The notes beneath the pieces are model-generated. The model was not told where the DNA came from. It was given only the letters and a program-made list of their open reading frames with translations, and searched no databases. Below, piece after piece: positions 1 through 64,000 of a stretch of 64,000 nucleotides of DNA. This DNA comes from Candidatus Woesearchaeota archaeon. Its GTDB lineage: Archaea; Nanobdellota; Nanobdellia; Woesearchaeales; ARS49. How positions within the stretch are numbered: position 1 is the first letter of the stretch; each line of letters starts with the position of its first letter. The stretch spans positions 1 to 64,000 of the forward strand of contig JAFCDQ010000001.1 of NCBI GenBank assembly GCA_017609645.1, given 5' to 3'. A program made the translations under genes and the position numbers.

Positions 1-85
1 AACAACACCAGAAGAAATAGCAAACGTAGTATACGCATTCACACACCTAATGACCCCTGTAACAGGCCAATACCTAGCAGCAGAC
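1..85 (+). repeat. Direct repeat, copy A (reaches window edge)
   Basis: These 85 bases are identical to 765-849. The true left end lies outside the window. Similarity continues 3' of the exact match: the stretch that follows the 11 extra bases here (aataatacccacaagata) is also present after copy B. Confidence 0.95.
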
Positions 86-133
86 TGCGGACAAACAATA
101 ATACCCACAAGATACATAAAAAAAGGAAAATGA
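1..133 (+). CDS. Short-chain dehydrogenase, C-terminal end (5' truncated by window)
   Basis: The reading frame opens at base 2 and encodes the last ~43 residues of an SDR-family oxidoreductase: a TPEEIANVVYAF helix, then TPVTGQYLAADCGQ, the usual C-terminal cofactor/dimer segment. It ends at TGA 131-133, overlapping the ATG of the next gene (ATGA), so the two are probably co-translated. In a nonulosonic-acid locus an SDR could be a sugar or acyl-sugar reductase (for example PtmA-like), but this is inference. The first 85 bases recur exactly in the downstream gene. Confidence 0.8.
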   Translation, partial: TTPEEIANVVYAFTHLMTPVTGQYLAADCGQTIIPTRYIKKGK

Positions 134-927
134 ATCAAAATCTAGAAAATATAGTCGTAATTGGAGGAGCAGGAGGAATCGGCTCAGCAATAGTTAAAAA
201 ATTTATAAACGAAAATCGCAATGTTATCATAGGAGATCAGAATTCGGAAGCAGGAGAAGAATTAGTCAGAGAATACAAAGAAAAAGTAGTTTATCATTAT
301 ATTAACATCGCTGATTTAAACTCAATAAATCAATTTAAATTATACATCGAAAAAGATTATAAATCAATAACTCACTTAATAGATATTGTGGGGGGTGCAT
401 TAGATAATGAATTCAAAGGATTAGAAGGAAGTGATTTTGAAACAATCAACAATACAATAAATTTTAATCTTAAAAGCCATATTAATCTAACAAAAATTCT
501 TTTGCCTCTAATAGAAAAAGACAAAAACAACAATAAATCAATAGTTTTGCTTTCTTCAATAAATGCTTTACAAGACTATGGACTGCCCGCATATAGTTCA
601 GCTCAAGCGGGAAAGATTGGATTTGTACACGCAACAACAGATGAACTAGGACAAAAAGGAATCAGAATAAATGCAGTATTGAAAGGAACAGTACCAACAC
701 CAAGAACACTAAAACAACCAAAAGACTGGGACACACTAAAAGAAGGAACAGCACTCAACAGACTAACAACACCAGAAGAAATAGCAAACGTAGTATACGC
801 ATTCACACACCTAATGACCCCTGTAACAGGCCAATACCTAGCAGCAGACAATAATACCCACAAGATATATCAAAAAAACAAAGTAAGAGCAGTAAAAATG
901 AATCAAAAATATCTTCAAAATGATTGA
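130..927 (+). CDS. SDR-family paralogue, chimeric and C-terminally frameshifted
   Basis: 265 aa Rossmann oxidoreductase with a glycine motif GGAGGIG at residues 12-18 and a catalytic Tyr155 in the context AYSSAQAGK. The Lys expected four residues after the Tyr is Gln159, so the YxxxK signature is broken. From about base 655 the codon use shifts to ACA/CTA/GTA-rich and the last 85 bases before position 849 are identical to the upstream SDR. Relative to that copy an 11-base stretch is missing at 849/850; restoring it would give the ending DCGQTIIPTRY and a stop at 874-876. The present tail (NNTHKIYQ onward) is therefore out of frame. Probably a decaying or non-catalytic duplicate. Confidence 0.75.
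   Translation: MNQNLENIVVIGGAGGIGSAIVKKFINENRNVIIGDQNSEAGEELVREYKEKVVYHYINIADLNSINQFKLYIEKDYKSITHLIDIVGGALDNEFKGLEGSDFETINNTINFNLKSHINLTKILLPLIEKDKNNNKSIVLLSSINALQDYGLPAYSSAQAGKIGFVHATTDELGQKGIRINAVLKGTVPTPRTLKQPKDWDTLKEGTALNRLTTPEEIANVVYAFTHLMTPVTGQYLAADNNTHKIYQKNKVRAVKMNQKYLQND
765..849 (+). repeat. Direct repeat, copy B
   Basis: Exact 85-base match to positions 1-85, lying in the 3' part of the second SDR gene. It ends where an 11-base deletion begins, flanked by the microhomology AC. This looks like recent gene conversion or duplication between neighbouring SDR genes. Confidence 0.95.
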
Positions 928-2071
928 AAATTTTTTCAAGAAAGAATTTAAAAATACAGATGTATTAAAACTAATTAATAAAATTCTAAAAGAAATAAAA
1001 TTTCTTAAAAAAGCAATATCTGTCGAGGACATTGGCGCAGGGATGACTCACCAAAATAAAATAATAACTTTAGAAGATAAAATAGAAATAATCTTAAGAT
1101 ACATACCTCCTGGATTACATCCAAACCCTGCAAGAAGAGAAGATTCTTATTTTGGAGGAGAAAGATCAGTATTCAGAGAAGCAAAACTTCTTGATATCGC
1201 TAGGAATCAGGCAGGACTTCCTGCTTCAAAAGTTATTTATGCTAATGATAGAAGGGAAGAAGGAAAAATCTTGATTGTACAAAAAGTTCCTGGAATTACT
1301 TTCAGAGATTATATTGCAAAAAATTACTTTTCGCATGACCATTTCCTTAAGGGATTGGCTTTTTTAGGTGAAGATATAGCAAAAGCACATTCATTAAATT
1401 TTGATTTATATGGAAGCATACAAAAAGAAGGCATTAGAAATGGAAAAAAAACATACAGTGATTATCTCAGCGAAAATATTATTGACAGACATTTTGAAGA
1501 TCATCTTGAAATCTTAGAAAAATATTATTCAAAAGAAGAATTAGAAGAAATAAATATTTTCTTTAAAGATGCACAAAAAGATATAAAAAGTTTGGATGAA
1601 AGTAAAATAAAACCTTGTTTTGTATTATATGATCAACATACCAAAAATTTTATGGTAGGAGACAATGGTAGACCTTCTGGTTATTTTGATATAGAATATG
1701 GTCAAGCAGCACACCCTAGCTTAGAATTTGGTTCAATTGTGCCACAATTATTCTGCTTCTTTTCAGGAGATAATGAAAAACAAGCAAAAGATTATATTAA
1801 ACAAGCAAGAGAAGCATTTACGCAAGGATATTTAAGAATGGATGGGGAAGAATCAATAAACAATGAAACTTTAGAAATCATACATATAGCAAATCATATC
1901 TTTTCAGCTATCAAAAGCTATGCTCATTTTAAAGAAGGACCTTTGGCAGGTTTTAGTCAAGCATTTGCAGAAATGGCATTAGGAATTGCGAGGGAAAGAA
2001 AAATAAACTGCTTTTATTATTTTACAGATTTGCGCAGAGAAGCAACTAAACAACCTAAACATCCAAAATAA
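920..2071 (+). CDS. Kinase-fold (APH-like) protein, paralogue 1
   Basis: 383 aa. The C-terminal half carries a phosphotransferase-like catalytic loop, LYDQHTKNF, with D238 and N243 spaced as in the HxDxxxxN motif of aminoglycoside/choline kinases but with Leu for the His, and a DFG-like metal site at D257 (DIEYGQAAHPSLEFG). A conserved N-terminal block, HPNPARREDSYFGGERS, is shared with the paralogue at 4751-5938. The position in a nonulosonic-acid/glycan locus suggests phosphorylation of a sugar or small alcohol, but the substrate cannot be read from sequence. The start overlaps the frameshifted tail of the preceding SDR. Confidence 0.6.
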   Translation: MIENFFKKEFKNTDVLKLINKILKEIKFLKKAISVEDIGAGMTHQNKIITLEDKIEIILRYIPPGLHPNPARREDSYFGGERSVFREAKLLDIARNQAGLPASKVIYANDRREEGKILIVQKVPGITFRDYIAKNYFSHDHFLKGLAFLGEDIAKAHSLNFDLYGSIQKEGIRNGKKTYSDYLSENIIDRHFEDHLEILEKYYSKEELEEINIFFKDAQKDIKSLDESKIKPCFVLYDQHTKNFMVGDNGRPSGYFDIEYGQAAHPSLEFGSIVPQLFCFFSGDNEKQAKDYIKQAREAFTQGYLRMDGEESINNETLEIIHIANHIFSAIKSYAHFKEGPLAGFSQAFAEMALGIARERKINCFYYFTDLRREATKQPKHPK

Positions 2072-2095
2072 TTCAATACCCTAAAAGAACTATTT

Positions 2096-2446
2096 TTATT
2101 CCTCTTTAATATTGCCTGAATGACAATAAACTGCTTTTAATTCTCCAGTGCCTGGCTTTTTCTTAATACAATGAGGGGTATTTGCGGGAATATATAAACA
2201 ATCGCCTTCTTTAAACTCTATTTCTTGTTCACCAATCTTTATAACACCCTCTCCACTTATTATATAAATCGCTTCTTCATCTTTATGGGTTTTAGTATCT
2301 GGAAAGTCAGTTGCATCATAGCCAGAAACACCAACTTCAAATGCTGTATCTGTATCAATAGTCTCTTTCCAAACCAAAGGCTTTCCCCAATGACCAGGTC
2401 CTTGAATCTTTTCAACTTCTTCTTCATGCACTTTAAATTTATTCAT
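2096..2446 (-). CDS. Cupin-domain protein
   Basis: 116 aa single-domain cupin. Motif 1 is TKTHKDEEAIYIISGEGVI and motif 2 is EGDCLYIPANTPHCIKK, giving His, Glu and His metal ligands on a jelly-roll barrel. I use the ATG at 2446, which has a purine-rich SD-like run upstream, rather than the upstream TTG at 2452. The start overlaps the stop of the glycosyltransferase-cytidylyltransferase gene, so it is the last gene of that minus-strand operon. Such small cupins in sugar loci are often isomerases or epimerases; the exact reaction is unknown. Confidence 0.75.
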   Translation of the reverse strand: MNKFKVHEEEVEKIQGPGHWGKPLVWKETIDTDTAFEVGVSGYDATDFPDTKTHKDEEAIYIISGEGVIKIGEQEIEFKEGDCLYIPANTPHCIKKKPGTGELKAVYCHSGNIKEE

Positions 2447-2448
2447 TT

Positions 2449-3840
2449 TCAATACCCCCTAGATATTTTTTTAACATCAAGATTTTCAATTTCATCTCTA
2501 TTTGTCAATATTTTCTCCGCAAGCCAAAAAGTAAACTTATCCTCAATATCAACACTCTCTTCTTCTGTAAGAATAACATGACTAATTCTTTTGCCTGTCA
2601 GACTTTGTTCTGTTATTGCATCGATTTTTGAAAAAACAAAAGAACCACTTTCTTCATACAAATATTCCCTTTCATGTTTAATTGAACGCTTTTTGAACAA
2701 AGGCTTTAAGCCAAGTTCATCATGAGTATAATGAAAACGAGGATTTTCCCTAACCCCCACTAAACTATCAGCATCATAAATCAACAAAGTATTGATAGCT
2801 TCATTCAAATGCTTACTCTTAATCAAAGGAGAAGTATAAAATAATACGCCCACAATAGCAGGGGAAAAGTCTTTTTCTTTAAGTTTATTTAAAACAAAAT
2901 TAACAGTCGGCTCAATAGGCGTTCCAGGAGCAGCTAATTCTTCAGGACGAATAATAACATCAACATTCTCTTTTTTCCTAGCAACTGCTGCAATTTCTTC
3001 AGACTCTGTAACAACAATAACCTTATCAGCCTTTGACGCAAGAGCTTCATCAATAATATATTCCATCAAATGCTTATTATTAATTTTTTTAATAGGAAGA
3101 TCTTCATAAACACGAGCTTTTCTTCGAATAGGAATAATCAAACAAGATTTTTTGTTTAAATCTTTTTTCTCAACAAAATTTTCTTTAATCTCTTTTCTTG
3201 TATCAAGAATTTTCTTAGATTGAGCTGTTACACTTCCAGCATGTTTACGATAATGAAATAAAGGCAAATTTATATTATATGGTTTGTATTTTTGTATGAA
3301 TCTTATCCATAAATCATAGCCGTCCTGACATTTAATTCGTTCATTATACCCTCCAACATCTTCTAAATATTTTTTCCTAATCATAGTACAAGCACCATGA
3401 GCAGGCAGATCCAGAAGTTTTGTTGCTTCACCAAGTTTTTTCCTGATAACAACACCTTTAAATTTGCCTTTTTCATCCATCTCAAAATAATCAGGATAAA
3501 CCAAACCAATATCAGGCTTATCATCCAAAGTTTTGCTGAGGATTAAAAGAATATTTTCATCAAAAACATCATCAGCATCTAAACGAATAATATACTCTCC
3601 TTTGGCCATTTGCAAAGCTTTATTACAAGTCTTAGGAAAACCCATATTCTCCTGATGAAAAATTTTAATTTTAGGATTGTTCTCATATTGTTTCAAAACT
3701 TCTGCAGTATTATCTGTTGAGCCGTCATTAAAGATCAGAAGTTCAAAATCCTGAAAATTTTGTTTAAGAACAGATTCTATAGCTTCCTCTATATAATGCG
3801 CATAATTATAACCCGGCATATAAACAGTAATCTTTGGCAT
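2449..3840 (-). CDS. Family 2 glycosyltransferase fused to CMP-sugar synthetase-like domain
   Basis: 463 aa with two domains. Residues 1-~220 are a GT-A glycosyltransferase (YMPGYNYAHYIEEAIESVL, LIFNDGSTD, and the DxD-type RLDADDVFD). Residues ~232-463 resemble N-acylneuraminate cytidylyltransferase (LIIPIRR, KVIVVTESEEIAAVA, RPEELA, GVLFYTSPL). The usual RxGSKRxPxKN nucleotide-binding signature is degraded to RRKARVYEDLPIKK, so activity of the second half is uncertain. The fusion suggests coupled activation and transfer of an acidic nine-carbon sugar. It lies four bases downstream of the SpsF-like gene. Confidence 0.8.
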   Translation of the reverse strand: MPKITVYMPGYNYAHYIEEAIESVLKQNFQDFELLIFNDGSTDNTAEVLKQYENNPKIKIFHQENMGFPKTCNKALQMAKGEYIIRLDADDVFDENILLILSKTLDDKPDIGLVYPDYFEMDEKGKFKGVVIRKKLGEATKLLDLPAHGACTMIRKKYLEDVGGYNERIKCQDGYDLWIRFIQKYKPYNINLPLFHYRKHAGSVTAQSKKILDTRKEIKENFVEKKDLNKKSCLIIPIRRKARVYEDLPIKKINNKHLMEYIIDEALASKADKVIVVTESEEIAAVARKKENVDVIIRPEELAAPGTPIEPTVNFVLNKLKEKDFSPAIVGVLFYTSPLIKSKHLNEAINTLLIYDADSLVGVRENPRFHYTHDELGLKPLFKKRSIKHEREYLYEESGSFVFSKIDAITEQSLTGKRISHVILTEEESVDIEDKFTFWLAEKILTNRDEIENLDVKKISRGY

Positions 3841-3844
3841 AAAC

Positions 3845-4618
3845 TCACATCTTCTTTAACTTAACATTAACCTTATCTTTCACATTCTTAACCTGAATTT
3901 GTTCATTAAGCTTAGCAAGCTCTGGATTTTCATCAACAAATTTAATAGCATCTTTTAATGGAATAATTTCTCCTGATTTGTATAATTTTTCGTAAATTGT
4001 TTTCATTAATTCAAAATCCTCAGGAGTATCAACAGTAAATCTATATTGAGGACGCTTCATCTCGTCGTCAACAGGACCTTTTTCTATCTTAAAAAACTCA
4101 GGATTTTCTGTAAAATACCAAGTCATATACTCACTAAAACCAGAATCTTCAGCAAGTTCGTAAGCTTTCTTTAAAGCAGATAAAGAAATAATTTCTCCTT
4201 TAGTTCCTCTAGGAAGTTCAACAGTAGAAGTATAATCCGCACCTGTCTTAATATGATGTGCTATTGCATTATCAATAAAATAAGGAGAAGTTAAAGGGTT
4301 ATCGCCTGTAACTCTAATAACAATATCAGCATCAGGCGCATTTATTTGAACCGCATCAAGAAAACGCTTCATAACATCTTTTTCGTCTCCTGCAAAAGTA
4401 TAAATTCCTTTTTTCTCTCCTAATTCCAAAAGAACTTTATCATCTGGATGCGTAGAAGTGCATAAAATAACTTTATCAACATGTTTACATTGCTTAACCC
4501 GGTCAATAAGATGCTCTGTGATAGTCTGATCTTCAATAATCTTTAAAGCTTTGCCAGGCAGTCTTTTGGATTTCATCCTGACTGCAATAAGAATTACCAC
4601 TTTTTTGTTATCATACAT
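3845..4618 (-). CDS. SpsF-like cytidylyltransferase
   Basis: 257 aa from the ATG at 4618, chosen over the upstream GTG (4630) because an SD-like GGAGTGG lies about 8 nt before it. It has the CMP-sugar synthetase N-terminus IAVRMKSKRLPGKAL, which keeps the R..S.RLPGKA pattern, followed by VILCTSTHPDD, FAGDEKDVMKRF and RVTGDNPLT. In Bacillus spsE-spsF this family pairs with a NeuB-type synthase. The likely role is CTP-dependent activation of the nonulosonic acid made by the NeuB homologue at 7298-8314. Confidence 0.85.
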   Translation of the reverse strand: MYDNKKVVILIAVRMKSKRLPGKALKIIEDQTITEHLIDRVKQCKHVDKVILCTSTHPDDKVLLELGEKKGIYTFAGDEKDVMKRFLDAVQINAPDADIVIRVTGDNPLTSPYFIDNAIAHHIKTGADYTSTVELPRGTKGEIISLSALKKAYELAEDSGFSEYMTWYFTENPEFFKIEKGPVDDEMKRPQYRFTVDTPEDFELMKTIYEKLYKSGEIIPLKDAIKFVDENPELAKLNEQIQVKNVKDKVNVKLKKM

Positions 4619-4698
4619 TTTAAAAACCACTCCTTTTAAAAAGTCATTATTGACGATTAATAAAGTTTATGGATTAAAGTTCTTGAGAACAAGAAAAG

Positions 4699-4747
4699 CT
4701 TTAAATAGAACCAAAAAGGGCTAAAATATATAACCTAATGAGGTGGA
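4699..4747 (+). promoter_or_regulatory. Promoter and Shine-Dalgarno for the kinase-fold/YhcH operon
   Basis: A TATA-like CTTTAAATA is at 4700-4708 in the divergent gap. GAGGTGG at 4741-4747, four bases before the ATG at 4751, is a strong SD. The leader would be about 20 nt. Confidence 0.5.
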
Positions 4748-4750
4748 ATT

Positions 4751-5938
4751 ATGCCTGAAAAAATAAAATTAACAGATAAACAAGCTCTAGAATATATAAT
4801 CCCAATATTAGAAGAAAAAAATCATCCATACAAAAATGAAGAAACAAAAGCACTTGAAGACACTGGACTTATTTTTACAAGTTCAACATCAATAGAAGTG
4901 CATGAAATGAAAGATGTTGGACTTACTTATCAAGGAAAAGAAATAATCTTAAAAGACGGTTCAGCACTATTTTTAAGATGGATACAGCCAGGACCACATC
5001 CTAATCCATTAAGAAGAGAAGATTCATATTTTGGAGGAGAACGCAGTGTTGAAAGAGAAGCTCATTTGATTGGAAATGTTGTTGGAAAAAGAGCAGAGCT
5101 TCCTACTCCAAAAGTAATTTATGCAGGGCATATAAAATTAAGCAAAATTTTATTAACAGAAATGCCAAAAGGAATAAGAGCAATAGAATTTTTTAAAAAT
5201 TCGCTAGAAAGTTTCCTAACAGTAGTAGACTTTTTAGGACAAGACATAGCAAAAGCACATTCTGTAAAGTTTGATAATTTTGGACCTATCTTACCTCCTG
5301 GACGTGCACAGGATAAAATAGAAAGTTTTGGACAATATCTTCAAAACATAATGGGCAGACATTTAACTGACGAGAATATAGATATATTAAAAAAATATTT
5401 CCAAGGAGATAATTTTGATAAATTAACTAAACACATAAATGATGTTATTGATTATGCAGAAAATGAATTAAAAGATGAAGTGGAGCCTTGTTTGATTTTA
5501 TATGATCAACATCCTAGAAACTTTAAAGTTGATGAAAAAACAGGAAAGCCAAGCGCATATTATAACTTAGAATATTGCCAAGCAGCACACCCTAGCATAG
5601 AATTAGGGGCAATAGGATTTCAAATATTTGGTGGCGTTTTTCCAGGTCATGTGAAAGAAGCAAGAAAAGCATTCATGAAAGGCTATAAAAAAGCAGGCGG
5701 ATCTGACATAATTAATGATGAAAAATTAGAAACAATAGCTGCAATAAATCATCTAGTTTCTGCTGTTAAAAACTATGATGCTGATAGTAAAAACGAAGAA
5801 AGTGTCAAAAAAACATGGAGTCAAGACTTTGCAAATTTAACATTAAAGATAATTGCTGATGGAGAAGTTAAAAATGACAGCTATGCAGAATTTACACACA
5901 TAATCAAACCAATAACACAACAATATACGGATAAATGA
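4751..5938 (+). CDS. Kinase-fold (APH-like) protein, paralogue 2
   Basis: 395 aa paralogue of the product of 920-2071. It shares the HPNPLRREDSYFGGERS block and the catalytic-loop LYDQHPRNF (D252, N257). The DFG-equivalent Asp is replaced by Asn272 (YNLEYCQAAHPSIELG), which would weaken metal binding, so this copy may be an inactive partner or have altered chemistry. Its stop overlaps the start of the YhcH-family gene (ATGATA), showing translational coupling. Confidence 0.6.
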   Translation: MPEKIKLTDKQALEYIIPILEEKNHPYKNEETKALEDTGLIFTSSTSIEVHEMKDVGLTYQGKEIILKDGSALFLRWIQPGPHPNPLRREDSYFGGERSVEREAHLIGNVVGKRAELPTPKVIYAGHIKLSKILLTEMPKGIRAIEFFKNSLESFLTVVDFLGQDIAKAHSVKFDNFGPILPPGRAQDKIESFGQYLQNIMGRHLTDENIDILKKYFQGDNFDKLTKHINDVIDYAENELKDEVEPCLILYDQHPRNFKVDEKTGKPSAYYNLEYCQAAHPSIELGAIGFQIFGGVFPGHVKEARKAFMKGYKKAGGSDIINDEKLETIAAINHLVSAVKNYDADSKNEESVKKTWSQDFANLTLKIIADGEVKNDSYAEFTHIIKPITQQYTDK

Positions 5939-6399
5939 TACTAGGAAATATAAATAAATTGGGTGTTGAAGTTAAAGCTTTGTCTTCTATATTACAAAGA
6001 GCCATACAGCATCTAAAAGATACTGATTTTACTTCTATAGAAAATGGAAAACATCCAATACAAGGAGAAGAAATGTTTATGGTAGTATTTGATTATAAAA
6101 CTTCCTCAGAAAAAAAAGCAGAACAACACAAAAAATACATTGATGTGCAATTTATGATCTCAGGAGAAGAAGCAATAGGAGTAGGTTATGACAATCCTGA
6201 AAATGAAGTAATACAAGAATATAATCCTGAAAAAGATGCAAAATTATACGGCAAAATAAAAGATGAAACATACTTCAACATTAATTCTGGACAATTTGCA
6301 ATATTTTTCCCAGAAGACATACACAGACCAGGATGCACTCACAAAGAAGAAAGCAGCATAAGAAAATGCGTTTTAAAAATAGCAGTAAATTTACTATAA
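5935..6399 (+). CDS. YhcH/YjgK/YiaL-family protein
   Basis: 154 aa cupin-like jelly-roll protein of the YhcH (DUF386) family. Conserved elements include HPIQGEEMFMVVFDYKT, HKKYIDVQFMISGEEAIG and the late FPEDIHRPGC, supplying His and Glu metal ligands. In E. coli yhcH belongs to the nan sialic-acid operon, which fits the NeuB-type locus here. It probably handles an anomer or epimer of an acidic sugar; the activity is unproven. Confidence 0.85.
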   Translation: MILGNINKLGVEVKALSSILQRAIQHLKDTDFTSIENGKHPIQGEEMFMVVFDYKTSSEKKAEQHKKYIDVQFMISGEEAIGVGYDNPENEVIQEYNPEKDAKLYGKIKDETYFNINSGQFAIFFPEDIHRPGCTHKEESSIRKCVLKIAVNLL

Positions 6400-6442
6400 T
6401 TCTTCAAAACATTATTAAATAAACCCTGCTAAATTTAATTCT

Positions 6443-7306
6443 ATGATATGGCTAGTATTTGCATTATTAGTAGCATTATTCCGTTCATTAAAAGATGTAC
6501 TCAGCAAATTTGGACTAAGAAATATTAATGAATATATTCTAGCGTGGACTGGAGCTGCATTAGCCTTGCCGTTCTTATATATTTTACTTTATTTTGTAGG
6601 AATTCCAGAAATAAAAAGCGGATTTTGGCTGATTTTATTAATAGGGGGCTTGCTAAACACAGTAACAACACTACTATACATCAAAGCACTCAAACATTCT
6701 GACTTATCTGTAACAGTGCCTATGCTGACATTTACACCCTTATTTATCTTAATCACATCACCTTTAATCTTAGGAGAGTTTCCAACTATTTATGGATTAA
6801 TAGGAATTTTACTAATTGTCATTGGAGCATATACATTAAATATCAAACAAAAGAAAGAAGGATACTTAGCACCATTCAAAGCTTTGTTAAAAGAAAAAGG
6901 ACCAAGATATATGCTAATAGTAGCATTTATCTGGAGCATAACATCAAACTTAGACAAACTAGGACTGCAACATTCATCCCCTATATTTTGGGTAGTAGCA
7001 ATGTATTCTTTCGTAGCAATGGCATTTCTCCCAATAGTTTTGTATAAAGCAAGAAGCAAATTCAAACAAATCGCAAAACACTGGAAATTCCTTGGAGGAA
7101 TAGGCGCAATAACTGCAGCAAGCGTATCATTTCAAATGATGGCAATCAATTTAACACTAGTAGCATATGTAATCGCAATAAAAAGAACAAGCACAATAAT
7201 GAGTTCATTATTTGGATTTTGGTTATTCAAAGAAAAAGGAATAAAAGAAAGATTAGCAGGAGTAATAATAATGGTACTAGGAGTTATATTAATAGTCTTA
7301 GCTTAA
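6443..7306 (+). CDS. EamA/DMT-family transporter
   Basis: 287 aa with ten predicted hydrophobic helices arranged as two EamA repeats (repeat 1 ~1-135, repeat 2 ~150-287), typical of drug/metabolite transporters. A TATA-like TTATTAAATAAA about 27 nt upstream of the ATG suggests a leaderless transcript. The location between the glycan genes suggests export or import of a sugar or metabolite, but the substrate is unknown. The 3' end overlaps the 3' end of the convergent neuB-like gene by nine bases. Confidence 0.85.
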   Translation: MIWLVFALLVALFRSLKDVLSKFGLRNINEYILAWTGAALALPFLYILLYFVGIPEIKSGFWLILLIGGLLNTVTTLLYIKALKHSDLSVTVPMLTFTPLFILITSPLILGEFPTIYGLIGILLIVIGAYTLNIKQKKEGYLAPFKALLKEKGPRYMLIVAFIWSITSNLDKLGLQHSSPIFWVVAMYSFVAMAFLPIVLYKARSKFKQIAKHWKFLGGIGAITAASVSFQMMAINLTLVAYVIAIKRTSTIMSSLFGFWLFKEKGIKERLAGVIIMVLGVILIVLA

Positions 7307-8314
7307 ATCTTCAAACATCACAATTTCATCTCTCTTTAAATCTCTATTAACAACTTTATCGACTAATTTACTGTATTCTTTAGGAAAAATACCTGTCTTA
7401 GTAGTTCTCTTAAAAGCAAGCATACCTAAGCTTAAAGTTGCACCTTTATTGATATCTCTAGCTGCTACTATGAATTTTTTCATCTTATTCCTGTATTCTT
7501 CTTCTTCATCAGAAAAAGTCTCAAGAGAACTCTTACCAAAAGTCTTCTCAGACTCTTTCAACAAACAAACTAACTTTTGCAGCTCATCAGGATTTAAAGA
7601 AGAAAAATAATCAGTCTGCTTAAGAGAACGATTAATAGTAAAATGCTTTTCAATAAGCCTGGCGCCCTTTGCAACAGCCATCAAAGGGAGATGCAAAGCC
7701 ATATCAGTATGCGCGTCACAATGATCAGCATAACCAACAGGTAAATTAAATTCTGACTGAAGATAAGGAATTATATTTAAATTAGAATCCTCAAGTTTAG
7801 TCGGAAAATTCTGATAACCTGCAATCAAAACAACATCATTACCTACTTCTTTAAAAATTTTCAAGGCACCTTGAATCTCATCATAAGTAGAACCTCCAAC
7901 AGCAAGCATGATCGGCTTTTGAGTTTCAGCAATATTTCTCACTAAAATAACATCAGAAATAATAGTAGAATGCAACTTAAATGCCTGAATACCGCAATCT
8001 TTAGCAATATCTAAACTTTCTTTATCAAAAACATCAGCAAAAACAGTCAAACCAATTGACTTAGCAAAATCAGTAATCTCTTTCCATTCTTCATGAGAAT
8101 ATTCTTTCTCAGTAAAACCAGGATGCTTAGGATGATCTCTAGTTACAAGCTGATCAGCACGAAAAAGCTGAAACTTGACTGCATCAACTTTAGCATCGGC
8201 AGCAATCTGAATAAGCTTTTTCATCCGATCCATCTTACCATCATGCGCACCGGCTATTTCACCAACAACAAAAACTTTCTCATTATCCTTTTGAAATAAT
8301 TCTTCAATTCTCAT
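7298..8314 (-). CDS. neuB: N-acetylneuraminate synthase family protein (NeuB/SpsE-like)
   Basis: 338 aa TIM-barrel synthase condensing phosphoenolpyruvate with an N-acyl hexosamine to form a nonulosonic acid. Diagnostic stretches are VGEIAGAHDGKMDRMKKLI, DAVKFQLF, the substrate-binding FKLHSTIISD and GYADHC. The C-terminal ~60 residues (VAARDINKGATLSLGML) form the antifreeze-like SAF domain of the family. Whether the product is sialic, legionaminic or pseudaminic acid cannot be told. The ATG overlaps the stop of the dehydrogenase gene upstream. Confidence 0.9.
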   Translation of the reverse strand: MRIEELFQKDNEKVFVVGEIAGAHDGKMDRMKKLIQIAADAKVDAVKFQLFRADQLVTRDHPKHPGFTEKEYSHEEWKEITDFAKSIGLTVFADVFDKESLDIAKDCGIQAFKLHSTIISDVILVRNIAETQKPIMLAVGGSTYDEIQGALKIFKEVGNDVVLIAGYQNFPTKLEDSNLNIIPYLQSEFNLPVGYADHCDAHTDMALHLPLMAVAKGARLIEKHFTINRSLKQTDYFSSLNPDELQKLVCLLKESEKTFGKSSLETFSDEEEEYRNKMKKFIVAARDINKGATLSLGMLAFKRTTKTGIFPKEYSKLVDKVVNRDLKRDEIVMFEDLS

Positions 8315-9519
8315 TTTAACTTAAACAAATCAAAAACCCCTTCGACCATATTATTAAAAGCATCATGCTTAACAGCAAGAATCTTAATATCAAAATCATC
8401 TGACAATTCATTTAATTTCAAATTCTTAACACCAAACTCTTTCTCCACAATCTCATCACTTAACATAGGATCACAACCAAAAACATCAATATCATGCTCT
8501 TTAAGTTCTTGAATAAGATGCTTAATACGGCTGTTACGAGGATCATTAACATTAGGCTTAAATGTTAATCCTAGTATTAGAACTTTAGCGCCAGAAATCT
8601 TTTTTCCTGTCTTAATTAATTTCTTTATTATTTTTTGAGCATAAAACAAATGCATATTATCATTAATCTTTCTGCCTGCAAGAATAACTTCAGGATGATG
8701 GCCGAGCTCAACAGCCTTGTGTGTCAGATAATAAGGATCAACACCAATACAATGACCTCCTACCAGACCTGGCTTGTAATGATGAAAATTCCATTTAGTA
8801 CCTGCAGCTTCAAGAACATCATGAACATCAATGCCAATCTTATCAAAAATAATAGCTAACTCATTCATCAAAGCAATATTCAAATCACGCTGAATATTCT
8901 CAATAACCTTAGCAGCTTCAGCAGTTTTAATATTAGGAGCTTTATGCAAACCTTCTCTGCAAATCTTGCCATAAACAAAAATCATCTTTTCCAAGGCCTC
9001 TTCGTCACAAGCAGAAATAATCTTAATAACTTTATCAATAGTCTTTTCTTTATCACCAGGATTAACACGCTCTGGAGAGTAACCAATCTTAAATCCTTCT
9101 CCTACAGTTAAACCAGAGACCTTTGCAATAATAGGAGCACAAACTTCTTCAGTCACACCAGGGTATACTGTTGATTCAAAAACAACAACAGCATCTTTTT
9201 TTAAATTTCTTCCAATAAGTTCAGAAGCACTTCTCATCATACTTAAATCAGGAATCTTAGCTTTTGTAATAGGAGTAGGAATAGCTGCAATAATAAAATC
9301 AGCATCTTTAATATCTGATTCATTAGAAGTAAAAACAATATTGCAATTTTTTAATTTATTTTCACCAACTTCGTTAGTAGGATCTAATCCTTGCTTAAAC
9401 TTTTCTATCTTATCTTTATCAATATCAAACGCAGTAACAGAAAAAAACTTGCACAACAGCGTAGCTAAAGGCAGACCAACATAACCACACCCCACAATAC
9501 AAATCTTTGGATTATACAT
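8311..9519 (-). CDS. UDP-sugar 6-dehydrogenase (WecC/Ugd family)
   Basis: 402 aa from the ATG at 9519 (the longer frame would use a TTG inside the upstream gene). N-terminal Rossmann IVGCGYVGLPLATLL, FESTVYPGVTEEVCAP, the catalytic-Cys segment GGHCIGVDPYYLTHKA and the C-terminal GLTFKPNVNDPRNS identify the nucleotide-sugar dehydrogenase family. The product is a uronic acid such as UDP-ManNAcA or UDP-GlcA. It is in the same operon as the epimerase and NeuB-like genes. Confidence 0.9.
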   Translation of the reverse strand: MYNPKICIVGCGYVGLPLATLLCKFFSVTAFDIDKDKIEKFKQGLDPTNEVGENKLKNCNIVFTSNESDIKDADFIIAAIPTPITKAKIPDLSMMRSASELIGRNLKKDAVVVFESTVYPGVTEEVCAPIIAKVSGLTVGEGFKIGYSPERVNPGDKEKTIDKVIKIISACDEEALEKMIFVYGKICREGLHKAPNIKTAEAAKVIENIQRDLNIALMNELAIIFDKIGIDVHDVLEAAGTKWNFHHYKPGLVGGHCIGVDPYYLTHKAVELGHHPEVILAGRKINDNMHLFYAQKIIKKLIKTGKKISGAKVLILGLTFKPNVNDPRNSRIKHLIQELKEHDIDVFGCDPMLSDEIVEKEFGVKNLKLNELSDDFDIKILAVKHDAFNNMVEGVFDLFKLK

Positions 9520-9520
9520 T

Positions 9521-10435
9521 TTATAATTTCTTAAACCAATCAACTGTTTTTTTTAACCCCTCACGAAAATCAACAAGTTCTTCATAACCAATAACTTTTT
9601 TCGCAAGAGAATTATCAGCATAACTATCCTTAATATCACCCTTACGTTCAGGTTCAAAAACAGGCTTGATATCTGTGCCAATAATAGAATTAAGCTCGTC
9701 AACTAAATTCAAAACAGTAATAGGCTTGCCGTTAGCAGCATTAATTGTTTCTCCATTAATATCTGCTTTCATAGCTTTCAAATTAGCATCAACAACATTA
9801 GCAACAAAAGTAAAATCTCTTTTCTGAGTGCCATCCCCAAAAATAGGAGGCTGTTTGCCGTTTAACATCAAAGCAATAAATTTAGGAATAACAGCAGCAT
9901 ACTCACTTTCAGGACTTTGCCGAGGGCCAAAAACATTAAAGTATCTCAAAGAAATTGTTGGAACACCATAAATCTTATTATAAAATCTGCAGTAATCTTC
10001 AGCACTAAATTTAGAAATTGCATAAGGACTTAATCTTATGCCTAGATTGTCCTCTTTCTGAGGCAAAGGAGCATCACCATAAACACTGCTTGAAGAAGAA
10101 TTTATAAATTTTGCATTATTTTTTCTTGCAATCTCAAGCATCAATCTTGTGCCTTTAATATTAACCTCTTCAAAGTCACTTGGATGTTTTAAAGATTCAG
10201 GAACAGAACGCTTAGCAGCAAGATGAAAAATAACATCAATGCTCTTGAAGTCATCTGGATTAATATCAAGAATACTTTTCTTAACAAAAGTAATTTTATC
10301 CTTAATATGATCTAAATTTTTTTCATTGCCTGTAGATAAATCATCAATAACAATAATATCATGACCTTCATTAACCAGAGCATCAACCAGATGACTTCCG
10401 ATAAAACCTGCACCGCCAGTAACAATAACTTTCAT
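9521..10435 (-). CDS. NAD-dependent NDP-sugar epimerase/dehydratase
   Basis: 304 aa extended SDR. It has the N-terminal GGAGFIGSHLVDAL NAD motif, the SSSSVYGDA serine region and a YAISK catalytic Tyr/Lys pair, followed by RYFNVFGPRQ and GDGTQKRDFTFV. These match UDP-glucose/UDP-GlcNAc 4-epimerases of the GalE/WbpP type. An SD (GAGGT) precedes the ATG. It probably supplies a precursor for the neighbouring dehydrogenase. Confidence 0.9.
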   Translation of the reverse strand: MKVIVTGGAGFIGSHLVDALVNEGHDIIVIDDLSTGNEKNLDHIKDKITFVKKSILDINPDDFKSIDVIFHLAAKRSVPESLKHPSDFEEVNIKGTRLMLEIARKNNAKFINSSSSSVYGDAPLPQKEDNLGIRLSPYAISKFSAEDYCRFYNKIYGVPTISLRYFNVFGPRQSPESEYAAVIPKFIALMLNGKQPPIFGDGTQKRDFTFVANVVDANLKAMKADINGETINAANGKPITVLNLVDELNSIIGTDIKPVFEPERKGDIKDSYADNSLAKKVIGYEELVDFREGLKKTVDWFKKL

Positions 10436-10486
10436 TTGAATACCTCACTAACACCAGAATACCTTTGTTTTAAAAAGTTAATGAAT

Positions 10487-10816
10487 CTATTTCTTTTTCT
10501 CATCTCTTAAAGCAATCTCTCTAACAAGCCTAGTAATCTTATCCTGATTTTTACTAGTTCTAAGATAAAGCATCAAACTAAAATAATATAATATCAAAAT
10601 ATTAAAGAATAAAACCATACTAATATCCCTTCCAAAAAAGGACGTTATGCTGCTGCTGACTTCAGGAATATTAACAGCAAAAACCGCAGTAACCCATAAA
10701 ACAATCCAAAACAAACACAAAGCAAGAGTAATCTTTCGCTTTCTCAGCATGATTAAGGATTTAAAAATAGCCAATAAGCCAATGATTGTAATAATTAATT
10801 CTGCTATCATAGTCAT
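10487..10816 (-). CDS. DUF2304 membrane protein
   Basis: 109 aa with three hydrophobic segments (about 3-20, 31-50 and 66-87) and a basic C-terminus. This is the typical layout of the small DUF2304 proteins encoded next to polyprenol-phosphate sugar transferases. It overlaps the stop of the GT2 gene (ATGA), so it is probably a partner that helps anchor or complete that transferase. Confidence 0.8.
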   Translation of the reverse strand: MTMIAELIITIIGLLAIFKSLIMLRKRKITLALCLFWIVLWVTAVFAVNIPEVSSSITSFFGRDISMVLFFNILILYYFSLMLYLRTSKNQDKITRLVREIALRDEKKK

Positions 10817-11484
10817 TTTAAGAACTTGTAAACTAGCATCTTAAAAAAGATTTTGATTGCGTTCAAGCTAGTCTGACCTTTTTTCTTAGAATAATCAGAA
10901 TATCTAATTGTAACAGGCACTTCTGTATATTTTAATCTATATTTTGCAGTCTTCTCTATAATCTGAGACGCGTGCTCCATACGATCTGCTGTAATTCTAA
11001 CTTTTTTAGCAGCTTTTCTAGATAAAGCACGAAAACCATTATGAGTATCTGTAAGCTTAATTCCATAAAGAATCCAGCAAATGAATGCACCTCCTTTAAG
11101 AATTAATTTTCTAAAAAAAGGAACCTTAGTATTTCTATTAATAAATCTAGAACCAAGAACAATATCACAACCAGAATATATAGGTTTTATCATATCTTTT
11201 ATTTCAGAAGCATCGTGCTGGCCGTCAGCATCAAAAGTCACAACAATATCAGCACCCTTGCTTAAGGCAAAATCAATGCCTGTCTGTAAAGCAGCGCCTT
11301 GGCCTCTGTTAATACAATGCTTAAGTGCATAAGAGCCATGCGCCTTAGCAACAGCACAAGTCTTATCACGAGAACCATCATCAGTCACAACTATATTTTT
11401 ATAGCCTTGTTTCTTAAGCACATCGATAACTCTGCCAATACTTTTTTCCTCATTAAAAGCCGCAATAACAATCCAGATTTTCAT
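10813..11484 (-). CDS. Family 2 glycosyltransferase, polyprenol-phosphate sugar synthase-like
   Basis: About 223 aa. GT-A motifs IVIAAFNEEKSIGRVIDVL, VTDDGSRDKT and the DxD FDADGQHD are present, followed by GSRF and the TDTHNGFRALSRKAA region typical of dolichol-phosphate glucose/mannose synthases. I choose the ATG at 11484 because GGTGA lies five bases before it; the GTG at 11493 is possible. It likely loads a sugar onto a lipid carrier for the surface glycan. Confidence 0.87.
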   Translation of the reverse strand: MKIWIVIAAFNEEKSIGRVIDVLKKQGYKNIVVTDDGSRDKTCAVAKAHGSYALKHCINRGQGAALQTGIDFALSKGADIVVTFDADGQHDASEIKDMIKPIYSGCDIVLGSRFINRNTKVPFFRKLILKGGAFICWILYGIKLTDTHNGFRALSRKAAKKVRITADRMEHASQIIEKTAKYRLKYTEVPVTIRYSDYSKKKGQTSLNAIKIFFKMLVYKFLK

Positions 11485-11489
11485 CTTAA

Positions 11490-11831
11490 TCACCTTTTTC
11501 TGGACTTATTTAATTTATTTTCTATTCTCTGCAATCTATCCTTAATCTCAGAAAGAACAGGGTCACGTTTAGATATTGCGCCGCTTTCTTCTCTGAAAAA
11601 ACCAAGCTTCACATCAACATAACCAACCGCAATAGCGCCAAAAATAGACAAAATAAATAATGGAAAAAACCATTGAGTAAGAGGAATATCAATACCAAAA
11701 TTCTTAAGCTGAGAAAGCATCAAAAATAGAATCATACCTCCATTAATAATGGCAATATAAGACATAGATCTCTGTATGTAAACCTTAGTTTCTGCCAGCA
11801 CTTTCCTCATTTTTTCAAATAGACTCTCCAT
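11490..11831 (-). CDS. Small two-helix membrane protein, unknown
   Basis: 113 aa if started at the ATG 11831. An amphipathic N-terminus (ESLFEKMRKVLAETK) precedes two membrane helices (about 19-38 and 50-70), and the C-terminal half is charged and coiled-coil-like (DRLQRIENKLNKSRK). A longer in-frame start exists at 11915, but a TATA box at 11854-11861 sits ~27 nt upstream of 11831, favouring the short, leaderless form. It is the first gene of the minus-strand glycan operon. Confidence 0.65.
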   Translation of the reverse strand: MESLFEKMRKVLAETKVYIQRSMSYIAIINGGMILFLMLSQLKNFGIDIPLTQWFFPLFILSIFGAIAVGYVDVKLGFFREESGAISKRDPVLSEIKDRLQRIENKLNKSRKR

Positions 11832-11853
11832 ATCAGATAAAAAGCATTTATCC

Positions 11854-11861
11854 TTTATAAA
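11854..11861 (-). promoter_or_regulatory. TATA box of the minus-strand glycan operon
   Basis: TTTATAAA centred about 27 nt upstream of the ATG at 11831. Genes from 11831 down to about 7298 follow with overlaps or short gaps, so this may drive a long transcript. Confidence 0.55.
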
Positions 11862-11917
11862 CCTTGCTATTTTTACTATTAAAGAGTAGTTATAATGAAT
11901 GACAGTTTGACGCATAT

Positions 11918-11928
11918 ATATTTATAAA
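11918..11928 (+). promoter_or_regulatory. TATA box of the aminopeptidase operon
   Basis: ATATTTATAAA lies ~48 nt upstream of the ATG at 11973. An SD-like CTGGAGGCT lies just before the start, so the mRNA should have a leader of about 20 nt. Confidence 0.5.
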
Positions 11929-11972
11929 TGAAAAACACGTGAAAGAATAAAAAAGAGGCTCTGGAGGCTAAA

Positions 11973-13463
11973 ATGAAGATAAATCTAAAAGAAAGCAAAA
12001 TTGAATCAATAGAAACCGAATTACTAATCATAGGAACCTATGAAAATGACGTAGGAACTGCAAAGAAAATTGATGAAAAAACAGGCAATGAAATAACAAA
12101 ATCAATGAAGAAAAAAGAATTCAACGGAGAATACGGCCAGATCAAAATCATAAACACTGCAGGAAAAATAAAAGCAAAAAACATTCTTGTTCTAGGATTA
12201 GGAAAAAAAGAAAATGTCACCGTAATGATATTAAAAAAAGCAATAGGAATTGGCAGCAGAATTGCCAGAGACATTCTTGGTGCAAAAGAATTCACAACAA
12301 CACTTCACTCTAATGAAACAAAAGAAAAAAACAGCTTAGCAGAAAAAATACAAGCAGTAACAGAAGGCATTCTTTTAGGCAATTATCAATTTTTGAAATA
12401 TAAAACACAAGGACTTGATAAAATAAAAAAATTAAATGAAGCAATAATTGTCGTCGATAAAAAAGAAAAAGAATATGAAAAAGCTGTTGAAAAAGGAAAA
12501 ATAATTGCAGAATCAACAATCTTTGTAAGAGATTTAGTTAATGAACCTGGAAGCGAGTTAACTCCTGAAGTATTTGCAAAAATTGCTGAAAAAGAAGCCA
12601 AAAAATATGGAATCAAAATAACAGTACTTAATAAAAAAGAAATAGAAAAGAAAAAACTATATGGTTTGCTTGCAGTAAGCAGAGGCAGCATCAATGATCC
12701 ACGATTTTTGATACTTGAATATAAAGGAAACAGCAAAAAAAGCCTGGCCCTCGTCGGAAAAGGAGTAACATTTGACAGCGGAGGACTAGACTTGAAAAGT
12801 GCAAAAGGAATGGAAACAATGAAAGGAGATATGGGCGGCGCGGCAACAACATTAGGCGCAATCATCGCAGCCGCAAGATTAAAACTTCCAGTCCATATTT
12901 ATGGAGTAATAGGACTAACAGAAAACATGCCAGGAAGAAACGCATATAAGCCAGGAGATGTAGTCAAAACATACAACGGCAAAACAATTGAAGTTCTAAA
13001 TACAGATGCAGAAGGAAGAGTAACTTTAGCAGATTCTTTAACCTATGCAGAAAAAAATCTTAAACCAGATGTGATAATTGATTTAGCAACATTAACAGGA
13101 GCTTGTGTAGTTGCGCTGGGAAGTGTCGCAGCAGCAGTTGTCGGAGATGAAAAGATCGTCGATAAATTAAAAGAAGCATCCAAAACAAGTGGAGAAAAAA
13201 TATGGGAGCTTCCATTATGGCAAGAATATCTTGACCAAGTAAAAAGCGACATCGCAGATGTAAGAAACATAGGGCTTTATGCAGGAGAAGCAGGAACAAT
13301 AACAGCAGCGGCTTTTCTTAAAAATTTTATTGACAAAACACCTTGGGCACATATAGATATAGCAGGAACCGCATTCACAAACGAAGAAAAAGAACTAACA
13401 AAAAAAGGAGGAACAGGCTGGGGAATAAACCTACTAACCAGTTTTCTAGAAAAATGGAAATAA
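11973..13463 (+). CDS. pepA: Leucyl aminopeptidase, M17 family
   Basis: 496 aa, full family length. The C-terminal catalytic domain has the dinuclear-metal motifs VGKGVTFDSGGLDLKSAKGM (Lys and Asp ligands), KGDMGGAAT and the signature NTDAEGRVTLADSL. The N-terminal domain (1-~160) is the divergent regulatory part. It is a cytosolic hexameric peptidase releasing N-terminal residues from peptides, suited to peptide fermentation together with the 2-oxoacid oxidoreductase at 29.4-32 kb. The stop overlaps the next gene by ten bases. Confidence 0.93.
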   Translation: MKINLKESKIESIETELLIIGTYENDVGTAKKIDEKTGNEITKSMKKKEFNGEYGQIKIINTAGKIKAKNILVLGLGKKENVTVMILKKAIGIGSRIARDILGAKEFTTTLHSNETKEKNSLAEKIQAVTEGILLGNYQFLKYKTQGLDKIKKLNEAIIVVDKKEKEYEKAVEKGKIIAESTIFVRDLVNEPGSELTPEVFAKIAEKEAKKYGIKITVLNKKEIEKKKLYGLLAVSRGSINDPRFLILEYKGNSKKSLALVGKGVTFDSGGLDLKSAKGMETMKGDMGGAATTLGAIIAAARLKLPVHIYGVIGLTENMPGRNAYKPGDVVKTYNGKTIEVLNTDAEGRVTLADSLTYAEKNLKPDVIIDLATLTGACVVALGSVAAAVVGDEKIVDKLKEASKTSGEKIWELPLWQEYLDQVKSDIADVRNIGLYAGEAGTITAAAFLKNFIDKTPWAHIDIAGTAFTNEEKELTKKGGTGWGINLLTSFLEKWK

Positions 13464-13747
13464 AAATATGCAAATCATCTGAAATTCCCAATAAAGAAGG
13501 AAGATTATTTGAAATAAAAAATAAGAAAATAGCCATATTCAGAATAAATGATGAAATTTATGCATTAGACGGTATATTTGAAAATACAAACATAGCAGAA
13601 GGTAAATTAAATGGATATAAACTAACAACGCCCTATGAAAATATAAAGATAGACATAAGAACAGGTGAATTTGTTTTAGCGCCTGAAAATAAACTAAAAA
13701 TATACAACACAAAAATTAAAGACGACACAATATACTTAGATTCATAA
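13454..13747 (+). CDS. Rieske-fold protein lacking all cluster ligands
   Basis: 97 aa from the ATG at 13454 inside the pepA stop region. The overall pattern matches NirD/ferredoxin-type Rieske proteins: F-I-NDEIYALDG, IAEGKLNGYKL and DIRTGEFVLAPENKLKIY. However, the two ligand loops are replaced (IFENTNIA and TPYENIKID). The whole protein has one Cys (C6) and no His, so it cannot bind a [2Fe-2S] cluster in the Rieske manner. It probably acts as a structural or docking partner of the flavin reductase that follows 13 bases later. Confidence 0.75.
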   Translation: MEIKICKSSEIPNKEGRLFEIKNKKIAIFRINDEIYALDGIFENTNIAEGKLNGYKLTTPYENIKIDIRTGEFVLAPENKLKIYNTKIKDDTIYLDS

Positions 13748-13760
13748 GGGCTGATAATTA

Positions 13761-14462
13761 ATGATATACAAGATCAAGGCAACAGTAGCAAAAATAACAG
13801 AAGTCAGCGAAAGAATAAGAATATTCAAATTTAAATGGGAAGGAATTGAAAATTTTGAGTTCAAAGCAGGACAATTCGTCACATTAAGTTCTGATAAATT
13901 TCTTGATAATGAAGGAAAACCAGTAAGAAGAGCATATTCTATAGTAAATGCACTGTATGAAAAAGAATATCTAGAATTAGTTATATCAAAACAAATATAT
14001 TTCTCAAAATTTTTATTTGAAAAAGTGAAGGAAGGGGACGTACTGAATTTAGACGGGCCATATGGCTTATTCTTACTCAAAGAATGCGCAGAAAACATAA
14101 CATTCATAGCAGGAGGAACAGGAATAGCGCCGATGATAAGCTTTATTCGTACTTTAAGAGAACAAAAATGCGACAAGAATATGTGGCTATTTTACAGCAG
14201 CAGATATGCTTCAGACATGGCATACAAAGAAGAACTAGAAAAATATGCAGCAGAAAATCCCAAATTTCATTTCATACCCACGTGCACAAGGGAAACCTGG
14301 CAAGGAAGAAAAGGAAGAATAACAGAATTCTTACATGAATACATAACATCAAACAGAGATATCTACATATGCGGGCCCCCTGCAATGGACAAAGCAATAA
14401 AAGAAAAACTAGCAGAACTAGGAATAGATAAGAAAAACATACACGCAGAAAAATGGGGTTAA
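13761..14462 (+). CDS. FAD/NAD(P)-binding ferredoxin reductase-like oxidoreductase
   Basis: 233 aa. FAD-binding RRAYSIVNA (RxYS motif) at ~50-58, followed by the NAD(P)-binding FIAGGTGIAPMISFIRTL, FYSSRYASDMAY and ICGPPAMDKAIKEKL. This is the two-domain FNR module without its own iron-sulfur domain. The partner electron carrier is unclear; the upstream Rieske-like protein lacks a cluster, and a ferredoxin is encoded at 15941-16189. Confidence 0.88.
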   Translation: MIYKIKATVAKITEVSERIRIFKFKWEGIENFEFKAGQFVTLSSDKFLDNEGKPVRRAYSIVNALYEKEYLELVISKQIYFSKFLFEKVKEGDVLNLDGPYGLFLLKECAENITFIAGGTGIAPMISFIRTLREQKCDKNMWLFYSSRYASDMAYKEELEKYAAENPKFHFIPTCTRETWQGRKGRITEFLHEYITSNRDIYICGPPAMDKAIKEKLAELGIDKKNIHAEKWG

Positions 14463-14491
14463 AAATAAAGTAAATAAATAATTATAAATAA

Positions 14492-15898
14492 TTATTCTGA
14501 ACTAAACTTCAAACTGACAGGATTGCTTGTAATTTCCCGTTCTCGATATTCTGTCTTGAACTTAGCAACACAAACAGGCAGTTTTAATCCTCCTAGAATA
14601 CTTAATTTACTTCTAATACTATAAGTGATTATCCTGTGATCTTTTGGATCAAGATTACCAATCGTCCATTTAATCAAAGTGCCTTTATGCTCACTCTTAG
14701 TAATAGAAAAAGGCTCTATGGTAACAGATTTCTCATTAATCAACTCAGCAATTTTAGGCACAAGATCAATCATCTCAAAATTCTTAACTTTTCTATACCC
14801 TCGATGAATAACATTAAGAAAAATCTTAATATCAGAAATACCGCCTTCTCTAGTTTTAATAACTCTGGCAGACTTCTTAACAACAACAGGACTCCTAAAA
14901 ACATAATAACCCAAAAAGAGAACAAAAATAATAATAATTGCCCAAAACAAAGGCCTATAATTAATCTCTAAAAACAATTCTTTATTCTGCTGAGGCTCAA
15001 TCAGTACATCCCATTCAAGCCTTCCATCTTTAAACACCATCTCAGGCTCACTTTGAACAAAAAAACGCTTAAACCAGCCCGCCTTAATCGGATAATTAAA
15101 ATAATGTTCACCATTTCCGTCATTAAAAACTTTTATCACAGTACTGGTTTTAAGAAAAGATTCATCAGTAGAAATCTCCTCATTTAAACTCCCATAACTA
15201 ATAACTCTTATAGGAGTAGGAAACAAATCAAACTGATATATCTTATCCTTTTTAGGGACAAGAACAGTAATATAAAGCACATCATCCTGCGGCCTTGTCA
15301 AATCATCAAGGTTAACAGTAAACTTAACTTTCTTCTTCTTCAAAGGACCTAAACTAGTCTCATAATCCTGATTAATCAAATTACTCCTGACCTTCACCTC
15401 AACAACAGGCAAATCCCTCATATTCTTATTTTCTAAATCAATCATGATCTCATGAGGTTCTCTAGGATCAATCTCCTTCTTAATCTCAGGCGTACCCTTA
15501 ACAGCAGGCAAATATTCTCCTACAGGAAAAGGAGAACCAATCTCAACAACCACTCTTTCATCAACTTTTTCATTATTTGAAATCTGCCTGAAAATAATAG
15601 GAATACCATAACTGCCAGGATTTATATTCAAAGGCCTGATAAACAGCTTAGTCTTAAAAATCTCATGAGCAGGCACTCTAAGAGATTGCTCAGGTCGAAT
15701 ATTCCAAAAAATATCAGGACTATATAATTCAAAAACCTCTGTTTCTGAAGAAGAATGAACAATAGTAAGATCAAAAACAGCCGTCTCATTAAGCATAATA
15801 CGCTGACTTTCAGGGGTTATATCCACTTTAAAGGCTAAAGAAGAAACTGACAAAAGCACTGCAATTACAAAAAATAACCTTAATTTAAAGCCCCTCAT
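14492..15898 (-). CDS. Secreted, membrane-anchored beta-rich protein
   Basis: 468 aa. An N-terminal signal peptide (hydrophobic 8-22, cleavage near LAF) is followed by Ig-like/NEW3-type strands (TPESQRIMLNETAVFDLTIVH; PGSYGIPIIFRQ). A single TM helix lies near 318-336 (FWAIIIIFVLFLGYYVF) and a basic juxtamembrane stretch and a second beta-rich domain (~350-468) follow. This puts ~290 residues outside and ~130 inside the cell. The pattern is common among archaeal envelope proteins of unknown function; I do not recognise a specific family. Confidence 0.6.
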   Translation of the reverse strand: MRGFKLRLFFVIAVLLSVSSLAFKVDITPESQRIMLNETAVFDLTIVHSSSETEVFELYSPDIFWNIRPEQSLRVPAHEIFKTKLFIRPLNINPGSYGIPIIFRQISNNEKVDERVVVEIGSPFPVGEYLPAVKGTPEIKKEIDPREPHEIMIDLENKNMRDLPVVEVKVRSNLINQDYETSLGPLKKKKVKFTVNLDDLTRPQDDVLYITVLVPKKDKIYQFDLFPTPIRVISYGSLNEEISTDESFLKTSTVIKVFNDGNGEHYFNYPIKAGWFKRFFVQSEPEMVFKDGRLEWDVLIEPQQNKELFLEINYRPLFWAIIIIFVLFLGYYVFRSPVVVKKSARVIKTREGGISDIKIFLNVIHRGYRKVKNFEMIDLVPKIAELINEKSVTIEPFSITKSEHKGTLIKWTIGNLDPKDHRIITYSIRSKLSILGGLKLPVCVAKFKTEYREREITSNPVSLKFSSE

Positions 15899-15940
15899 TT
15901 TTAGAGAATAAAAAATAATAGGAGTTTATAAAATTATCTA

Positions 15941-16189
15941 TTAACTCGTCTTTTCCTTAACATGAATGCATTTAACAGGACACGCATCAGCAGCCTCTCT
16001 TGCTTTCTCAGGATTTTCAATTTCAAGAATATAAGAATCCTGCTCATCACCCAAAGACTTACCTCCTTTTAGGATTGCTTTATTAGTTTCATCATTAAAC
16101 TCCCATAAATCAGGATCAATAGAAACACAAGCACCGCAACCAATACATTTTTTATGCTCTTGCACAACTTCAAATACCATTTTTTCCAC
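15941..16189 (-). CDS. Ferredoxin, single 4Fe-4S type
   Basis: 82 aa. The ligands are CIGCGACVSIDP near the N-terminus and CPVKCIHV near the C-terminus, giving one cubane cluster; the final Cys may form a disulfide as in mono-cluster ferredoxins. An SD (GAGGTGG) and a TATA-like ATATATAAAT at about 16214-16223 precede it. It may accept electrons from the 2-oxoacid oxidoreductase or serve the reductase at 13761-14462. Confidence 0.9.
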   Translation of the reverse strand: MEKMVFEVVQEHKKCIGCGACVSIDPDLWEFNDETNKAILKGGKSLGDEQDSYILEIENPEKAREAADACPVKCIHVKEKTS

Positions 16190-16304
16190 CTCAATAAGAA
16201 AATCATCAAATCATTTATATATTTTTTGAATTAAATTTTGAATCAAATTTACTTACTGCTTGATTATTGTAAATCTTTTTATAGAAGTTGCGATAAATTG
16301 TTTT

Positions 16305-17816
16305 ATGCAACAAAAAATCGGTTTTGATAATGAAAAATATTTAAAAGCTCAAACTTCTGCGATTTTAGAAAGAGTCCAACAATTTGACAAACTATATCTT
16401 GAATTTGGAGGAAAACTACTTTTTGATTATCATGCTGCAAGAGTCTTGCCAGGATTTGATCCAAATGTAAAAATGCAGCTTTTACATCAGTTAAAAGACA
16501 AGGCAGAAATAATTGTGTGTGTTTATGCAGGAGATATTGAAAGAAAAAAAATAAGAGGTGATTTTGGAATAACCTATGACGTGGATGTTTTAAAATTAAT
16601 AGATGACTTAAGAAAATGGGATTTAGACATCAACAGTGTATTAATTACTCGATATGATAATCAACCCTCTACAGAATTATTCAAAAATAAACTTCAAAGA
16701 AGAAATATAAAAGTTTACACACACAAAGCAACAAAAGGCTACCCTTCAGATATTGATTTGATTGTAAGTGATGAAGGCTATGGCGCAAATGAATACATAG
16801 AAACGAAAAAACCTTTGGTTGTAATTACTGCTCCAGGTCCAGGAAGTGGAAAATTAGGAACCTGCCTTTCCCAACTATATCATGACCATAAAAAAGGAAT
16901 TAAATCAGGATATTCTAAATTTGAAACTTTTCCTATATGGAATTTACCTCTTAAACATCCTGTCAATATCGCTTATGAAGCAGCAACTGCAGACATGTTA
17001 GATGTTAATATGATAGACAGCTTTTATTTAGAAGAATATGAAAAATCTGCAGTTAATTATAATAGAGATATGGAAGCTTTTCCTTTATTAAAAAGAATTT
17101 TAGAAAAAATAAGAGGAGAATCAATCTATAAATCTCCTACCGATATGGGCGTAAACAAAGCAGGATTTGGAATTTTTGATGATGAGGCAGTCCAAGCAGC
17201 AGCAAAACAAGAATTAATAAGAAGATATTTTAGATATTCCTGTGAATATGCTACAGGTTTAGAGAAAAAAGAAACAGTTGAAAGAGTAAAACTCCTAATG
17301 GATGAATTAAACGTTAAATTAGAGGAAAGAAAAGTGGTTGAATCAGCAAGAAATGCTGCTTTAGACGCAGAAAAAGAAGGAAAAGGAAATGAAGGGGTGT
17401 ATTGCGGTGCAGCCTTAGAACTAAAAGATGATCAAATCATTCAAGGGACAAATTCCCCTCTTCTTCACGCAACCTCCAGTCTTATCTTAAACTCTATTAA
17501 ACATTTGGCAGGTATTCCTGATGAAATACATTTATTAGCCCCTAATATACTTAATTCTATAAGAGATTTTAAAAAAGAAATTTTCAATAAAAAAGAGGCT
17601 AGTTTAAATTTAGAAGAAACCTTAATCGCACTTAGTATAAGCGCAACAATTAATCCTGCGGCTCAATCAGCATTAAAAAAATTAAATGAGCTTAAAAATT
17701 GTGAAATGCATATGACTCATATGCCTTCCCCTGGAGACGAGTCAGGATTAAGAAAGCTAGGCATTAACTTAACTTGCGATCCTAAATTTCCCAGTAAAAA
17801 TCTTTTTTCAGAATAA
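16305..17816 (+). CDS. DUF1846 family protein
   Basis: 503 aa from the ATG at 16305; a TATA-like TTTTTATA about 25 nt upstream suggests a leaderless message. It is collinear with the DUF1846 family (start [17 protein letters not shown], then [39 protein letters not shown] and [13 protein letters not shown]), whose C-terminal half holds conserved Asn/Cys-containing segments ([14 protein letters not shown]). The family is known mainly from Firmicutes and its function is not settled. Finding it in an archaeon suggests lateral transfer. Confidence 0.85.
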
Positions 17817-17839
17817 GAAAAAAATAAAAAAAATAAAAT

Positions 17840-18508
17840 TTAAAGTTTCTTTTTGACACTCTTAATAATCTTCTTAGCTTCTTCCTTTAAAGCAAGTCCA
17901 AAACCAATACCAACCATCAAAGCAAGCCCTAACATCACACCAGCCAATACAACTAAGAAACTAGACTGGGCAATATCAACTTTTAATCCAATCTGGTCTA
18001 ATGCAATCAAAAAGACAAAGATAATAACAACTGTCTTAACGAAACCTGCAATCAAACCCGCTGACTTTGCTTTAGTGTCTTTTATCTTTAGACTAATATA
18101 ATCAGCAGCCATCAAACCAAGCAATGCTATAATTACACCAACAATCACATTTGGAATCCATGTAGCAACCTCATAAAAGAAAGATGCTAATGTATTTAAT
18201 TTAATGATATGCGCTGCTGCTGGCAAGAACAAAATGAACAAATACCATTTTGTAATCACAGCAAGAAAATGGCTTAATTTAAACGCGCCAATAACTCTTG
18301 TCATGTTAGTCTTTTTTAAAGCCCAAGAATCAAGCTTTATTTTAACTAAAACTTTCTCTAAAATATTACCAATAATTACTGCCACAAAATATCCAAATAA
18401 TAAAATAATAATGGCGGCAATAATGCCAGGCACTACATTGACTAAACCCTGCCATAACGCATACAATGGGTCAACAATTGAAGCACCTAATTGTTGAAGA
18501 AAAGCCAT
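17840..18508 (-). CDS. TM-helix-repeat membrane protein (mechanosensitive-channel related)
   Basis: 222 aa with five hydrophobic helices and two copies of the conserved TM_helix repeat (GIIAAIIILLFGYFVAVIIG and VIVGVIIALLGLMAADYI), each starting with a WxPN/VP turn. A basic C-terminal tail follows. The repeat occurs in CmpX and MscS-related channels; the MscS beta domain is absent. A role in osmotic protection is plausible but inferred. Confidence 0.7.
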   Translation of the reverse strand: MAFLQQLGASIVDPLYALWQGLVNVVPGIIAAIIILLFGYFVAVIIGNILEKVLVKIKLDSWALKKTNMTRVIGAFKLSHFLAVITKWYLFILFLPAAAHIIKLNTLASFFYEVATWIPNVIVGVIIALLGLMAADYISLKIKDTKAKSAGLIAGFVKTVVIIFVFLIALDQIGLKVDIAQSSFLVVLAGVMLGLALMVGIGFGLALKEEAKKIIKSVKKKL

Positions 18509-18566
18509 AATTAATCACCTCTTTTAATGAACATGAAATTCTTTGAAAGAATATTTAATTTAATCA

Positions 18567-18590
18567 TAAAAAAAAAATAAAAAATTAGAA
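18567..18590 (-). terminator. T-rich terminator after the S-layer gene
   Basis: On the minus strand the gene is followed by a run of T broken by single A residues, the usual archaeal intrinsic termination signal. No strong hairpin precedes it. Confidence 0.5.
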
Positions 18591-18593
18591 GGC

Positions 18594-21329
18594 TTAAACT
18601 GCCTTCACAGTTATGTCGGTTAAGGTTGTACCAGTAACTTCAGCCTCTTTGCTTTCTACACTAACAATTTGGCTTGTAGCAACTGCTCTACATCCCTGCC
18701 TGGTGTTCAAAGCACTTCTACCGTTGACTAACAAAGCGACATTACCATTTGCATGTTCAAACAATTTGATAACTGCTTTGTTTTCTCCGACAGACTCCCA
18801 GCATGGTTCTGGGTTGCCTAGAAGAGCTGCTGCAACAGTGTTAGCACATGGACCGCCGATAACAATTGCATTGTAGTTTGAATACGTGTTTGCATATTCA
18901 AGGTCGGTTCCTGCTGCGCCAATCTGAATTGGTTGCATTTGCTCAAATCCACCAGCACTGACTTCAGAAGTTGTTACAGATCCACCAGTCACGAACACTC
19001 TTGCTCCTCTTTGACTTAATGGATACTCGTAGGTAAGATCCTCTGCTTTGTCAGTTCCACTAGGGTTGTACCATTCTGCGAACACACCATAGCTACTTAG
19101 ACCTTGTTCAAGATCTTCGTTTTCTTCTAGCTCGTGCAATCCATAGAAAATACCCAAGTTAGCAACTACGCCATTACCAGCAATTCCAATATTGTTGTTA
19201 AGTCTTGCAGTAACGTTAGTGAATAAAGATTCATCACTGGTTGCTTCGTCAAACTCTTTTGCAAGAGTTATCAAAGTTAAGTTAATCCAGTTCTCTTTGT
19301 TACCTACACAGTTTGGAATACCATCAACTCCTTGTGCATTGGCTGTAAAGTTTGCAACAGGCCAGGCTCTATCAGCAGTCACATTAGGTCCATTAGTTAT
19401 GTTCATACAACATTGCCATCCTAGGTTCAAAAACCCTTCGCCTTGTATTGCCACTAAGGCCTTTCCTAAACCACTTCTACTCAAGTTAACATTGACTGCA
19501 CCATCACCATTTAAGTCAATAGCCAATTGGTTAATTGTTGCAGCTGGAGTGTTTACGTTTCTTGTAACTTGATAAGTTACACCACCAACAACAAGATTTC
19601 CTTGGTTAGTTCCTGCGTCATAAACAATAGTTCTTCTACCAGTACCTAAGTCAGTAAAGGTCAATTCTCTATTGTTTGTATCAACATTGTCATATCTCAT
19701 CACGTGGGTGAAACAAGTGTTGTCTGCTGCGTTTGCAGTTGGTGTGTTATATGGAGTTGCTAGACAATTACTCAAAACAAAGTAATCATCATCACCAATG
19801 TTAAATGCGGCTGTGGCATTTGGATACATACACTCAGTAAACCACAAATCATCAGTACGATCGCCGTAAACCATAGCTCCTACAGCAGTAGTTATTGGAG
19901 ATCCACCAGGGGCTGCGTTTCTATTACTTGCATATGGATGATCATAGAAGATACCTTCTTGATTAGTCCATTCTAAATCATACTCAGAGTTTCCTGCAGC
20001 ATCAAGCCTTACCAGAGTTACACCAGTGTCCATCAAACCTTCGTATCGGATATCCCAATTTGGAGTTAACATACCTTCTGGTTCATCAAGTTGTTCTCTT
20101 AAACCAGTTCCTGGAGCAACATACATATCTCCTAGAATTGCATCTCCAAACAAGTTATACCTTACAAAATTAATTCTAAAGTATTCTCTTTGGTTTGCGT
20201 CAGTAAACTCACCACTAATAGTGACATTAGAGTCTTCAATGGTTTCTTCATTTACCTTTACACCTGCTTGCACAGCACCTTGGCCAGTCGTGTTAGTATC
20301 TTCAAAGCTTATTTTATAAGCTCCTAGATAGAACTGAACAATAGATTTCTGAATGTCCTTACCAGTTGCAAGAATATCCCTAATACCTATCTGAGTTCCA
20401 TCAACAAGAACATCGGTATCACCATCAGTTAATTCATCAGTGATTTCACCATTGATTCTAAACTTAACAGAACCTTCTCCTGAATTGGATGTTTCTGAGA
20501 TAACTAATATTTCTACCTCATATTCTTTTCCATCAACAACATAGGTTTCAGCATCGTTTTCTCCTAAAACAGCTGAAATAGCTCCGCCAATTAAATCAAG
20601 TTGTAATGGCCAGTTTGGAGTAGGGGAGTTGTTAACACCAAAGTCCATCGCAGGAAGATTTGTGTCAACTACAACAAATGGTTGACCTAGGACAGTAATG
20701 TCCTCATCTTCAAGATCTCTCAAATCTCCAGCAGCTTCCCACCTAGATTCAAGACCTTGCTCAAACTCAAGCTCCCATTGTAATAGGAAAGCTCCATCTT
20801 CCCAATATAAGTAATGACCCACTCTATCTCTTTCATCAGGTTCGAAAAGAACAGCTCCACTTAAGAAACCGCCAGCAGCACCATTGTCTGGAAATCTTAA
20901 ATATTGATTGTATTCAGTACTTCCTTGCCTGGTTACTATCTGTCCACCTCTTAACAAGTCAACATCAACTTCAGTAATTGTCTCTCTAACATTACCAATT
21001 GACTCGCCAATCTCTAAAAGATCAGAAGTAGAACCAATTTCAACAGCATCACCCTCAATAACTGTTTGGGTAGGTCCTCCAGGAGCAGCAACCCTCTTTA
21101 CAGCAGAAGTTTGCAGTGCCTGAATCACATCAATAGCACCTACGACATCAGAACCTGCAGCATTGGCACCAACAATAATGGCCAAATTCGTAGCAGGTGT
21201 TCCATCGACAACAAATGGTGCAGGCCAGCTTGATAAACTATATGCTGAAGCACCAAAGATAGTAGCACCAACCATGGTTAAACCCATACCAAGAGCAACC
21301 ATCCTTTTAATTGCTTTCATAGCTTTCAT
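18594..21329 (-). CDS. S-layer protein, methanococcal type
   Basis: 911 aa. Signal peptide KRMVALGMGLTMVGATIFGASA, then the family hallmark ATNLAIIVGANAAGSDVVGAID. The centre is acidic and Thr/Asn-rich. The C-terminal block (NAIVIGGPCANTVAAALL, IKLFEHANGNVALLVNGRSA and TRQGC) is the conserved end of archaeal S-layer proteins. An SD (GGAGGTG) lies seven bases before the ATG. Codon use is richer in G/C-ending codons than its neighbours, as expected for a very abundant protein. It forms the outer lattice, and the locus 1-12 kb may glycosylate it. Confidence 0.9.
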   Translation of the reverse strand: MKAMKAIKRMVALGMGLTMVGATIFGASAYSLSSWPAPFVVDGTPATNLAIIVGANAAGSDVVGAIDVIQALQTSAVKRVAAPGGPTQTVIEGDAVEIGSTSDLLEIGESIGNVRETITEVDVDLLRGGQIVTRQGSTEYNQYLRFPDNGAAGGFLSGAVLFEPDERDRVGHYLYWEDGAFLLQWELEFEQGLESRWEAAGDLRDLEDEDITVLGQPFVVVDTNLPAMDFGVNNSPTPNWPLQLDLIGGAISAVLGENDAETYVVDGKEYEVEILVISETSNSGEGSVKFRINGEITDELTDGDTDVLVDGTQIGIRDILATGKDIQKSIVQFYLGAYKISFEDTNTTGQGAVQAGVKVNEETIEDSNVTISGEFTDANQREYFRINFVRYNLFGDAILGDMYVAPGTGLREQLDEPEGMLTPNWDIRYEGLMDTGVTLVRLDAAGNSEYDLEWTNQEGIFYDHPYASNRNAAPGGSPITTAVGAMVYGDRTDDLWFTECMYPNATAAFNIGDDDYFVLSNCLATPYNTPTANAADNTCFTHVMRYDNVDTNNRELTFTDLGTGRRTIVYDAGTNQGNLVVGGVTYQVTRNVNTPAATINQLAIDLNGDGAVNVNLSRSGLGKALVAIQGEGFLNLGWQCCMNITNGPNVTADRAWPVANFTANAQGVDGIPNCVGNKENWINLTLITLAKEFDEATSDESLFTNVTARLNNNIGIAGNGVVANLGIFYGLHELEENEDLEQGLSSYGVFAEWYNPSGTDKAEDLTYEYPLSQRGARVFVTGGSVTTSEVSAGGFEQMQPIQIGAAGTDLEYANTYSNYNAIVIGGPCANTVAAALLGNPEPCWESVGENKAVIKLFEHANGNVALLVNGRSALNTRQGCRAVATSQIVSVESKEAEVTGTTLTDITVKAV

Positions 21330-21530
21330 TAATAAACACCTCCAGTGTTTTTTTAGTTGTTACAAAATCAGACATCCATTGCCTAACATTGCTTAATTGG
21401 GAAGCATAACTTCACCCGCATATATGTCATACACATATGCCTCTTTTTTGACGAGTTTAGCGAATAGAAACGCAACTCGCAAGCATATTTATTTGATATT
21501 TGATTTATAAAGTTTTCGTAAGAAAAGACG
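21330..21530 (-). promoter_or_regulatory. S-layer promoter and ~150-nt leader
   Basis: A TATA-like CTTTATAAATC lies near 21503-21512 on the minus strand. Transcription starting ~25 nt downstream would give a leader of about 150 nt, long for this genome, where many genes look leaderless. It contains the near-palindrome CATATATGTCATACACATATG (complementary strand in this orientation) and ends in a strong SD. No gene is seen in this stretch. Confidence 0.45.
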
Positions 21531-21710
21531 TATTTAATTCAAGCAATTTCAAAAAGCTTTATAGAGGGTAAATTCAAGAGTTTTGGGCGTCATCATTTAG
21601 CAATAGTGATGGAAATTTTGGGTAAATTTCGGTTTAAATAAGTTATGAAACAAAGGTTCAGTAAACAAGGGCCATATATTTTTAAACTACTCAGCTTTTT
21701 AAGCATTTAC

Positions 21711-21794
21711 GCGGGTGTGCCGGAGTGGTCAAACGGGTCAGGCTTAGGACCTGATGGCTTAGTGCCTACGCAGGTTCGAACCCTGTCGCCCGCA
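21711..21794 (+). tRNA. tRNA-Leu (anticodon TAG)
   Basis: 84 nt with a long variable arm, as for class II tRNAs. Acceptor GCGGGTG pairs with CGCCCGC; the anticodon loop is CTTAGGA with TAG at 34-36; T-loop TTCGAAC; discriminator A; CCA not encoded. No intron. Confidence 0.95.
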
Positions 21795-21851
21795 TTTTTT
21801 CTAAAAAAGAATAATAACCTGTCACCTTTAGGTGGCTTTTCCTGGCGCAGC

Positions 21852-21883
21852 CAGGTGGGAACCCTGTTGCCTGCATTTATTCT
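21852..21883 (+). repeat. Degenerate copy of the tRNA-Leu 3' end
   Basis: 32 bases matching 21771-21802 at 27 positions: T-stem CAGG/CCTG, GAACCCTGT, then the acceptor and the T-rich trailer. The T-loop is altered, so it is not a working tRNA. Two small hairpins (CACCT..AGGTG and CCTGGC..GCCAGG) lie in 21826-21856. Possibly an attachment-site scar. Confidence 0.6.
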
Positions 21884-21888
21884 TAGAA

Positions 21889-22056
21889 TTAATGACCTAT
21901 GTGTCTATTTCTTTTTTTTGGACTGTTGCCATAACCGCAACTAGCACACTTTTTTTTACTAACATGAAAACTTCTTAAGCCGCAGCGTCTACAAACTATA
22001 TGAGACTTACCTTTTGATTTCCTTCCTTGAGAACCTGTGCCGCCTTTACCTTTCAT
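21889..22056 (-). CDS. rpl37e: Large ribosomal subunit protein eL37
   Basis: 55 aa, too short for most gene finders. The sequence contains the zinc ribbon [21 protein letters not shown], split here as CRRCG and CASCG, and a basic N-terminus ([18 protein letters not shown]) typical of eL37. The ATG at 22056 follows the LSm stop by two bases; the LSm-eL37 pair is a conserved archaeal operon. Confidence 0.93.
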
Positions 22057-22058
22057 TT

Positions 22059-22280
22059 TTACGCTGGACTAATAAGAATTATTGTGTCTCCTCTAATGAA
22101 AACTGTACCTAGTTTTCTTTTAACATCACCTTCAACACGCTCTTCAGTCTCATCAAGTACAATATTAATATGAATATCAAAAGCACGCAAAACTCCAATA
22201 AATTGGTGACCATTCTTTAATTCAATAATAACTTTTTTATCTTTTGCACGATTTAATGCATCTAAAGGTCTTGCATCCAT
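22059..22280 (-). CDS. Sm-like RNA-binding protein (LSm)
   Basis: 73 aa covering Sm1 ([21 protein letters not shown] with the NGxxFxGxLxxFD pattern) and Sm2 ([13 protein letters not shown]). It forms a ring that binds U-rich RNA. TATA-like ATTTATATA near 22323-22331, then a ~40-nt leader with GGGGTG as SD. Co-transcribed with eL37. Confidence 0.93.
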
Positions 22281-22347
22281 AAAAACACCCCACGGTAAAT
22301 TGTAATTCAGTAACTTAACCTTTCATATATAAATGTTTCTAAAACCG

Positions 22348-23712
22348 TCAGAAACCAAAACCTTTTCTTCTACGCTCAAGATAAGAAGGAAGCACTTTAA
22401 CAAAAATCACAACCAACAAAAGCAAAAGCACAATAAACAAAAGAGTCTTAAGGAAAGAACCTCTTTTTTGATATTCTTTCTCTTGAGGCAGATCAAGCTT
22501 TACATCTTCTTCATCAGATTCTTCGATTATGTCAGAAATATTAGCAACAACTTCTTCCTCGACAACTTCTATTTCATCATCACAAACATCACCCAATCCA
22601 TCAGCATCAACATCAACCTGATCAGGATTAGCATCTCTAGGGCAATTATCAACAACATCTGAAACACTATCATTATCAAGATCCTCAAAATAAAAAACTC
22701 TTAACACAGAATCTTTTGTACTTCTATCTTCATTCAAATCACCTTCAAGCTTCTCATGAGTCAAAACAACAGCAAAATCTTCAAAAAGAACAGGATTAGA
22801 ACAATACAAATCATTCAGAAACCACGAATCAGTAATCTTAGAATAACCCATCAACTTATTATTCTCAACAAAAACAACAATATCCTTAAAAACTGAAGGA
22901 AACGCACCAGACAAAGAAACATCAACTTTATTCAAATCAGGCAGAGTAAGAATCACAGGAAAAAGATCATCCAAATCCCCATCTTCATTAACATCCTTCT
23001 TCACCAAAACCTCATTCGCAGTGAACACTAACATCTTATCTTTATATACTGAAGGAGCCTCGCCAGGAATAGCAGTATTAATTAATGAAAAATCCTCAAA
23101 CAAAAGCACTCTTATAATCTTATCATTAGTTTTGGCATCTCCATTAAGATCATTGCCATATTCTTTCTCGTCAGTCTCGAAAACAGCTAACTTCAAACCA
23201 GCAAAAGCATTCATGCCGACAATTTCCGTATTATTAATTGTTTTAAGCTCTATATCATAAATATGAATTACATGATCTTCTGTATCTTCATCCTTATTAA
23301 GGTCCATTGCAACATCTTTCTCGAAAACATCAAAAACAATCGTATTACCATGAATAGAAGGATTCTGACCAACAAAATCAGTATCATAAACCTTTTTTTC
23401 TTTAATATTAAAATATCTTATAACACGATCATTAAAATCTTCATCAAGATTCACGTCCTTGTTAATCTCTTCTTCACTTGAGTCAAAAGCAATAATAAAA
23501 CCATAAACAGAAGGGTTACTTCCTTTAGCAATAAAATAAGATTCTTTATTCTTTAAATTATAAGAATATAAACCCTCGTCATTCTCATAAGCTATAGTAT
23601 CACTATAAGCACTAAAATCAAAAGCAGGTATGCCTGTATTTTCTACTCTTAAAGCTAACACTGGCAAAATCAAAACCAACAAGACTACAATTAAAAAAAA
23701 ATATTTACGCAT
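22348..23712 (-). CDS. Secreted beta-propeller-like protein with repeated Ca-binding loops
   Basis: 454 aa from ATG 23712, where a signal peptide starts (RKYFFLIVVLLVLILPVLAL). The body repeats a ~50-residue blade, each with a DxNxDxxxxD loop: DVNLDEDFNDRVIRYF, DLNKDEDTEDHVIHIY, DLNGDAKTNDKIIRVL, DVNEDGDLDDLFPVIL and DLNEDRSTKDSVLRVF. Then come thrombospondin type-3 repeats (DLDNDSVSDVVDNCP; DVDADGLGDVCDDE), an acidic linker, one TM helix near the C-terminus (TLLFIVLLLLLVVIFV) and a basic tail. Surface-exposed and Ca-stabilised. Blade count and partner unknown. Confidence 0.7.
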   Translation of the reverse strand: MRKYFFLIVVLLVLILPVLALRVENTGIPAFDFSAYSDTIAYENDEGLYSYNLKNKESYFIAKGSNPSVYGFIIAFDSSEEEINKDVNLDEDFNDRVIRYFNIKEKKVYDTDFVGQNPSIHGNTIVFDVFEKDVAMDLNKDEDTEDHVIHIYDIELKTINNTEIVGMNAFAGLKLAVFETDEKEYGNDLNGDAKTNDKIIRVLLFEDFSLINTAIPGEAPSVYKDKMLVFTANEVLVKKDVNEDGDLDDLFPVILTLPDLNKVDVSLSGAFPSVFKDIVVFVENNKLMGYSKITDSWFLNDLYCSNPVLFEDFAVVLTHEKLEGDLNEDRSTKDSVLRVFYFEDLDNDSVSDVVDNCPRDANPDQVDVDADGLGDVCDDEIEVVEEEVVANISDIIEESDEEDVKLDLPQEKEYQKRGSFLKTLLFIVLLLLLVVIFVKVLPSYLERRRKGFGF

Positions 23713-23798
23713 GATAAGCAAGTAAATCACTGGATTTTTTAAATATTGCTGGAATCCAAAGGTAAACATTTATAAATAAACAGCAAAAATTAGAGTAA

Positions 23799-24182
23799 AT
23801 GGTAATTACACAAAAGGCAGGATTAAGGAGAAAAGCAAGCGGAGGAAGATATCATCCGCTTAAAGGTAAAAAGAAATGCCACATAGGCAGAAAATCCTCT
23901 GAAACAAAAATAGGAGAAACAAAAATAAAAAACATAAGAACCAAAGGAGGAGGACTTAAAACAAGAATTCTTTCTACAGATCAGGTTAACATTGCTGATC
24001 CTAAAACAAAAAAAATTACAAAAACCAAAATAATCAATGTTTTAGAATGTGCTGCAAATAGAAATTTCGCAAGACGTAACATTATGGTAAAAGGAACAAT
24101 AGTAGAAACAAAGTTAGGCAAAGCAAAAATAACAAGCAGACCAGGACAACAAGGCACAGTAAATGCCATCCTTATAGAATAA
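23799..24182 (+). CDS. rps8e: Small ribosomal subunit protein eS8
   Basis: 127 aa, basic, with the eS8 hallmarks RRKASGGRYHPLKGKKKCHIGR, RTKGGGLKTRIL and the C-terminal TSRPGQQGTVNAIL. A TATA-like ATTTATAAATAA lies ~28 nt upstream, implying a leaderless transcript. Monocistronic between a minus-strand gene and nrdR. Confidence 0.95.
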   Translation: MVITQKAGLRRKASGGRYHPLKGKKKCHIGRKSSETKIGETKIKNIRTKGGGLKTRILSTDQVNIADPKTKKITKTKIINVLECAANRNFARRNIMVKGTIVETKLGKAKITSRPGQQGTVNAILIE

Positions 24183-24213
24183 TTCTATTTTTTTACTTCG
24201 AAAAGTGGTTAGA

Positions 24214-24276
24214 AATATTTATATACTTCCTAGGTTCTTGTGTTTTTGGAATAAATAAAAACGCCATATCTAGTGT
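24214..24276 (+). promoter_or_regulatory. nrd operon promoter with NrdR-box-like operator
   Basis: TATA-like ATATTTATATA at about 24215-24225. Downstream, ACGCCATATCTAGTGT at 24261-24276 matches the NrdR box consensus (acaCwATATaTwGTGt) at 13 of 16 positions. A half-site resembling its 3' part (TCTTGTGT) ends at 24243, 33 bases upstream of the box end. The sites lie around and after the expected start point, suiting repression. Confidence 0.6.
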
Positions 24277-24318
24277 TTTTTCACTCTAAAATTACACATA
24301 TCAAAAAAGAGGTAGATA

Positions 24319-24780
24319 ATGAAATGTCCTTATTGCAATAAAATTGAAACAAAGGTTCTTGAATCCCGAATCTGCGAATCAGACAGAACTATTAGAAGAA
24401 GAAGAGAATGCAATGAGTGCTCAAAAAGATTCACAACATATGAACGAACAGAACTTGAATGCGTATATGTGATAAAAAAAGACAAAAGAAGAGAAGAATT
24501 TTCAAGAGAAAAACTAATGAAAGGAATAATAAAAGCCTGTGAAAAAAGACCTGTTTCTCAAGACAAAATAGAACGAAATGTAGACGAAATAGAAGCAAAA
24601 CTAAGAGCTAAAGGAAAAACAGAAATAAAAAGCAGAGAAATAGGAAGAAGGGTTATGGAAAAACTAAGACAACTCGACGAAGTCGCTTATGTGCGCTTTG
24701 CAAGCGTGTATAAAAAATTCAAAGACATAAACCAATTCGCAGAAGAAATAAAGATCCTAAAAAAGGAGGGAAAAACATGA
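24319..24780 (+). CDS. nrdR: Transcriptional repressor NrdR
   Basis: 153 aa. N-terminal zinc ribbon (MKCPYCNKIETKVLESR then RRRRECNECSKRFTTYER) and the ATP-cone domain (VIKKDKRREEFSREKLMKGI). NrdR senses ATP/dATP and represses ribonucleotide reductase genes. It precedes and overlaps nrdJ by four bases, and an NrdR-like box sits in its own leader, so autoregulation is likely. SD: AGAGGTAG. Confidence 0.95.
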   Translation: MKCPYCNKIETKVLESRICESDRTIRRRRECNECSKRFTTYERTELECVYVIKKDKRREEFSREKLMKGIIKACEKRPVSQDKIERNVDEIEAKLRAKGKTEIKSREIGRRVMEKLRQLDEVAYVRFASVYKKFKDINQFAEEIKILKKEGKT

Positions 24781-27317
24781 CTGAAGAAACAAAAACAATC
24801 CCCTTGGAGAAACCTCCATTCGGAGATATCTTACTAACTGAAAACCAAAGGAAAGTTATCAAAGACAAATATTTGAAAGATGACAAAACAGTAGAAGACT
24901 GGTTATGGAGAATCTCAAAAAATATCGCATTATCAGAATTATTATATCATCCAGAAATACCCCGAGAAACATTACTTTCAGGCGTCACTTATGAACCAGA
25001 ATGGACCGAAATAACTGAAAATGAAAAAGCAGAACTATTATTGATACACGCAAACAAAAGAACATACCCTGAACGATTTAAAAACCACAGACAATTCATA
25101 GTAAATCTGTATTCTATCCTCGAGAAAAGTGAAAAAGCAAGAGAAATTGTCGCGAAAACAGCAATAGCATTTTATGACATGCTGGCAAATTTTGATTTCC
25201 TGCCAAACAGTCCAACATTAATGAATGCAGGAAGAGAATTACAACAACTAAGTGCCTGCTATGTTCTGCCAATAGAAGATTCAATAGAAGGCTGGGGTTT
25301 AACCGCTTTGAACACAATGGTAATACATAAAAGCGGAGGTGGAACTGGTTTTTCAGTGTGCAGAGTAAGACCAAGAGGAGATGCAGTAAAATCAACAAAA
25401 GGAATTGCATCAGGACCATTAAGCCCTCTAAAAATCATAAATAGTGCAACAGAAGAAGTAAAACAAGGAGGAACAAGAAGAGGCGCAAACATGGGTATAC
25501 TTCCTGTATGGCATCCAGACATAGAAGAATTTATCGACTTAAAAACAAAAGAAGGGATGCTGGAAAACTTCAACATAAGCGTTGCAATGGACGAAAAATT
25601 CATGCAAGCTGTAAAAAATGAAGAAGAATATGAACTCTTAAATCCAAAAGATAACAAAGTAACAGGAAAAATAAACGCAAAAGAAATCTTCAATAAAATA
25701 AGTGAAAATGCCTGGAAAACAGGAGATCCAGGAATCATCTGGCTAGACAAAATCAATCAAAGCTTTTCAAATCCAACACCTAAACTAGGAATGATTGAAA
25801 GTACAAACCCTTGCGGAGAACAACCATTGCTGCCAAACGAACCATGCAATCTCGGCAGCATAAATCTTTCTAAATTTGTAGTAATGGGAAAAATAGATTA
25901 TGCCCGACTGGGAGAACTTGCGAAATTAGCAGTTCATTTTTTAGACAATGTCATAGACGTAAACAACTATCCTCTTTCTGAAATAGAAAGAATGGCAAAA
26001 GGTAACAGAAGAATCGGTTTAGGAGTTATGGGCTGGGCAGAAATGTTATCCTTATTAGGAATAGCATATGACAGCGACGAAGCAATACAAAAAGCAGAAG
26101 AAGTAATGGGCTTTGTAAATGAAAAAGCTCTGCAAGCAAGCGAAGAATTAGCATTACAAAGAGGAGTATTTCCCTTTTTCAAAGACAGCATTTATGATGA
26201 AAAAGGAGAAAATAAAAAAGAATGGGCAAAAGGCCGTCCAAGAAACGCTGCGCGGACAACAATCGCGCCAACAGGAACAATAGCAATAGCAGCAGGGGTA
26301 CAAGGAAGTGGAATAGAACCATTCTTCAGCATAGTATACACACGATACAATGGAAAAGCCATAGATGCATTAAAAGAAGGGAAAAAACCTTCAGACGAAG
26401 ACACCTTTTACGAAATTAATCCAATATTCAGAAAAACAGCTGAAAAAAACAATTACTTTGGATTAAAACCAGAAGAATTATGGAAAAAAATAGAGGAAAA
26501 CCATAACAGCGTCAAAGGTGTAACAGAAATACCAAAAGAAATACAAACAATATTCATAACCGCACATGACCTTTCAGTAGAATGGCATATCAAAATGCAA
26601 GCAGCATATCAAAAACACACCGACAATGCAGTAAGCAAAACAATCAATCTATCAAACAAAGCAACCGTAGAAGACATAAGAAAAGCATACTGGCTCGCGT
26701 ATGAGTTAGACTGCAAAGGAGTCACAGTCTACAGAGACGGTAGCAAAAGTCTACAGATTTTAAATCTAAAAGAAAAACAAATAGAAGAAAAGAAAACAAA
26801 AAGAATAAAACCAGATTATTCACAAGGACTTGCATCAGTGTATTATAGATTTGAAACAGGACATGGACCTGTGCATGTACACGTCGATCATCAAGACGGA
26901 CAAATCTTTAAGGTTTTTACACATACAACACCTGTAGGAACAGAAATAGCAGGATTAACAAGCGTTCTTGGAATATTTATTTCAAAATATATTGAAACAG
27001 GTGGAGACGTAAATGTAATAAGAGAGCAATTAAACAGCATCAAAAGCGACAAACCCTATGGCTTTGGAAGCAAAAGAGTAGAAAGCATACCTCATGCAAT
27101 AAGCATGGCTCTTAATAAATTCTTAAGCCAAACAGGAAAAATGCCAGGACAACAATTGCTAACTCCTCATGTAGAAGAAGCACCTGCAGGCGTGACAACT
27201 GAAATAAAAAAAGACGATACACCGCACTGTTCAAAATGCCACAGCCCAAATGTATTCTTTGCTAGTGGCTGCTCAGGACCAACCTGCCTTGACTGCGGAC
27301 ACTCTACTTGCTCATGA
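24777..27317 (+). CDS. nrdJ: Ribonucleotide reductase, class II (adenosylcobalamin-dependent)
   Basis: 846 aa. Key features are SACYVLPIEDSIEGW (active-site Cys), GGGTGFSVCRVRPRGD, the NPCGEQPLLPNEPCNLGS loop holding the thiyl-radical Cys, and APTGTIAIAAGVQGSGIEP. The C-terminus bears a zinc-ribbon-like CSKCHSPNVFFASGCSG and TCLDCGHSTCS, which re-reduces or binds metal. It reduces NDP to dNDP without oxygen. The next gene makes its cofactor. Confidence 0.95.
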   Translation: MTEETKTIPLEKPPFGDILLTENQRKVIKDKYLKDDKTVEDWLWRISKNIALSELLYHPEIPRETLLSGVTYEPEWTEITENEKAELLLIHANKRTYPERFKNHRQFIVNLYSILEKSEKAREIVAKTAIAFYDMLANFDFLPNSPTLMNAGRELQQLSACYVLPIEDSIEGWGLTALNTMVIHKSGGGTGFSVCRVRPRGDAVKSTKGIASGPLSPLKIINSATEEVKQGGTRRGANMGILPVWHPDIEEFIDLKTKEGMLENFNISVAMDEKFMQAVKNEEEYELLNPKDNKVTGKINAKEIFNKISENAWKTGDPGIIWLDKINQSFSNPTPKLGMIESTNPCGEQPLLPNEPCNLGSINLSKFVVMGKIDYARLGELAKLAVHFLDNVIDVNNYPLSEIERMAKGNRRIGLGVMGWAEMLSLLGIAYDSDEAIQKAEEVMGFVNEKALQASEELALQRGVFPFFKDSIYDEKGENKKEWAKGRPRNAARTTIAPTGTIAIAAGVQGSGIEPFFSIVYTRYNGKAIDALKEGKKPSDEDTFYEINPIFRKTAEKNNYFGLKPEELWKKIEENHNSVKGVTEIPKEIQTIFITAHDLSVEWHIKMQAAYQKHTDNAVSKTINLSNKATVEDIRKAYWLAYELDCKGVTVYRDGSKSLQILNLKEKQIEEKKTKRIKPDYSQGLASVYYRFETGHGPVHVHVDHQDGQIFKVFTHTTPVGTEIAGLTSVLGIFISKYIETGGDVNVIREQLNSIKSDKPYGFGSKRVESIPHAISMALNKFLSQTGKMPGQQLLTPHVEEAPAGVTTEIKKDDTPHCSKCHSPNVFFASGCSGPTCLDCGHSTCS

Positions 27318-27784
27318 AAATATATACAGGAAATGGAGACTTTGGAGAAACCTGTCTTAGGGGTGAGAAAGTCAAAAAAAGTGATGAAAGAATTTTATGT
27401 TTAGGCACGATAGATGAATTAGCCGCAGCAATAGCTGTTGCGCGCACTGAACTAGAACATATAGAAATGACAGAAATTTTACTGAGAATAGAAAAAAAAC
27501 TAAGCAAAATCGCAGGAATAATAGCAGGGAGATCTGATAAGATTCAAGAAGAAGAAATCAAAAAAATAGAAGAATTAATTGACAAATATTACATTAAACA
27601 AGAAGGATTTATTCGTCCAAAAACAGAAGAAGGGGCTTTATTGAATTATGCCCGCACAGTATGCAGAAGAACCGAATTTTGCATTAATAAACTAGAAGAA
27701 GTTCCTGAAAATATTTTGAAATATATAAACAGATTGAGTGATTTATTATTTGCCATGGCTGTATATTGTGATGAAAAACAATGA
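27314..27784 (+). CDS. Cob(I)alamin adenosyltransferase, PduO/MMAB type
   Basis: 156 aa from the ATG overlapping the nrdJ stop (ATGA). It has the ATP-binding N-terminus KIYTGNGDFGETCLRGEKV, GTIDELAAAIAVARTE and the C-terminal LNYARTVCRRTEFCINKL with NRLSDLLFAMA, matching PduO-type enzymes. It converts cob(I)alamin to adenosylcobalamin, exactly the cofactor of NrdJ, and no other B12 gene is seen in the window. Confidence 0.92.
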   Translation: MKIYTGNGDFGETCLRGEKVKKSDERILCLGTIDELAAAIAVARTELEHIEMTEILLRIEKKLSKIAGIIAGRSDKIQEEEIKKIEELIDKYYIKQEGFIRPKTEEGALLNYARTVCRRTEFCINKLEEVPENILKYINRLSDLLFAMAVYCDEKQ

Positions 27785-27838
27785 TTAAAGCCAAGCAAAA
27801 TTTAAATACTTCTTAATTGTAGCACGTAAAAGGGGAAA

Positions 27839-28459
27839 ATGTCAGAAGATGTTGTTTTTACATATGAAACTCTATATGAGTTTCTCAGAAGAGAAAAAAC
27901 CAAAGAAGAACTGCAAGAAATAGATGAAAAATTCTACGAAGAAGCTCTTAATTATTTACGAGAAAAACAAGATTTATATGATGAAACACTAAAAAAAGAC
28001 GACTTATTTTCTGTAGGAGAAAGAGATTCTTTACAATTGCAAATCAATAACATTAGAAAATTACTCAAAGATTTTTATGATAAACGTGAACGGAAGATAA
28101 TTGACATGGCAATAAATGCAGTCAAAATAAACAAAAATGTCATTGATACAAATTCATTATTAAATTCTGAAAGAGAATTATATGAAAAAATAATTTCACT
28201 ATTAGAAATTTTCAGAAAAGACATCTTATTAAAAGTATTAATGCTAAGAAAACCAACAATAGAAGAACAAAAACCTGACATAGTAGAAGAGAAAAAAGAA
28301 GAACCAAAAATAAAAACAGTAAAATTCAAAGAAAATGTTGAACAATTTGTCGGCAAAAATCTAGAAATATATGGACCTTTTTCTGCAGAAGACGAAGCAA
28401 AACTGCCTTCAGAGATTGCACAGATATTATTAACACAAGGAAAAGCAGAAGAAGTTTAA
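27839..28459 (+). CDS. DNA replication protein GINS51
   Basis: 206 aa. An alpha-helical A domain (1-~140) is followed by an acidic/Lys linker and a small C-terminal B domain, FVGKNLEIYGPFSAEDEAKL then PSEIAQILLTQGKAEEV, the conserved end of archaeal GINS51. GINS is part of the CMG replicative helicase. SD GGGG directly before the ATG; TATA-like AATTTAAATA ~40 nt upstream. Confidence 0.85.
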   Translation: MSEDVVFTYETLYEFLRREKTKEELQEIDEKFYEEALNYLREKQDLYDETLKKDDLFSVGERDSLQLQINNIRKLLKDFYDKRERKIIDMAINAVKINKNVIDTNSLLNSERELYEKIISLLEIFRKDILLKVLMLRKPTIEEQKPDIVEEKKEEPKIKTVKFKENVEQFVGKNLEIYGPFSAEDEAKLPSEIAQILLTQGKAEEV

Positions 28460-29370
28460 TTGCCGCTATTATTGCTAAGTTTATTAACTAATTCATTGAT
28501 ATAAGTTTCTAATTCCTTATACAAATTATTTCTTTTGTCGGGATTTTTCTTAAAATCATCATATTCTTTTTGAAAATAACCTCTTATTATTTCAGGCAGC
28601 TTTTCTTTCACACTTTCATAAATATTATCCTCAATAACTTCCCTATATTTATCATCAAAATACTGAGCAGCCAAATCAATAACTTTATTCAATTTAGGAT
28701 TAATTGTTTCTTTACCTTTTTCATCCTTAATAATCTCAAGATAGGATTTAATTTCAACCTCATATTCATTGAATTTTTGCTCATAAACCGCAATCTTTTC
28801 TTGAATAGGCTGGACAACTTCTTTTATTTTTTTAATCTTAGCATCAGCAATTACTTCTAAATTTTCAACTTTTTTATCAAAAATATAAGAAAAAATAAAA
28901 CCGCTGACAGCAGTAGTTAAAATTGTGGTTCCAATAACAATACCTGCAACAATTCTTTTCCAAGGAGCTATTTTAACTTCTTTTTTATTATATTTCAAAT
29001 TTTTCTTGTATAAATTAAAATCATCTTCTGCCCACTTCATTACAGAATTAACATCGTCGTATAAAGTAGTCATCCCTGCAGTAAAAATCGGACTAGACTG
29101 TCCATCAGGAAAAACAGTAATAGCGCTGTCAGGATTCTCTTCATAAAACTTAAAAATTCTTAGCAAATGTGTGTACGACTTAATATTTTTTTTATTAGGA
29201 ATCCGAATATCCTCTTCTTTAGCAAGTTCTTCTAGTCTAGAATTATAGATTTTCTGCAAATCTTTTACTATCATAGACTCTGCTTTATCATCAAATAATT
29301 TTCCAGGATTTGCATGATAAAATTTATGAAAATCAAGCTCAAAAACAATTAGATCAAGAGAATCATCCAT
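28456..29370 (-). CDS. Membrane protein with central TM helix and coiled-coil tail, unknown
   Basis: 304 aa. A soluble N-terminal domain (~1-130) with ITVFPDGQSSPIFTAGMTTLYDD is followed by a single TM helix near 141-163 (IVAGIVIGTTILTTAVSGFIF). A ~130-residue charged coiled coil follows (KIKEVVQPIQEKIAVYEQKF). I do not recognise the family. It is convergent with GINS51 and separated by its own promoter region from the oxidoreductase genes. Confidence 0.55.
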   Translation of the reverse strand: MDDSLDLIVFELDFHKFYHANPGKLFDDKAESMIVKDLQKIYNSRLEELAKEEDIRIPNKKNIKSYTHLLRIFKFYEENPDSAITVFPDGQSSPIFTAGMTTLYDDVNSVMKWAEDDFNLYKKNLKYNKKEVKIAPWKRIVAGIVIGTTILTTAVSGFIFSYIFDKKVENLEVIADAKIKKIKEVVQPIQEKIAVYEQKFNEYEVEIKSYLEIIKDEKGKETINPKLNKVIDLAAQYFDDKYREVIEDNIYESVKEKLPEIIRGYFQKEYDDFKKNPDKRNNLYKELETYINELVNKLSNNSGN

Positions 29371-29456
29371 ATAAAGAGGTTGTTCTAACTTCTCTGTTTT
29401 TTTCTCCTCACCCCTCTCATAATAAATAGTTTCAAAGAATATAAATGTTTCTTAGA

Positions 29457-30311
29457 TTATATTTTGGTTTTTAGAATGTCAGAAATAGTTGCAATATCTT
29501 TGCTTCTCAGATCTTTGCCTTTAAGTTCTGCTTCTTCAAAACTTGGCTTGTCAATTTTATAAAAAACACCTGTAGGAATAGGACCTCCATTATAGTTCCA
29601 TTCTCTAGCCCTCTCAATTGCTTGATTGAAGTTTGAAGGATCATGCTTTTTTTCCATAATATCATAACAATCTTTTTGATAAACTGCAAAAGTATTGAAA
29701 TACGTAAAACAAGGCTGCAAAACATCAATGAAAGAGAAACCTTTGTGTTTTATGGCTTGCTTGAAAATTTCTTTCATCTGATTTATATTACCTGTAAACG
29801 TTCTGGCAACAAAAGTAGCGCCGCTAGCAATCATGAGTTCTACTGGATTCATAGGATCTTCAACACTTCCTTGAGGGGTGGAACGCCCTTTGAACCCTTT
29901 AGGAGATGTGGGTGTGAATTGCCCTGTTGTTAATCCGTAAATTCTATTATCATGAATGATTAGAGTTATATTTGAATTTCTTTTAGCAGCAAAAATCGTA
30001 TGAGCCAAACCCTCGCCCAAAGCATCACCATCACCTGCAAAAGAAATAACATTAAGTTTTTGATTTGCTAACTTAATACCAGTAGCAGGAGGAATAGTTC
30101 GTCCATGCAATGAATAAAAACTATTTAATTTAATATAATCAACAATCTTAGCGTGGCAGCCAATTCCGCTGAGCATAACAAACTCATTAAGATTAAAACC
30201 TTCATCAACAAGTTCTGCCACAGCCTGCTTGAAAGCTCTCTCTAAACCAAAGTTGCCGCAGCCAGGACACCAAGTGTTGACAGCATTTGTTTTTAATTCA
30301 TCAATTTTCAT
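29457..30311 (-). CDS. 2-oxoacid:ferredoxin oxidoreductase, beta subunit
   Basis: 284 aa TPP-binding subunit. N-terminal WCPGCGNFGLERAF supplies cluster-ligand Cys residues; GDGDALGEGLAHTIFAAKRN and NRIYGLTTGQFTPTSPKG form the TPP/Mg site. The start overlaps the alpha-subunit stop. It catalyses oxidative decarboxylation of a 2-oxoacid to acyl-CoA with reduction of ferredoxin. Confidence 0.93.
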   Translation of the reverse strand: MKIDELKTNAVNTWCPGCGNFGLERAFKQAVAELVDEGFNLNEFVMLSGIGCHAKIVDYIKLNSFYSLHGRTIPPATGIKLANQKLNVISFAGDGDALGEGLAHTIFAAKRNSNITLIIHDNRIYGLTTGQFTPTSPKGFKGRSTPQGSVEDPMNPVELMIASGATFVARTFTGNINQMKEIFKQAIKHKGFSFIDVLQPCFTYFNTFAVYQKDCYDIMEKKHDPSNFNQAIERAREWNYNGGPIPTGVFYKIDKPSFEEAELKGKDLRSKDIATISDILKTKI

Positions 30312-31951
30312 TTTGCCTTTAGTTTATTTTTTAATTCATTCAAAGTTATGGGTCTTCCATCAAACTTCAAGATTACTTTATCAACATCAATACCATTATT
30401 TTTTAATAAAGAAGCTAATTGACCTGTAGCATTAACCTCTATACAAATAACTTTTTTTGCATTCTTAATTTGTTCGTTAATTTTATTTGTTGGGAAAGGT
30501 TCTAAAAATAAAGGTTGAATTGCTTTGAGATTTAATTCCTCACTAATTTCTCTTACAACACCTATTGTAGAACCCCAGGCAATAAGAACTGTGTCACTAT
30601 TTTTGTTCCCATACACTTTAACAGTTTCTTTATTTTTTAGATATTTTATTATGGATTCTTTTTTCTTTAGCCGTTTATTGACCATATTAAGTATTGGATC
30701 AATATCTTCAGTAGTTATGCCAAACTCATCATGTTCATAACTAGTAGCTTTAACAACTGCTTTATCTCCAGGAAAAGCCAAAGGAGAAACACCATCTTTA
30801 GCAAAAGAATATCTTTTGTATTCACCTTTTTTATTCCAAATATTTGCTAATTCAGGTTTGACTTGAGATTCTTTGAAATTAGCAGCATAAGTAGATTCGC
30901 TTAAGTGCTTGTCTGTTAATAAAATAACAGGAGTTTGAAACTTCCACGCAAGATTCAAAGCATCTGCAGAAAGTTGAAAAGCTTGATCAACATTACCAGG
31001 AGCTAAAACAATTTTAAGAAATTCACCATGACCTGCATGTAATGCAAAGAAAAGATCTCCTTGACTAGTGTATGTTGGCACGCCTGTTGCAGGACCTGGA
31101 CGTTGAGATAATATGAATACAACAGGAAACTCTGCCTGACCTGCTAAACTAATAGCTTCTGTCATCAAAGCAAAACCGCCACCAGAAGTAGCAACCATAG
31201 ATCTGGTTCCAGCATATGCCAAACCTTCTGCCATAATTGCAACAGCAATCTCATTTTCAGGATGAATAGCTGCAATCTTTAATTGATCTTGATAAGCGGC
31301 TAATGTGTGAAGAATGCTTGAAGCAGGAGTCATAGGATAAGCAATCAAAGCTTTCAAACCTGCTTTAACTGCGCCAAAAGCAATAGCATCATTACCAGTG
31401 ATTAAAGGCTTAGCAGGATTTTTTAATTTTGACAAGTTTATTTTTTTACCAATCTTAATAGAATAACCTTCTTTAGCAACTTTAATGTTTTCATCAATTT
31501 TTTTATGAACCGCAGACTTAATGCAATCCTCAACTGTTTTAAAATCAACATTCAAAACATTAGCAAGAACACCAAAAGAAATAATATTTCTAACAATTAA
31601 TGGCAAAGAATTATCTTGAGCGATCTTTGTCAAAGGAACACCAATGCCCTGTGCCTTGACACTGTCTGAATCAAAAATTATTATGCCTCCTTTATTGAGA
31701 TTAGATTTATGCTTATCAACAGTTTCTTGATTAAGTGCAATAAGAATATCAAACTGATCATAATTAGCAGCAACAGGTTTATCAGCCGCTCGTACTATGG
31801 CAAAATTATGGCCTCCTCTGATTAAAGAAGGATAATCTTCATACACAAAAGGATAATAGCCAAGCCTATTGAACAATCTAGCAAGAATATTTGCTCCAAG
31901 CTTAACACCATCACCTGCTTTTCCTCCAATGAGGATAGATAATTCATTCAT
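30308..31951 (-). CDS. 2-oxoacid:ferredoxin oxidoreductase, fused gamma-alpha subunit
   Basis: 547 aa. Residues 1-~180 are the gamma domain (LSILIGGKAGDGVKLGANIL, YPSLIRGGHNFAIVR). The alpha domain follows (GNDAIAFGAVKAGLKALIAY, YPMTPASSILHTLA, EGLAYAGTRSMVATSGGGF, RPGPATGVPT). The gamma-alpha fusion with a separate beta subunit is the two-subunit KorAB/2-oxoacid type; substrate choice cannot be read. ATG at 31951 is preferred over GTG at 31954. Confidence 0.92.
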   Translation of the reverse strand: MNELSILIGGKAGDGVKLGANILARLFNRLGYYPFVYEDYPSLIRGGHNFAIVRAADKPVAANYDQFDILIALNQETVDKHKSNLNKGGIIIFDSDSVKAQGIGVPLTKIAQDNSLPLIVRNIISFGVLANVLNVDFKTVEDCIKSAVHKKIDENIKVAKEGYSIKIGKKINLSKLKNPAKPLITGNDAIAFGAVKAGLKALIAYPMTPASSILHTLAAYQDQLKIAAIHPENEIAVAIMAEGLAYAGTRSMVATSGGGFALMTEAISLAGQAEFPVVFILSQRPGPATGVPTYTSQGDLFFALHAGHGEFLKIVLAPGNVDQAFQLSADALNLAWKFQTPVILLTDKHLSESTYAANFKESQVKPELANIWNKKGEYKRYSFAKDGVSPLAFPGDKAVVKATSYEHDEFGITTEDIDPILNMVNKRLKKKESIIKYLKNKETVKVYGNKNSDTVLIAWGSTIGVVREISEELNLKAIQPLFLEPFPTNKINEQIKNAKKVICIEVNATGQLASLLKNNGIDVDKVILKFDGRPITLNELKNKLKAK

Positions 31952-31992
31952 CACATTAAGAATTAGGCTAGGTTATATTAAAAGTTTATGGA

Positions 31993-32017
31993 ATAAAAAT
32001 AAAAAAAATAAAAAAAA
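31993..32017 (-). terminator. T-rich terminator of the barrel-like surface gene
   Basis: The minus strand after the stop reads as long T runs separated by single A residues over ~25 bases, an archaeal-type oligo-T terminator. Confidence 0.5.
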
Positions 32018-33340
32018 TTATTTCAGCTGAATTCCAGCTGCTACTGTTACATCAGCCTTCTTTGTCTGCTGGTCGTATCCTGCTTCTAGTCCTAAGTATC
32101 CGATATCTCCGATTGCTGTTCCGAACATTAAAGCAGCTCTTTTTCCAATAAGCATTCCTGAGTCTCTTGTCTCAATCTCATACCTTAGTCCTGCGTATGT
32201 GCAGTCTGTTGGATGTATTGCTACTTCTCCGGTTAGAGTTCCGTTTCCACCAACTCCAACATACATCAACTTAACTGCAACTCCACCATCAGTAAGGTCT
32301 TGAAGTCCTGCTAAGTTATTCTTGACCCAGTTTAATGGATTTAATTCTAATGTACTTGATGTTGTGTCTGTCACAGCGCTGAATAGATTTGGCATTACTC
32401 CTGTTTTCTGCATTTTTGTTGCATAAACCAACTGAGCTAGATTGAAGTTTGTATTTGGGTCATGTATTCCAAATAGTCTTACTCCATGCTCATCATTCTT
32501 CAGTCTTGCTAAATACAAAAAGTCTCCATCAGTAGCTACAATTCCGCCTGCTTGGAAATCTTTATACTTTGCAAATCCCATGAATTCTATTCTTGGCTTT
32601 GCTCCATCTTCTGCTAGTAAGATCGCTCCAACTCCGCAGTTAAATTCCTCTTTGTTTTCAGGATCAAGCTGGTATTCTATTGCTCCGCCTCCAAAGACAT
32701 TGCTTTTTCTTACTCCGCCTGTTCCTGTAAGCAAGAAGTTTCCTGGATTTGCATGCAGTTTTGCTTCTGCATCAAGATTATGGCCGTCATAAACAACTAC
32801 AAGTCTTGGTGTTAACAAAAGATCATCAAGTTTAATGTCTTTTGCTAAAGCAATTGCAGCTTTGCCGTCTGTTGTTACTTCAAACCCTGTATTAAACCAA
32901 GGTGTCATAACTTCAGCCCAATAATCTCCTTTAACATCATCACCAATTGTTGTGACTGTGTTTATGTTTGCTTTTACGCCATTGTCCTGAGCATTTGCAT
33001 CTCCTGCTCCTGCTATTAGAACTCCTCCAACAACTGCAGCTATACCTGCATATTTTGCTGCTTTTAATAGACTTCTTGGCAGTCCTTTCTTATCAGTTTC
33101 AATTTCAACTGTATCTGGTTCATCTGCACCAAAACCCATAAAAGTTTCGTCAACCAAAGTAAATGGTCCTTCTTTCATCCATCCCTTGGCAATATATTGT
33201 TCTACTCCTAATTCTGTTCTCTTATATATTGGCCTACCATTTGCATCAAGCAATCCTGTTTTTTCTTCGGTTGTAGGCAACAGATCTTCGGTTATGTCCT
33301 CAACATCTGCGATTATGATTTCTTTCTTTTCTTTTCTCAT
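32018..33340 (-). CDS. Beta-rich (barrel-like) surface protein with internal signal peptide
   Basis: 440 aa. About 88 residues of charged, signal-less sequence come first, then a basic patch and hydrophobic stretch (KYAGIAAVVGGVLIAGAG) with a typical cleavage site at ANA-QDN (after A117). The remaining ~320 residues alternate short amphipathic strands and turns (FLLTGTGGVRKSNVFGGGAI; YLGLEAGYDQQTKKADVTVA) and end in GIQLK, resembling outer-membrane barrels. No known family recognised. Strong SD (GGAGGAGG) and biased codons suggest high expression. Divergent from the TrmB regulator. Confidence 0.6.
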   Translation of the reverse strand: MRKEKKEIIIADVEDITEDLLPTTEEKTGLLDANGRPIYKRTELGVEQYIAKGWMKEGPFTLVDETFMGFGADEPDTVEIETDKKGLPRSLLKAAKYAGIAAVVGGVLIAGAGDANAQDNGVKANINTVTTIGDDVKGDYWAEVMTPWFNTGFEVTTDGKAAIALAKDIKLDDLLLTPRLVVVYDGHNLDAEAKLHANPGNFLLTGTGGVRKSNVFGGGAIEYQLDPENKEEFNCGVGAILLAEDGAKPRIEFMGFAKYKDFQAGGIVATDGDFLYLARLKNDEHGVRLFGIHDPNTNFNLAQLVYATKMQKTGVMPNLFSAVTDTTSSTLELNPLNWVKNNLAGLQDLTDGGVAVKLMYVGVGGNGTLTGEVAIHPTDCTYAGLRYEIETRDSGMLIGKRAALMFGTAIGDIGYLGLEAGYDQQTKKADVTVAAGIQLK

Positions 33341-33387
33341 TTTCTTTCCTCCTCCTTTTTTTGACAGTTAAGGATAAACTGCATTTG

Positions 33388-33401
33388 TTACTACGTAGTA
33401 A
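33388..33401. promoter_or_regulatory. 14-bp perfect palindrome, candidate operator
   Basis: TTACTACGTAGTAA lies in the 146-bp divergent gap. For the minus-strand gene a TATA-like TTTATATA occurs at 33413-33420, placing the palindrome at the expected start point. For the TrmB gene ATTTATAAG at 33454-33462 is ~28 nt before the ATG. A GC-rich CCCCCGAGGGGGG at about 33430-33442 also stands out between the two promoters. Confidence 0.6.
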
Positions 33402-33486
33402 GAACTAAAAACTATATAAATATTACCTACCCCCGAGGGGGGAGAAATAGTAAGATTTATAAGAAGAAAAGCACAAATAGAAGATA

Positions 33487-35850
33487 ATGAATGAAGAAGT
33501 GCTTGAAGAAATAGGTCTGACAAAGTCAGAAATCCATGTTTACTTAGCTTTATTAGAATTAGGCAGTTCTTCAACAGGAAAAATAATAGAAAAATCTAAA
33601 GCATCATCATCAAAAATCTATGAAATCCTTGACAGACTTATTGATAAAGGCCTTGTAAGCTTCATCATCAAAGCAGGAGTAAAACACTTTGAAGCAGCGC
33701 CTCCAGAAAGAATCATGGATTATATGAAAGAAAAAGAAGAAAAGCTTACAAAACAAAAAGATGATCTCAAAAAAGTAATCCCCGAGCTAAAACTAAAGCA
33801 GACATTAGCAAAATACAAATCAGAAGCAACAATATACAAAGGAATGAAAGGAGTAGAGACTGCTTTCTACAGTGCATTGAATTTATTGACACCAAAAGAT
33901 GAAATGTTAGTAATAGGGATTCCATCACGCTCAGAAACAGTAAACAGATTTTTCCTGAAGTTCGGAATAGAAAGAGGCAAAAGAAAAATTAAGATTCGGG
34001 CTCTTGCTAATGAAGCAGCAAGAGGAGAACCACAATTAAAAGCCCCGCTTACAAACGTCAAATATATTCCAGAAATAACTCCTGCAGCAATAAACATTTT
34101 CAAAGACAGAGTAATTATATTTCCAGAAGCAGACGAACCTTTACTAATAGTAATAGACAACAAGGAAGTTGCAGATTCTTTTAGGGTTCAGTTCGAGAGA
34201 TGGTGGGATCAAACTTCAACAGTATACCGTGGTGAAAAACAGGTTAAGTATTTTTTGGAAGAAGTATTGCTAAATCAGAAAGAAGCATGGTTTATTGGAG
34301 CAAAGATGGGTATGAAGGAATTTTATCCAAAATATTGGGAATGGTATAACAAAGAAAGAGTGAAGAGAAAGTGCGTGTGGTATGACTTGTTGCATGCAGA
34401 CGTTCCTGAAAAAGACCTGCCAACAGATCCATATTATAAATATAAAAGACTGCCTCCAGAATTGAAAAGTCCAAATATTATTGGAATAATCGGAAATAAG
34501 ATTGCAAACATCCTTTGGTATGGAAAAGAACCAACCATATTTGTCATAGAAAATAAAGAACTAGTAAAGAGCTATAAAAAATATTTCAACTTATTATGGG
34601 ACCAAAAAACAATCATGTATACAGGTTCTTCAGGAGTTAAATCTTTCTTTAACGAACTTATTAATGAAAAAGAAGTCTGGTTTATTGGAGGAAATTTTGG
34701 AATAAAAAAAGATTTCCCAGAGTACTGGAAGTGGTATATGAAAGAGAGTTTAAAACGAAAACAGATTTGGCATGATCTCATCGATGTAGATGTCAACATA
34801 AAGGAAATTCCAATTAGTAAGTATTATGCATACAAAATTCTTCCTCCAGAGCTTAAAAGCCCTCACGTAATCTGCATATCCAAAAACAAAGTTGCTAACA
34901 TTCTCTGGGCAGGAGAAAAAACAACTATTTTTGTCTTGGAAAACAAAGATATAGTAGACAGCTACAAAAAATATTTTGATCTTCTCTGGAAGCAGGATAC
35001 AATTGTAGAAAAAGGATTCCAAGCATATGACAGGGCTATGCACGAAGCTCTAGAAGAACTCAAGCCTGGAGAAAGCTATGAAATCCTTGGTGCAGCTATC
35101 CACAAAGAAAAAACTGAAAAATTCAGTGAAATGTTTCACAGAGAAGCTAGAGAGAGATTCAAAAAAAGCATTGGCGTAAGAATGCTATTTTACAGAGAAA
35201 TGACTCCTGCAGTAAAGAAATACATTGAAGAATTCGCAGGCAAAAAAACCGAACTCAAATTCCTTCCTTATGGGGGTACAGACTCTCCTGTTGAAACTAT
35301 GATCTACAAGAATAAAATCATCCTGGCAACTCAAGAAAAAGAGCCTACTGTTGTGACTATCAAAAACAAAAAGATCACAGATTCATTCAGAAATCATTTC
35401 AATTCTCTATGGGATCAAAATACTGTTGTAGAAAAAGGATTAGATGCTTTGGATCGTTCTATGCATGCAATGTTAGATGAATTGAAACAAGGAGAAGAAT
35501 ATATTGTTCTTGGAGCTTATTATAATCCGAAAATAGAATCACAATTAAGACAAATGATTAAAAAACTGCATAAAAGAAGAATAAAAAAAGGCATTAAAAC
35601 CAGACTTTTGTTCTGCAAAGGACAAGAAAAAATTGCTAAAGAAACTCAAAAAGAATTTTATGAAAGAACAGGCGGCGAATATAGATTTCTTCCTTATGAA
35701 TCAAAATCGCCTATGGAAATCTGTATTCATAAAGATAAAATAGAATTAATAATCAAAGAAGAAATTCCAACAGTAATAACAATAACTGACCCGAAAGTAG
35801 CAGAGGGATTCAGAGCACATTTTGAACTTCTTTGGAAACAAGCTGAATAA
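33487..35850 (+). CDS. TrmB-family regulator with five tandem sensor modules
   Basis: 787 aa, about three times the usual ~250-350. Residues 1-~75 are the TrmB winged helix (EEIGLTKSEIHVYLALLELG, SKIYEILDRLIDKGLV), followed by a short coiled coil. Five sensor modules follow, ~108-242, 243-372, 373-503, 504-643 and 644-787, each ending in a variant of F..LW.Q. Modules 2 and 3 are close copies (WFIG, YPKYWEWY/FPEYWKWY, LPPELKSP, NILW); 1, 4 and 5 resemble the usual TrmB C-terminal domain. Probably a cytosolic ligand-responsive regulator of the divergent surface gene. Confidence 0.85.
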   Translation: MNEEVLEEIGLTKSEIHVYLALLELGSSSTGKIIEKSKASSSKIYEILDRLIDKGLVSFIIKAGVKHFEAAPPERIMDYMKEKEEKLTKQKDDLKKVIPELKLKQTLAKYKSEATIYKGMKGVETAFYSALNLLTPKDEMLVIGIPSRSETVNRFFLKFGIERGKRKIKIRALANEAARGEPQLKAPLTNVKYIPEITPAAINIFKDRVIIFPEADEPLLIVIDNKEVADSFRVQFERWWDQTSTVYRGEKQVKYFLEEVLLNQKEAWFIGAKMGMKEFYPKYWEWYNKERVKRKCVWYDLLHADVPEKDLPTDPYYKYKRLPPELKSPNIIGIIGNKIANILWYGKEPTIFVIENKELVKSYKKYFNLLWDQKTIMYTGSSGVKSFFNELINEKEVWFIGGNFGIKKDFPEYWKWYMKESLKRKQIWHDLIDVDVNIKEIPISKYYAYKILPPELKSPHVICISKNKVANILWAGEKTTIFVLENKDIVDSYKKYFDLLWKQDTIVEKGFQAYDRAMHEALEELKPGESYEILGAAIHKEKTEKFSEMFHREARERFKKSIGVRMLFYREMTPAVKKYIEEFAGKKTELKFLPYGGTDSPVETMIYKNKIILATQEKEPTVVTIKNKKITDSFRNHFNSLWDQNTVVEKGLDALDRSMHAMLDELKQGEEYIVLGAYYNPKIESQLRQMIKKLHKRRIKKGIKTRLLFCKGQEKIAKETQKEFYERTGGEYRFLPYESKSPMEICIHKDKIELIIKEEIPTVITITDPKVAEGFRAHFELLWKQAE

Positions 35851-35903
35851 TAGCTTTAACCACCAAAACCTTTTTAAATACGCCATTGGTTTTTGACGAT
35901 ATC

Positions 35904-36218
35904 ATGAAACTACCAAAAACACAGAAGAGATATTGCCCATACTGCAAGAAGCATCATGAACAAAAGGTAGTTGAAGCTAAAAGAAAAACCAGAGGAACCA
36001 CAAACCCATTAAGCCAAGGAAGCAAGAAAAGAATAAAACAAAGAGGCAGAATGGGAGAAGGCAGCCAAGGCAAATACTCCAAACCTCCAATCACCAAATG
36101 GAGAATGGCAAACAGAAAAACAAGCAAAAAAACAGATTTAAGATATGAATGTTCTGCCTGTAAAAAAATGACTGTACAAAAATCAGGCATAAGAGCCAAA
36201 AAAATTGAAATGAAGTGA
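35904..36218 (+). CDS. rpl44e: Large ribosomal subunit protein eL44
   Basis: 104 aa from the ATG at 35904 (MKLPKTQKRYCPYC). It has zinc-finger Cys pairs CPYCKKHHEQ and CSACKK and the basic RKTRGTTNPLSQGSKKRI region of eL44. TATA-like CTTTTTAAATA is ~28 nt upstream, so the mRNA is probably leaderless. First gene of a conserved eL44-eS27-aIF2a-Nop10 operon. Confidence 0.95.
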   Translation: MKLPKTQKRYCPYCKKHHEQKVVEAKRKTRGTTNPLSQGSKKRIKQRGRMGEGSQGKYSKPPITKWRMANRKTSKKTDLRYECSACKKMTVQKSGIRAKKIEMK

Positions 36219-36224
36219 TATAAA

Positions 36225-36410
36225 ATGAAATTATTAAAAGAAACTAAATCAAAATTCATCAAGATAAGATGTCCAAAATGCAAAAACGAACAAATAATGT
36301 TCGGCAAAGCATCAACCAAAGTTAAATGCTTAATCTGTGGAAAAATATTAGCAGAACCTCAAGCAGGAAAAGCAAAAGTAAAAGCCAGAGTATTAGAAGT
36401 GCTTGAGTAA
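36225..36410 (+). CDS. rps27e: Small ribosomal subunit protein eS27
   Basis: 61 aa zinc-ribbon protein: FIKIRCPKCKNEQIMFGKAS then VKCLICGKILAEP, with four Cys ligands. Six bases after the eL44 stop. Confidence 0.95.
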   Translation: MKLLKETKSKFIKIRCPKCKNEQIMFGKASTKVKCLICGKILAEPQAGKAKVKARVLEVLE

Positions 36411-36418
36411 TTATAATC

Positions 36419-37192
36419 ATGAAATTACAAAAGAAAGGATATCCTGAAGAAGAAGAAATAGTATTATGCACAGTAACAGCAATAAATCCTTATTCTATAT
36501 TTACAACATTAGATGAATATGATGGAAGAACAGCATTAATTCACATTTCAGAAGTCTCGCCAGGAAGAATCAGAAATATCCGTGATTATGTGAAAGAAGG
36601 GAAAAAAATAGTGTGCAAAGTCCTAAAAATTAACAAAGAAAAAGGACACATTGACTTATCATTAAGAAGAGTGAACGAAAAACAAAAAAGAAACAAACTA
36701 GATGAAATCAAAAAACAACAATTTGTTGAAAAAATAATAGAACAAATCGCAAAGAGAAACAAAAAAGACTTTGAAAAATTACTGTCTGAAGTTGCAGAAA
36801 AAATCCTGAACCAATATGACTCTATCTTTGAAGCATTTGAATTAGTTTCACAAGACCAATTAGACCTAAGCAAATTATTAGACAAAAAATTATCAGAAGA
36901 ATTAACAGAATCAATAAAACAAAAAATCACGCCGCCAGAAGTAAAAATAGGCGGACTAATAACACTAACAACCTACGCAGCAAACGGAGTTGAACTAGTG
37001 AAAAATGCATTAAAATTAAGTGAAAAAGCAGGTGCCAACGTGAAAAACTCAGGCGGCGGAACATACACAATAGAAGTTGTAGCAGAAGAGTACAAAACCG
37101 CAGAAAAAATCCTGAAAAAAGCATTAACTGATACTGAAAAATTCGCACAAAAAAACAAAATAGAATTCAAATTTGAAAGAAAAGAAGAATGA
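36419..37192 (+). CDS. eif2a: Translation initiation factor aIF2, alpha subunit
   Basis: 257 aa. S1 domain at the N-terminus (EEEIVLCTVTAINPYSIFTT, LDEYDGRTALIHISEVSPGR), a helical domain (~90-170) and the C-terminal alpha-beta domain (GGLITLTTYAANGVELVKNA) that contacts aIF2-gamma. The Ser51 loop region is replaced by SEVSPGRIRNIRDYV as in archaea. Confidence 0.95.
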   Translation: MKLQKKGYPEEEEIVLCTVTAINPYSIFTTLDEYDGRTALIHISEVSPGRIRNIRDYVKEGKKIVCKVLKINKEKGHIDLSLRRVNEKQKRNKLDEIKKQQFVEKIIEQIAKRNKKDFEKLLSEVAEKILNQYDSIFEAFELVSQDQLDLSKLLDKKLSEELTESIKQKITPPEVKIGGLITLTTYAANGVELVKNALKLSEKAGANVKNSGGGTYTIEVVAEEYKTAEKILKKALTDTEKFAQKNKIEFKFERKEE

Positions 37193-37362
37193 AACACATA
37201 TACAAATGTCCTAAATGCGGAAAATACACTATGAAAGAAACTTGTTCTGTTTGTAATGAAAAAACAATAACAACAACACCTTTGAAATATTCTCCACAAA
37301 AGTTTGCGAAATACCGGCAGAAAGCCAGAAAAGAATTACTAGAGAAAAAAGGATTGTTGTAA
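37189..37362 (+). CDS. nop10: Ribosome biogenesis protein Nop10
   Basis: 57 aa, below common length cut-offs. Zinc ribbon YKCPKCGKYTMKETCSVCNE followed by the short linker PLKYSPQKFAKYR and a helix. It is a core protein of H/ACA guide RNPs with Cbf5. The ATG overlaps the aIF2a stop (ATGA), the usual archaeal arrangement. Confidence 0.95.
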   Translation: MKHIYKCPKCGKYTMKETCSVCNEKTITTTPLKYSPQKFAKYRQKARKELLEKKGLL

Positions 37363-37419
37363 GAATTCTTCGGAAAGCTTTATAAAATAAATTATCTCTA
37401 AATAAGCAAAAAGAGGCGA

Positions 37420-38661
37420 ATGGCAAAAATAACTAAGATTACTGCTAGAGAGATACTTGATTCTAGAGGATGGCCTACAGTAGAAGCCACTGTTTATACT
37501 AAAAATGAAAAAGCAAGTGCTAGTGTGCCAAGCGGGAAAAGCACAGGTAAGAATGAAGCAAAAGAACTGCGAGATGGCGGCAAAAGATACTTAGGAAAAG
37601 GAGTTCTAAAAGCTGTAAAAAATATAACAGGACCTATTGCTAAACGCTTGATTGGCAGAGATGTTAAAGAACAAGAATTCTTAGATGAAGCAATGATACA
37701 TCTAGACGGCACAAAAGACAAAAAAAGACTAGGAGCAAATGCAATACTTGCTGTAAGCATGGCAGCAGCACGATTAGCTTCAGTTGAAAAAAGAATTCCG
37801 TTATTCAAACACTTAATGCAATGTTATGGATTCAAAAAAGCAAAAATGCCCGTGCCTTACCTAAACATAATAAATGGAGGCAAGCATGCAGGCAATAACT
37901 TAGCAATACAAGAATACATGATTAATCCTCGAGGAAAAACATTTGCAGAAGCACTGTGCAAAGGAACAGAAATTTATCAAACATTAAAAAAACAATTAGA
38001 AAACAAATACGGCAAACAAGCTGTAAATGTAGGAGATGAAGGAGGATTTGCGCCACAAATTAATGAATCAAAAAAACCATTACAAGAAATACAAACAGCA
38101 ATCAAAAAATTAAAATATTCACGAGATGTAAAATTAGCAATAGATGCAGCAGCAGCAAGTTTTTATCGACGAGGAAAATATTATTTTGATAAAAAATTAA
38201 GAACAAAAGAATATTTAATGAACTTTTATTCAAACATAACAAAAAAATATTCTGTTATTAGCATAGAAGATCCATTTAATGAAACAGATTTCAAAAGTTT
38301 TGCAGAACTAAACAAAAAAATCGGCCGTAAAGTGCAGATCGTCGGAGATGATTTGCTTTGCACAAATACAAAATTAATAGAAAAGGCTGTTAAAGAAAAA
38401 TCATGCAACACTTTATTATTAAAAATAAATCAAATAGGCACTATAACAGAAGCAGTCCGTGCAGCAAAACTAGCAATGCAAAATAAATGGAATGTGATGG
38501 TCAGCCATCGAAGCGGCGAGACAAATGACAACTTTATAGCACATCTAACAGTCGCACTAGGATGCGGACAAATAAAAGCAGGAGCGCCATGCAGAGGAGA
38601 AAGATTAGCAAAGTATAATGAATTATTAAGAATAGAAGAAGAATATAAAATTAAATCATAA
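37420..38661 (+). CDS. eno: Enolase
   Basis: 413 aa. ITAREILDSRGWPTVEATV, SGKSTGKNEAKELRDG, VGDEGGFAP, SIEDPFNETD, VGDDLLCTN, LKINQIGTITEA and SHRSGETND cover substrate, Mg and catalytic Lys/Glu sites. It interconverts 2-phosphoglycerate and PEP. TATA CTTTATAAAATAA is ~35 nt upstream and AAAGAGGCGA acts as SD. Confidence 0.96.
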   Translation: MAKITKITAREILDSRGWPTVEATVYTKNEKASASVPSGKSTGKNEAKELRDGGKRYLGKGVLKAVKNITGPIAKRLIGRDVKEQEFLDEAMIHLDGTKDKKRLGANAILAVSMAAARLASVEKRIPLFKHLMQCYGFKKAKMPVPYLNIINGGKHAGNNLAIQEYMINPRGKTFAEALCKGTEIYQTLKKQLENKYGKQAVNVGDEGGFAPQINESKKPLQEIQTAIKKLKYSRDVKLAIDAAAASFYRRGKYYFDKKLRTKEYLMNFYSNITKKYSVISIEDPFNETDFKSFAELNKKIGRKVQIVGDDLLCTNTKLIEKAVKEKSCNTLLLKINQIGTITEAVRAAKLAMQNKWNVMVSHRSGETNDNFIAHLTVALGCGQIKAGAPCRGERLAKYNELLRIEEEYKIKS

Positions 38662-39498
38662 CGCAATCAAAAAAATACCAAAAAATACTGCAATAGTTCC
38701 AAGAAGTCTATGCCAATAAAATTTTTCTTTCAAAAATAAAGATGCAATAAAAAATACCAAAACAGACTGCAATCCTGCAATAGGATAAACCTTAGCAGCC
38801 AAACCAATTGTTAAAGCATAAAAAAGCAAAAGCGTTCCTGTAGAACCAAAAATAGCAGCAAAAAACATTTTAACACAACCAAAATCAAAAGATTTTCTTT
38901 GTTTAGGCGAAAACAACAAAAAAACTAACATAAATAAAGTTGCTGAAAAATAAACCATAATTGCAAGATCAATCGGCTTCACAATAAATAAAACTTTTTT
39001 AACCAATAAATAATAAATCGTAACAAAAATTATACTAATAAAAACTAGAAAAAAAGCTTTATCCAGCTTCGGAAGCTTGAATTTCTGAGAAAGAACAGCA
39101 TAAATGCCTATTAAAATTAAAAAAACACCAAAAATATTGTAAATATTAACAGATTCATTAAGCAAAAAAATCGCACCAATAAAAGTTAATAAAACCGCGC
39201 CAGCTTGAGAATAAGGAATAATAACTCCTGCATCTCTTAATTTCAAAGAAACAAACCAAGGAATGCCTCCAAGCGCATAAAGAGCACCTAAAAGCAAAGA
39301 CCAAAGAAACAAATTAAGCGTTAAATTCACTTTGAAAAACAAAAAACCTACAATTAATAAAATAATAAAATCAAAAAATAACATAAAAAAATTAGCACTA
39401 AAAGCATCATGATCTTTATTCATCAAATATTTGCAAATAGAAGACGAAATAGAATAAAACAAATAACTCAAAATACCTAATATTAACCAAAGCTCCAT
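38656..39498 (-). CDS. EamA/DMT-family transporter
   Basis: 280 aa with about ten helices in two EamA repeats; the first ends near IFGVFLILIGIYAVL and the second near GTIAVFFGIFLIAL. Unlike the transporter at 6443-7306 it lies among central-metabolism genes. Substrate unknown. The 3' end overlaps the 3' end of eno by six bases. Confidence 0.8.
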   Translation of the reverse strand: MELWLILGILSYLFYSISSSICKYLMNKDHDAFSANFFMLFFDFIILLIVGFLFFKVNLTLNLFLWSLLLGALYALGGIPWFVSLKLRDAGVIIPYSQAGAVLLTFIGAIFLLNESVNIYNIFGVFLILIGIYAVLSQKFKLPKLDKAFFLVFISIIFVTIYYLLVKKVLFIVKPIDLAIMVYFSATLFMLVFLLFSPKQRKSFDFGCVKMFFAAIFGSTGTLLLFYALTIGLAAKVYPIAGLQSVLVFFIASLFLKEKFYWHRLLGTIAVFFGIFLIAL

Positions 39499-39533
39499 AA
39501 AAAAGGCAAAAGAAAGACTCTTTAAAATTATTT

Positions 39534-40220
39534 CTAAAACTTAAACTGTTTAATAAAATCAAAAGAACAGTCACAAGGCGCTTTCTCACAAACATGACAA
39601 TTACTCTTAAATAAGTTAGCAAGTTCTTGGGCTAAATCGACATTCAAAGAATTAAAAATGCCCAGGAAACAGGAAAAATAATCAGCAGCCTCGCATTTAA
39701 TATTTTCAAAATCAGCATCACTCCTAGAACTCCGAAAAGCAAGCATAGCTTCTGTAAATTCACCAATCTCCTCGGCAAAATGCACACACGCATGATCTAA
39801 AGTTCTAGCAGAAGCAGGATAAATCTTCTCAAACATCTGCTGAAAACCCTTCATAGTGCCAGGTCTTAAAGCATGATCAACCTCAATAATGTGGCGAAAA
39901 TTTGGCTTGACTTCTTTACAAGAACAAGGAACAGAAGCACAATAAGAACACTTATAAGGAAAACGCTTCCAAATTTCATCTTCAATATCGATCCCAGGCC
40001 TATTCAACAAAGACATAAGCCAACTAAAAGAAATAATCAAATTATTTTTTGCACTCTCATGATCACCTTTTCTAATGCCTTTCAAACCCCTCATAGCAAA
40101 ACGCTGAATCTGGCCAAGCATATCAGAAACACCAAAATATTTATCATTAGACTTACGGTAAACACTTTTATTAAAAGCCTGATATTCTCTAATACTAGTA
40201 TTCTGCGATACCCTAACCAT
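39534..40220 (-). CDS. MazG-like protein with two Cys-rich metal motifs
   Basis: 228 aa. A MazG-type nucleotide pyrophosphohydrolase helix pair appears at HFAEEIGEFTEAMLAF followed by KCEAADYFSCFLGIFNSL, giving the ExxE...ExxD metal pattern. Two near-identical cysteine motifs, CSYCASVPCSC and CHVCEKAPCDC, flank the catalytic part and probably bind zinc. The likely role is NTP hygiene or signalling; substrate unknown. Confidence 0.6.
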   Translation of the reverse strand: MVRVSQNTSIREYQAFNKSVYRKSNDKYFGVSDMLGQIQRFAMRGLKGIRKGDHESAKNNLIISFSWLMSLLNRPGIDIEDEIWKRFPYKCSYCASVPCSCKEVKPNFRHIIEVDHALRPGTMKGFQQMFEKIYPASARTLDHACVHFAEEIGEFTEAMLAFRSSRSDADFENIKCEAADYFSCFLGIFNSLNVDLAQELANLFKSNCHVCEKAPCDCSFDFIKQFKF

Positions 40221-40262
40221 AAAAACAGCTTAGAATAAATTTTATTTAAAGATTTATGTTAT

Positions 40263-40910
40263 TTAAACCTTAATTTTGAACTCATACACAGCATCATAAG
40301 CATTATAGAGTTTCATCATCTGAACATTATTGAATTTTTCAAAATACTGCCTAAAAGGACGCATAGAATTACCATGGGCAGAAATAGCAACATTCACTTT
40401 ATGTTTTTTTATGAATTTCAACAAATCGTTTATGAAAGCAAGCACACGCGTCTTAACCATCTTCATACTCTCACCACCAGGAGGAGGATTATCATAACTT
40501 CTATGGTAAAGGTCATACAATTCAGGAGATTTCTTTTTTACAAATTGTAAATGTGTTAAGCCTTCAAGTTTGCCATAAGCACGTTCAAACATCCTATCAT
40601 CCTGAACAATCATAAAAGTTTCTTTATGACCTTTCAAAACTTCTCCTAATGTTTCTTTAGAACGCGCCATCCCTGTCTGAAAAGCAACACCAATCTTTTT
40701 TTTCTTTAATCTAAGCGCAACAATCTTAGCATCATCAAAACCTTGCTTTGTTAGTTTAGAATCAAGCCAGCCAGTGAATTTTCTATCTCTGTTGTAAGAA
40801 GTCATACCATGTCTAAACAAAAAAATACTAATAGTCTTTTGTTTAGGGAGATTTCTTTTTTTCTCTTTCACAACTTTAAATCCAAACTTAGGCTTTAAAC
40901 GCTTCACCAT
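40263..40910 (-). CDS. Phosphoglycerate mutase-like histidine phosphatase
   Basis: 215 aa. FLFRHGMTSYNRDRKFTGWL provides the phospho-His, then DSKLTKQGFDDAKIVALRL, MFERAYGKLEGLTH and AHGNSMRPFRQYF with the second His. The FTGW..xLT pattern matches the 2,3-bisphosphoglycerate-dependent mutase. A basic ~25-residue N-terminal extension precedes the domain. With enolase nearby it fits lower glycolysis. Confidence 0.85.
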   Translation of the reverse strand: MVKRLKPKFGFKVVKEKKRNLPKQKTISIFLFRHGMTSYNRDRKFTGWLDSKLTKQGFDDAKIVALRLKKKKIGVAFQTGMARSKETLGEVLKGHKETFMIVQDDRMFERAYGKLEGLTHLQFVKKKSPELYDLYHRSYDNPPPGGESMKMVKTRVLAFINDLLKFIKKHKVNVAISAHGNSMRPFRQYFEKFNNVQMMKLYNAYDAVYEFKIKV

Positions 40911-40956
40911 TTTTTTATATGACTTTAAAAAACAATATTAATTAAAAACTTTACTA

Positions 40957-42750
40957 TTAACTCACACGATCAACAGCAAGATTCTCCGCTTCAATATAAC
41001 GCTTAACAAAAATTCTCCAATCAGCCAAACCTGCAATCTTCTGAGCAGCCATCTTATTCGCAACACGCTGATGCTTAGCAAAATTAGAAAAATTAAACAT
41101 CACATCAGTCAATTCCTTAACAATTTCTGGCTTTTGCTTTTTATAATTATGAACAACAAAAATACCTGAGTCTTTCTTATCCTTAACTGCTTCATCAATA
41201 AAACGACCAAAACCCGCACTATCTGTGGTCACAGCACTCACACCCAAAGCACCGCATTCCAACGGTGTATAACCCCAAGGCTCGTAACAAGAAGGAAACA
41301 CACCAAGATGCCCTCCAATCATAGATTCATAATAACTAGTGTCAAGCAAACCATCTGCTCCTGTTAAATAAATAGGATAATAAATAACCTTAACCTTATC
41401 ATCTTCAGAATTATCCAAACCTGCAGACTTCAAAGCATTCAAAATCAAATCTTTATCTTCATTAAACAATTCATGAGTAGAAATAGGTGGCAAACCTTTA
41501 CGCTTCAATCTTTTAAGCTTCGGAGTAATCTCTTTCACAAACTCCAAATCAAACAAAGACTCGGCAGTAATTTCTTTTTTGCTAGCTAACAAATAAAGAA
41601 CCCTGGTATTAAGATTTTTCCCAACATCTTCTAAACTATCAGATAAATCCTTAAACAAAGTTTTGTTTTCAAGAAGTTCAGGACGAATAGCCTTAACAGC
41701 CCCTGGAATAAAAAAGAAACAAACAATATTCTTAGGAGACTTTTCTTTTTTTAATTTTTCATTTAACACTTTCAAAGAATCAATAAGCACATCAATTCCC
41801 TTATCATGAAATTCATACCTGCCAGCAATGAAAAAAAACAAAGAATCATCCAAATCAAAAGAATAATAGGGGAAAAAATAATACAATAAAAAATTCTTAA
41901 TACGATTCTTGAACAACATATGCCTAACACTTCTTTCTTCAAAACTAGGAAAAGTCGCTAAATCCAAACCATTATACAACAAAACATCAGGCTTCTTGCC
42001 AAGAATCTTTTCAGCTTCAATACCTGTAATCTCACTAACAGTCGTGAACACATGAGCATTATGCGCACAAACTTTTTCAACAAGATGCTTAGCAAAAGTT
42101 CCTGCGCCTCTTTTTTTAGCCTCTTCATCAGGATTAATCTTATCAATAATATCATACAAGGGTTTATCTTCATTAGAAATAGCCCTGCCAACAGTTGTAG
42201 CATGCGTAGTAAAAACAGTTCCAACATTAACATTATTATGCCTTAAATAAAGCAAACCACTTCCTGCAAGCCATTCATGAAAATGCGCAACAGAACGCTT
42301 ATTCATAACTTTATTCAATTCCTCAATCAAAATTCCTGCTGCATAAGACCAAACACTCGGCTCTGTAAAATCAAAATATTCCGTACCAAGACTATCTATC
42401 TTAAACCAATCCCACAACTCTTTCTTAATATTATCCGCATTCTTATTAAAATCAGAAAAATCAATCAATAAAACATTAGGCTCTCCTTTAATCAACCATT
42501 TGCCAAAATGAACTTCAATGCCCCTCTGCTTTAATTTATCAAAAACCTGCTTAAAATGCTCAGGAGGCACTTTTTCTTCAAAAATACCATAAGTCTTCTT
42601 AGGAAAATAAGGACCCACAAGAAAATAATCATCACCATAATATTCTTTCATCCGCGCAGCCTTGCTTTTAACAACAGTATAAATACCTCCAACTTTATTG
42701 CAGACTTCCCAAGAAACTTCAAAACAAACCTGCGCACTATTATCTGCCAT
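40957..42750 (-). CDS. Glycogen synthase, GT3 (eukaryote-like) family
   Basis: 597 aa GT-B enzyme. FEVSWEVCNKVGGIYTVVKS at the N-terminus, FHEWLAGSGLLYLR, FTTHATTVGR, FTTVSEITGIEAEKIL, and C-terminal FPSCYEPWGYTPLECGALGV with TTDSAGFGRF. These are landmarks of the GYS/GT3 type rather than bacterial GT5. It polymerises glucose from UDP-glucose for storage, in line with a glycolytic, fermentative cell. Confidence 0.9.
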   Translation of the reverse strand: MADNSAQVCFEVSWEVCNKVGGIYTVVKSKAARMKEYYGDDYFLVGPYFPKKTYGIFEEKVPPEHFKQVFDKLKQRGIEVHFGKWLIKGEPNVLLIDFSDFNKNADNIKKELWDWFKIDSLGTEYFDFTEPSVWSYAAGILIEELNKVMNKRSVAHFHEWLAGSGLLYLRHNNVNVGTVFTTHATTVGRAISNEDKPLYDIIDKINPDEEAKKRGAGTFAKHLVEKVCAHNAHVFTTVSEITGIEAEKILGKKPDVLLYNGLDLATFPSFEERSVRHMLFKNRIKNFLLYYFFPYYSFDLDDSLFFFIAGRYEFHDKGIDVLIDSLKVLNEKLKKEKSPKNIVCFFFIPGAVKAIRPELLENKTLFKDLSDSLEDVGKNLNTRVLYLLASKKEITAESLFDLEFVKEITPKLKRLKRKGLPPISTHELFNEDKDLILNALKSAGLDNSEDDKVKVIYYPIYLTGADGLLDTSYYESMIGGHLGVFPSCYEPWGYTPLECGALGVSAVTTDSAGFGRFIDEAVKDKKDSGIFVVHNYKKQKPEIVKELTDVMFNFSNFAKHQRVANKMAAQKIAGLADWRIFVKRYIEAENLAVDRVS

Positions 42751-42807
42751 AATATCCTATAAAAGAAAATAGAGTTAATAAGCATTTCACACTACTAAAG
42801 AATTAAA

Positions 42808-42828
42808 ACAAAAAAGAAAAATAAAAAA
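42808..42828 (-). terminator. T-rich terminator of the small surface-protein cluster
   Basis: Downstream of the last gene (stop at 42830) the minus strand has TTTTTTTATTTTTC-like runs, an oligo-T archaeal terminator. Confidence 0.4.
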
Positions 42829-42829
42829 A

Positions 42830-43162
42830 TTAAGTTAAGCCACCTAAACAATAATTAAAGCCAAACTTCTCAACATTTCTTCCAGCCTTAACGTAATTCG
42901 CAGCCTGTCTTTGAGTCAAACTCAAATAACCCGCAGGACAATCCATATTCATCTGAGCAGAATAAGTCTCATAAAAACCTGCGTCATAATCTCTTTCTGC
43001 AGCAGTAGGACTGCTTTTATCGATAACATTTTGACCATAAATAGGAGCATACTGAGGACCACCTGTTACAGTCGACCTTTCAGAAAAAAGAAAAACAGTG
43101 CCTGGAATTGCCACTAACAACACCAAAACAAAAATTAAAATTGAAACCTTTTTTTCATCCAT
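42830..43162 (-). CDS. Small single-pass surface protein (CPxG family), member 1
   Basis: 110 aa from ATG 43162 (the longer frame needs a TTG). A short charged N-terminus (DEKK) leads into one TM helix (VSILIFVLVLLVAIPGTVFL), then a juxtamembrane TVTGG and an ectodomain with YETYSAQMNMDCPAG and a late YCLGGL. It keeps only two Cys, fewer than its relatives. Last of seven tandem paralogues. Confidence 0.75.
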   Translation of the reverse strand: MDEKKVSILIFVLVLLVAIPGTVFLFSERSTVTGGPQYAPIYGQNVIDKSSPTAAERDYDAGFYETYSAQMNMDCPAGYLSLTQRQAANYVKAGRNVEKFGFNYCLGGLT

Positions 43163-43167
43163 TTTTA

Positions 43168-43605
43168 TCAACCTCTAACTTTAGATTTACAAGCAAAACG
43201 ATTCATGCCAATATTACCACCAGGAAGAACAATCTCATATCCTTGCGATTCCAAAAATGCAGCATCTTCTATACGAACTCTATCATAATTCGCAGGACAA
43301 ATTGTCTCGTAACTAGGATTATCAGCGTAGGTTCTGGCAGGTTTTGGATTATCAGGTAAAACAAAAGCCTTGCCTGCAGCAAATTGATATGGCTGAATCC
43401 TATGAATAGCTCCACCATAAATTTTAGCAGCAGGTGCGACAAAACCAGCATCAATAGCAGAACCGCCATAAAGTTCATTACGAATTATAACCTCTCCAGA
43501 AATATCTTTCTTTACTCCTGTGAATAAAACAAAACCCACAATAACAACAATAGCAAGAACGCTAAAAAAATCCTTTGAATTAAAATTTGAATTATTCTTT
43601 TTCAT
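43168..43605 (-). CDS. Small single-pass surface protein, member 2
   Basis: 145 aa. TM helix ~13-31 (FFSVLAIVVIVGFVLFTGV), juxtamembrane DISGEVI, then YGGSAID and IYGGAIHR repeats shared with members 6 and 7, followed by ETICPANYDRVRIEDAAFLE and RFACKSK. The ectodomain has two Cys, in the positions of CPxG and the first Cys of CxC. Function unknown. Confidence 0.75.
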   Translation of the reverse strand: MKKNNSNFNSKDFFSVLAIVVIVGFVLFTGVKKDISGEVIIRNELYGGSAIDAGFVAPAAKIYGGAIHRIQPYQFAAGKAFVLPDNPKPARTYADNPSYETICPANYDRVRIEDAAFLESQGYEIVLPGGNIGMNRFACKSKVRG

Positions 43606-43606
43606 T

Positions 43607-44050
43607 TTAAATTACAGACTTTGCACATTTACATGCAAATCCTCCTACACCTGTACCATCCATATATTGAACAATATATCCTTGATTTTGAAAAGTCTGA
43701 GCTTCTTCACGCTTAATCCTAATACACCCTGCAGGACAACCACCACCCATCTTCATAGATGAGTAAGTTCCACCATAAGCAGGTCTATCAAGATATTTAG
43801 CAGTCGGAGTAGGCGCTCTTCTTTCATATCTAACAACTACACCTTGATCATTATAAATAGGAACTTCAACACCTCTTTTTTCATAAGAATAGGGTGCAGG
43901 ATCATGACCATAATTAGTAATATCTTTAGGCATACCACCAATCACAACCTTACCTGTACTCATAGCATCTGAAAAAAGAAATATAGTGCTAGGAATAGCA
44001 ACAATAAAAACAAACACTAAAATAATCATTGAAAATCTTTTATCATCCAT
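43607..44050 (-). CDS. Small single-pass surface protein, member 3
   Basis: 147 aa. The N-terminus MDDKRFSMIILVFVFIVAIP is identical to member 4. Juxtamembrane MSTGKVV, then IGGMPKDITNYGHDPAPYS, TYSSMKMGGGCPAGCIRIKR and FACKCAK: the full CPxGC...CxC pattern that suggests two disulfides. Preceded two bases from the next gene; same operon. Confidence 0.8.
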   Translation of the reverse strand: MDDKRFSMIILVFVFIVAIPSTIFLFSDAMSTGKVVIGGMPKDITNYGHDPAPYSYEKRGVEVPIYNDQGVVVRYERRAPTPTAKYLDRPAYGGTYSSMKMGGGCPAGCIRIKREEAQTFQNQGYIVQYMDGTGVGGFACKCAKSVI

Positions 44051-44068
44051 GTTTCATTCCTCTCATAA

Positions 44069-44485
44069 TTAATTTTTTATACATCTGCACAAGTATCCAT
44101 TAAAATCCATAACATAACTACTTTCGGTATCTCTTGCGCTTCCTGTTCTAAGTTTAACACAACCTATAGGACACTTTCCTTCTTTTCTTAAACCATAATA
44201 AGTTCCTTCTACACCAGGTCTATTAAGAGTCTGGCTTCTTTGACTTCCAGCTCTTTGATCATATTTAAGAAAGTTTCCATCAGCATCATAAATAGGAACT
44301 AGCACACCTCTGCCTTCATGAGAATAAGGTGAAGGGTTTTGATCATAATTTGTAAGATATTTTGGCATACCCTCAATCACTGCAGAACCTGAACTCATGG
44401 AATCTGAAAAAATAAAAATAGCACTAGGAATAGCAACAATAAAAACAAACACTAAAATAATCATTGAAAATCTTTTATCATCCAT
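44069..44485 (-). CDS. Small single-pass surface protein, member 4
   Basis: 138 aa, closest paralogue of member 3: identical TM region, MSSGSAVIEGMPKYLTNYDQ, then GTYYGLRKEGKCPIGCVKLR and YLCRCIKN. The central ectodomain differs strongly while the TM and Cys frames are kept, a pattern of duplication and diversification. Confidence 0.8.
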   Translation of the reverse strand: MDDKRFSMIILVFVFIVAIPSAIFIFSDSMSSGSAVIEGMPKYLTNYDQNPSPYSHEGRGVLVPIYDADGNFLKYDQRAGSQRSQTLNRPGVEGTYYGLRKEGKCPIGCVKLRTGSARDTESSYVMDFNGYLCRCIKN

Positions 44486-44489
44486 GAAA

Positions 44490-44909
44490 TCACCTCAATG
44501 GTTTTAAAGTATCCTTAGGACAATCACAAGCAACTTTCTGACCTTGCTTATTCTCAATATAAAGAATATCCCTGCCAAGTTCTTCAAGATTTCTTGCATG
44601 AATTATATTACCAATTCTAACACAACCATAAGGACAAGATTCTATACGCATAGCACTATAAGTTTGATTATAAGCAACCCTATTCGGAACTTCAGGGGTA
44701 TTATAAATCTCACCAATTCTTTCCTGAACTGTTACTCCTCTTCCAGTTCTATAAGGAGTAGGGTCATTAGCAAAATTAGTCTGTTGATGTGGAACAGCCC
44801 ATGCGACCTCTCCCGCACTCATAGTATCTGAAAAAAGAAATATCGTACTAGGAATAGCAACCATAAAAACAAACACTAATACAATTATAGATAACTTTTT
44901 TTCATCCAT
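44490..44909 (-). CDS. Small single-pass surface protein, member 5
   Basis: 139 aa. MDEKKLSIIVLVFVFMVAIP, juxtamembrane MSAGEVA, then NQTYSAMRIESCPYGCVRIG and KVACDCPKD. An SD (GAGGTGA) precedes the ATG. Clearly the same family as members 3 and 4. Confidence 0.8.
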   Translation of the reverse strand: MDEKKLSIIVLVFVFMVAIPSTIFLFSDTMSAGEVAWAVPHQQTNFANDPTPYRTGRGVTVQERIGEIYNTPEVPNRVAYNQTYSAMRIESCPYGCVRIGNIIHARNLEELGRDILYIENKQGQKVACDCPKDTLKPLR

Positions 44910-44942
44910 ATCAATTCACCTCAAAAAAAAATTAAAAAAAAA

Positions 44943-45446
44943 TTATGTAGTTCTCAAGGTTGATCCTGGGCAACAGAACTGTCCTGCTTCTTCAAACCAA
45001 TAGCAAATACCTTCGCCATAAGTTGCTTCTAAAGCATTTCGTTCTTGCACATTAGCAGTACCATAACCTTGGTTACAACTTTTACCCATGTATTTGCTGG
45101 AGTAAATTTCATATGGATCTCTCTTGTAAGTCACAATTCCAGGTTGTTGGATATTCTTTTCAATATTGCCTGGGGCTTCGCCAGATATAGAATCAGGGAA
45201 TTTTCCTGCACTCCATAGACCTTCTTCACCACTTTGGTAATATGTTTTTCCACCAACGTCCCATCTAGCTAATGGCGCATAAACTCCTCGAAGTTCTCCA
45301 CCATATTCTTTTGCTCCTGGTGCATAGAACTCACCTGTAGCAGTCTTTTTTGCTCCTGTAAACAACAGAACCAATCCCACGATGGCAATCACAGCAACTA
45401 TGCCTAATATAACCAACGCAATGGCCCTTCCACTTTCATCTGTCAC
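44943..45446 (-). CDS. Small single-pass surface protein, member 6
   Basis: 167 aa from GTG 45446, which has GAGGTGAT just upstream and yields the short N-terminus (TDESGRA) seen in relatives; an ATG at 45476 is the alternative. TM IALVILGIVAVIAIVGLVLL, juxtamembrane TATGEFYAPG, EYGGELRG, then YSSKYMGKSCNQGYG, GICYWFEEAGQFCCPG. Four Cys in the ectodomain. Confidence 0.75.
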   Translation of the reverse strand: MTDESGRAIALVILGIVAVIAIVGLVLLFTGAKKTATGEFYAPGAKEYGGELRGVYAPLARWDVGGKTYYQSGEEGLWSAGKFPDSISGEAPGNIEKNIQQPGIVTYKRDPYEIYSSKYMGKSCNQGYGTANVQERNALEATYGEGICYWFEEAGQFCCPGSTLRTT

Positions 45447-45501
45447 ACCTATCACCTCATTTAGGTTTTTTTGCAATTTGCATTGCTTTTAATCGAAAGA
45501 T

Positions 45502-45520
45502 TCTATATAAACCTTTCGTA
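45502..45520 (-). promoter_or_regulatory. BRE-TATA promoter of surface-protein member 6
   Basis: Minus strand TACGAAAGGTTTATATAGA: a purine-rich BRE (CGAAAGG) joined to TTTATATA. The same CGAAAGGTTTA core occurs upstream of member 7. Confidence 0.6.
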
Positions 45521-45528
45521 CATACTGA

Positions 45529-46002
45529 CTATATTCTACTAACTAAAGGTAAAGTTTCCTCAGTTAAATAACAACATACACCTGCTCTACCTTCTTCATC
45601 ATAATATCCTTTAACATTTTCTCTTGGACAATTCCAATTTTTATCATAATCCATATTGGCGAATTGCTTGAAAGAGAACAAAGCACCTTTAGGACATTTT
45701 CTCAAATTAGAGTAAACAGTTGTTTTAGGATTATAATTTGGCTTGGCTAAATATTTAACATAAGCTTCTTTACCATAAGCGGTTACAGTTTCACTCGTAT
45801 CTGGAATTTGAACCGTTCCCATTATCACTCTAATATCAGATTGTTGTCTGCCTTTAATCGCACCGCCATAGATTCCTAAACCTGCATTTTCAGCAGCTGA
45901 GAACAATAACACTAAACCAACAATAGCGATAACAGCAACAACACCAAGAATAATCATACTTATAGTATTATCTTTTTTTGCAGCAACTTTTCTTCTAGCC
46001 AT
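45529..46002 (-). CDS. Small single-pass surface protein, member 7
   Basis: 157 aa from ATG 46002. Basic N-terminus (ARRKVAAKKDN), TM ISMIILGVVAVIAIVGLVLL nearly identical to member 6, then GLGIYGGAIKG, TTVYSNLRKCPKGALFSF, NWNCPRENVKG and GVCCYLTEE. Four Cys. First gene of the tandem series, directly downstream of lspA but with its own promoter. Confidence 0.75.
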   Translation of the reverse strand: MARRKVAAKKDNTISMIILGVVAVIAIVGLVLLFSAAENAGLGIYGGAIKGRQQSDIRVIMGTVQIPDTSETVTAYGKEAYVKYLAKPNYNPKTTVYSNLRKCPKGALFSFKQFANMDYDKNWNCPRENVKGYYDEEGRAGVCCYLTEETLPLVSRI

Positions 46003-46021
46003 CAAATTTCACCTCGACCTC

Positions 46022-46077
46022 TTTTTAAATCCGGTATAGTCTTCATACACCGGGGAGTATTTAAACCTTTCGTTCGT
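46022..46077 (-). promoter_or_regulatory. Promoter and imperfect hairpin upstream of surface-protein member 7
   Basis: Minus strand CGAACGAAAGGTTTAAATAC (BRE plus TATA, ~46056-46075) overlaps the lspA 3' end. Between it and the gene lies an imperfect inverted repeat, CCGGTAT...ATACACCGG (46031-46051), which could be a terminator for lspA or an operator. Confidence 0.5.
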
Positions 46078-46531
46078 TTAATCGTTTTTTCTTCACGAGA
46101 AGCTTTGAAACTAAAGGTTTGAACTCATGAACTAAAAGCAAAACAATTGCAACAGAAATCGCGGCATCAGCAATGTTAAAAGCAGGCCAAAAACCAAAAT
46201 CAATAAAATCAATCACATACCCAAGAGCAAGCCTATCAATCAAATTTCCTAATCCGCCAGCAAAAATCAAAGCAAAAGAAACCCAAATAAGTTTTGGAGA
46301 AGCAAGAATCCGACGGAAAAAAAACAAAATACCTAAAAGCACCAATAATGTCACTATAACAAAAATAAAATTCATCCCCTGCAAAAGGCCCCAAAAACCT
46401 CCTGTATTCTTCACAAGATGAAGGTTAAGAAAACCCAGATCCACACTAACTTTTTGGAATATGGTCTTAAAAATTCTATCAACAAGAAAAATGCCTCCTG
46501 CAAGAAAGAAAAAATTTTTTGTCAACGCCAC
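46061..46531 (-). CDS. lspA: Signal peptidase II (prolipoprotein signal peptidase)
   Basis: 156 aa with four TM helices. The two catalytic-Asp motifs are present: GGLGNLIDRLALGYVIDFID and FWPAFNIADAAISVAI, along with HLVKNTGGFWGLLQG. This is the bacterial aspartyl protease that cleaves lipobox signal peptides after lipidation. Most archaea lack it; with lgt at 58715-59461 the pair would make a bacterial-type lipoprotein pathway. Overlaps the upstream gene by ten bases. Confidence 0.92.
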   Translation of the reverse strand: MALTKNFFFLAGGIFLVDRIFKTIFQKVSVDLGFLNLHLVKNTGGFWGLLQGMNFIFVIVTLLVLLGILFFFRRILASPKLIWVSFALIFAGGLGNLIDRLALGYVIDFIDFGFWPAFNIADAAISVAIVLLLVHEFKPLVSKLLVKKKRLNERKV

Positions 46532-46893
46532 TTCACAACATCCTCTCTCTGCAATTGCTGTTCAATACGCTCCATCTTCTGCTGCAAAAAATCAAGCTGA
46601 GCCTTAATAGTCTCTAGCTTCGCAATAATTAATTTATCAGTCTCTTGCTGAACTTGAGGCTGTGATTGTTGAGGTGGTGATTGGATAGGGGATAATTTCT
46701 CAAAACTTTTAGTCGCAGTTTCTTGAGGAAAATCAGACTCATGAGGAAAAGCTGGTTCTGAAACCCCTTCCCTCAAAGCTTCAGGATAAGGTCTTTTAGA
46801 ATAATCAGCAGGCTGTTCTAAAGAAGCAGGTTTAGTAACCTCATCTTCAGGAGCTTCCTCTTTCTTTTTTTTCAAAAAATCAAACATACCCAT
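46522..46893 (-). CDS. Soluble Pro/Gln-rich protein with C-terminal coiled coil
   Basis: 123 aa (or 121 from the second ATG). A basic amphipathic start (MFDFLKKKKEE), a disordered acidic Pro/Gln linker (~15-85), then a coiled coil (IIAKLETIKAQLDFLQQKME). Similar layouts occur in small archaellum-locus FlaC-like proteins, but no archaellum gene is nearby. Function unknown. Operon with the TM protein upstream and lspA downstream. Confidence 0.6.
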   Translation of the reverse strand: MGMFDFLKKKKEEAPEDEVTKPASLEQPADYSKRPYPEALREGVSEPAFPHESDFPQETATKSFEKLSPIQSPPQQSQPQVQQETDKLIIAKLETIKAQLDFLQQKMERIEQQLQREDVVKWR

Positions 46894-47128
46894 TTTTTCT
46901 TCTCATAAAAATTATTAAAGGAAGCATCTCAATAGCTTTGCCGACGACACTGCTGTCAAAAAATAAAAAATAAGCCGCAAAAAGAATTATACCAATCAAT
47001 ATTATGCTTGTTATAATTCTGAAAACTCCGCTTAATAATTTGAAAGCAATAATTAATAAAATAATCGCAACAATTATAGTGATAATTCCTGCGGGAGTAG
47101 ACAAGTTTAAAGACAAAAATCCTGACAT
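46880..47128 (-). CDS. Small hydrophobic membrane protein
   Basis: 82 aa from ATG 47128, chosen because TTTTATAAAA lies ~28 nt upstream. Two or three hydrophobic helices (GIITIIVAIILLIIAFKLL; IITSIILIGIILFAAYFLFF). No family recognised. First gene of the operon leading into lspA. Confidence 0.55.
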   Translation of the reverse strand: MSGFLSLNLSTPAGIITIIVAIILLIIAFKLLSGVFRIITSIILIGIILFAAYFLFFDSSVVGKAIEMLPLIIFMRRKNGYV

Positions 47129-47230
47129 GACACTTATTAAAAAAAATGTTTTTATAAAACTTTCCAAAAGCAACAAATAGTCTTCCTACCATAAAATTTA
47201 AAAAAGAATCTATAAACTTTCTACTTAAAA

Positions 47231-47332
47231 GGGCCCGTAGCTTAGTCTGGTGGAGCGTTCGACTGATAAACTAACGCTGAGGCGAGAAGTTGCGAAATCG
47301 AGAGGTCCCGTGTTCAAATCACGGCGGGCCCA
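47231..47332 (+). tRNA. tRNA-Ile (anticodon GAT) with 28-nt intron
   Basis: Acceptor GGGCCCG/CGGGCCC, anticodon stem TCGA/TCGA, loop CTGATAA with GAT, T-loop TTCAAAT, discriminator A. The mature form is 74 nt. An intron at canonical position 37/38 (47269-47296) interrupts the loop; its end position can slide by one or two A residues. Confidence 0.93.
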
Positions 47333-47355
47333 TATTTATTTTTCTCTGAAAGAAT

Positions 47356-49443
47356 TCATGGAAAACAATTATTGCCAGCAGGGGTTGTTAAATTATTGTT
47401 TAGAAATCCATTGAAAATTAATACCATATCTCCTATGTCATAAATCGTGTTTACATTCCTGTCAAATTCTATCAAACAAGTTCCTGATTGAGAACAAAAT
47501 GTGCCCGAAGTATCTGTCAAAGAATTATTAAGAAATTCATTAAATAAGACGACAACATCACCAATATCTAACTGCGAGTTCGTATTTTTATCAAAATCAA
47601 TCAAGCACGATCCAACATATAAATTAATTTCTTGAACTGTGGTTAAATTTCCAGAATCAGTTACTTCAAAAGAAATAATATGAGAACCTTCGCTCAATAA
47701 AACATTAATCTCATTTCCGTGGCCCAGACTACCTTGAAGATTAGACAACCAACTTCCTGAAAGATTTAAATCCTCATCAGAAACATTAGCAATCAAAGTA
47801 ATATTTCTTCCAATAAAAGAATTATTTGCAGGACTAATTATCTCAACCACAGGAGCATTATTAACAGGAGGAATAGTTTGATTAAACACTTCAAAAAAGA
47901 TTGTTGTGTTTATTGTCGCATTATCAGAATCACTTACAGAAGCAATAATAGAATAATTACCGACGGATAAATTTAATGTGAAGTTGCCATAATAAGAATT
48001 ATTTACTAAAAACCAAGAAACATTTAATTCTCCATCTTCAACATCAGATGCGCTTGCCTTAAACTCAACAGGATTACTTATTTTCGAATTATTCAGAGGA
48101 GAAACAACATTTAAACCAGGAGGATTATTAATAACAGGAGGGAGTGGAGGAGTATAATTAACTAAATTAGCAAGATAAGACAAACCCATTCCAACATCAA
48201 TCCTAGGAAAACCCTCGATTAAAACATTAGTCTTATTCAAAGCATCAAAAATATCTGTTCTAGAAAGATTAAATTTATTTGCGAACTCGACGAGCAAAGC
48301 AACAAAACCAGAAACATGAGGAGTCGCCTGAGAAGTTCCGCTTAAAGTGCCATACCCTCCAATTGCTGTGCTATAAATATTAACACCAGGCGCAACAACA
48401 TTTAATCCCGGGCCTCTATTAGAAAAAGAAGCCATAGCATCAGCTTTTGAACTGGCTGCAACAGAAATTGCATCAGCATAACAAGCAGGATAATTAATTC
48501 CGTTATTATATCCATTATTACCAGAAGCAAAAACCAAAAACATTCCTATATTATTCGCAGCATCAAGAGCAGAATCAATAAAAGTAGGACAAGTACTTGG
48601 AATGTGCTGACCTCCATCACCAATACTGCCGCTAATTGCATGAATATTATAATTCACTTTATTCTGAACACAAAAATCAATTCCAGAAATAATATCGCTT
48701 GTGTAACAAGTTCCTTGATTATTACAAACCTTAACAGCGACTATATTTGCATTAGGAGCTACGCCCCTCACTGTTCCATTCGCTCCAACAATACCCGAAA
48801 CATGAGTTCCATGACTCACAACATTATCATCCAAAGCATCATCATCAACTGACTGAGAATTAGGACAACAATCATTAGCACAATAACATTTCTGAGCAAC
48901 AATCCTATTTTCAAAAGCAGCATGAGTATAGTCAATACCTGTATCAATAACACATACACTAACGTTATCGCCAGAAACACCAAACTGGCTTAAACTTGTA
49001 GCATTAATTAAAGGTATGCTGGCGCCTAAGTTTATTGAAAAAGTATAATCAGAAGAAACACTTTCAACTAAAGGATTATTCAATAAATCAAGCAAACCGT
49101 CTTCATTAACATAAACCACCATAGCGGGAACAACTCCATATTTTTTCTCCACAACAAGATCATCATCTTTAAGAAAACCAAATAAACCTCCGCTGTTAAC
49201 ATCATCAATGACCTCGCTCTGAACAGCAGCAGTCTTAATTTTCATCAAATTAATTTCACTCTGCGCATCAAGCTCAGCAATAGCAGCACCTGCAAGCAAA
49301 GAAGAATCAACATTCTTCAAAGTTACAATAACTTTATAACGCTCTTCTGCAGTCACTAAGCCAGTAATATCACCTTTAAAGAAGAAAGCAAGAGTTAACA
49401 AAATTAACACAGGAATCACTATATACAAGACCTCTTTTTTCAT
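47356..49443 (-). CDS. Membrane-anchored subtilisin-like protease with dockerin-like repeats
   Basis: 695 aa. N-terminal TM helix (EVLYIVIPVLILLTLAFFF) with juxtamembrane DITGLV, an I9-like prodomain (~33-140), then an S8 catalytic domain with D167 (VCVIDTGIDYTH), H211 (HGTHVSGIVG), N309 and S371 (LSGTSQATPH). Two Ig/PKD-like domains follow (~440-610). The C-terminus carries two dockerin-type Ca loops: DKNTNSQLDIGDVVVLF at ~618 and DRNVNTIYDIGDMVLIF at ~661, each with D/N at positions 1, 3, 5, 9 and 12. TATA AATATTTAATA ~30 nt upstream. Divergent from the cohesin gene. Confidence 0.9.
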   Translation of the reverse strand: MKKEVLYIVIPVLILLTLAFFFKGDITGLVTAEERYKVIVTLKNVDSSLLAGAAIAELDAQSEINLMKIKTAAVQSEVIDDVNSGGLFGFLKDDDLVVEKKYGVVPAMVVYVNEDGLLDLLNNPLVESVSSDYTFSINLGASIPLINATSLSQFGVSGDNVSVCVIDTGIDYTHAAFENRIVAQKCYCANDCCPNSQSVDDDALDDNVVSHGTHVSGIVGANGTVRGVAPNANIVAVKVCNNQGTCYTSDIISGIDFCVQNKVNYNIHAISGSIGDGGQHIPSTCPTFIDSALDAANNIGMFLVFASGNNGYNNGINYPACYADAISVAASSKADAMASFSNRGPGLNVVAPGVNIYSTAIGGYGTLSGTSQATPHVSGFVALLVEFANKFNLSRTDIFDALNKTNVLIEGFPRIDVGMGLSYLANLVNYTPPLPPVINNPPGLNVVSPLNNSKISNPVEFKASASDVEDGELNVSWFLVNNSYYGNFTLNLSVGNYSIIASVSDSDNATINTTIFFEVFNQTIPPVNNAPVVEIISPANNSFIGRNITLIANVSDEDLNLSGSWLSNLQGSLGHGNEINVLLSEGSHIISFEVTDSGNLTTVQEINLYVGSCLIDFDKNTNSQLDIGDVVVLFNEFLNNSLTDTSGTFCSQSGTCLIEFDRNVNTIYDIGDMVLIFNGFLNNNLTTPAGNNCFP

Positions 49444-49527
49444 AATACTGAAAATGGTTAAAAGATATTAAATATTTTTCTGTTACTTAGACAAAATTTA
49501 AATACAAAAACAAACCCAACATATAAG

Positions 49528-50733
49528 ATGAAAAAAGAAGTGATTATTTTGATGCTATTATTAATGCCGTTTGTTTATGCTACAGAATTAATAATATCCC
49601 CTGAAATCACAGAAAATGATATTGGAGAGAATTTCACAATCGATATAGTTTTAGAAAATAATGAAAGTTTATATGGGCTGGATTTTAAACTAAACAAAAT
49701 AAATAATTTAGAATTAGTTGATTATGCCTTCCTGAACAGAACCAACAACAGTATGACAAACTTTGTAGAAGAAACTAATACTTACAGATTTGGAATATTA
49801 TTTGCCACCAACACAAACGGGTTAACAACAGGAAATGGTGCAATAATCAGGTTAACTTATCAAGGAAACGAAACATTAGAAGAAGAATTATTATTTTCAA
49901 ATGTTTTTCTAAGCGACAAAAATGGAAATGAAATACAAACAAATACTAATCAAGCAAATGTGACAATAACAGAACCAGCACAGCCAATAACAAACAATGC
50001 ACATCTTACCTGCACAGGTAGTTATGGATATCAAGGAGAAACAGTCACAATACAAATCTATCTGCATAACAACAAAACAGACATAGGGGGTATTGATTTT
50101 TACCAAAACTTTGGCTCAAAAGTAATATTCAAATCAGCAACAACAACTTCTGCAACCACTAATGGAATGCTAGCAACAAACCCAGAAACAGGAAAAGTAA
50201 GAATAGGTATTGCAGGAGTAAACATAACACAAACAGAAACAATAATACTAAACGTGAAATATGAAATCACAGCAGCCACAGGAGGAAGTATCTTAACTTT
50301 TTCTACTGTAAAAATCTCAGACACAGAAGGCAATTTAATTGAGATAACTACAAACAAAATGGATGATTGCACAATAGACATAGAAACCCTGCCAGATAAT
50401 TCAAACACAGGTATAGGTGCAGGCGGAGGATCTGACTCGAGCAACAGTAATTCTAACACCAATGCAAATACCAATGCAGGGGGAGGCATAACCCCATATA
50501 CTTCATTATTAGGAAAACAAAAAACAAAAGAAATAGAACAAGAACAACCAGTATTTCATACTCAAACAACTGAAGAAGAAACAGAAGAAAGTGAAAAAGA
50601 AGAAACAACAGTTGTCAAGAAAAGAACAAGCAAAGCAGTGCCAATAGCAATAGTAGGAGTCACAGCATTAATGGGAATCGCACTTTACTTTGTATTTGGT
50701 TATAGAAAAAATCAACCAGATGGAGAATACTGA
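49528..50733 (+). CDS. Double-cohesin-like surface protein with C-terminal anchor
   Basis: 401 aa. Signal peptide 1-18 (VIILMLLLMPFVYA), then two cohesin-fold domains: ~20-150 (GENFTIDIVLENNESLYGLD, FKLNKINNLELVDY, LFSNVFLSDKNG) and ~157-290 (GETVTIQIYLHNNKTDIGGI, LTFSTVKISDTEG). An Asn/Ser/Gly-rich linker and an acidic stretch follow, then a TM helix (PIAIVGVTALMGIALYFVF) and short basic tail. TATA AATTTAAATA is ~28 nt upstream. The neighbour across the divergent promoter bears dockerin repeats, so a docking pair is likely. Confidence 0.8.
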   Translation: MKKEVIILMLLLMPFVYATELIISPEITENDIGENFTIDIVLENNESLYGLDFKLNKINNLELVDYAFLNRTNNSMTNFVEETNTYRFGILFATNTNGLTTGNGAIIRLTYQGNETLEEELLFSNVFLSDKNGNEIQTNTNQANVTITEPAQPITNNAHLTCTGSYGYQGETVTIQIYLHNNKTDIGGIDFYQNFGSKVIFKSATTTSATTNGMLATNPETGKVRIGIAGVNITQTETIILNVKYEITAATGGSILTFSTVKISDTEGNLIEITTNKMDDCTIDIETLPDNSNTGIGAGGGSDSSNSNSNTNANTNAGGGITPYTSLLGKQKTKEIEQEQPVFHTQTTEEETEESEKEETTVVKKRTSKAVPIAIVGVTALMGIALYFVFGYRKNQPDGEY

Positions 50734-51053
50734 CCAGGCCTATCTGGCACAGAAACTATTTGAACTAAAGGAACATTAACCCTATCATTCTCATTTAAAG
50801 GATTAAAATTATAACACTCAGTCATCACCAAATTCTGCTCATTATGAAAAACTCGAGGAGGATCAAAAGATTTAGCACCATACACTTCACAAGCTTCTTC
50901 AGGAGTGAACTGAACCCAGCCACCACCTGCATGATATCTTCCCATATTATTAGCATAAGTAAACTCACCAGTAACTTGATTAAAAATTCCAATAATAGCA
51001 AACATACCAAAAGCAAAAATAATTCCAACAATAATGTGAGCATACTTCATCAT
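50712..51053 (-). CDS. Small single-pass surface protein, member 8 (divergent)
   Basis: 113 aa from the ATG following the SD GAGGTG; the next ATG (51050) is equally possible. TM HIIVGIIFAFGMFAIIGIF, juxtamembrane QVTGEFTYANN, then an ectodomain with two Cys (EEACEVYG; MTECYNF). It keeps the TM-TGE layout but lacks CPxG. Its 3' end overlaps the cohesin gene end by 22 bases. Confidence 0.65.
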   Translation of the reverse strand: MMKYAHIIVGIIFAFGMFAIIGIFNQVTGEFTYANNMGRYHAGGGWVQFTPEEACEVYGAKSFDPPRVFHNEQNLVMTECYNFNPLNENDRVNVPLVQIVSVPDRPGQYSPSG

Positions 51054-51112
51054 AACACCTCTTTTCAAACAACATAATTATATTTGAAGTATATAAATAT
51101 TATCTAAAAAAG

Positions 51113-51228
51113 GGCGATCGCCGGGAATCGAACCCGAGCCGGGAGAGTTCTGCAGCTCTCTGCAGAGCCAGTCAAACTTTGTTTGACGCTGCCACAGTCT
51201 CCTACGCTACCATTACGCCACGACCGCC
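51113..51228 (-). tRNA. tRNA-His (anticodon GTG) with 44-nt intron
   Basis: G-1 is encoded and can pair with C73. Acceptor GCGGTCG/CGATCGC; anticodon stem GGAGA/TCTCC; loop CTGTGG^C with the intron 51148-51191 after G37; T-stem TCGGG/CCCGG, loop TTCGATT. C73 and G-1 are His identity elements. The intron folds into GTCAAAC/GTTTGAC and CTC/GAG hairpins. Confidence 0.9.
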
Positions 51229-51267
51229 AATTTAGCAGTTCCTGACTTTAGCCAGATGAAAATAAAA

Positions 51268-51383
51268 CGCCCCCGACCAGATTTGAACTGGTGACCTCGC
51301 GGTTTCTTCTAAAGCTCCGCTTTAGCAGACCTTTAGCGAAGCTAAAGTAACAGCCGCGCGCTCCACCACTAAGCTACAGGGGC
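51268..51383 (-). tRNA. tRNA-Asn (anticodon GTT) with 44-nt intron
   Basis: Acceptor GCCCCTG/CGGGGGC, anticodon stem CGCGG/CCGCG, loop CTGTTA^A with GTT, discriminator G. The intron (51304-51347, position 37/38) contains two hairpins, CTTTAGC/GCTAAAG and CTAAAG/CTTTAG. It is 39 bases from tRNA-His on the same strand and may be co-transcribed. Confidence 0.92.
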
Positions 51384-51533
51384 AAACAGTTATTTGTTTA
51401 TTATGGCTATTTTAAAAGCTTTTCGTGAAAAGTGAACTATTGAGTTAGGTTTATGTCTTCAGCATCTTGCCTCCCCTTTGGGTCAGAATTATATGTGGAT
51501 AAATTTAAAAAGAAAATCAAACTCTGGGTGAAT

Positions 51534-51785
51534 ATGGAATATGATCTTGAAATGAAAAAAGTATGTTCTGAGATAAAGAAGAACAAAGCAAAGCTAATTT
51601 GTTTGCAATTGCCAGATGGATTAAAGCAATACGCCAACAAAATAAGCGATGAAGTTGAAACAAAAACAAAAGCCAAAACAATTATCTGGCTGGGAAGCTG
51701 TTTTGGAGCATGCGATCTTCCTTTGCAAATTAAAAATATTGGCGTAGATATGCTAATACAATGGGGGCATTCTAAATGGATCTAA
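51534..51785 (+). pseudogene. dph2: Truncated diphthamide synthase subunit Dph2 (N-terminal domain only)
   Basis: 83 aa from ATG 51534, with a TATA-like AATTTAAAAAG ~27 nt upstream. It matches the first domain of archaeal Dph2 (YDLEMKKVCSEIKKNKAKLI, CLQLPDGLKQYANKISDE, LGSCFGACDLPL, WGHSKW) and keeps the first cluster Cys (GACDL). Full-length proteins are ~330 aa with two more domains and cluster Cys residues. Here the frame stops and a membrane-protein gene begins within it. It is either a remnant or a stand-alone domain. Confidence 0.75.
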
Positions 51786-52216
51786 TAACAATACTAACAA
51801 TAATCATAATCTCACTAGGATTATTCATAGGAAAAATAATTCAAAAATTAACAAAAGACGAAACACAACATACCAAAAAAATTATCAAAACTCTTCAAGA
51901 TTTAATTTTTGCCCTAATCTTATTTTCATTATTCATGATCTTTAACTTAGGATGGATAATATCCGCAATATTAGCATTAGCTTACTTTGTTTATGCTGTT
52001 CTGAATAAAAAACAACACAAAACATTCAATCTAATAATATTATCAGCAACAATTGCTTCTTTATTCAGAACAAAATATTTCTTAACAATAGGATCAATAG
52101 GATTTATTTACACATTACTAATCGGTCTAAAAACAAAAAAATGGAAAGAAGTAATAAAAAAAGCAGCACTAGTTTTGATATTAACAATAATCTTAATCTA
52201 TCTAAGAATCATCTGA
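51776..52216 (+). CDS. Hydrophobic membrane protein, unknown
   Basis: 146 aa, about five TM helices (LITILTIIIISLGLFIGKII; ALILFSLFMIFNLGWIISAI; LAYFVYAVL; IGSIGFIYTLLIGL; AALVLILTIILIYL). Starts ten bases before the truncated dph2 stop. No family recognised. Confidence 0.6.
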   Translation: MDLITILTIIIISLGLFIGKIIQKLTKDETQHTKKIIKTLQDLIFALILFSLFMIFNLGWIISAILALAYFVYAVLNKKQHKTFNLIILSATIASLFRTKYFLTIGSIGFIYTLLIGLKTKKWKEVIKKAALVLILTIILIYLRII

Positions 52217-52740
52217 AACGGCAGCATCCAAAAAGGCCTATTACACTCACTATCAGAACACAAACTCTCATCAACTCTTTTATTCAAAAAATTAATCAAA
52301 TTACCCTTGCTTGCAGCAATCTTAACAGGAGATTTTAAACTAACATCAATACCTGCAATAAAATTATTCACAGAATTAAAAAACTTAGAACCATAATGAT
52401 TCCTAATCAAACGAATATCCTCTCCGAAAATAACATTCTCACTATTCTGCACATTTATGCCAACATCATAAAACATCACATTGCAATTCTTAATAGTAAT
52501 ATTCTCGCTATTAATCACAGTAATGCCAGAATTCTTGAAAAAATCACCCCTAAGCACTGCATTATTGCAGTCAAACAAAATATTATCACCGTGAATCTTA
52601 ATGCCATCATCAAGAAAAAAAACATCATTACAAACTTGAGTATCATTAGAATAAACCAGATTATTTTCTAAATCAACACAAGCAAAAACAGAATTAGCTA
52701 ATAAAATAATTATTAACAATCCATATTTTTTCAAACTCAA
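52198..52740 (-). CDS. Secreted NosD-like beta-helix protein
   Basis: 180 aa. Signal sequence KKYGLLIIILLANSVFACVD, then right-handed parallel beta-helix rungs (GIKIHGDNILFDCNNAVLRG; GITVINSENITIKNCNVMFY; GINVQNSENVIFGEDIRLI) as in NosD/pectate-lyase-like repeats. The Cys right after VFA could be a poor lipobox (Phe at -2), relevant to lgt/lspA in this genome. Short for the family; likely a surface glycan-interacting protein. Confidence 0.6.
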   Translation of the reverse strand: MSLKKYGLLIIILLANSVFACVDLENNLVYSNDTQVCNDVFFLDDGIKIHGDNILFDCNNAVLRGDFFKNSGITVINSENITIKNCNVMFYDVGINVQNSENVIFGEDIRLIRNHYGSKFFNSVNNFIAGIDVSLKSPVKIAASKGNLINFLNKRVDESLCSDSECNRPFWMLPFQMILR

Positions 52741-52807
52741 ACAACCCCTTTTTTTAATCTTTTAATCAAAGAAACAGTAATCTAATTTAAACTTTATTGT
52801 TCTAAAA

Positions 52808-52833
52808 AATAAAAAAAACCCGCAAACGCGGGT
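52808..52833 (-). terminator. Stem-loop terminator of the DUF378 gene
   Basis: On the minus strand ACCCGC-GTTT-GCGGGT (52818-52833) is a perfect 6-bp GC-rich stem followed at once by TTTTTTTATTTTTT, closely resembling a bacterial Rho-independent terminator. Confidence 0.75.
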
Positions 52834-52850
52834 GTTTTGGTTACTTGAAA

Positions 52851-53045
52851 TTACTTTCTTGCGTTGAAAATCATAAACAACGCACTCAAACCAATTAATG
52901 TATACACTATATCCCTAACAAGAGGGATTCCACCTAAAATCTCTTGAACAACGTCAAATTTAAACAGTCCCACGAGACCCCAATTCAAGCCTCCGATAAT
53001 CAACAAAATCAACGCAATCCAAAAAAGTTTTCCTTTCTCTGCCAT
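52851..53045 (-). CDS. DUF378 family membrane protein
   Basis: 64 aa with two TM helices: LFWIALILLIIGGLNWGLVG and VRDIVYTLIGLSALFMIF. The GGLNWGLVGLF signature identifies DUF378, a small family of unknown role found in bacteria and archaea. Monocistronic with its own stem-loop terminator. Confidence 0.88.
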   Translation of the reverse strand: MAEKGKLFWIALILLIIGGLNWGLVGLFKFDVVQEILGGIPLVRDIVYTLIGLSALFMIFNARK

Positions 53046-53161
53046 TTTATCAAATAATAAATCTTTTGGATTTATATTTATTTTCTATATATTACAGTAT
53101 TAAACGTATAAATCAAAAAATCATAACAAATATAAAAGGCCCACTTATAGAAATAGCAGAA

Positions 53162-54859
53162 ATGTGCGGAATAATAGCATTTGTTGGAAAAGAGGATGGT
53201 AGAAAATTTGTTCTTGAAGGCCTGAAAAAACTGGATTACAGAGGATATGACAGTTGGGGCATAGCAGGAGTCAATAATGATGAATTATGGCATTACAAAA
53301 CAACAGGCTTAGTAAAAACCGAGTTAATAGGAAAAGAAAGCCACATAATAATAGGACACACAAGATGGTGCACACACGGCAAAGTCACAAAAGAAAATGC
53401 ACACCCTCATGTATCAAATGATGAAAAAATAGCAGCAGTACATAACGGCATAATAGACAATTATTTAGAACTCAAAGAAATGCTAGAAAAAGAAGGCTAC
53501 AAATTCTACAGTGACACAGACACAGAAGTCATACCCAATCTGATATCTTATTACACAAATAAAAATCCCGAAAAAAATTTCATAGAAGGATTCAAACAAA
53601 CAATAAAACAACTAAAAGGCAGTTTTGCAATTGCTGCGCTTCATGAAAAAACATTAGCTTTTGCAAGAGTGAACAGCCCATTATTAATCGGCGTAGCAGA
53701 AGGAGAAATCTACATAGCTTCTGATGCAGCTCCATTCTTAGAAAAAACCAACAAAGCAGTATTTCTAAATGAAGGAGACTGGGGATACTATGAAAAAGGC
53801 AATATGTATTTATTTGACAAAAATGAAAAACCTATTGAAGCCAAAACAGAAGAAATACACTGGCAGTATAATGAACAAGGGAAAAACGGTTATTCACATT
53901 TTATGCTCAAAGAAATATATGAACAAGTAAATACCATAGTAAATGCAGCTGCTCAACCTAACATACAAAACGCAAAAGATGAAATAAAAAAATTCTCAGA
54001 AATATTATTAGTGGGAAGCGGAACAAGTTACAATGCCTGCTTAGCAGGAGCCTCATTTCTCTCTAAAAAAAACATAAAAGCAATTCCTGTACTCGCATCA
54101 GAATACCAACTCCACGTCCCATTTTTTGATAAAGAAAAAATAATGATCATAGTAAGCCAAAGCGGAGAAACAGCAGACTTAATTGAAGTTGTTAATGAAG
54201 CAAAAAATGCAGGAATGAAAATAATAGGAATAATAAACGTCCCAGGAAGCACACTCTGGAGAAAATCAGATATTCTTTTAGGAATGAATGCAGGACAAGA
54301 AATAGGTGTAGCGTCAACAAAAGCCTACACATCAACATTAACTATCTTCTCGCTTCTTGCAGGAGAAAAAATTGATGAAACCGAATTATCAAAATACACA
54401 AATGAAAAAATAAAAGAATGGCATGAACAAGCAAAAGAACTAATTCAAAAAATAAAAAAAGATTTGTTTGTAATAGGAAAAGAAGAAGCACTTTCTTATG
54501 CTATGGAAACTGCATTAAAAGTAAAAGAAATCTCTTACATACGCGCAGAAGGACTTGCCGCAGGAGAATTAAAACATGGAACACTTGCCTTAATTGAAGA
54601 AGATGTACCTGTTATCTCTATAGCCACAAAAGAAACCAGACAAGATTTGATAAATAACGCACTTGAAATAAAATCAAGAGGAGGTTTTATTATAGGAATA
54701 GACTCGAAAACACATCCTTGCTATGATTATTTTATCTCTTGTAAATATCCAATACTTTCAATAATACCAGGACAATTACTTGCATATGAACTAGCTATTT
54801 CTAAAGGATATAACCCTGACAAACCAAGAAATCTTGCAAAATCAGTAACAGTGAAATAA
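53162..54859 (+). CDS. glmS: Glutamine-fructose-6-phosphate aminotransferase
   Basis: 565 aa from the ATG at 53162, so Cys2 (MCGIIAFVG) becomes the N-terminal nucleophile; the longer frame upstream is not coding. Glutaminase domain: RGYDSWGIAG, GHTRWCTHGKVTKENAHPH, DTDTEVI. Two SIS domains: GSGTSYNACLAG, SQSGETADLIE, IGVASTKAYTS, EGLAAGELKHGTLALI. It makes GlcN-6-P, the entry to UDP-GlcNAc and the acidic sugars of the 1-12 kb locus. Confidence 0.95.
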   Translation: MCGIIAFVGKEDGRKFVLEGLKKLDYRGYDSWGIAGVNNDELWHYKTTGLVKTELIGKESHIIIGHTRWCTHGKVTKENAHPHVSNDEKIAAVHNGIIDNYLELKEMLEKEGYKFYSDTDTEVIPNLISYYTNKNPEKNFIEGFKQTIKQLKGSFAIAALHEKTLAFARVNSPLLIGVAEGEIYIASDAAPFLEKTNKAVFLNEGDWGYYEKGNMYLFDKNEKPIEAKTEEIHWQYNEQGKNGYSHFMLKEIYEQVNTIVNAAAQPNIQNAKDEIKKFSEILLVGSGTSYNACLAGASFLSKKNIKAIPVLASEYQLHVPFFDKEKIMIIVSQSGETADLIEVVNEAKNAGMKIIGIINVPGSTLWRKSDILLGMNAGQEIGVASTKAYTSTLTIFSLLAGEKIDETELSKYTNEKIKEWHEQAKELIQKIKKDLFVIGKEEALSYAMETALKVKEISYIRAEGLAAGELKHGTLALIEEDVPVISIATKETRQDLINNALEIKSRGGFIIGIDSKTHPCYDYFISCKYPILSIIPGQLLAYELAISKGYNPDKPRNLAKSVTVK

Positions 54860-54913
54860 AAACTGCAGTATACCCATAATATTTATATACTAAAAGCAAT
54901 AGATATAAACTAA

Positions 54914-55306
54914 ATGAAAAGAGGTTTTGAAACAAACAGAATAGCATTAGCCGTTGCGAGCCTAATAGCAATAATGGCAATATTTGGAGCAGTATTAATT
55001 ATATCTGGAAGAACAGTATTAGTCTCAGGAAAAGCAGCCGCAACAGGACCAACAATGCCAAATTATCTGCAGCCAAGAAACATGCAATCTTCAACATTTC
55101 CATATTACATGATGCCAACAATAAAAGAGGATAGTCCTTGCAGCATTTTACAATGCTTCAAAGGAGAACAACCACTATTTTTAGAATATGACATAACAGC
55201 ATTTCCAGAAAGCTATGCATTATGTGTTTGCGCAGAAATAGCACAAGGAAAAGCATTTTACCATGACTGGGAAATCAAAAGAATCAGGACACAAAGAAAA
55301 TATTAA
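54914..55306 (+). CDS. Small single-pass surface protein, member 9
   Basis: 130 aa. Basic start (KRGFETNR), TM IALAVASLIAIMAIFGAVLI, juxtamembrane LVSGKAAATG, then EDSPCSILQCFKGEQPLFLE and ALCVCAEIAQGKA: a C..C and CxC pair comparable to CPxGC...CxC. TATA-like ATTTATATAC near 54889. Overlaps the next gene by 44 bases in another frame. Confidence 0.7.
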   Translation: MKRGFETNRIALAVASLIAIMAIFGAVLIISGRTVLVSGKAAATGPTMPNYLQPRNMQSSTFPYYMMPTIKEDSPCSILQCFKGEQPLFLEYDITAFPESYALCVCAEIAQGKAFYHDWEIKRIRTQRKY

Positions 55307-55631
55307 AATAGGCATAGTGGCAACAGCCACAATACTTATAATAGTCTTTGCAGTAACATTAACCATAGAAAAAAACACATCATATAATGCATTTGTACCA
55401 ATAAAATACTCAGTAAATGTAAACTACAAAGGACTAAGCTTAAATGCATTCCCAAGCATTCAACAACCACAACAAGCATGCATGGCAGAGGGTTATTTGC
55501 AATGCAAAGAACTACATCCATTATGGGAATATCCAACAAGCAGAGCAAGCATAAACTATAAACAATGCATGTGGGCAGTACGAAACATGTGCAACTGGGC
55601 AAATGCCAAATATCCAAATTATAAAGTGTAA
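55263..55631 (+). CDS. Small single-pass surface protein, member 10
   Basis: 122 aa. Hydrophilic N-terminus (TGKSKESGHKENI), TM KIGIVATATILIIVFAVTLT, then an ectodomain with QACMAEGYLQCKEL, YKQCMWAVRNMCNWA: four Cys. The overlap with member 9 and the lack of a gap to the structured element downstream suggest one operon. Confidence 0.65.
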   Translation: MTGKSKESGHKENIKIGIVATATILIIVFAVTLTIEKNTSYNAFVPIKYSVNVNYKGLSLNAFPSIQQPQQACMAEGYLQCKELHPLWEYPTSRASINYKQCMWAVRNMCNWANAKYPNYKV

Positions 55632-55632
55632 A

Positions 55633-55688
55633 AGGCAGCGAAAATCCTTTAGGATTTTCTGGTCTCAAAAATAAAATTTTTGAGGAGG
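55633..55688 (+). ncRNA. Two-hairpin structured element, copy 1
   Basis: AGGCAGC, then P1 (GAAAATCC-TTTA-GGATTTTC, 55640-55659), TGGT, then P2 (CTCAAAAAT-AAA-ATTTTTGAG, 55664-55684) running into the SD GAGGAGGT of the gene at 55699. The same architecture with different stem sequences occurs at 61350-61418, which is covariation. Could be a cis-acting leader or a small mobile repeat. Confidence 0.75.
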
Positions 55689-55698
55689 TAATAAAAAA

Positions 55699-56004
55699 AT
55701 GGATTTAAAAAATGCAGGATTGATAATATTTGCATTAGTAGCTTTAGCAGCAGTAATGGGATTTATCTACACAATGGGAGGACCTGAAAAAACACCAACA
55801 GGACAATTATCAGGAGAACAAAAATCAGCAACAAGCTGGTACAAAGTAATGGATGACGGAGAAGAAGTATGCGCAGTAAGAGTAAGATGCCCATTAGGAC
55901 AACCAGCAAAATTCATAGGCTATAATGCTGCAACAGACATGTTCGGTTGCGTATGCTATAACGGCTTTGTAGCATGGAGAAGCAGAATATATATCTATGG
56001 TTAA
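55699..56004 (+). CDS. Small single-pass surface protein, member 11
   Basis: 101 aa. Short N-terminus (DLKNA), TM GLIIFALVALAAVMGFIYTM, juxtamembrane TPTGQLSG, then EEVCAVRVRCPLGQPAKF and FGCVCYNGF: a CPxG and CxC pair close to members 3-5. SD GGAGGTAAT upstream, partly inside the structured element. Confidence 0.75.
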   Translation: MDLKNAGLIIFALVALAAVMGFIYTMGGPEKTPTGQLSGEQKSATSWYKVMDDGEEVCAVRVRCPLGQPAKFIGYNAATDMFGCVCYNGFVAWRSRIYIYG

Positions 56005-56044
56005 ATAGATATTTTTATATTTTTTACCTTAATTCTCTAGATTA

Positions 56045-56707
56045 ATGAACATAAAAGAAGTAAAAATAGCAGAAAAAGCAATTCAAACTCTAGAGAAAGA
56101 AGGAGTCAAAGAATTAAGACCTTGTCAAGAGAAAGCAATAAAATCAGGATTATTTGAAGGGAAAAATTTATTGGTTTGTACACCAACTGCAAGCGGCAAA
56201 ACTTTGATTGCAGAATTCGCAGCATTAAAACATATTTTAGAAAATGGAGGGAAAGTTGTATACATAGTTCCATTAATTGCACTTGCGAATCAAAAATATA
56301 AAGATTTTAAAACAAAATATTCTGACTTGTTTAAGATTGCATTATCTATTGGAGATTATGACAATTCTGATCCTTACTTAATAAATTATGACTTGATAAT
56401 TTGCACATCGGAGAAACTAGATTCTTTAACAAGACATCATGTGCCATGGCTTCAGCAGATTAGCTGCGTGGTTGTTGATGAAATACATTTATTGAATGAT
56501 TTTTCACGAGGGCCAACACTTGAGATATTGATTACAACATTACAGGAGTTGCTTCCAAAAGTTCAAATAATCGGATTAAGTGCAACAATAGGAAATCCAG
56601 GAGAATTAGCTAATTGGCTAAAAGCAGAATTAGTTATAGACACTTGGAGACCTGTTCCATTAAAAAAAGGAGTTTATTTTAATGGAGAGATAGAGTTTGT
56701 AGAATAA
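56045..56707 (+). pseudogene. Truncated Hel308/Ski2-like helicase (first RecA domain only)
   Basis: 220 aa. Q-motif-like LRPCQEKAIKSGLF, Walker A TPTASGKTLIAEFA, DEIH box VVVDEIHLL, motif III GLSATIGNPGELANWL, then WRPVPLKKGVYFNGEIEFVE and stop. Hel308 proteins are ~700 aa with a second RecA domain, winged helix and ratchet; all are missing. A second copy of its last ~95 bases lies at 57816-57912. Probably a non-functional remnant, though the frame is intact. Confidence 0.8.
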
Positions 56708-56710
56708 ATA

Positions 56711-57673
56711 TTATTTTTTATTATGAAGCGAAACATAATCAAAAATCAGCAAGTTAATTTCTTTTTTGATATTTTTTAATTTTGTTGAACAATCTTCTAA
56801 ATTTGAAAAAATAGCGTCTTGATGAAAAGGAATGCTGCTAGTCATAAAAGAATAATTCATATTACTTAAATTTTGAATTCTCCAGCCTTGCTCAAGCAAA
56901 TCATAAAGCTTAGCATAAATGTTTTTATTAAATTCTGCTTTAGCTACGTCAAAATTATTTTCTTCATTGAGATACTCTTTAGTTGGAAATTTTAAATGAA
57001 TTCTAGGATGGAAAAGAGTTGCATTACCTTCAGGCAAAATAAAACTAAATTGAAACTCATCATTTACTCCAGCACTTTTTGTAGCAACATAAGCTTTGTC
57101 ATAAAGATCTAAAGCAATATCTGCAATAGTTTCATATTCATTCTTTGCAGCCAAAAGTCCTCTGCTTTGATCTCTCTCGATAGCTTTCATCACAAAAGCA
57201 GAGCCGCTTCCATCAGCAATTAAACCTTGTTTATGAAGAAGTGGTTTTTTAATTTGATCAATAATTAAATGACAAGCTTCTAATTCCTTATCTTTATTTT
57301 CACCAAAAACAATAAAATTCAAACCTTCATCAGATTTCAAAGGAGCAAACTTATCAATGGTTTCAATAATTTTTTGCCCAAGCTCCTTAGGGGGAAGTTT
57401 TTTTGAATAAATTGGAATTTGATTTGAATTAGCTAATTGTTCTGCAACAAAATTTATCTTTAACATACTTCCTGTTCCTAGAATGTAGCAGCCAGCAACA
57501 TGAAAAGTTTTTTGATATCCATTAATCACTTCTCCATTACCGCTTCCTAAACCATCACTCATGCCAACAGCAATTTTTGTATCATTTGCAGGGAGGTCTA
57601 AATTTTTGAATAATGGAAAGGTTCCTTTTTTATCAGGACCTTTATTCTTAATATACGCCATAATATTTGTCAT
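56711..57673 (-). CDS. Proteasome-like Ntn-hydrolase paralogue
   Basis: 320 aa from ATG 57673, which has a TATA (TTTTATAAAT, ~29 nt upstream) and would be leaderless. Met removal would expose Thr2 (MTNIMAYIK). D40 (GMSDGLGSGNGEV) and K55 (YQKTFHVAGC) lie in the order of proteasome beta D17 and K33, and the C-terminal half shows LIADGSGSAFVMKAIERDQ then IALDLYDKAYVATKSAGVND, like the GSGS..A...D..SG core of 20S subunits. It is longer than normal beta subunits (~210 aa), with ~20 extra residues before D40 and a longer tail. Function unknown. Confidence 0.55.
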   Translation of the reverse strand: MTNIMAYIKNKGPDKKGTFPLFKNLDLPANDTKIAVGMSDGLGSGNGEVINGYQKTFHVAGCYILGTGSMLKINFVAEQLANSNQIPIYSKKLPPKELGQKIIETIDKFAPLKSDEGLNFIVFGENKDKELEACHLIIDQIKKPLLHKQGLIADGSGSAFVMKAIERDQSRGLLAAKNEYETIADIALDLYDKAYVATKSAGVNDEFQFSFILPEGNATLFHPRIHLKFPTKEYLNEENNFDVAKAEFNKNIYAKLYDLLEQGWRIQNLSNMNYSFMTSSIPFHQDAIFSNLEDCSTKLKNIKKEINLLIFDYVSLHNKK

Positions 57674-57738
57674 TTTCAACTTGATAAGAAGCTGGCTATT
57701 TATAAAACTTTCTTTTTGTTACTATTGTTTAGGCATTA

Positions 57739-57803
57739 CTCTTTCTAAACAATAACCATAAGCCGAGTATTATTAATGGGATAGACAGCCACTGGCCCAT
57801 TGT
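57739..57803 (-). pseudogene. Remnant of lgt 3' end
   Basis: Encodes TMGQWLSIPLIILGLWLLF-RK on the minus strand, matching the last ~23 codons of the intact lgt at 58715 with about 80% base identity. Nothing of the rest of lgt is present. Confidence 0.85.
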
Positions 57804-57815
57804 TGCCTAGAATGC

Positions 57816-57912
57816 AGATAATTGGTTAAATGCAGAATTAGTTATTGACAATTGGAGACCTGTTCCATTGAAGAAAGGAGTATATTTTAATGGAGAGGCA
57901 GAGTTTGTTTAA
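57816..57912 (+). pseudogene. Remnant of the truncated helicase 3' end
   Basis: Encodes NWLNAELVIDNWRPVPLKK then GVYFNGEAEFV and stop, matching 56611-56707 at about 89% of bases. It ends at the same truncation point as the upstream copy, so the gene was already truncated before being duplicated. Confidence 0.85.
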
Positions 57913-58665
57913 TTATTTCTTTAAAATTAAATTCAATATTTCTTGTATTCCCTGATGGCCATGTTCTTGAGAAATATAACCTTTAAATTGTCTTACTTTT
58001 TCGATTACCTCTTCTTCTGCATTGCTAAAAGTAAATATTGTCCCACCTAATTTTGCAATTAATTCTAACATACCAATATCATTAAGATTATCACCAATCG
58101 CAAATAATTGATGTTCATTAGGATTAAATTTTTTTAATGTGTAATCAACTGCAATTTCTTTTCCACCATTTGAAGGAACAAAATAGATATAATCTTCAGT
58201 TTTTATTAATCTAAAATTTTGGTCTTGTGTTTTTGATATCTGTTCGTAAACTGAATGATCTTTAATTTTTAAGCGAAATGTTAAAACTCTTTCCTCATCA
58301 AGCAGTTCAACTCCATTTTGCTGTAATTTTTTTTTATATTTTTCAACTAAATTATTATCAAAATATTCTTGAAATCTTGACATATATACTTGATCCAAAG
58401 TCCCATCTCCTTTCATAATTACACACCCCTGTTCTAAAATTGCAAAATCGTGTGATAGGGCTCCCCTTACTAATTCATACGCAGAAGGTCTTCTGCCTGA
58501 TGAGAGAATAATGTGTCCGTCTTGTTTAATATTTTTTAGCAAATCTTGGGTTAATTTAGATAGATATCTTTTTTCCCCAGACAAAGGAATATTTTCAAAT
58601 CTGTTATCAGGGTCATCGTGGATTAATGTTAAGTCAATATCTGAAAATATTAGCTTTTTTCTCAT
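57913..58665 (-). CDS. HAD-superfamily phosphatase (Cof-type)
   Basis: 250 aa. Motif I FSDIDLTLIHDD, motif II LSSGRRPSAYEL, C2 cap in the middle (~85-180), and motif IV IGDNLNDIGMLELIAKLGG. The type IIB cap places it with sugar-phosphate, phosphoglycolate and mannosyl-glycerate phosphatases; substrate unknown. It begins next to the helicase remnant stop and lies upstream of lgt in the duplicated region. Confidence 0.85.
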   Translation of the reverse strand: MRKKLIFSDIDLTLIHDDPDNRFENIPLSGEKRYLSKLTQDLLKNIKQDGHIILSSGRRPSAYELVRGALSHDFAILEQGCVIMKGDGTLDQVYMSRFQEYFDNNLVEKYKKKLQQNGVELLDEERVLTFRLKIKDHSVYEQISKTQDQNFRLIKTEDYIYFVPSNGGKEIAVDYTLKKFNPNEHQLFAIGDNLNDIGMLELIAKLGGTIFTFSNAEEEVIEKVRQFKGYISQEHGHQGIQEILNLILKK

Positions 58666-58714
58666 GCAATATAAGTAAGCTAGCCAATATATAAATGTTT
58701 CTACTAAATAATAG

Positions 58715-59461
58715 TTACTTTTTTCTGAATAATAGCCATAAGCCTAGAATGATTAATGGAATAGACAGCCATTGGCCCATTGTCATTATACCATACATAG
58801 GAATATCTCTGAAGAATTCAATAATAATTCTGAATACTGCATAAAGAACTAAGAAAAGGCCAAGAGTTTTTCCTGGCTTAGGATTTTTCTTATAATAAAA
58901 TAAAACTGCAAAGAAAATAATTAAGTTGTATAATGCTTCATACAATTGAGTAGGATGTCTAAAACCTGCAGCCCCTGGAAATTGAACAGCCCATGGCAAA
59001 TTAGTAATCTTGCCATAAAGTTCTCCATTAATAAAATTTCCAATCCTGCCAAACACCTGAGCTAATGCACCTGGAATAACAACAAGATCACAGATATTTA
59101 GGAAAGAGAATTTATTTTTTTTGCACCAGAGCCAGCCCGCAACAATTAATCCTAACAAAGCACCATGAAAACTCAAGCCGCCTTTCCAAATCATAAAAAT
59201 CTCTAAAGGATTAGCAAAATAATAAGCAGGATTATACACAAAAACAGCAAATAATCTTGAACCGATAAGCATGCCAACAACTATTGTAATTAAAAAAGAA
59301 TCCAACTGCTTTTCAGACATCTTAAGAACTTTTTTCTTAATTTGAAATTTAAGAAAAAAATAAACAATAAAAAAACCCAAAACATACATCAAACCATACC
59401 AACGAATTTCAAAACCCAAAACAGAAAAAATGGCAGGATTAAGATTATGAACAAAAGTCAT
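58715..59461 (-). CDS. lgt: Prolipoprotein diacylglyceryl transferase
   Basis: 248 aa, seven TM helices. IRWYGLMYVLGFFIVYFFL, GGLSFHGALLGLIVAG (catalytic His), the signature GRIGNFINGELYGKITNLPW, HPTQLYEALYN and FRIIIEFFRD with the conserved Arg and Glu are all present. Lgt transfers diacylglycerol to the lipobox Cys of preprolipoproteins. Archaea use a different, AliAB-type route where known, so an intact Lgt is notable. Overlaps the ligase stop (ATGA). Confidence 0.93.
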   Translation of the reverse strand: MTFVHNLNPAIFSVLGFEIRWYGLMYVLGFFIVYFFLKFQIKKKVLKMSEKQLDSFLITIVVGMLIGSRLFAVFVYNPAYYFANPLEIFMIWKGGLSFHGALLGLIVAGWLWCKKNKFSFLNICDLVVIPGALAQVFGRIGNFINGELYGKITNLPWAVQFPGAAGFRHPTQLYEALYNLIIFFAVLFYYKKNPKPGKTLGLFLVLYAVFRIIIEFFRDIPMYGIMTMGQWLSIPLIILGLWLLFRKK

Positions 59462-61197
59462 TTACCTCTTCCTCTTTGATCATGATAAAATGTCTTTAAT
59501 TCATCAAGAGTTGTGCATTCTTTAGCACGCCTATCTTCTCTTAAACGAATAAACCTAGGAAAACGCAAAGCAAAACCAGAAGCATACTTAGGACTTTTCT
59601 GAATCTCTTCATAATTAACTTCAATAACAATCTTAGGCTCAACTCTCACAGAACGATCTTTTTCTTCGCGAATTAATGGGTTAAGCAAATCAGTCATCTC
59701 CTTAAAACTAACACCTTCATCTGCTTTTTCTTTAATACCTGTTCCTACCTTGCCAATTTCAACAAACTCTCCTGTATCTTTATCTAAAACAGCAACCACA
59801 AAACTAGCCAACCACTTACTTCTTTTACCAGAACCCCATTCAGCTCCGACAATAACAGCATCTACTGTCTCCATCACAGGCTTAACTTTAACACCATAAC
59901 CAACTCTGCTGCCAGGCTTGTAAATACCTTTAAGATTTTTAACCATAATACCTTCATTACCTGCCTGCAAACTTTCCTGATAAAATTTCTCAGCATCTTT
60001 CTCGCTGCTTGTCATTATCTGTTTAGCAAGAAGCTTAGGACATAATTTTTTGAGAAGCTTTCTACGATCTTCAAAAGGAACAGTAAGCAAACTCTTACCA
60101 TCAAGATAAAGAATATCAAACACATTAATCTTAACAGGATAATCTTTAACCATTTGCGCTATATTGTGCTTTCTTTTGATTCTTTGAGAAATCTTTTGAA
60201 AAGGCAAATATCTGCCTTTTTCATCTAAACCAATAATCTCAGAATCAATAATAAAATTACCTTTTAATTTTTTAACTTCCTCAACAATATCAGGAAACTG
60301 TTTAGTAACTTCTTCCAACCTTCTTGTGAATAATTTTATTTCTTTACCTTTTTTATTAATTAAAACACGAAAGCCGTCATATTTGTATTCAATAGCAGCA
60401 GGCTTGCCAACACGTTCAAAAGCATCTTTAATATCTGCAGCTTTTTGATACAACATAACTTTAACAGGCTTGCCTGGTGAAAGTTTTACTTTTTTAAGTC
60501 CAGCAATATGTTCAGTCTTAGCAATAATAGCAACCTGACCAAAATCTGTTAACACATCATAAGCATCCTGCACAGCATCACTATATTCATTATATTTCTT
60601 ACGATCAACATCAATCTTATTTGCTTTTTCATCAAACTTTAATTCAATCTGCTTTGGAAAGAAAGCCCAAACAATAGCATCTCTTAACGTACCTTCGCCT
60701 AATCCAACACGTAAGTCTTCGAGAACTGTTCTGACTATATACTTAGCTTCCACATCAGAAGCACTAGTCAACAATTCAGCCAAAAGCTTAACTTTACGAT
60801 TAACAGTGCCAGCACCTTCAATAACAGCAAGCTTTTGCAAATTCTCAAACACTTTCTGAACACTTAAAGACCTTGAAAACAAAGTTCTTTGAGATTTATT
60901 GCTAATAACCTTTTCAGCAACTTCTCCTAAATCACCAATCTTCCTCCATTCTTTCATAATATCCTTATTTTCCTTACCAGAAGCTGTTGCTAATGCTTTA
61001 ATCACTAACTTAGCAGCAACACCAAGCTTACGCTCATCATAACCCGGGAAAACCCTTCCCTGCACAAGCAAATAAACACGCTCAATCTCAGATTCAGGCA
61101 CTTTTTTCAAAAAATCAGAAAGAATCTTAGTCTTAAGCAGCCTTTTACTAGTAGAATCTAACTGCTGATAAACACCAGTTAAAAGCTTATATTTCAT
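59458..61197 (-). CDS. lig: ATP-dependent DNA ligase
   Basis: 579 aa from ATG 61197. N-terminal DNA-binding domain (~1-220), adenylation motif I EYKYDGFRVLIN with the Lys nucleophile, motif III FIIDSEIIGLD, motif IV EGIMVKNLKGIYKPG and motif V VKPVMETVDAVIVGAEWG; the C-terminal OB domain ends in RFIRLREDRRAKECTT. Standard archaeal replicative ligase length. Co-transcribed with lgt. Confidence 0.95.
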   Translation of the reverse strand: MKYKLLTGVYQQLDSTSKRLLKTKILSDFLKKVPESEIERVYLLVQGRVFPGYDERKLGVAAKLVIKALATASGKENKDIMKEWRKIGDLGEVAEKVISNKSQRTLFSRSLSVQKVFENLQKLAVIEGAGTVNRKVKLLAELLTSASDVEAKYIVRTVLEDLRVGLGEGTLRDAIVWAFFPKQIELKFDEKANKIDVDRKKYNEYSDAVQDAYDVLTDFGQVAIIAKTEHIAGLKKVKLSPGKPVKVMLYQKAADIKDAFERVGKPAAIEYKYDGFRVLINKKGKEIKLFTRRLEEVTKQFPDIVEEVKKLKGNFIIDSEIIGLDEKGRYLPFQKISQRIKRKHNIAQMVKDYPVKINVFDILYLDGKSLLTVPFEDRRKLLKKLCPKLLAKQIMTSSEKDAEKFYQESLQAGNEGIMVKNLKGIYKPGSRVGYGVKVKPVMETVDAVIVGAEWGSGKRSKWLASFVVAVLDKDTGEFVEIGKVGTGIKEKADEGVSFKEMTDLLNPLIREEKDRSVRVEPKIVIEVNYEEIQKSPKYASGFALRFPRFIRLREDRRAKECTTLDELKTFYHDQRGRGK

Positions 61198-61349
61198 ATA
61201 CAATAGAAAGTATAGCTTATTTTAATAATTTTGCTTTAAAAGAGTTATGTATTAACATTCTAGACGACAACTATGGAAAAACAATTCCTAAACTATATTT
61301 AAAACAACATCTAAGTAAATAGTATAACAACAAAAAAACATCAAAAAAG

Positions 61350-61418
61350 AGGCAGCGAGAAAATGAAAGCGAATAAAATTGTTCATTTTCTCTGGTCTCA
61401 ATTTTAAAAAAATTGAGG
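61350..61418 (+). ncRNA. Two-hairpin structured element, copy 2
   Basis: AGGCAGC, then P1 (GAGAAAATGAA pairing with TTCATTTTCTC, 61357-61392, 14-nt loop), TGGT, then P2 (CTCAATTTT-AAA-AAAATTGAG, 61397-61417) and G. P1 is 11 bp and P2 9 bp, both perfect. Framing sequence is identical to copy 1 at 55633 but the stem bases differ and stay paired. It ends at the SD of a 29-codon ORF. Confidence 0.75.
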
Positions 61419-61425
61419 TGAAACC

Positions 61426-61515
61426 ATGAAAATAAAAGCACAAAAATATAAAAGACATCTGGTGCCAACAGCACTAATAGCTGAAATGATTGAGAAGTTC
61501 TCATTCAGCATTTAG
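61426..61515 (+). CDS. Possible 29-aa peptide after the structured element
   Basis: ATG 61426 follows GAGGTG by five bases. The peptide reads KIKAQKYKRHLVPTALIAE then MIEKFSFSI. No match recognised. Eleven bases after its stop a second short frame (61527-61613, MTEEELLKLYEMAQETLQ...) overlaps the start of the coiled-coil gene. These may be leader peptides, a decayed gene, or chance. Confidence 0.35.
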   Translation: MKIKAQKYKRHLVPTALIAEMIEKFSFSI

Positions 61516-61554
61516 GAAGATTTAAAATGACTGAAGAAGAATTGCTCAAATTAT

Positions 61555-62757
61555 ATGAAATGGCTCAAGAAACTCTTCAAAAAAAAAGAAACAAAAGAAA
61601 TAAGTCTAAATGAAATAAAACAAGACTTAAAAGAAAAACAAGACAAGACAAAAAAAGAAAGCGAATACATCTTATATGAACTAGAACAAGCCAAAAAAAC
61701 AGTCAAAGAAGCTATTTCTGAACTGCAGCAAGCAAAATTCGAAGAAAAAAACCCGCAAATAATAGACAGAATAAATTCAAACAGAGAAGCATACATACAC
61801 CACATAGAAATCATGCTGAAAAACATTGAAATTCCTGAATTCAACATCGACACATTAGAAGAATTCCTGCAAAACAGCACAAAAACAATACAAGAATTCA
61901 TAGAAAGATCTGCAAAAAGCTATCAAATAACACAATACTTAATCGGCAAAGAATTAGTCAATGTTTCTGAAAAAATAAAAGAACTTCCTGAAAAAATAAA
62001 AGAACTAGAACAAAAAATAACTAAACTAAAAAAAATAAAAGAAATCAAAGAAATAATAAAAGAAACAGACGAAAACAAAGACAAGGCTAAATTATTTGAA
62101 AAAGAAATTCAGACATTAGAAAAAGAAAAAGAACAATTAAACAAAGAAAAAGAACAAAAAGAAAAAGAACAAAATAAATTAGAAAAAAGCGACGAATACA
62201 AAGAATACAACAAATCAAAAGAAAAACTAGAAGAACTGCAAAAAAAAGAAAACAACCTGAAAAGCAAAATAGTAAACTTATTCTCACCATTGCAAAAAGC
62301 TTTGCGGAAATATTCAAAAATAAGCCTGAATCCTGCACTTATTGACAATTACTTAACTAATACATATACTGCATTAATGCAGGATGAAGAGAATAAAATA
62401 AGTGAAATATTACAAAAAATTGACTTGAAAGCATTGGACATCAAAGAAAAAGAGAAAAAAGTGCAAAAAGCAATAAACGCAGTAAACAAAGAAGAACTTG
62501 AAAAAATAAAAAAAGAAAATGAAGAAATAAAAAAAGAAATTCTTACGATAAAAGAAGAATTAAACAAAATAGACATTACCGAAAAGATTGAAACAAAACA
62601 AAAAGAAATCAAAGAAATTTTATCAGAAATTGAAGAAAAAAATAACGAAATAACAAAGAAAAAAGAATTCTTAGAAAAAAGAAAGAAAACTGATGATAAA
62701 GAACAAATACAAGAAGCTTATTCAGAACTAACTAAAGAAAAAATAATCATCGTTTAG
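61555..62757 (+). CDS. Long coiled-coil protein
   Basis: 400 aa, extremely rich in Lys and Glu, with near-continuous heptads from ~20 to 235 and ~280 to 400, broken by a less charged part (IVNLFSPLQKALRKYSKISL; NPALIDNYLTNTYTALMQDE). The amphipathic N-terminus (MKWLKKLFKKKE) could touch the membrane. No ATPase motifs, so not an SMC protein. Function unknown. The 3' end overlaps rpe's 3' end by eleven bases. Confidence 0.6.
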   Translation: MKWLKKLFKKKETKEISLNEIKQDLKEKQDKTKKESEYILYELEQAKKTVKEAISELQQAKFEEKNPQIIDRINSNREAYIHHIEIMLKNIEIPEFNIDTLEEFLQNSTKTIQEFIERSAKSYQITQYLIGKELVNVSEKIKELPEKIKELEQKITKLKKIKEIKEIIKETDENKDKAKLFEKEIQTLEKEKEQLNKEKEQKEKEQNKLEKSDEYKEYNKSKEKLEELQKKENNLKSKIVNLFSPLQKALRKYSKISLNPALIDNYLTNTYTALMQDEENKISEILQKIDLKALDIKEKEKKVQKAINAVNKEELEKIKKENEEIKKEILTIKEELNKIDITEKIETKQKEIKEILSEIEEKNNEITKKKEFLEKRKKTDDKEQIQEAYSELTKEKIIIV

Positions 62758-63376
62758 CTTTCTTTAACTTTTTAATTGCAATAGCAGGATCTTTCTCCTT
62801 CCAAATAGCATGACCTACAACAACAGAACTAGGCTTATATTTCTTAACTAAAGGCAGAGTAACCTCATTAACTCCGCCATCAAGAATAACTTTCGCCTTA
62901 GGATTAATCTTTCTCACATCCCTAATCTTCTGCAAAGCCTCTGCAATAATAGGCTGACCTCCAAAACCAGGGTGAACAGACAAAATAAGAACTAATTTAA
63001 CTTTCTTCAAATGCTTTTTCACAGAACTAACTCTTGTTCCAGGCAACAAAGCAATACCTGGCTCCATCTTTTTGCTTTTGATTATTTCAATAACCCTATC
63101 AGGATTTTTTGTAGCTTCAACATGAAAAATAAATTCTTTTGCGCCTATTTGAGCAAAACTCAGCACATATTGTTCTGGCTTAAAGCACATCAAATGAATC
63201 TGAAGTTTTAATTTTGTATGAAATCTTATGAAATGCTTAGGCATCACAGTAATATTAGGGGCGAAACGGCCGTCAACAATATCAAGCTGAACTTTCTTAA
63301 CAACACCTTCTAAAGCCCTGATTTTTTTTCTAAGTTCACGGCTCTCTCGGGCAAGAATTGCAGGTATTATTTCCAT
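62747..63376 (-). CDS. rpe: Ribulose-phosphate 3-epimerase
   Basis: 209 aa TIM barrel. IIPAILARESRELRKKI at the start, VQLDIVDGRFAPNITVMP with the metal-binding Asp, LHLM-equivalent IHLMCFKPEQY, LSVHPGFGGQPI, VILDGGVNE and VVGHAIWK. The family's first-strand Ser (PSIL) is Ala here. Interconverts ribulose-5-P and xylulose-5-P. Overlaps rpiB by ten bases. Confidence 0.88.
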   Translation of the reverse strand: MEIIPAILARESRELRKKIRALEGVVKKVQLDIVDGRFAPNITVMPKHFIRFHTKLKLQIHLMCFKPEQYVLSFAQIGAKEFIFHVEATKNPDRVIEIIKSKKMEPGIALLPGTRVSSVKKHLKKVKLVLILSVHPGFGGQPIIAEALQKIRDVRKINPKAKVILDGGVNEVTLPLVKKYKPSSVVVGHAIWKEKDPAIAIKKLKKAKR

Positions 63377-63792
63377 TTTTCTAATTTATTAATTTGTTTA
63401 ATACGGCGCTTATGCCTTTGCGCAGAACTAAAAGGAGAAGAAAGCCACTTTTTAATAATTTTCAATGCCTTATCAGTAGTCAATGACCAAGCAGAAAGAC
63501 AAAGAACATTGGCATTTTCATCATTTCTACTGCTCTTAGCGTCTTTAATTGAGTTGCATAAAGCAGCTCTAATGCCTTTACATTTATTCGCTGCAATAGA
63601 TACACCAATACCAGACCCGCAGATTAGAATACCTTTATCAGTTTTTTTTAGTTTTTTACAGAGTTTTTTTGTAATTAAAGGATAATCATCACCTGCTTTA
63701 AATTTTGGTGTTAGATCAATCAGATTTTTCATTTTTTTAATTATAGCTTGTTTAAGCTTAAAACCAGCATGGTCCGCAGCAATGTAAATCAT
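63367..63792 (-). CDS. rpiB: Ribose-5-phosphate isomerase B
   Basis: 141 aa. IYIAADHAGFKLKQAIIKKM, DYPLITKKL, ILICGSGIGVSIAANKCKGI and NDENANVLCLSAW are the RpiB/LacAB landmarks. Converts ribose-5-P and ribulose-5-P. Overlaps the aldolase stop (ATGA). Confidence 0.93.
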   Translation of the reverse strand: MIYIAADHAGFKLKQAIIKKMKNLIDLTPKFKAGDDYPLITKKLCKKLKKTDKGILICGSGIGVSIAANKCKGIRAALCNSIKDAKSSRNDENANVLCLSAWSLTTDKALKIIKKWLSSPFSSAQRHKRRIKQINKLEKWK

Positions 63793-64000
63793 CTTGTCTT
63801 CCTCACAATCTTATTTAATTTCTTAAGATTAGATTTAGCAATTTTCTTAATCCACTTCAACCTTTTCTTAGGATTTTTGAATGACAATGCATGCTTCCAA
63901 ATAGCTCTTCCTGCAAGAAATCCAGAACAACCATTCTTCATGGCAATTTTCAAATCTTTAGAAAAAGTCTTAAAATCAACTCCTGCACTTAACAAAACCC
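63789..64000 (-). CDS. Class I aldolase (LacD/YihT-like), C-terminal part, cut by window end
   Basis: About 70 codons visible, with the frame open to the edge. VLLSAGVDFKTFSKDLKIA and NGCSGFLAGRAIWKHALSF match the phosphate-binding end of tagatose-1,6-bisphosphate aldolase (LacD) and sulfofructose-phosphate aldolase (YihT). The next genes, rpiB and rpe, suggest a role in pentose or ketose phosphate conversion. The active-site Lys lies outside the window. Confidence 0.75.
   Translation of the reverse strand, partial: VLLSAGVDFKTFSKDLKIAMKNGCSGFLAGRAIWKHALSFKNPKKRLKWIKKIAKSNLKKLNKIVRKTR

Follow-up and report, generated by a model that had tools for sequence, protein, structure and literature searches.

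A small palindromic element of Woesearchaeota whose arms follow its landing site, probably a mobile DNA element

Two places in a 64-kb window of a Woesearchaeota genome (the whole stretch of DNA analysed) carry the same arrangement of two consecutive hairpins, although the stems are built from different bases. An earlier note, made from the sequence alone, considered a translational switch, a cis leader or a small mobile hairpin repeat. We asked which of these the locus contains. Its many copies, empty sites and varied targets support the last option: the hairpins represent a new family of mobile elements, small and palindromic, and are not primarily a riboswitch. Probably the family consists of small non-coding mobile DNA of Woesearchaeota, with the arms, termed T and T', copied at the landing site. 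The mobile unit, as delineated by sequence comparison, would measure about 50 bp, typically 42–60 bp.

Double hairpins in the window and anatomy of the element

Both AGGCAGC-P1-UGGU-P2-GAGG double hairpins were found at the positions originally reported, and the pattern GGCAGCGA-N-TCTGGTCTCA matches twice in the window compared with no match in 100 dinucleotide shuffles, which confirms that the layout is present twice. Copy 1, on the forward strand, begins with a left flank T (GTAAAAGG, 55628–55635), a landing site that ends in AGG and pairs with T' over 3 nt only. The core CAGCG-P1-CTGG follows (55636–55662; R1 44.4 bits), with an 8-bp P1 at 55640–55659 closed by a TTTA loop, and then P2 (55663–55685), composed of T' TCTCAAAAAT, an AAA loop and right T ATTTTTGAGG. 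The 3' end of P2 is part of the Shine-Dalgarno (SD) sequence of a forward-strand ORF (55699–56004; 101 aa, with one N-terminal hydrophobic segment), where GGAGGT precedes the ATG at 55699. Copy 2, on the same strand, has left flank T AAAAAAGAGG (61343–61352), a CAGCG-P1-CTGG core at 61353–61395 (P1 of at least 10 bp with a long loop; R1 44.6 bits) and P2 at 61396–61418 (TCTCAATTTT, loop AAA, AAAATTGAGG), which ends in the SD sequence GAGGTG, followed by an ATG at 61426. The earlier observation that both copies end at the SD of the next ORF is thus correct, as is the shared AAA loop; the reported P2 length of 9 bp becomes 10 bp in both copies once the U.G pair is counted.

The earlier note overlooked a third core in the window (CAGCGTCAAACAAAGTTTGACTGG, 51168–51191, reverse strand), which lies within the intron of a tRNA-His gene (51113–51227), and three further copies are located elsewhere in the host genome, for a total of six cores, all with a perfect P1. 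In agreement with the earlier statement that no described family has this layout, neither window copy matches Rfam: 4227 models at gathering threshold returned only tRNA matches in the window, and at the element loci only tRNA and RNase P match. The open-access papers that we searched likewise contain no description of the element.

Comparison of the copies yields the layout T|CAGCG-P1-CTGG|T'-loop-T|, in which the landing site T stands on the left and again on the right, while T' repeats it in inverted form. Only the hairpin core CAGCG-NNAA...TTNN-CTGG is fixed. T usually ends in AGG, and T', about 7–15 nt long, can pair either with left T (P0) or with right T (P2), so that the two helices compete for one strand. 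In a set gathered without using P0, T' can pair with the left flank of the same copy at 181 of 275 positions, compared with 97.9 ± 9.3 (maximum 130) after shuffling, and the pairing drops when the register is slid. The covariation score of P0+P1 is 0.519 against 0.168. T' begins with a U facing G in 93 copies of a 101-copy set, whose P0 figures lean high because it was gathered with a model that includes P0. Left and right T are identical at positions 4–8 in 62–87% of copies, compared with 32–47% for unrelated copies, and the excess reaches about position 13. The length of the direct repeat is not fixed and ranges from about 7 nt to about 60: it is 13–14 nt at several tRNA T-arm sites and about 25–30 nt at the borders of L150 and L188, while in many copies left and right T share just 3–5 nt, so a duplication cannot be seen in every case.

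These features change how the pairing is to be read. The earlier note had taken conserved pairing without conserved sequence as the mark of selected structure, a premise that is unsafe here because T' tracks the landing site. Its description of stems with different bases and preserved pairing applies to most of P1 and P2, except for the near-constant P1 positions G5, A8 and A9 and their partners. Covariation of these stems need not mean selection; perfect hairpin arms may be maintained by template switching during replication (PMC8794818). The element is therefore a cautionary case, in which strong stem covariation alone is no proof of RNA function. Since the arms follow the target, the sequence itself would record the copying step.

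Distribution and landing sites

The earlier note would have counted a covariance search without further copies as a refutation. Such a search instead found many: within the order, 78 of 353 genomes carry the element (E ≤ 1e-5), and in a phylum-wide draw of 371 genomes, 42 of the 43 positives came from the same order. Across relatives, the loose pattern GGCAGC-N-TGGTCT gives mostly noise, and only hairpin-forming matches were retained. A scan of 84,980 species produced 68 archaeal matches, mostly on Woesearchaeota/Nanoarchaeota contigs, with both hairpins in 52, and 19 bacterial matches, with both hairpins in none. The four viral matches in IMG/VR all lack the hairpins, and a viral vehicle was rejected on these grounds. 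Presence is patchy, with copies in G017 and none in G002 of the same genus; collapsed or chimeric assemblies are possible among the source MAGs.

The AGG end of T accounts for where the element resides: at SD sequences, tRNA segments, RNase P and Lys-Lys-Gly codons. A start codon lies 3–13 nt past right T in 42 of 103 copies, and P2 covers the SD GAGG in about 40%. Another 27 of the 103 are in tRNA genes (in anticodon loops, antisense to T-arms or at tRNA 5' ends), two are in RNase P RNA, some occupy promoters, and copies also lie upstream of TATA boxes. Copies within protein genes (L034, two in L036, L038, L039, L051, L121 and L175) are all in frame, being multiples of 3 in length and containing no stops.

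The SD sites are what a cis-acting translational leader or switch would predict, in which P2 would sequester the SD and P0 release it, with P1 or the conserved internal loop as the binding site for a ligand or protein. The competition of P0 and P2 for one strand and the near-invariance of GGCAGC/UGGUCU and of the A-A in P1 fit such a device, and among the otherwise diverse downstream genes, GAPDH and ribosomal protein L12 recur, each in three genomes, which could hint at a regulatory role. Yet the same element sits in tRNAs, RNase P RNA, several in-frame coding sites and some promoters, where there is no SD to hide; it is not consistently placed upstream of related genes; the positive species are patchy; and in window copy 1, P0 comprises just three pairs and so forms no balanced switch. 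As the primary nature of the element, a leader is thus unlikely. Since P2 covers GAGG at SD sites, the element may influence translation there, though only secondarily.

Evidence for movement and the question of a mover

As expected of a mobile palindrome, the copies are dispersed over non-orthologous sites. The evidence for movement comes from comparisons between species or between copies, none of them within one strain. The RNase P RNA gene is filled in G007 and empty in G020 of the same genus; it is also filled in G296, G297 and G298 and empty in G299, which belongs to their genus. In G007, the core GCAAAATC..GATTTTGC occurs at an SD with T' TCTCCTTTTG and in tRNA-Val with T' TCTTACAAAG. 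A search for tRNA-Val in G020 and G025 gave no match, so this site offers no empty/filled reading there. In the window's own genome, the copy 2 core has a near-identical twin at G000:C1:303319-303362 with a different P2, and G121 carries identical elements in two contexts. Near-identical P1 hairpins with different T', combined with empty sites in relatives, indicate that the element moves.

We propose that the core moves as DNA into new sites and that insertion, or a step following it, generates both the direct and the inverted copy of T. Given the variable length of the direct repeat and the different T' found beside identical cores, the simplest route would be polymerase template switching at the hairpin, with a snap-back on T producing T' and T then being copied again. 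Plain snap-back copying would not, however, give the U opposite G at the start of T'. At the invaded site the second T would preserve the SD or the end of the tRNA or gene, and insertions would be tolerated because the target stays intact; copies in protein genes stay in frame and would be translated.

Another candidate is a non-autonomous element like IS200/IS605, with T' guiding a single-strand transposase to cleavage sites on the left (P0) and right (P2). A single guide matching both boundaries recalls the logic of IS608 guides, and Y1 transposases are slightly commoner in carriers (35/78 vs 85/275; Fisher p 0.03). Nevertheless, 43 of the 78 carrier genomes have no Y1 match, the highest-copy ones included (G000, G007, G020, G024, G017, G080 and G081 hold 4–11 copies each). 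Moreover, T' varies by site instead of being fixed within a lineage, and Y1 elements are not known to duplicate their target. We regard this origin as quite improbable. Reverse transcriptase (PF00078) was not found in G000, G024, G081, G121, G142 or G036, and several high-copy genomes lack both enzymes. Neither a resident Y1 transposase nor a reverse transcriptase is required as the mover.

Several known systems resemble the mobile element in part. Integron attC sites also combine conserved structure and free sequence with a variable terminal stem and an unpaired spacer, but the Woesearchaeota element lacks conserved R boxes and its flanks follow the landing site. Rickettsia palindromic elements (RPEs) are likewise numerous small palindromic insertions, found in frame in protein genes and without a transposase of their own (PMC10969869). 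They are, however, about 150 bp long, form named sequence families (PMC10969869) and have unrelated hosts, whereas here the ~50-bp element has arms rewritten at each landing site and also enters tRNA loops and RNase P. With mitochondrial double-hairpin elements and the GC clusters of yeast, the element shares its form of a short mobile hairpin, short direct repeats at the borders and merging into larger units. Copies of GC clusters differ little from one another and have AG or ACT repeats (PMC4478555 and its references), while the Woesearchaeota copies have just the core in common, with T' an inverted copy of the target. REP/REPIN and other prokaryotic MITEs are also dispersed non-coding palindromes (PMC3733652, PMC10969869); unlike REP/REPIN, the present element has no border GTAG/CGTC tag, needs no Y1 transposase, and no larger parent element was found. 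With this family, DPANN archaea would have a palindromic mobile element that stands beside RPEs and the double-hairpin elements of mitochondria.

Copies in tRNA genes

The tRNA-His intron in the window contains a complete core and folds into a canonical bulge-helix-bulge (BHB) motif with 4/4, 3/3 and 3/3 pairs. The other tRNA-loop copies, in the 37/38 register, have 3/3 pairs in the outer helix and 2–3/3 in the inner helix, but only 2–4/4 in the central helix in most cases. A 6/6 complement of GGCAGC is present in the P2 loop of 8 of 14 tRNA-loop copies and 0 of 76 others. With this partner and a BHB-like fold, a copy in a tRNA anticodon loop can probably be spliced, and copies in tRNA genes appear, judging from their predicted folds, to have become removable introns.

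A mobile RNA intron that the tRNA splicing endonuclease, or the element itself, invariably removes from RNA and that spreads by reverse splicing would explain the insertions at 37/38, the BHB-like folds, the insertions in RNase P, the precise restoration of T upon removal, and the fact that the sole detectable tRNA-Val(UAC) gene of G007 carries a copy. Such excision would not require the open frame that is kept in coding copies; for these, all in frame, an intron excised from mRNA was rejected, as was a canonical BHB intron at every site, given the missing partner outside tRNAs. Copies antisense to tRNA genes or upstream of TATA boxes are outside the target transcripts, and reverse transcriptase is missing from several carrier genomes. 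We therefore find an RNA intron unlikely as a general account of the element.

For the mobile DNA element, a bolder and more tentative version, which is less likely than not, is that a fixed hairpin of about 25 nt writes direct and inverted copies of the landing site into itself upon insertion without a dedicated transposase and, by becoming a BHB intron in tRNA genes, still supplies archaea with tRNA introns today. The element bears on the origin of these introns: its tRNA copies resemble archaeal BHB introns in their 37/38 position and BHB-like fold (PMC4090602), and intron gain through integration of mobile elements has already been proposed (PMC3293823). Unlike those introns, most Woesearchaeota copies lie outside tRNAs and have no BHB partner, the same element being both intron and dispersed repeat. 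This link between dispersed repeat and tRNA introns within the same genomes, the window included, makes late gain of tRNA introns directly testable.

Element copies in the window and their layout

Both double hairpins described in the earlier note are present in the window and have the layout claimed. Copy 1 consists of a core at 55636–55662 followed by the P2 hairpin at 55663–55685, and copy 2 of a core at 61353–61395 and P2 at 61396–61418. The joint pattern occurs twice in the window and in none of 100 shuffles, and the generic core, CAGCGNNAA-N-TTNNCTGG, is found three times against an expectation of 0.04. The third core (51168–51191, minus strand) lies in a tRNA-His gene (51113–51227, minus strand), whose 44-nt intron has a canonical bulge-helix-bulge (BHB) and contains the complete element core. 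The whole genome (G000) contains six cores, and P1, the core hairpin, is perfect in all six. Neither window hairpin matched any Rfam family. The window also contains two pairs of short duplicated stretches (56620–56707 with 57820–57911, and 57732–57811 with 58715–58790), in which the ends of a truncated helicase-like ORF and of the gene at 58715–59461, which resembles lgt, recur within a degraded block.

Comparison of about 100 copies gave a general layout of landing site T, core CAGCG-NNAA..TTNN-CTGG, T' (T inverted), a loop, and T again. T ends in AGG in 82/101 copies and in GGG in 13/101. T' has two possible partners: the left T, giving P0, in which an internal loop AGC/UG comes ahead of P1, and the right T, giving P2. 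In 93 of 101 copies T' starts with a U that faces a G, and an A-A is constant in P1. Among copies gathered independently of P0, positions 4–8 of T' are paired to the left flank of the same copy in 181/275 cases, versus 97.9±9.3 with the flanks of other copies; the larger copy set was gathered with a model that includes P0. At positions 4–8, past the constant GG, left and right T are identical in 62–87%, versus 32–47% for unrelated copies. The direct repeat spans 13–14 nt at several tRNA T-arm sites, ~25–30 nt in loci L150 and L188, and ~60 nt in L109; having no fixed length, it does not resemble a transposase target duplication.

Lineage variants were also observed. In genome G081 (L116, L121, L124, L125, L132, L138, L145), the TCG...ACTC part of the T'-T loop is constant, so that this lineage retains a loop of its own and varies in T' and T. 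A variant core, CCAGC..TGGGC, with T ending in AAAAC (L166, L171, L178, L184, L191), in most cases immediately precedes an archaeal BRE/TATA box (AAAACC-TTTATAAA).

Distribution and probable mobility

A pattern search revealed the GGCAGC-hairpin-TGGTCT layout in relatives as well, and 25 copies collected by this pattern, not by P0, were used to build the covariance model R1. In these copies, 91.5% of P0 and P1 cells pair (71.4% in shuffles), and P0 and P1 covariation is 0.519, compared with 0.168 in shuffles, and is lost on sliding. The covariance search that the earlier note had proposed, run on relatives, found further copies: of 353 genomes from the order, mostly fragmented MAGs, 78 had R1 matches at E<=1e-5, with up to 11 copies per genome and a patchy presence. 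A phylum-wide draw with the broader model R2 yielded 43 positive genomes among 371, and 42 belonged to this order. When 84,980 species genomes were scanned, 87 matches appeared: 68 on archaeal contigs, for the most part from MAGs of Woesearchaeota or Nanoarchaeota, and 19 bacterial. P1 forms in 62/68 archaeal matches and both hairpins in 52/68; the bacterial figures are 1/19 and 0/19, and P1 forms in 0/4 matches on viral contigs.

In RNase P RNA, G007 carries a copy and G020, of the same genus, has an empty site; in another genus, G296, G297 and G298 have the insertion and G299 lacks it. One 19-nt P1 occupies two sites in G007, with T' TCTCCTTTTG at an SD and TCTTACAAAG in tRNA-Val. Similarly, the long P1 of the window copy at 61353 is almost identical to that at position 303319 of contig C1 of the same genome, and their P2 differ. 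G121 carries one and the same element at two unrelated places, and tandem copies are common (L036, L050, L114, L129). Together, the empty sites, the shared P1 with differing T' or P2, and the repeated and tandem copies indicate that the core is mobile and that T' is made anew. No match to a Y1 transposase was found in 43 of the 78 carrier genomes, including those with the highest copy numbers, and reverse transcriptase is absent from several carrier genomes examined.

Landing sites and copies within genes

Simple rules were used to assign 103 copies to site categories: 42 have a start codon downstream at SD distance, 14 lie in tRNA anticodon loops at 37/38, seven antisense to tRNA T-arms, six at tRNA 5' ends and two in RNase P RNA. 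Further copies lie at start codons and, as read from the sequences, at BRE/TATA promoters. L188 (G000:C2:257520) and L150 (G136:C4:266601), from two families of the order, share one place, on the strand antisense to a gene reading like ribosomal protein S10 and close to its 3' end, each with a direct copy of the gene end of 25–30 nt. The genes downstream of copies are diverse. With names taken from N-terminal sequences, GAPDH (L037, L163, L177) and ribosomal protein L12 (L123, L125, L165) each recur in three genomes with the element at the SD, which may reflect either a hot spot or regulation.

Copies within proteins are mostly found at Lys-Lys-Gly of what read as type IV pilin-like leaders. 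The coding copies (L034, two in L036, L038, L039, L051, L121, L175) each add 45–54 nt, in every case divisible by three and free of stop codons, which argues that they are translated rather than spliced.

Most tRNA-loop copies at 37/38 can form the outer and inner BHB helices; the central helix is imperfect. In the P2 loop, 8/14 tRNA-loop copies have six nucleotides perfectly complementary to GGCAGC, compared with 0/76 other copies. The sole tRNA-Val(UAC) detected in G007 contains the element, and a tRNA-Gln copy in genus g87 and G211 (anticodons read by hand) is common to several species and shows compensatory P2 changes. The simplest reading is that anticodon-loop copies would persist only once spliceable. 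In G136, which is 93% complete, the Rfam model recognised just 11 tRNA genes; its tRNAs have several introns, apparently also in the D-arm.

A proposed mechanism and known systems

Beyond what the sequences themselves establish (the copies, empty sites, direct and inverted T, kept reading frame and tRNA-specific partner), we propose that the element moves at the DNA level and that T' and the right T would arise when the polymerase switches template at the hairpin; such switching is known both to generate stems and to make them perfect (PMC8794818). Since template switching yields compensatory changes without RNA function, the covariation reported in the earlier note is weakened as an argument for selected structure. 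Template switching does not explain the U opposite G at the first base of T', the A-A in P1, or the moving enzyme.

Like the element, Rickettsia palindromic elements insert in frame (PMC10969869), and mitochondrial double-hairpin elements/GC clusters work in a similar manner (PMC4478555). The element belongs to neither, as sequence, host and target-copied arms differ. In Caldiarchaeum, tRNA intron gain from a mobile element has been proposed (PMC3293823); here one repeat is seen both as a mobile element and as a tRNA intron.
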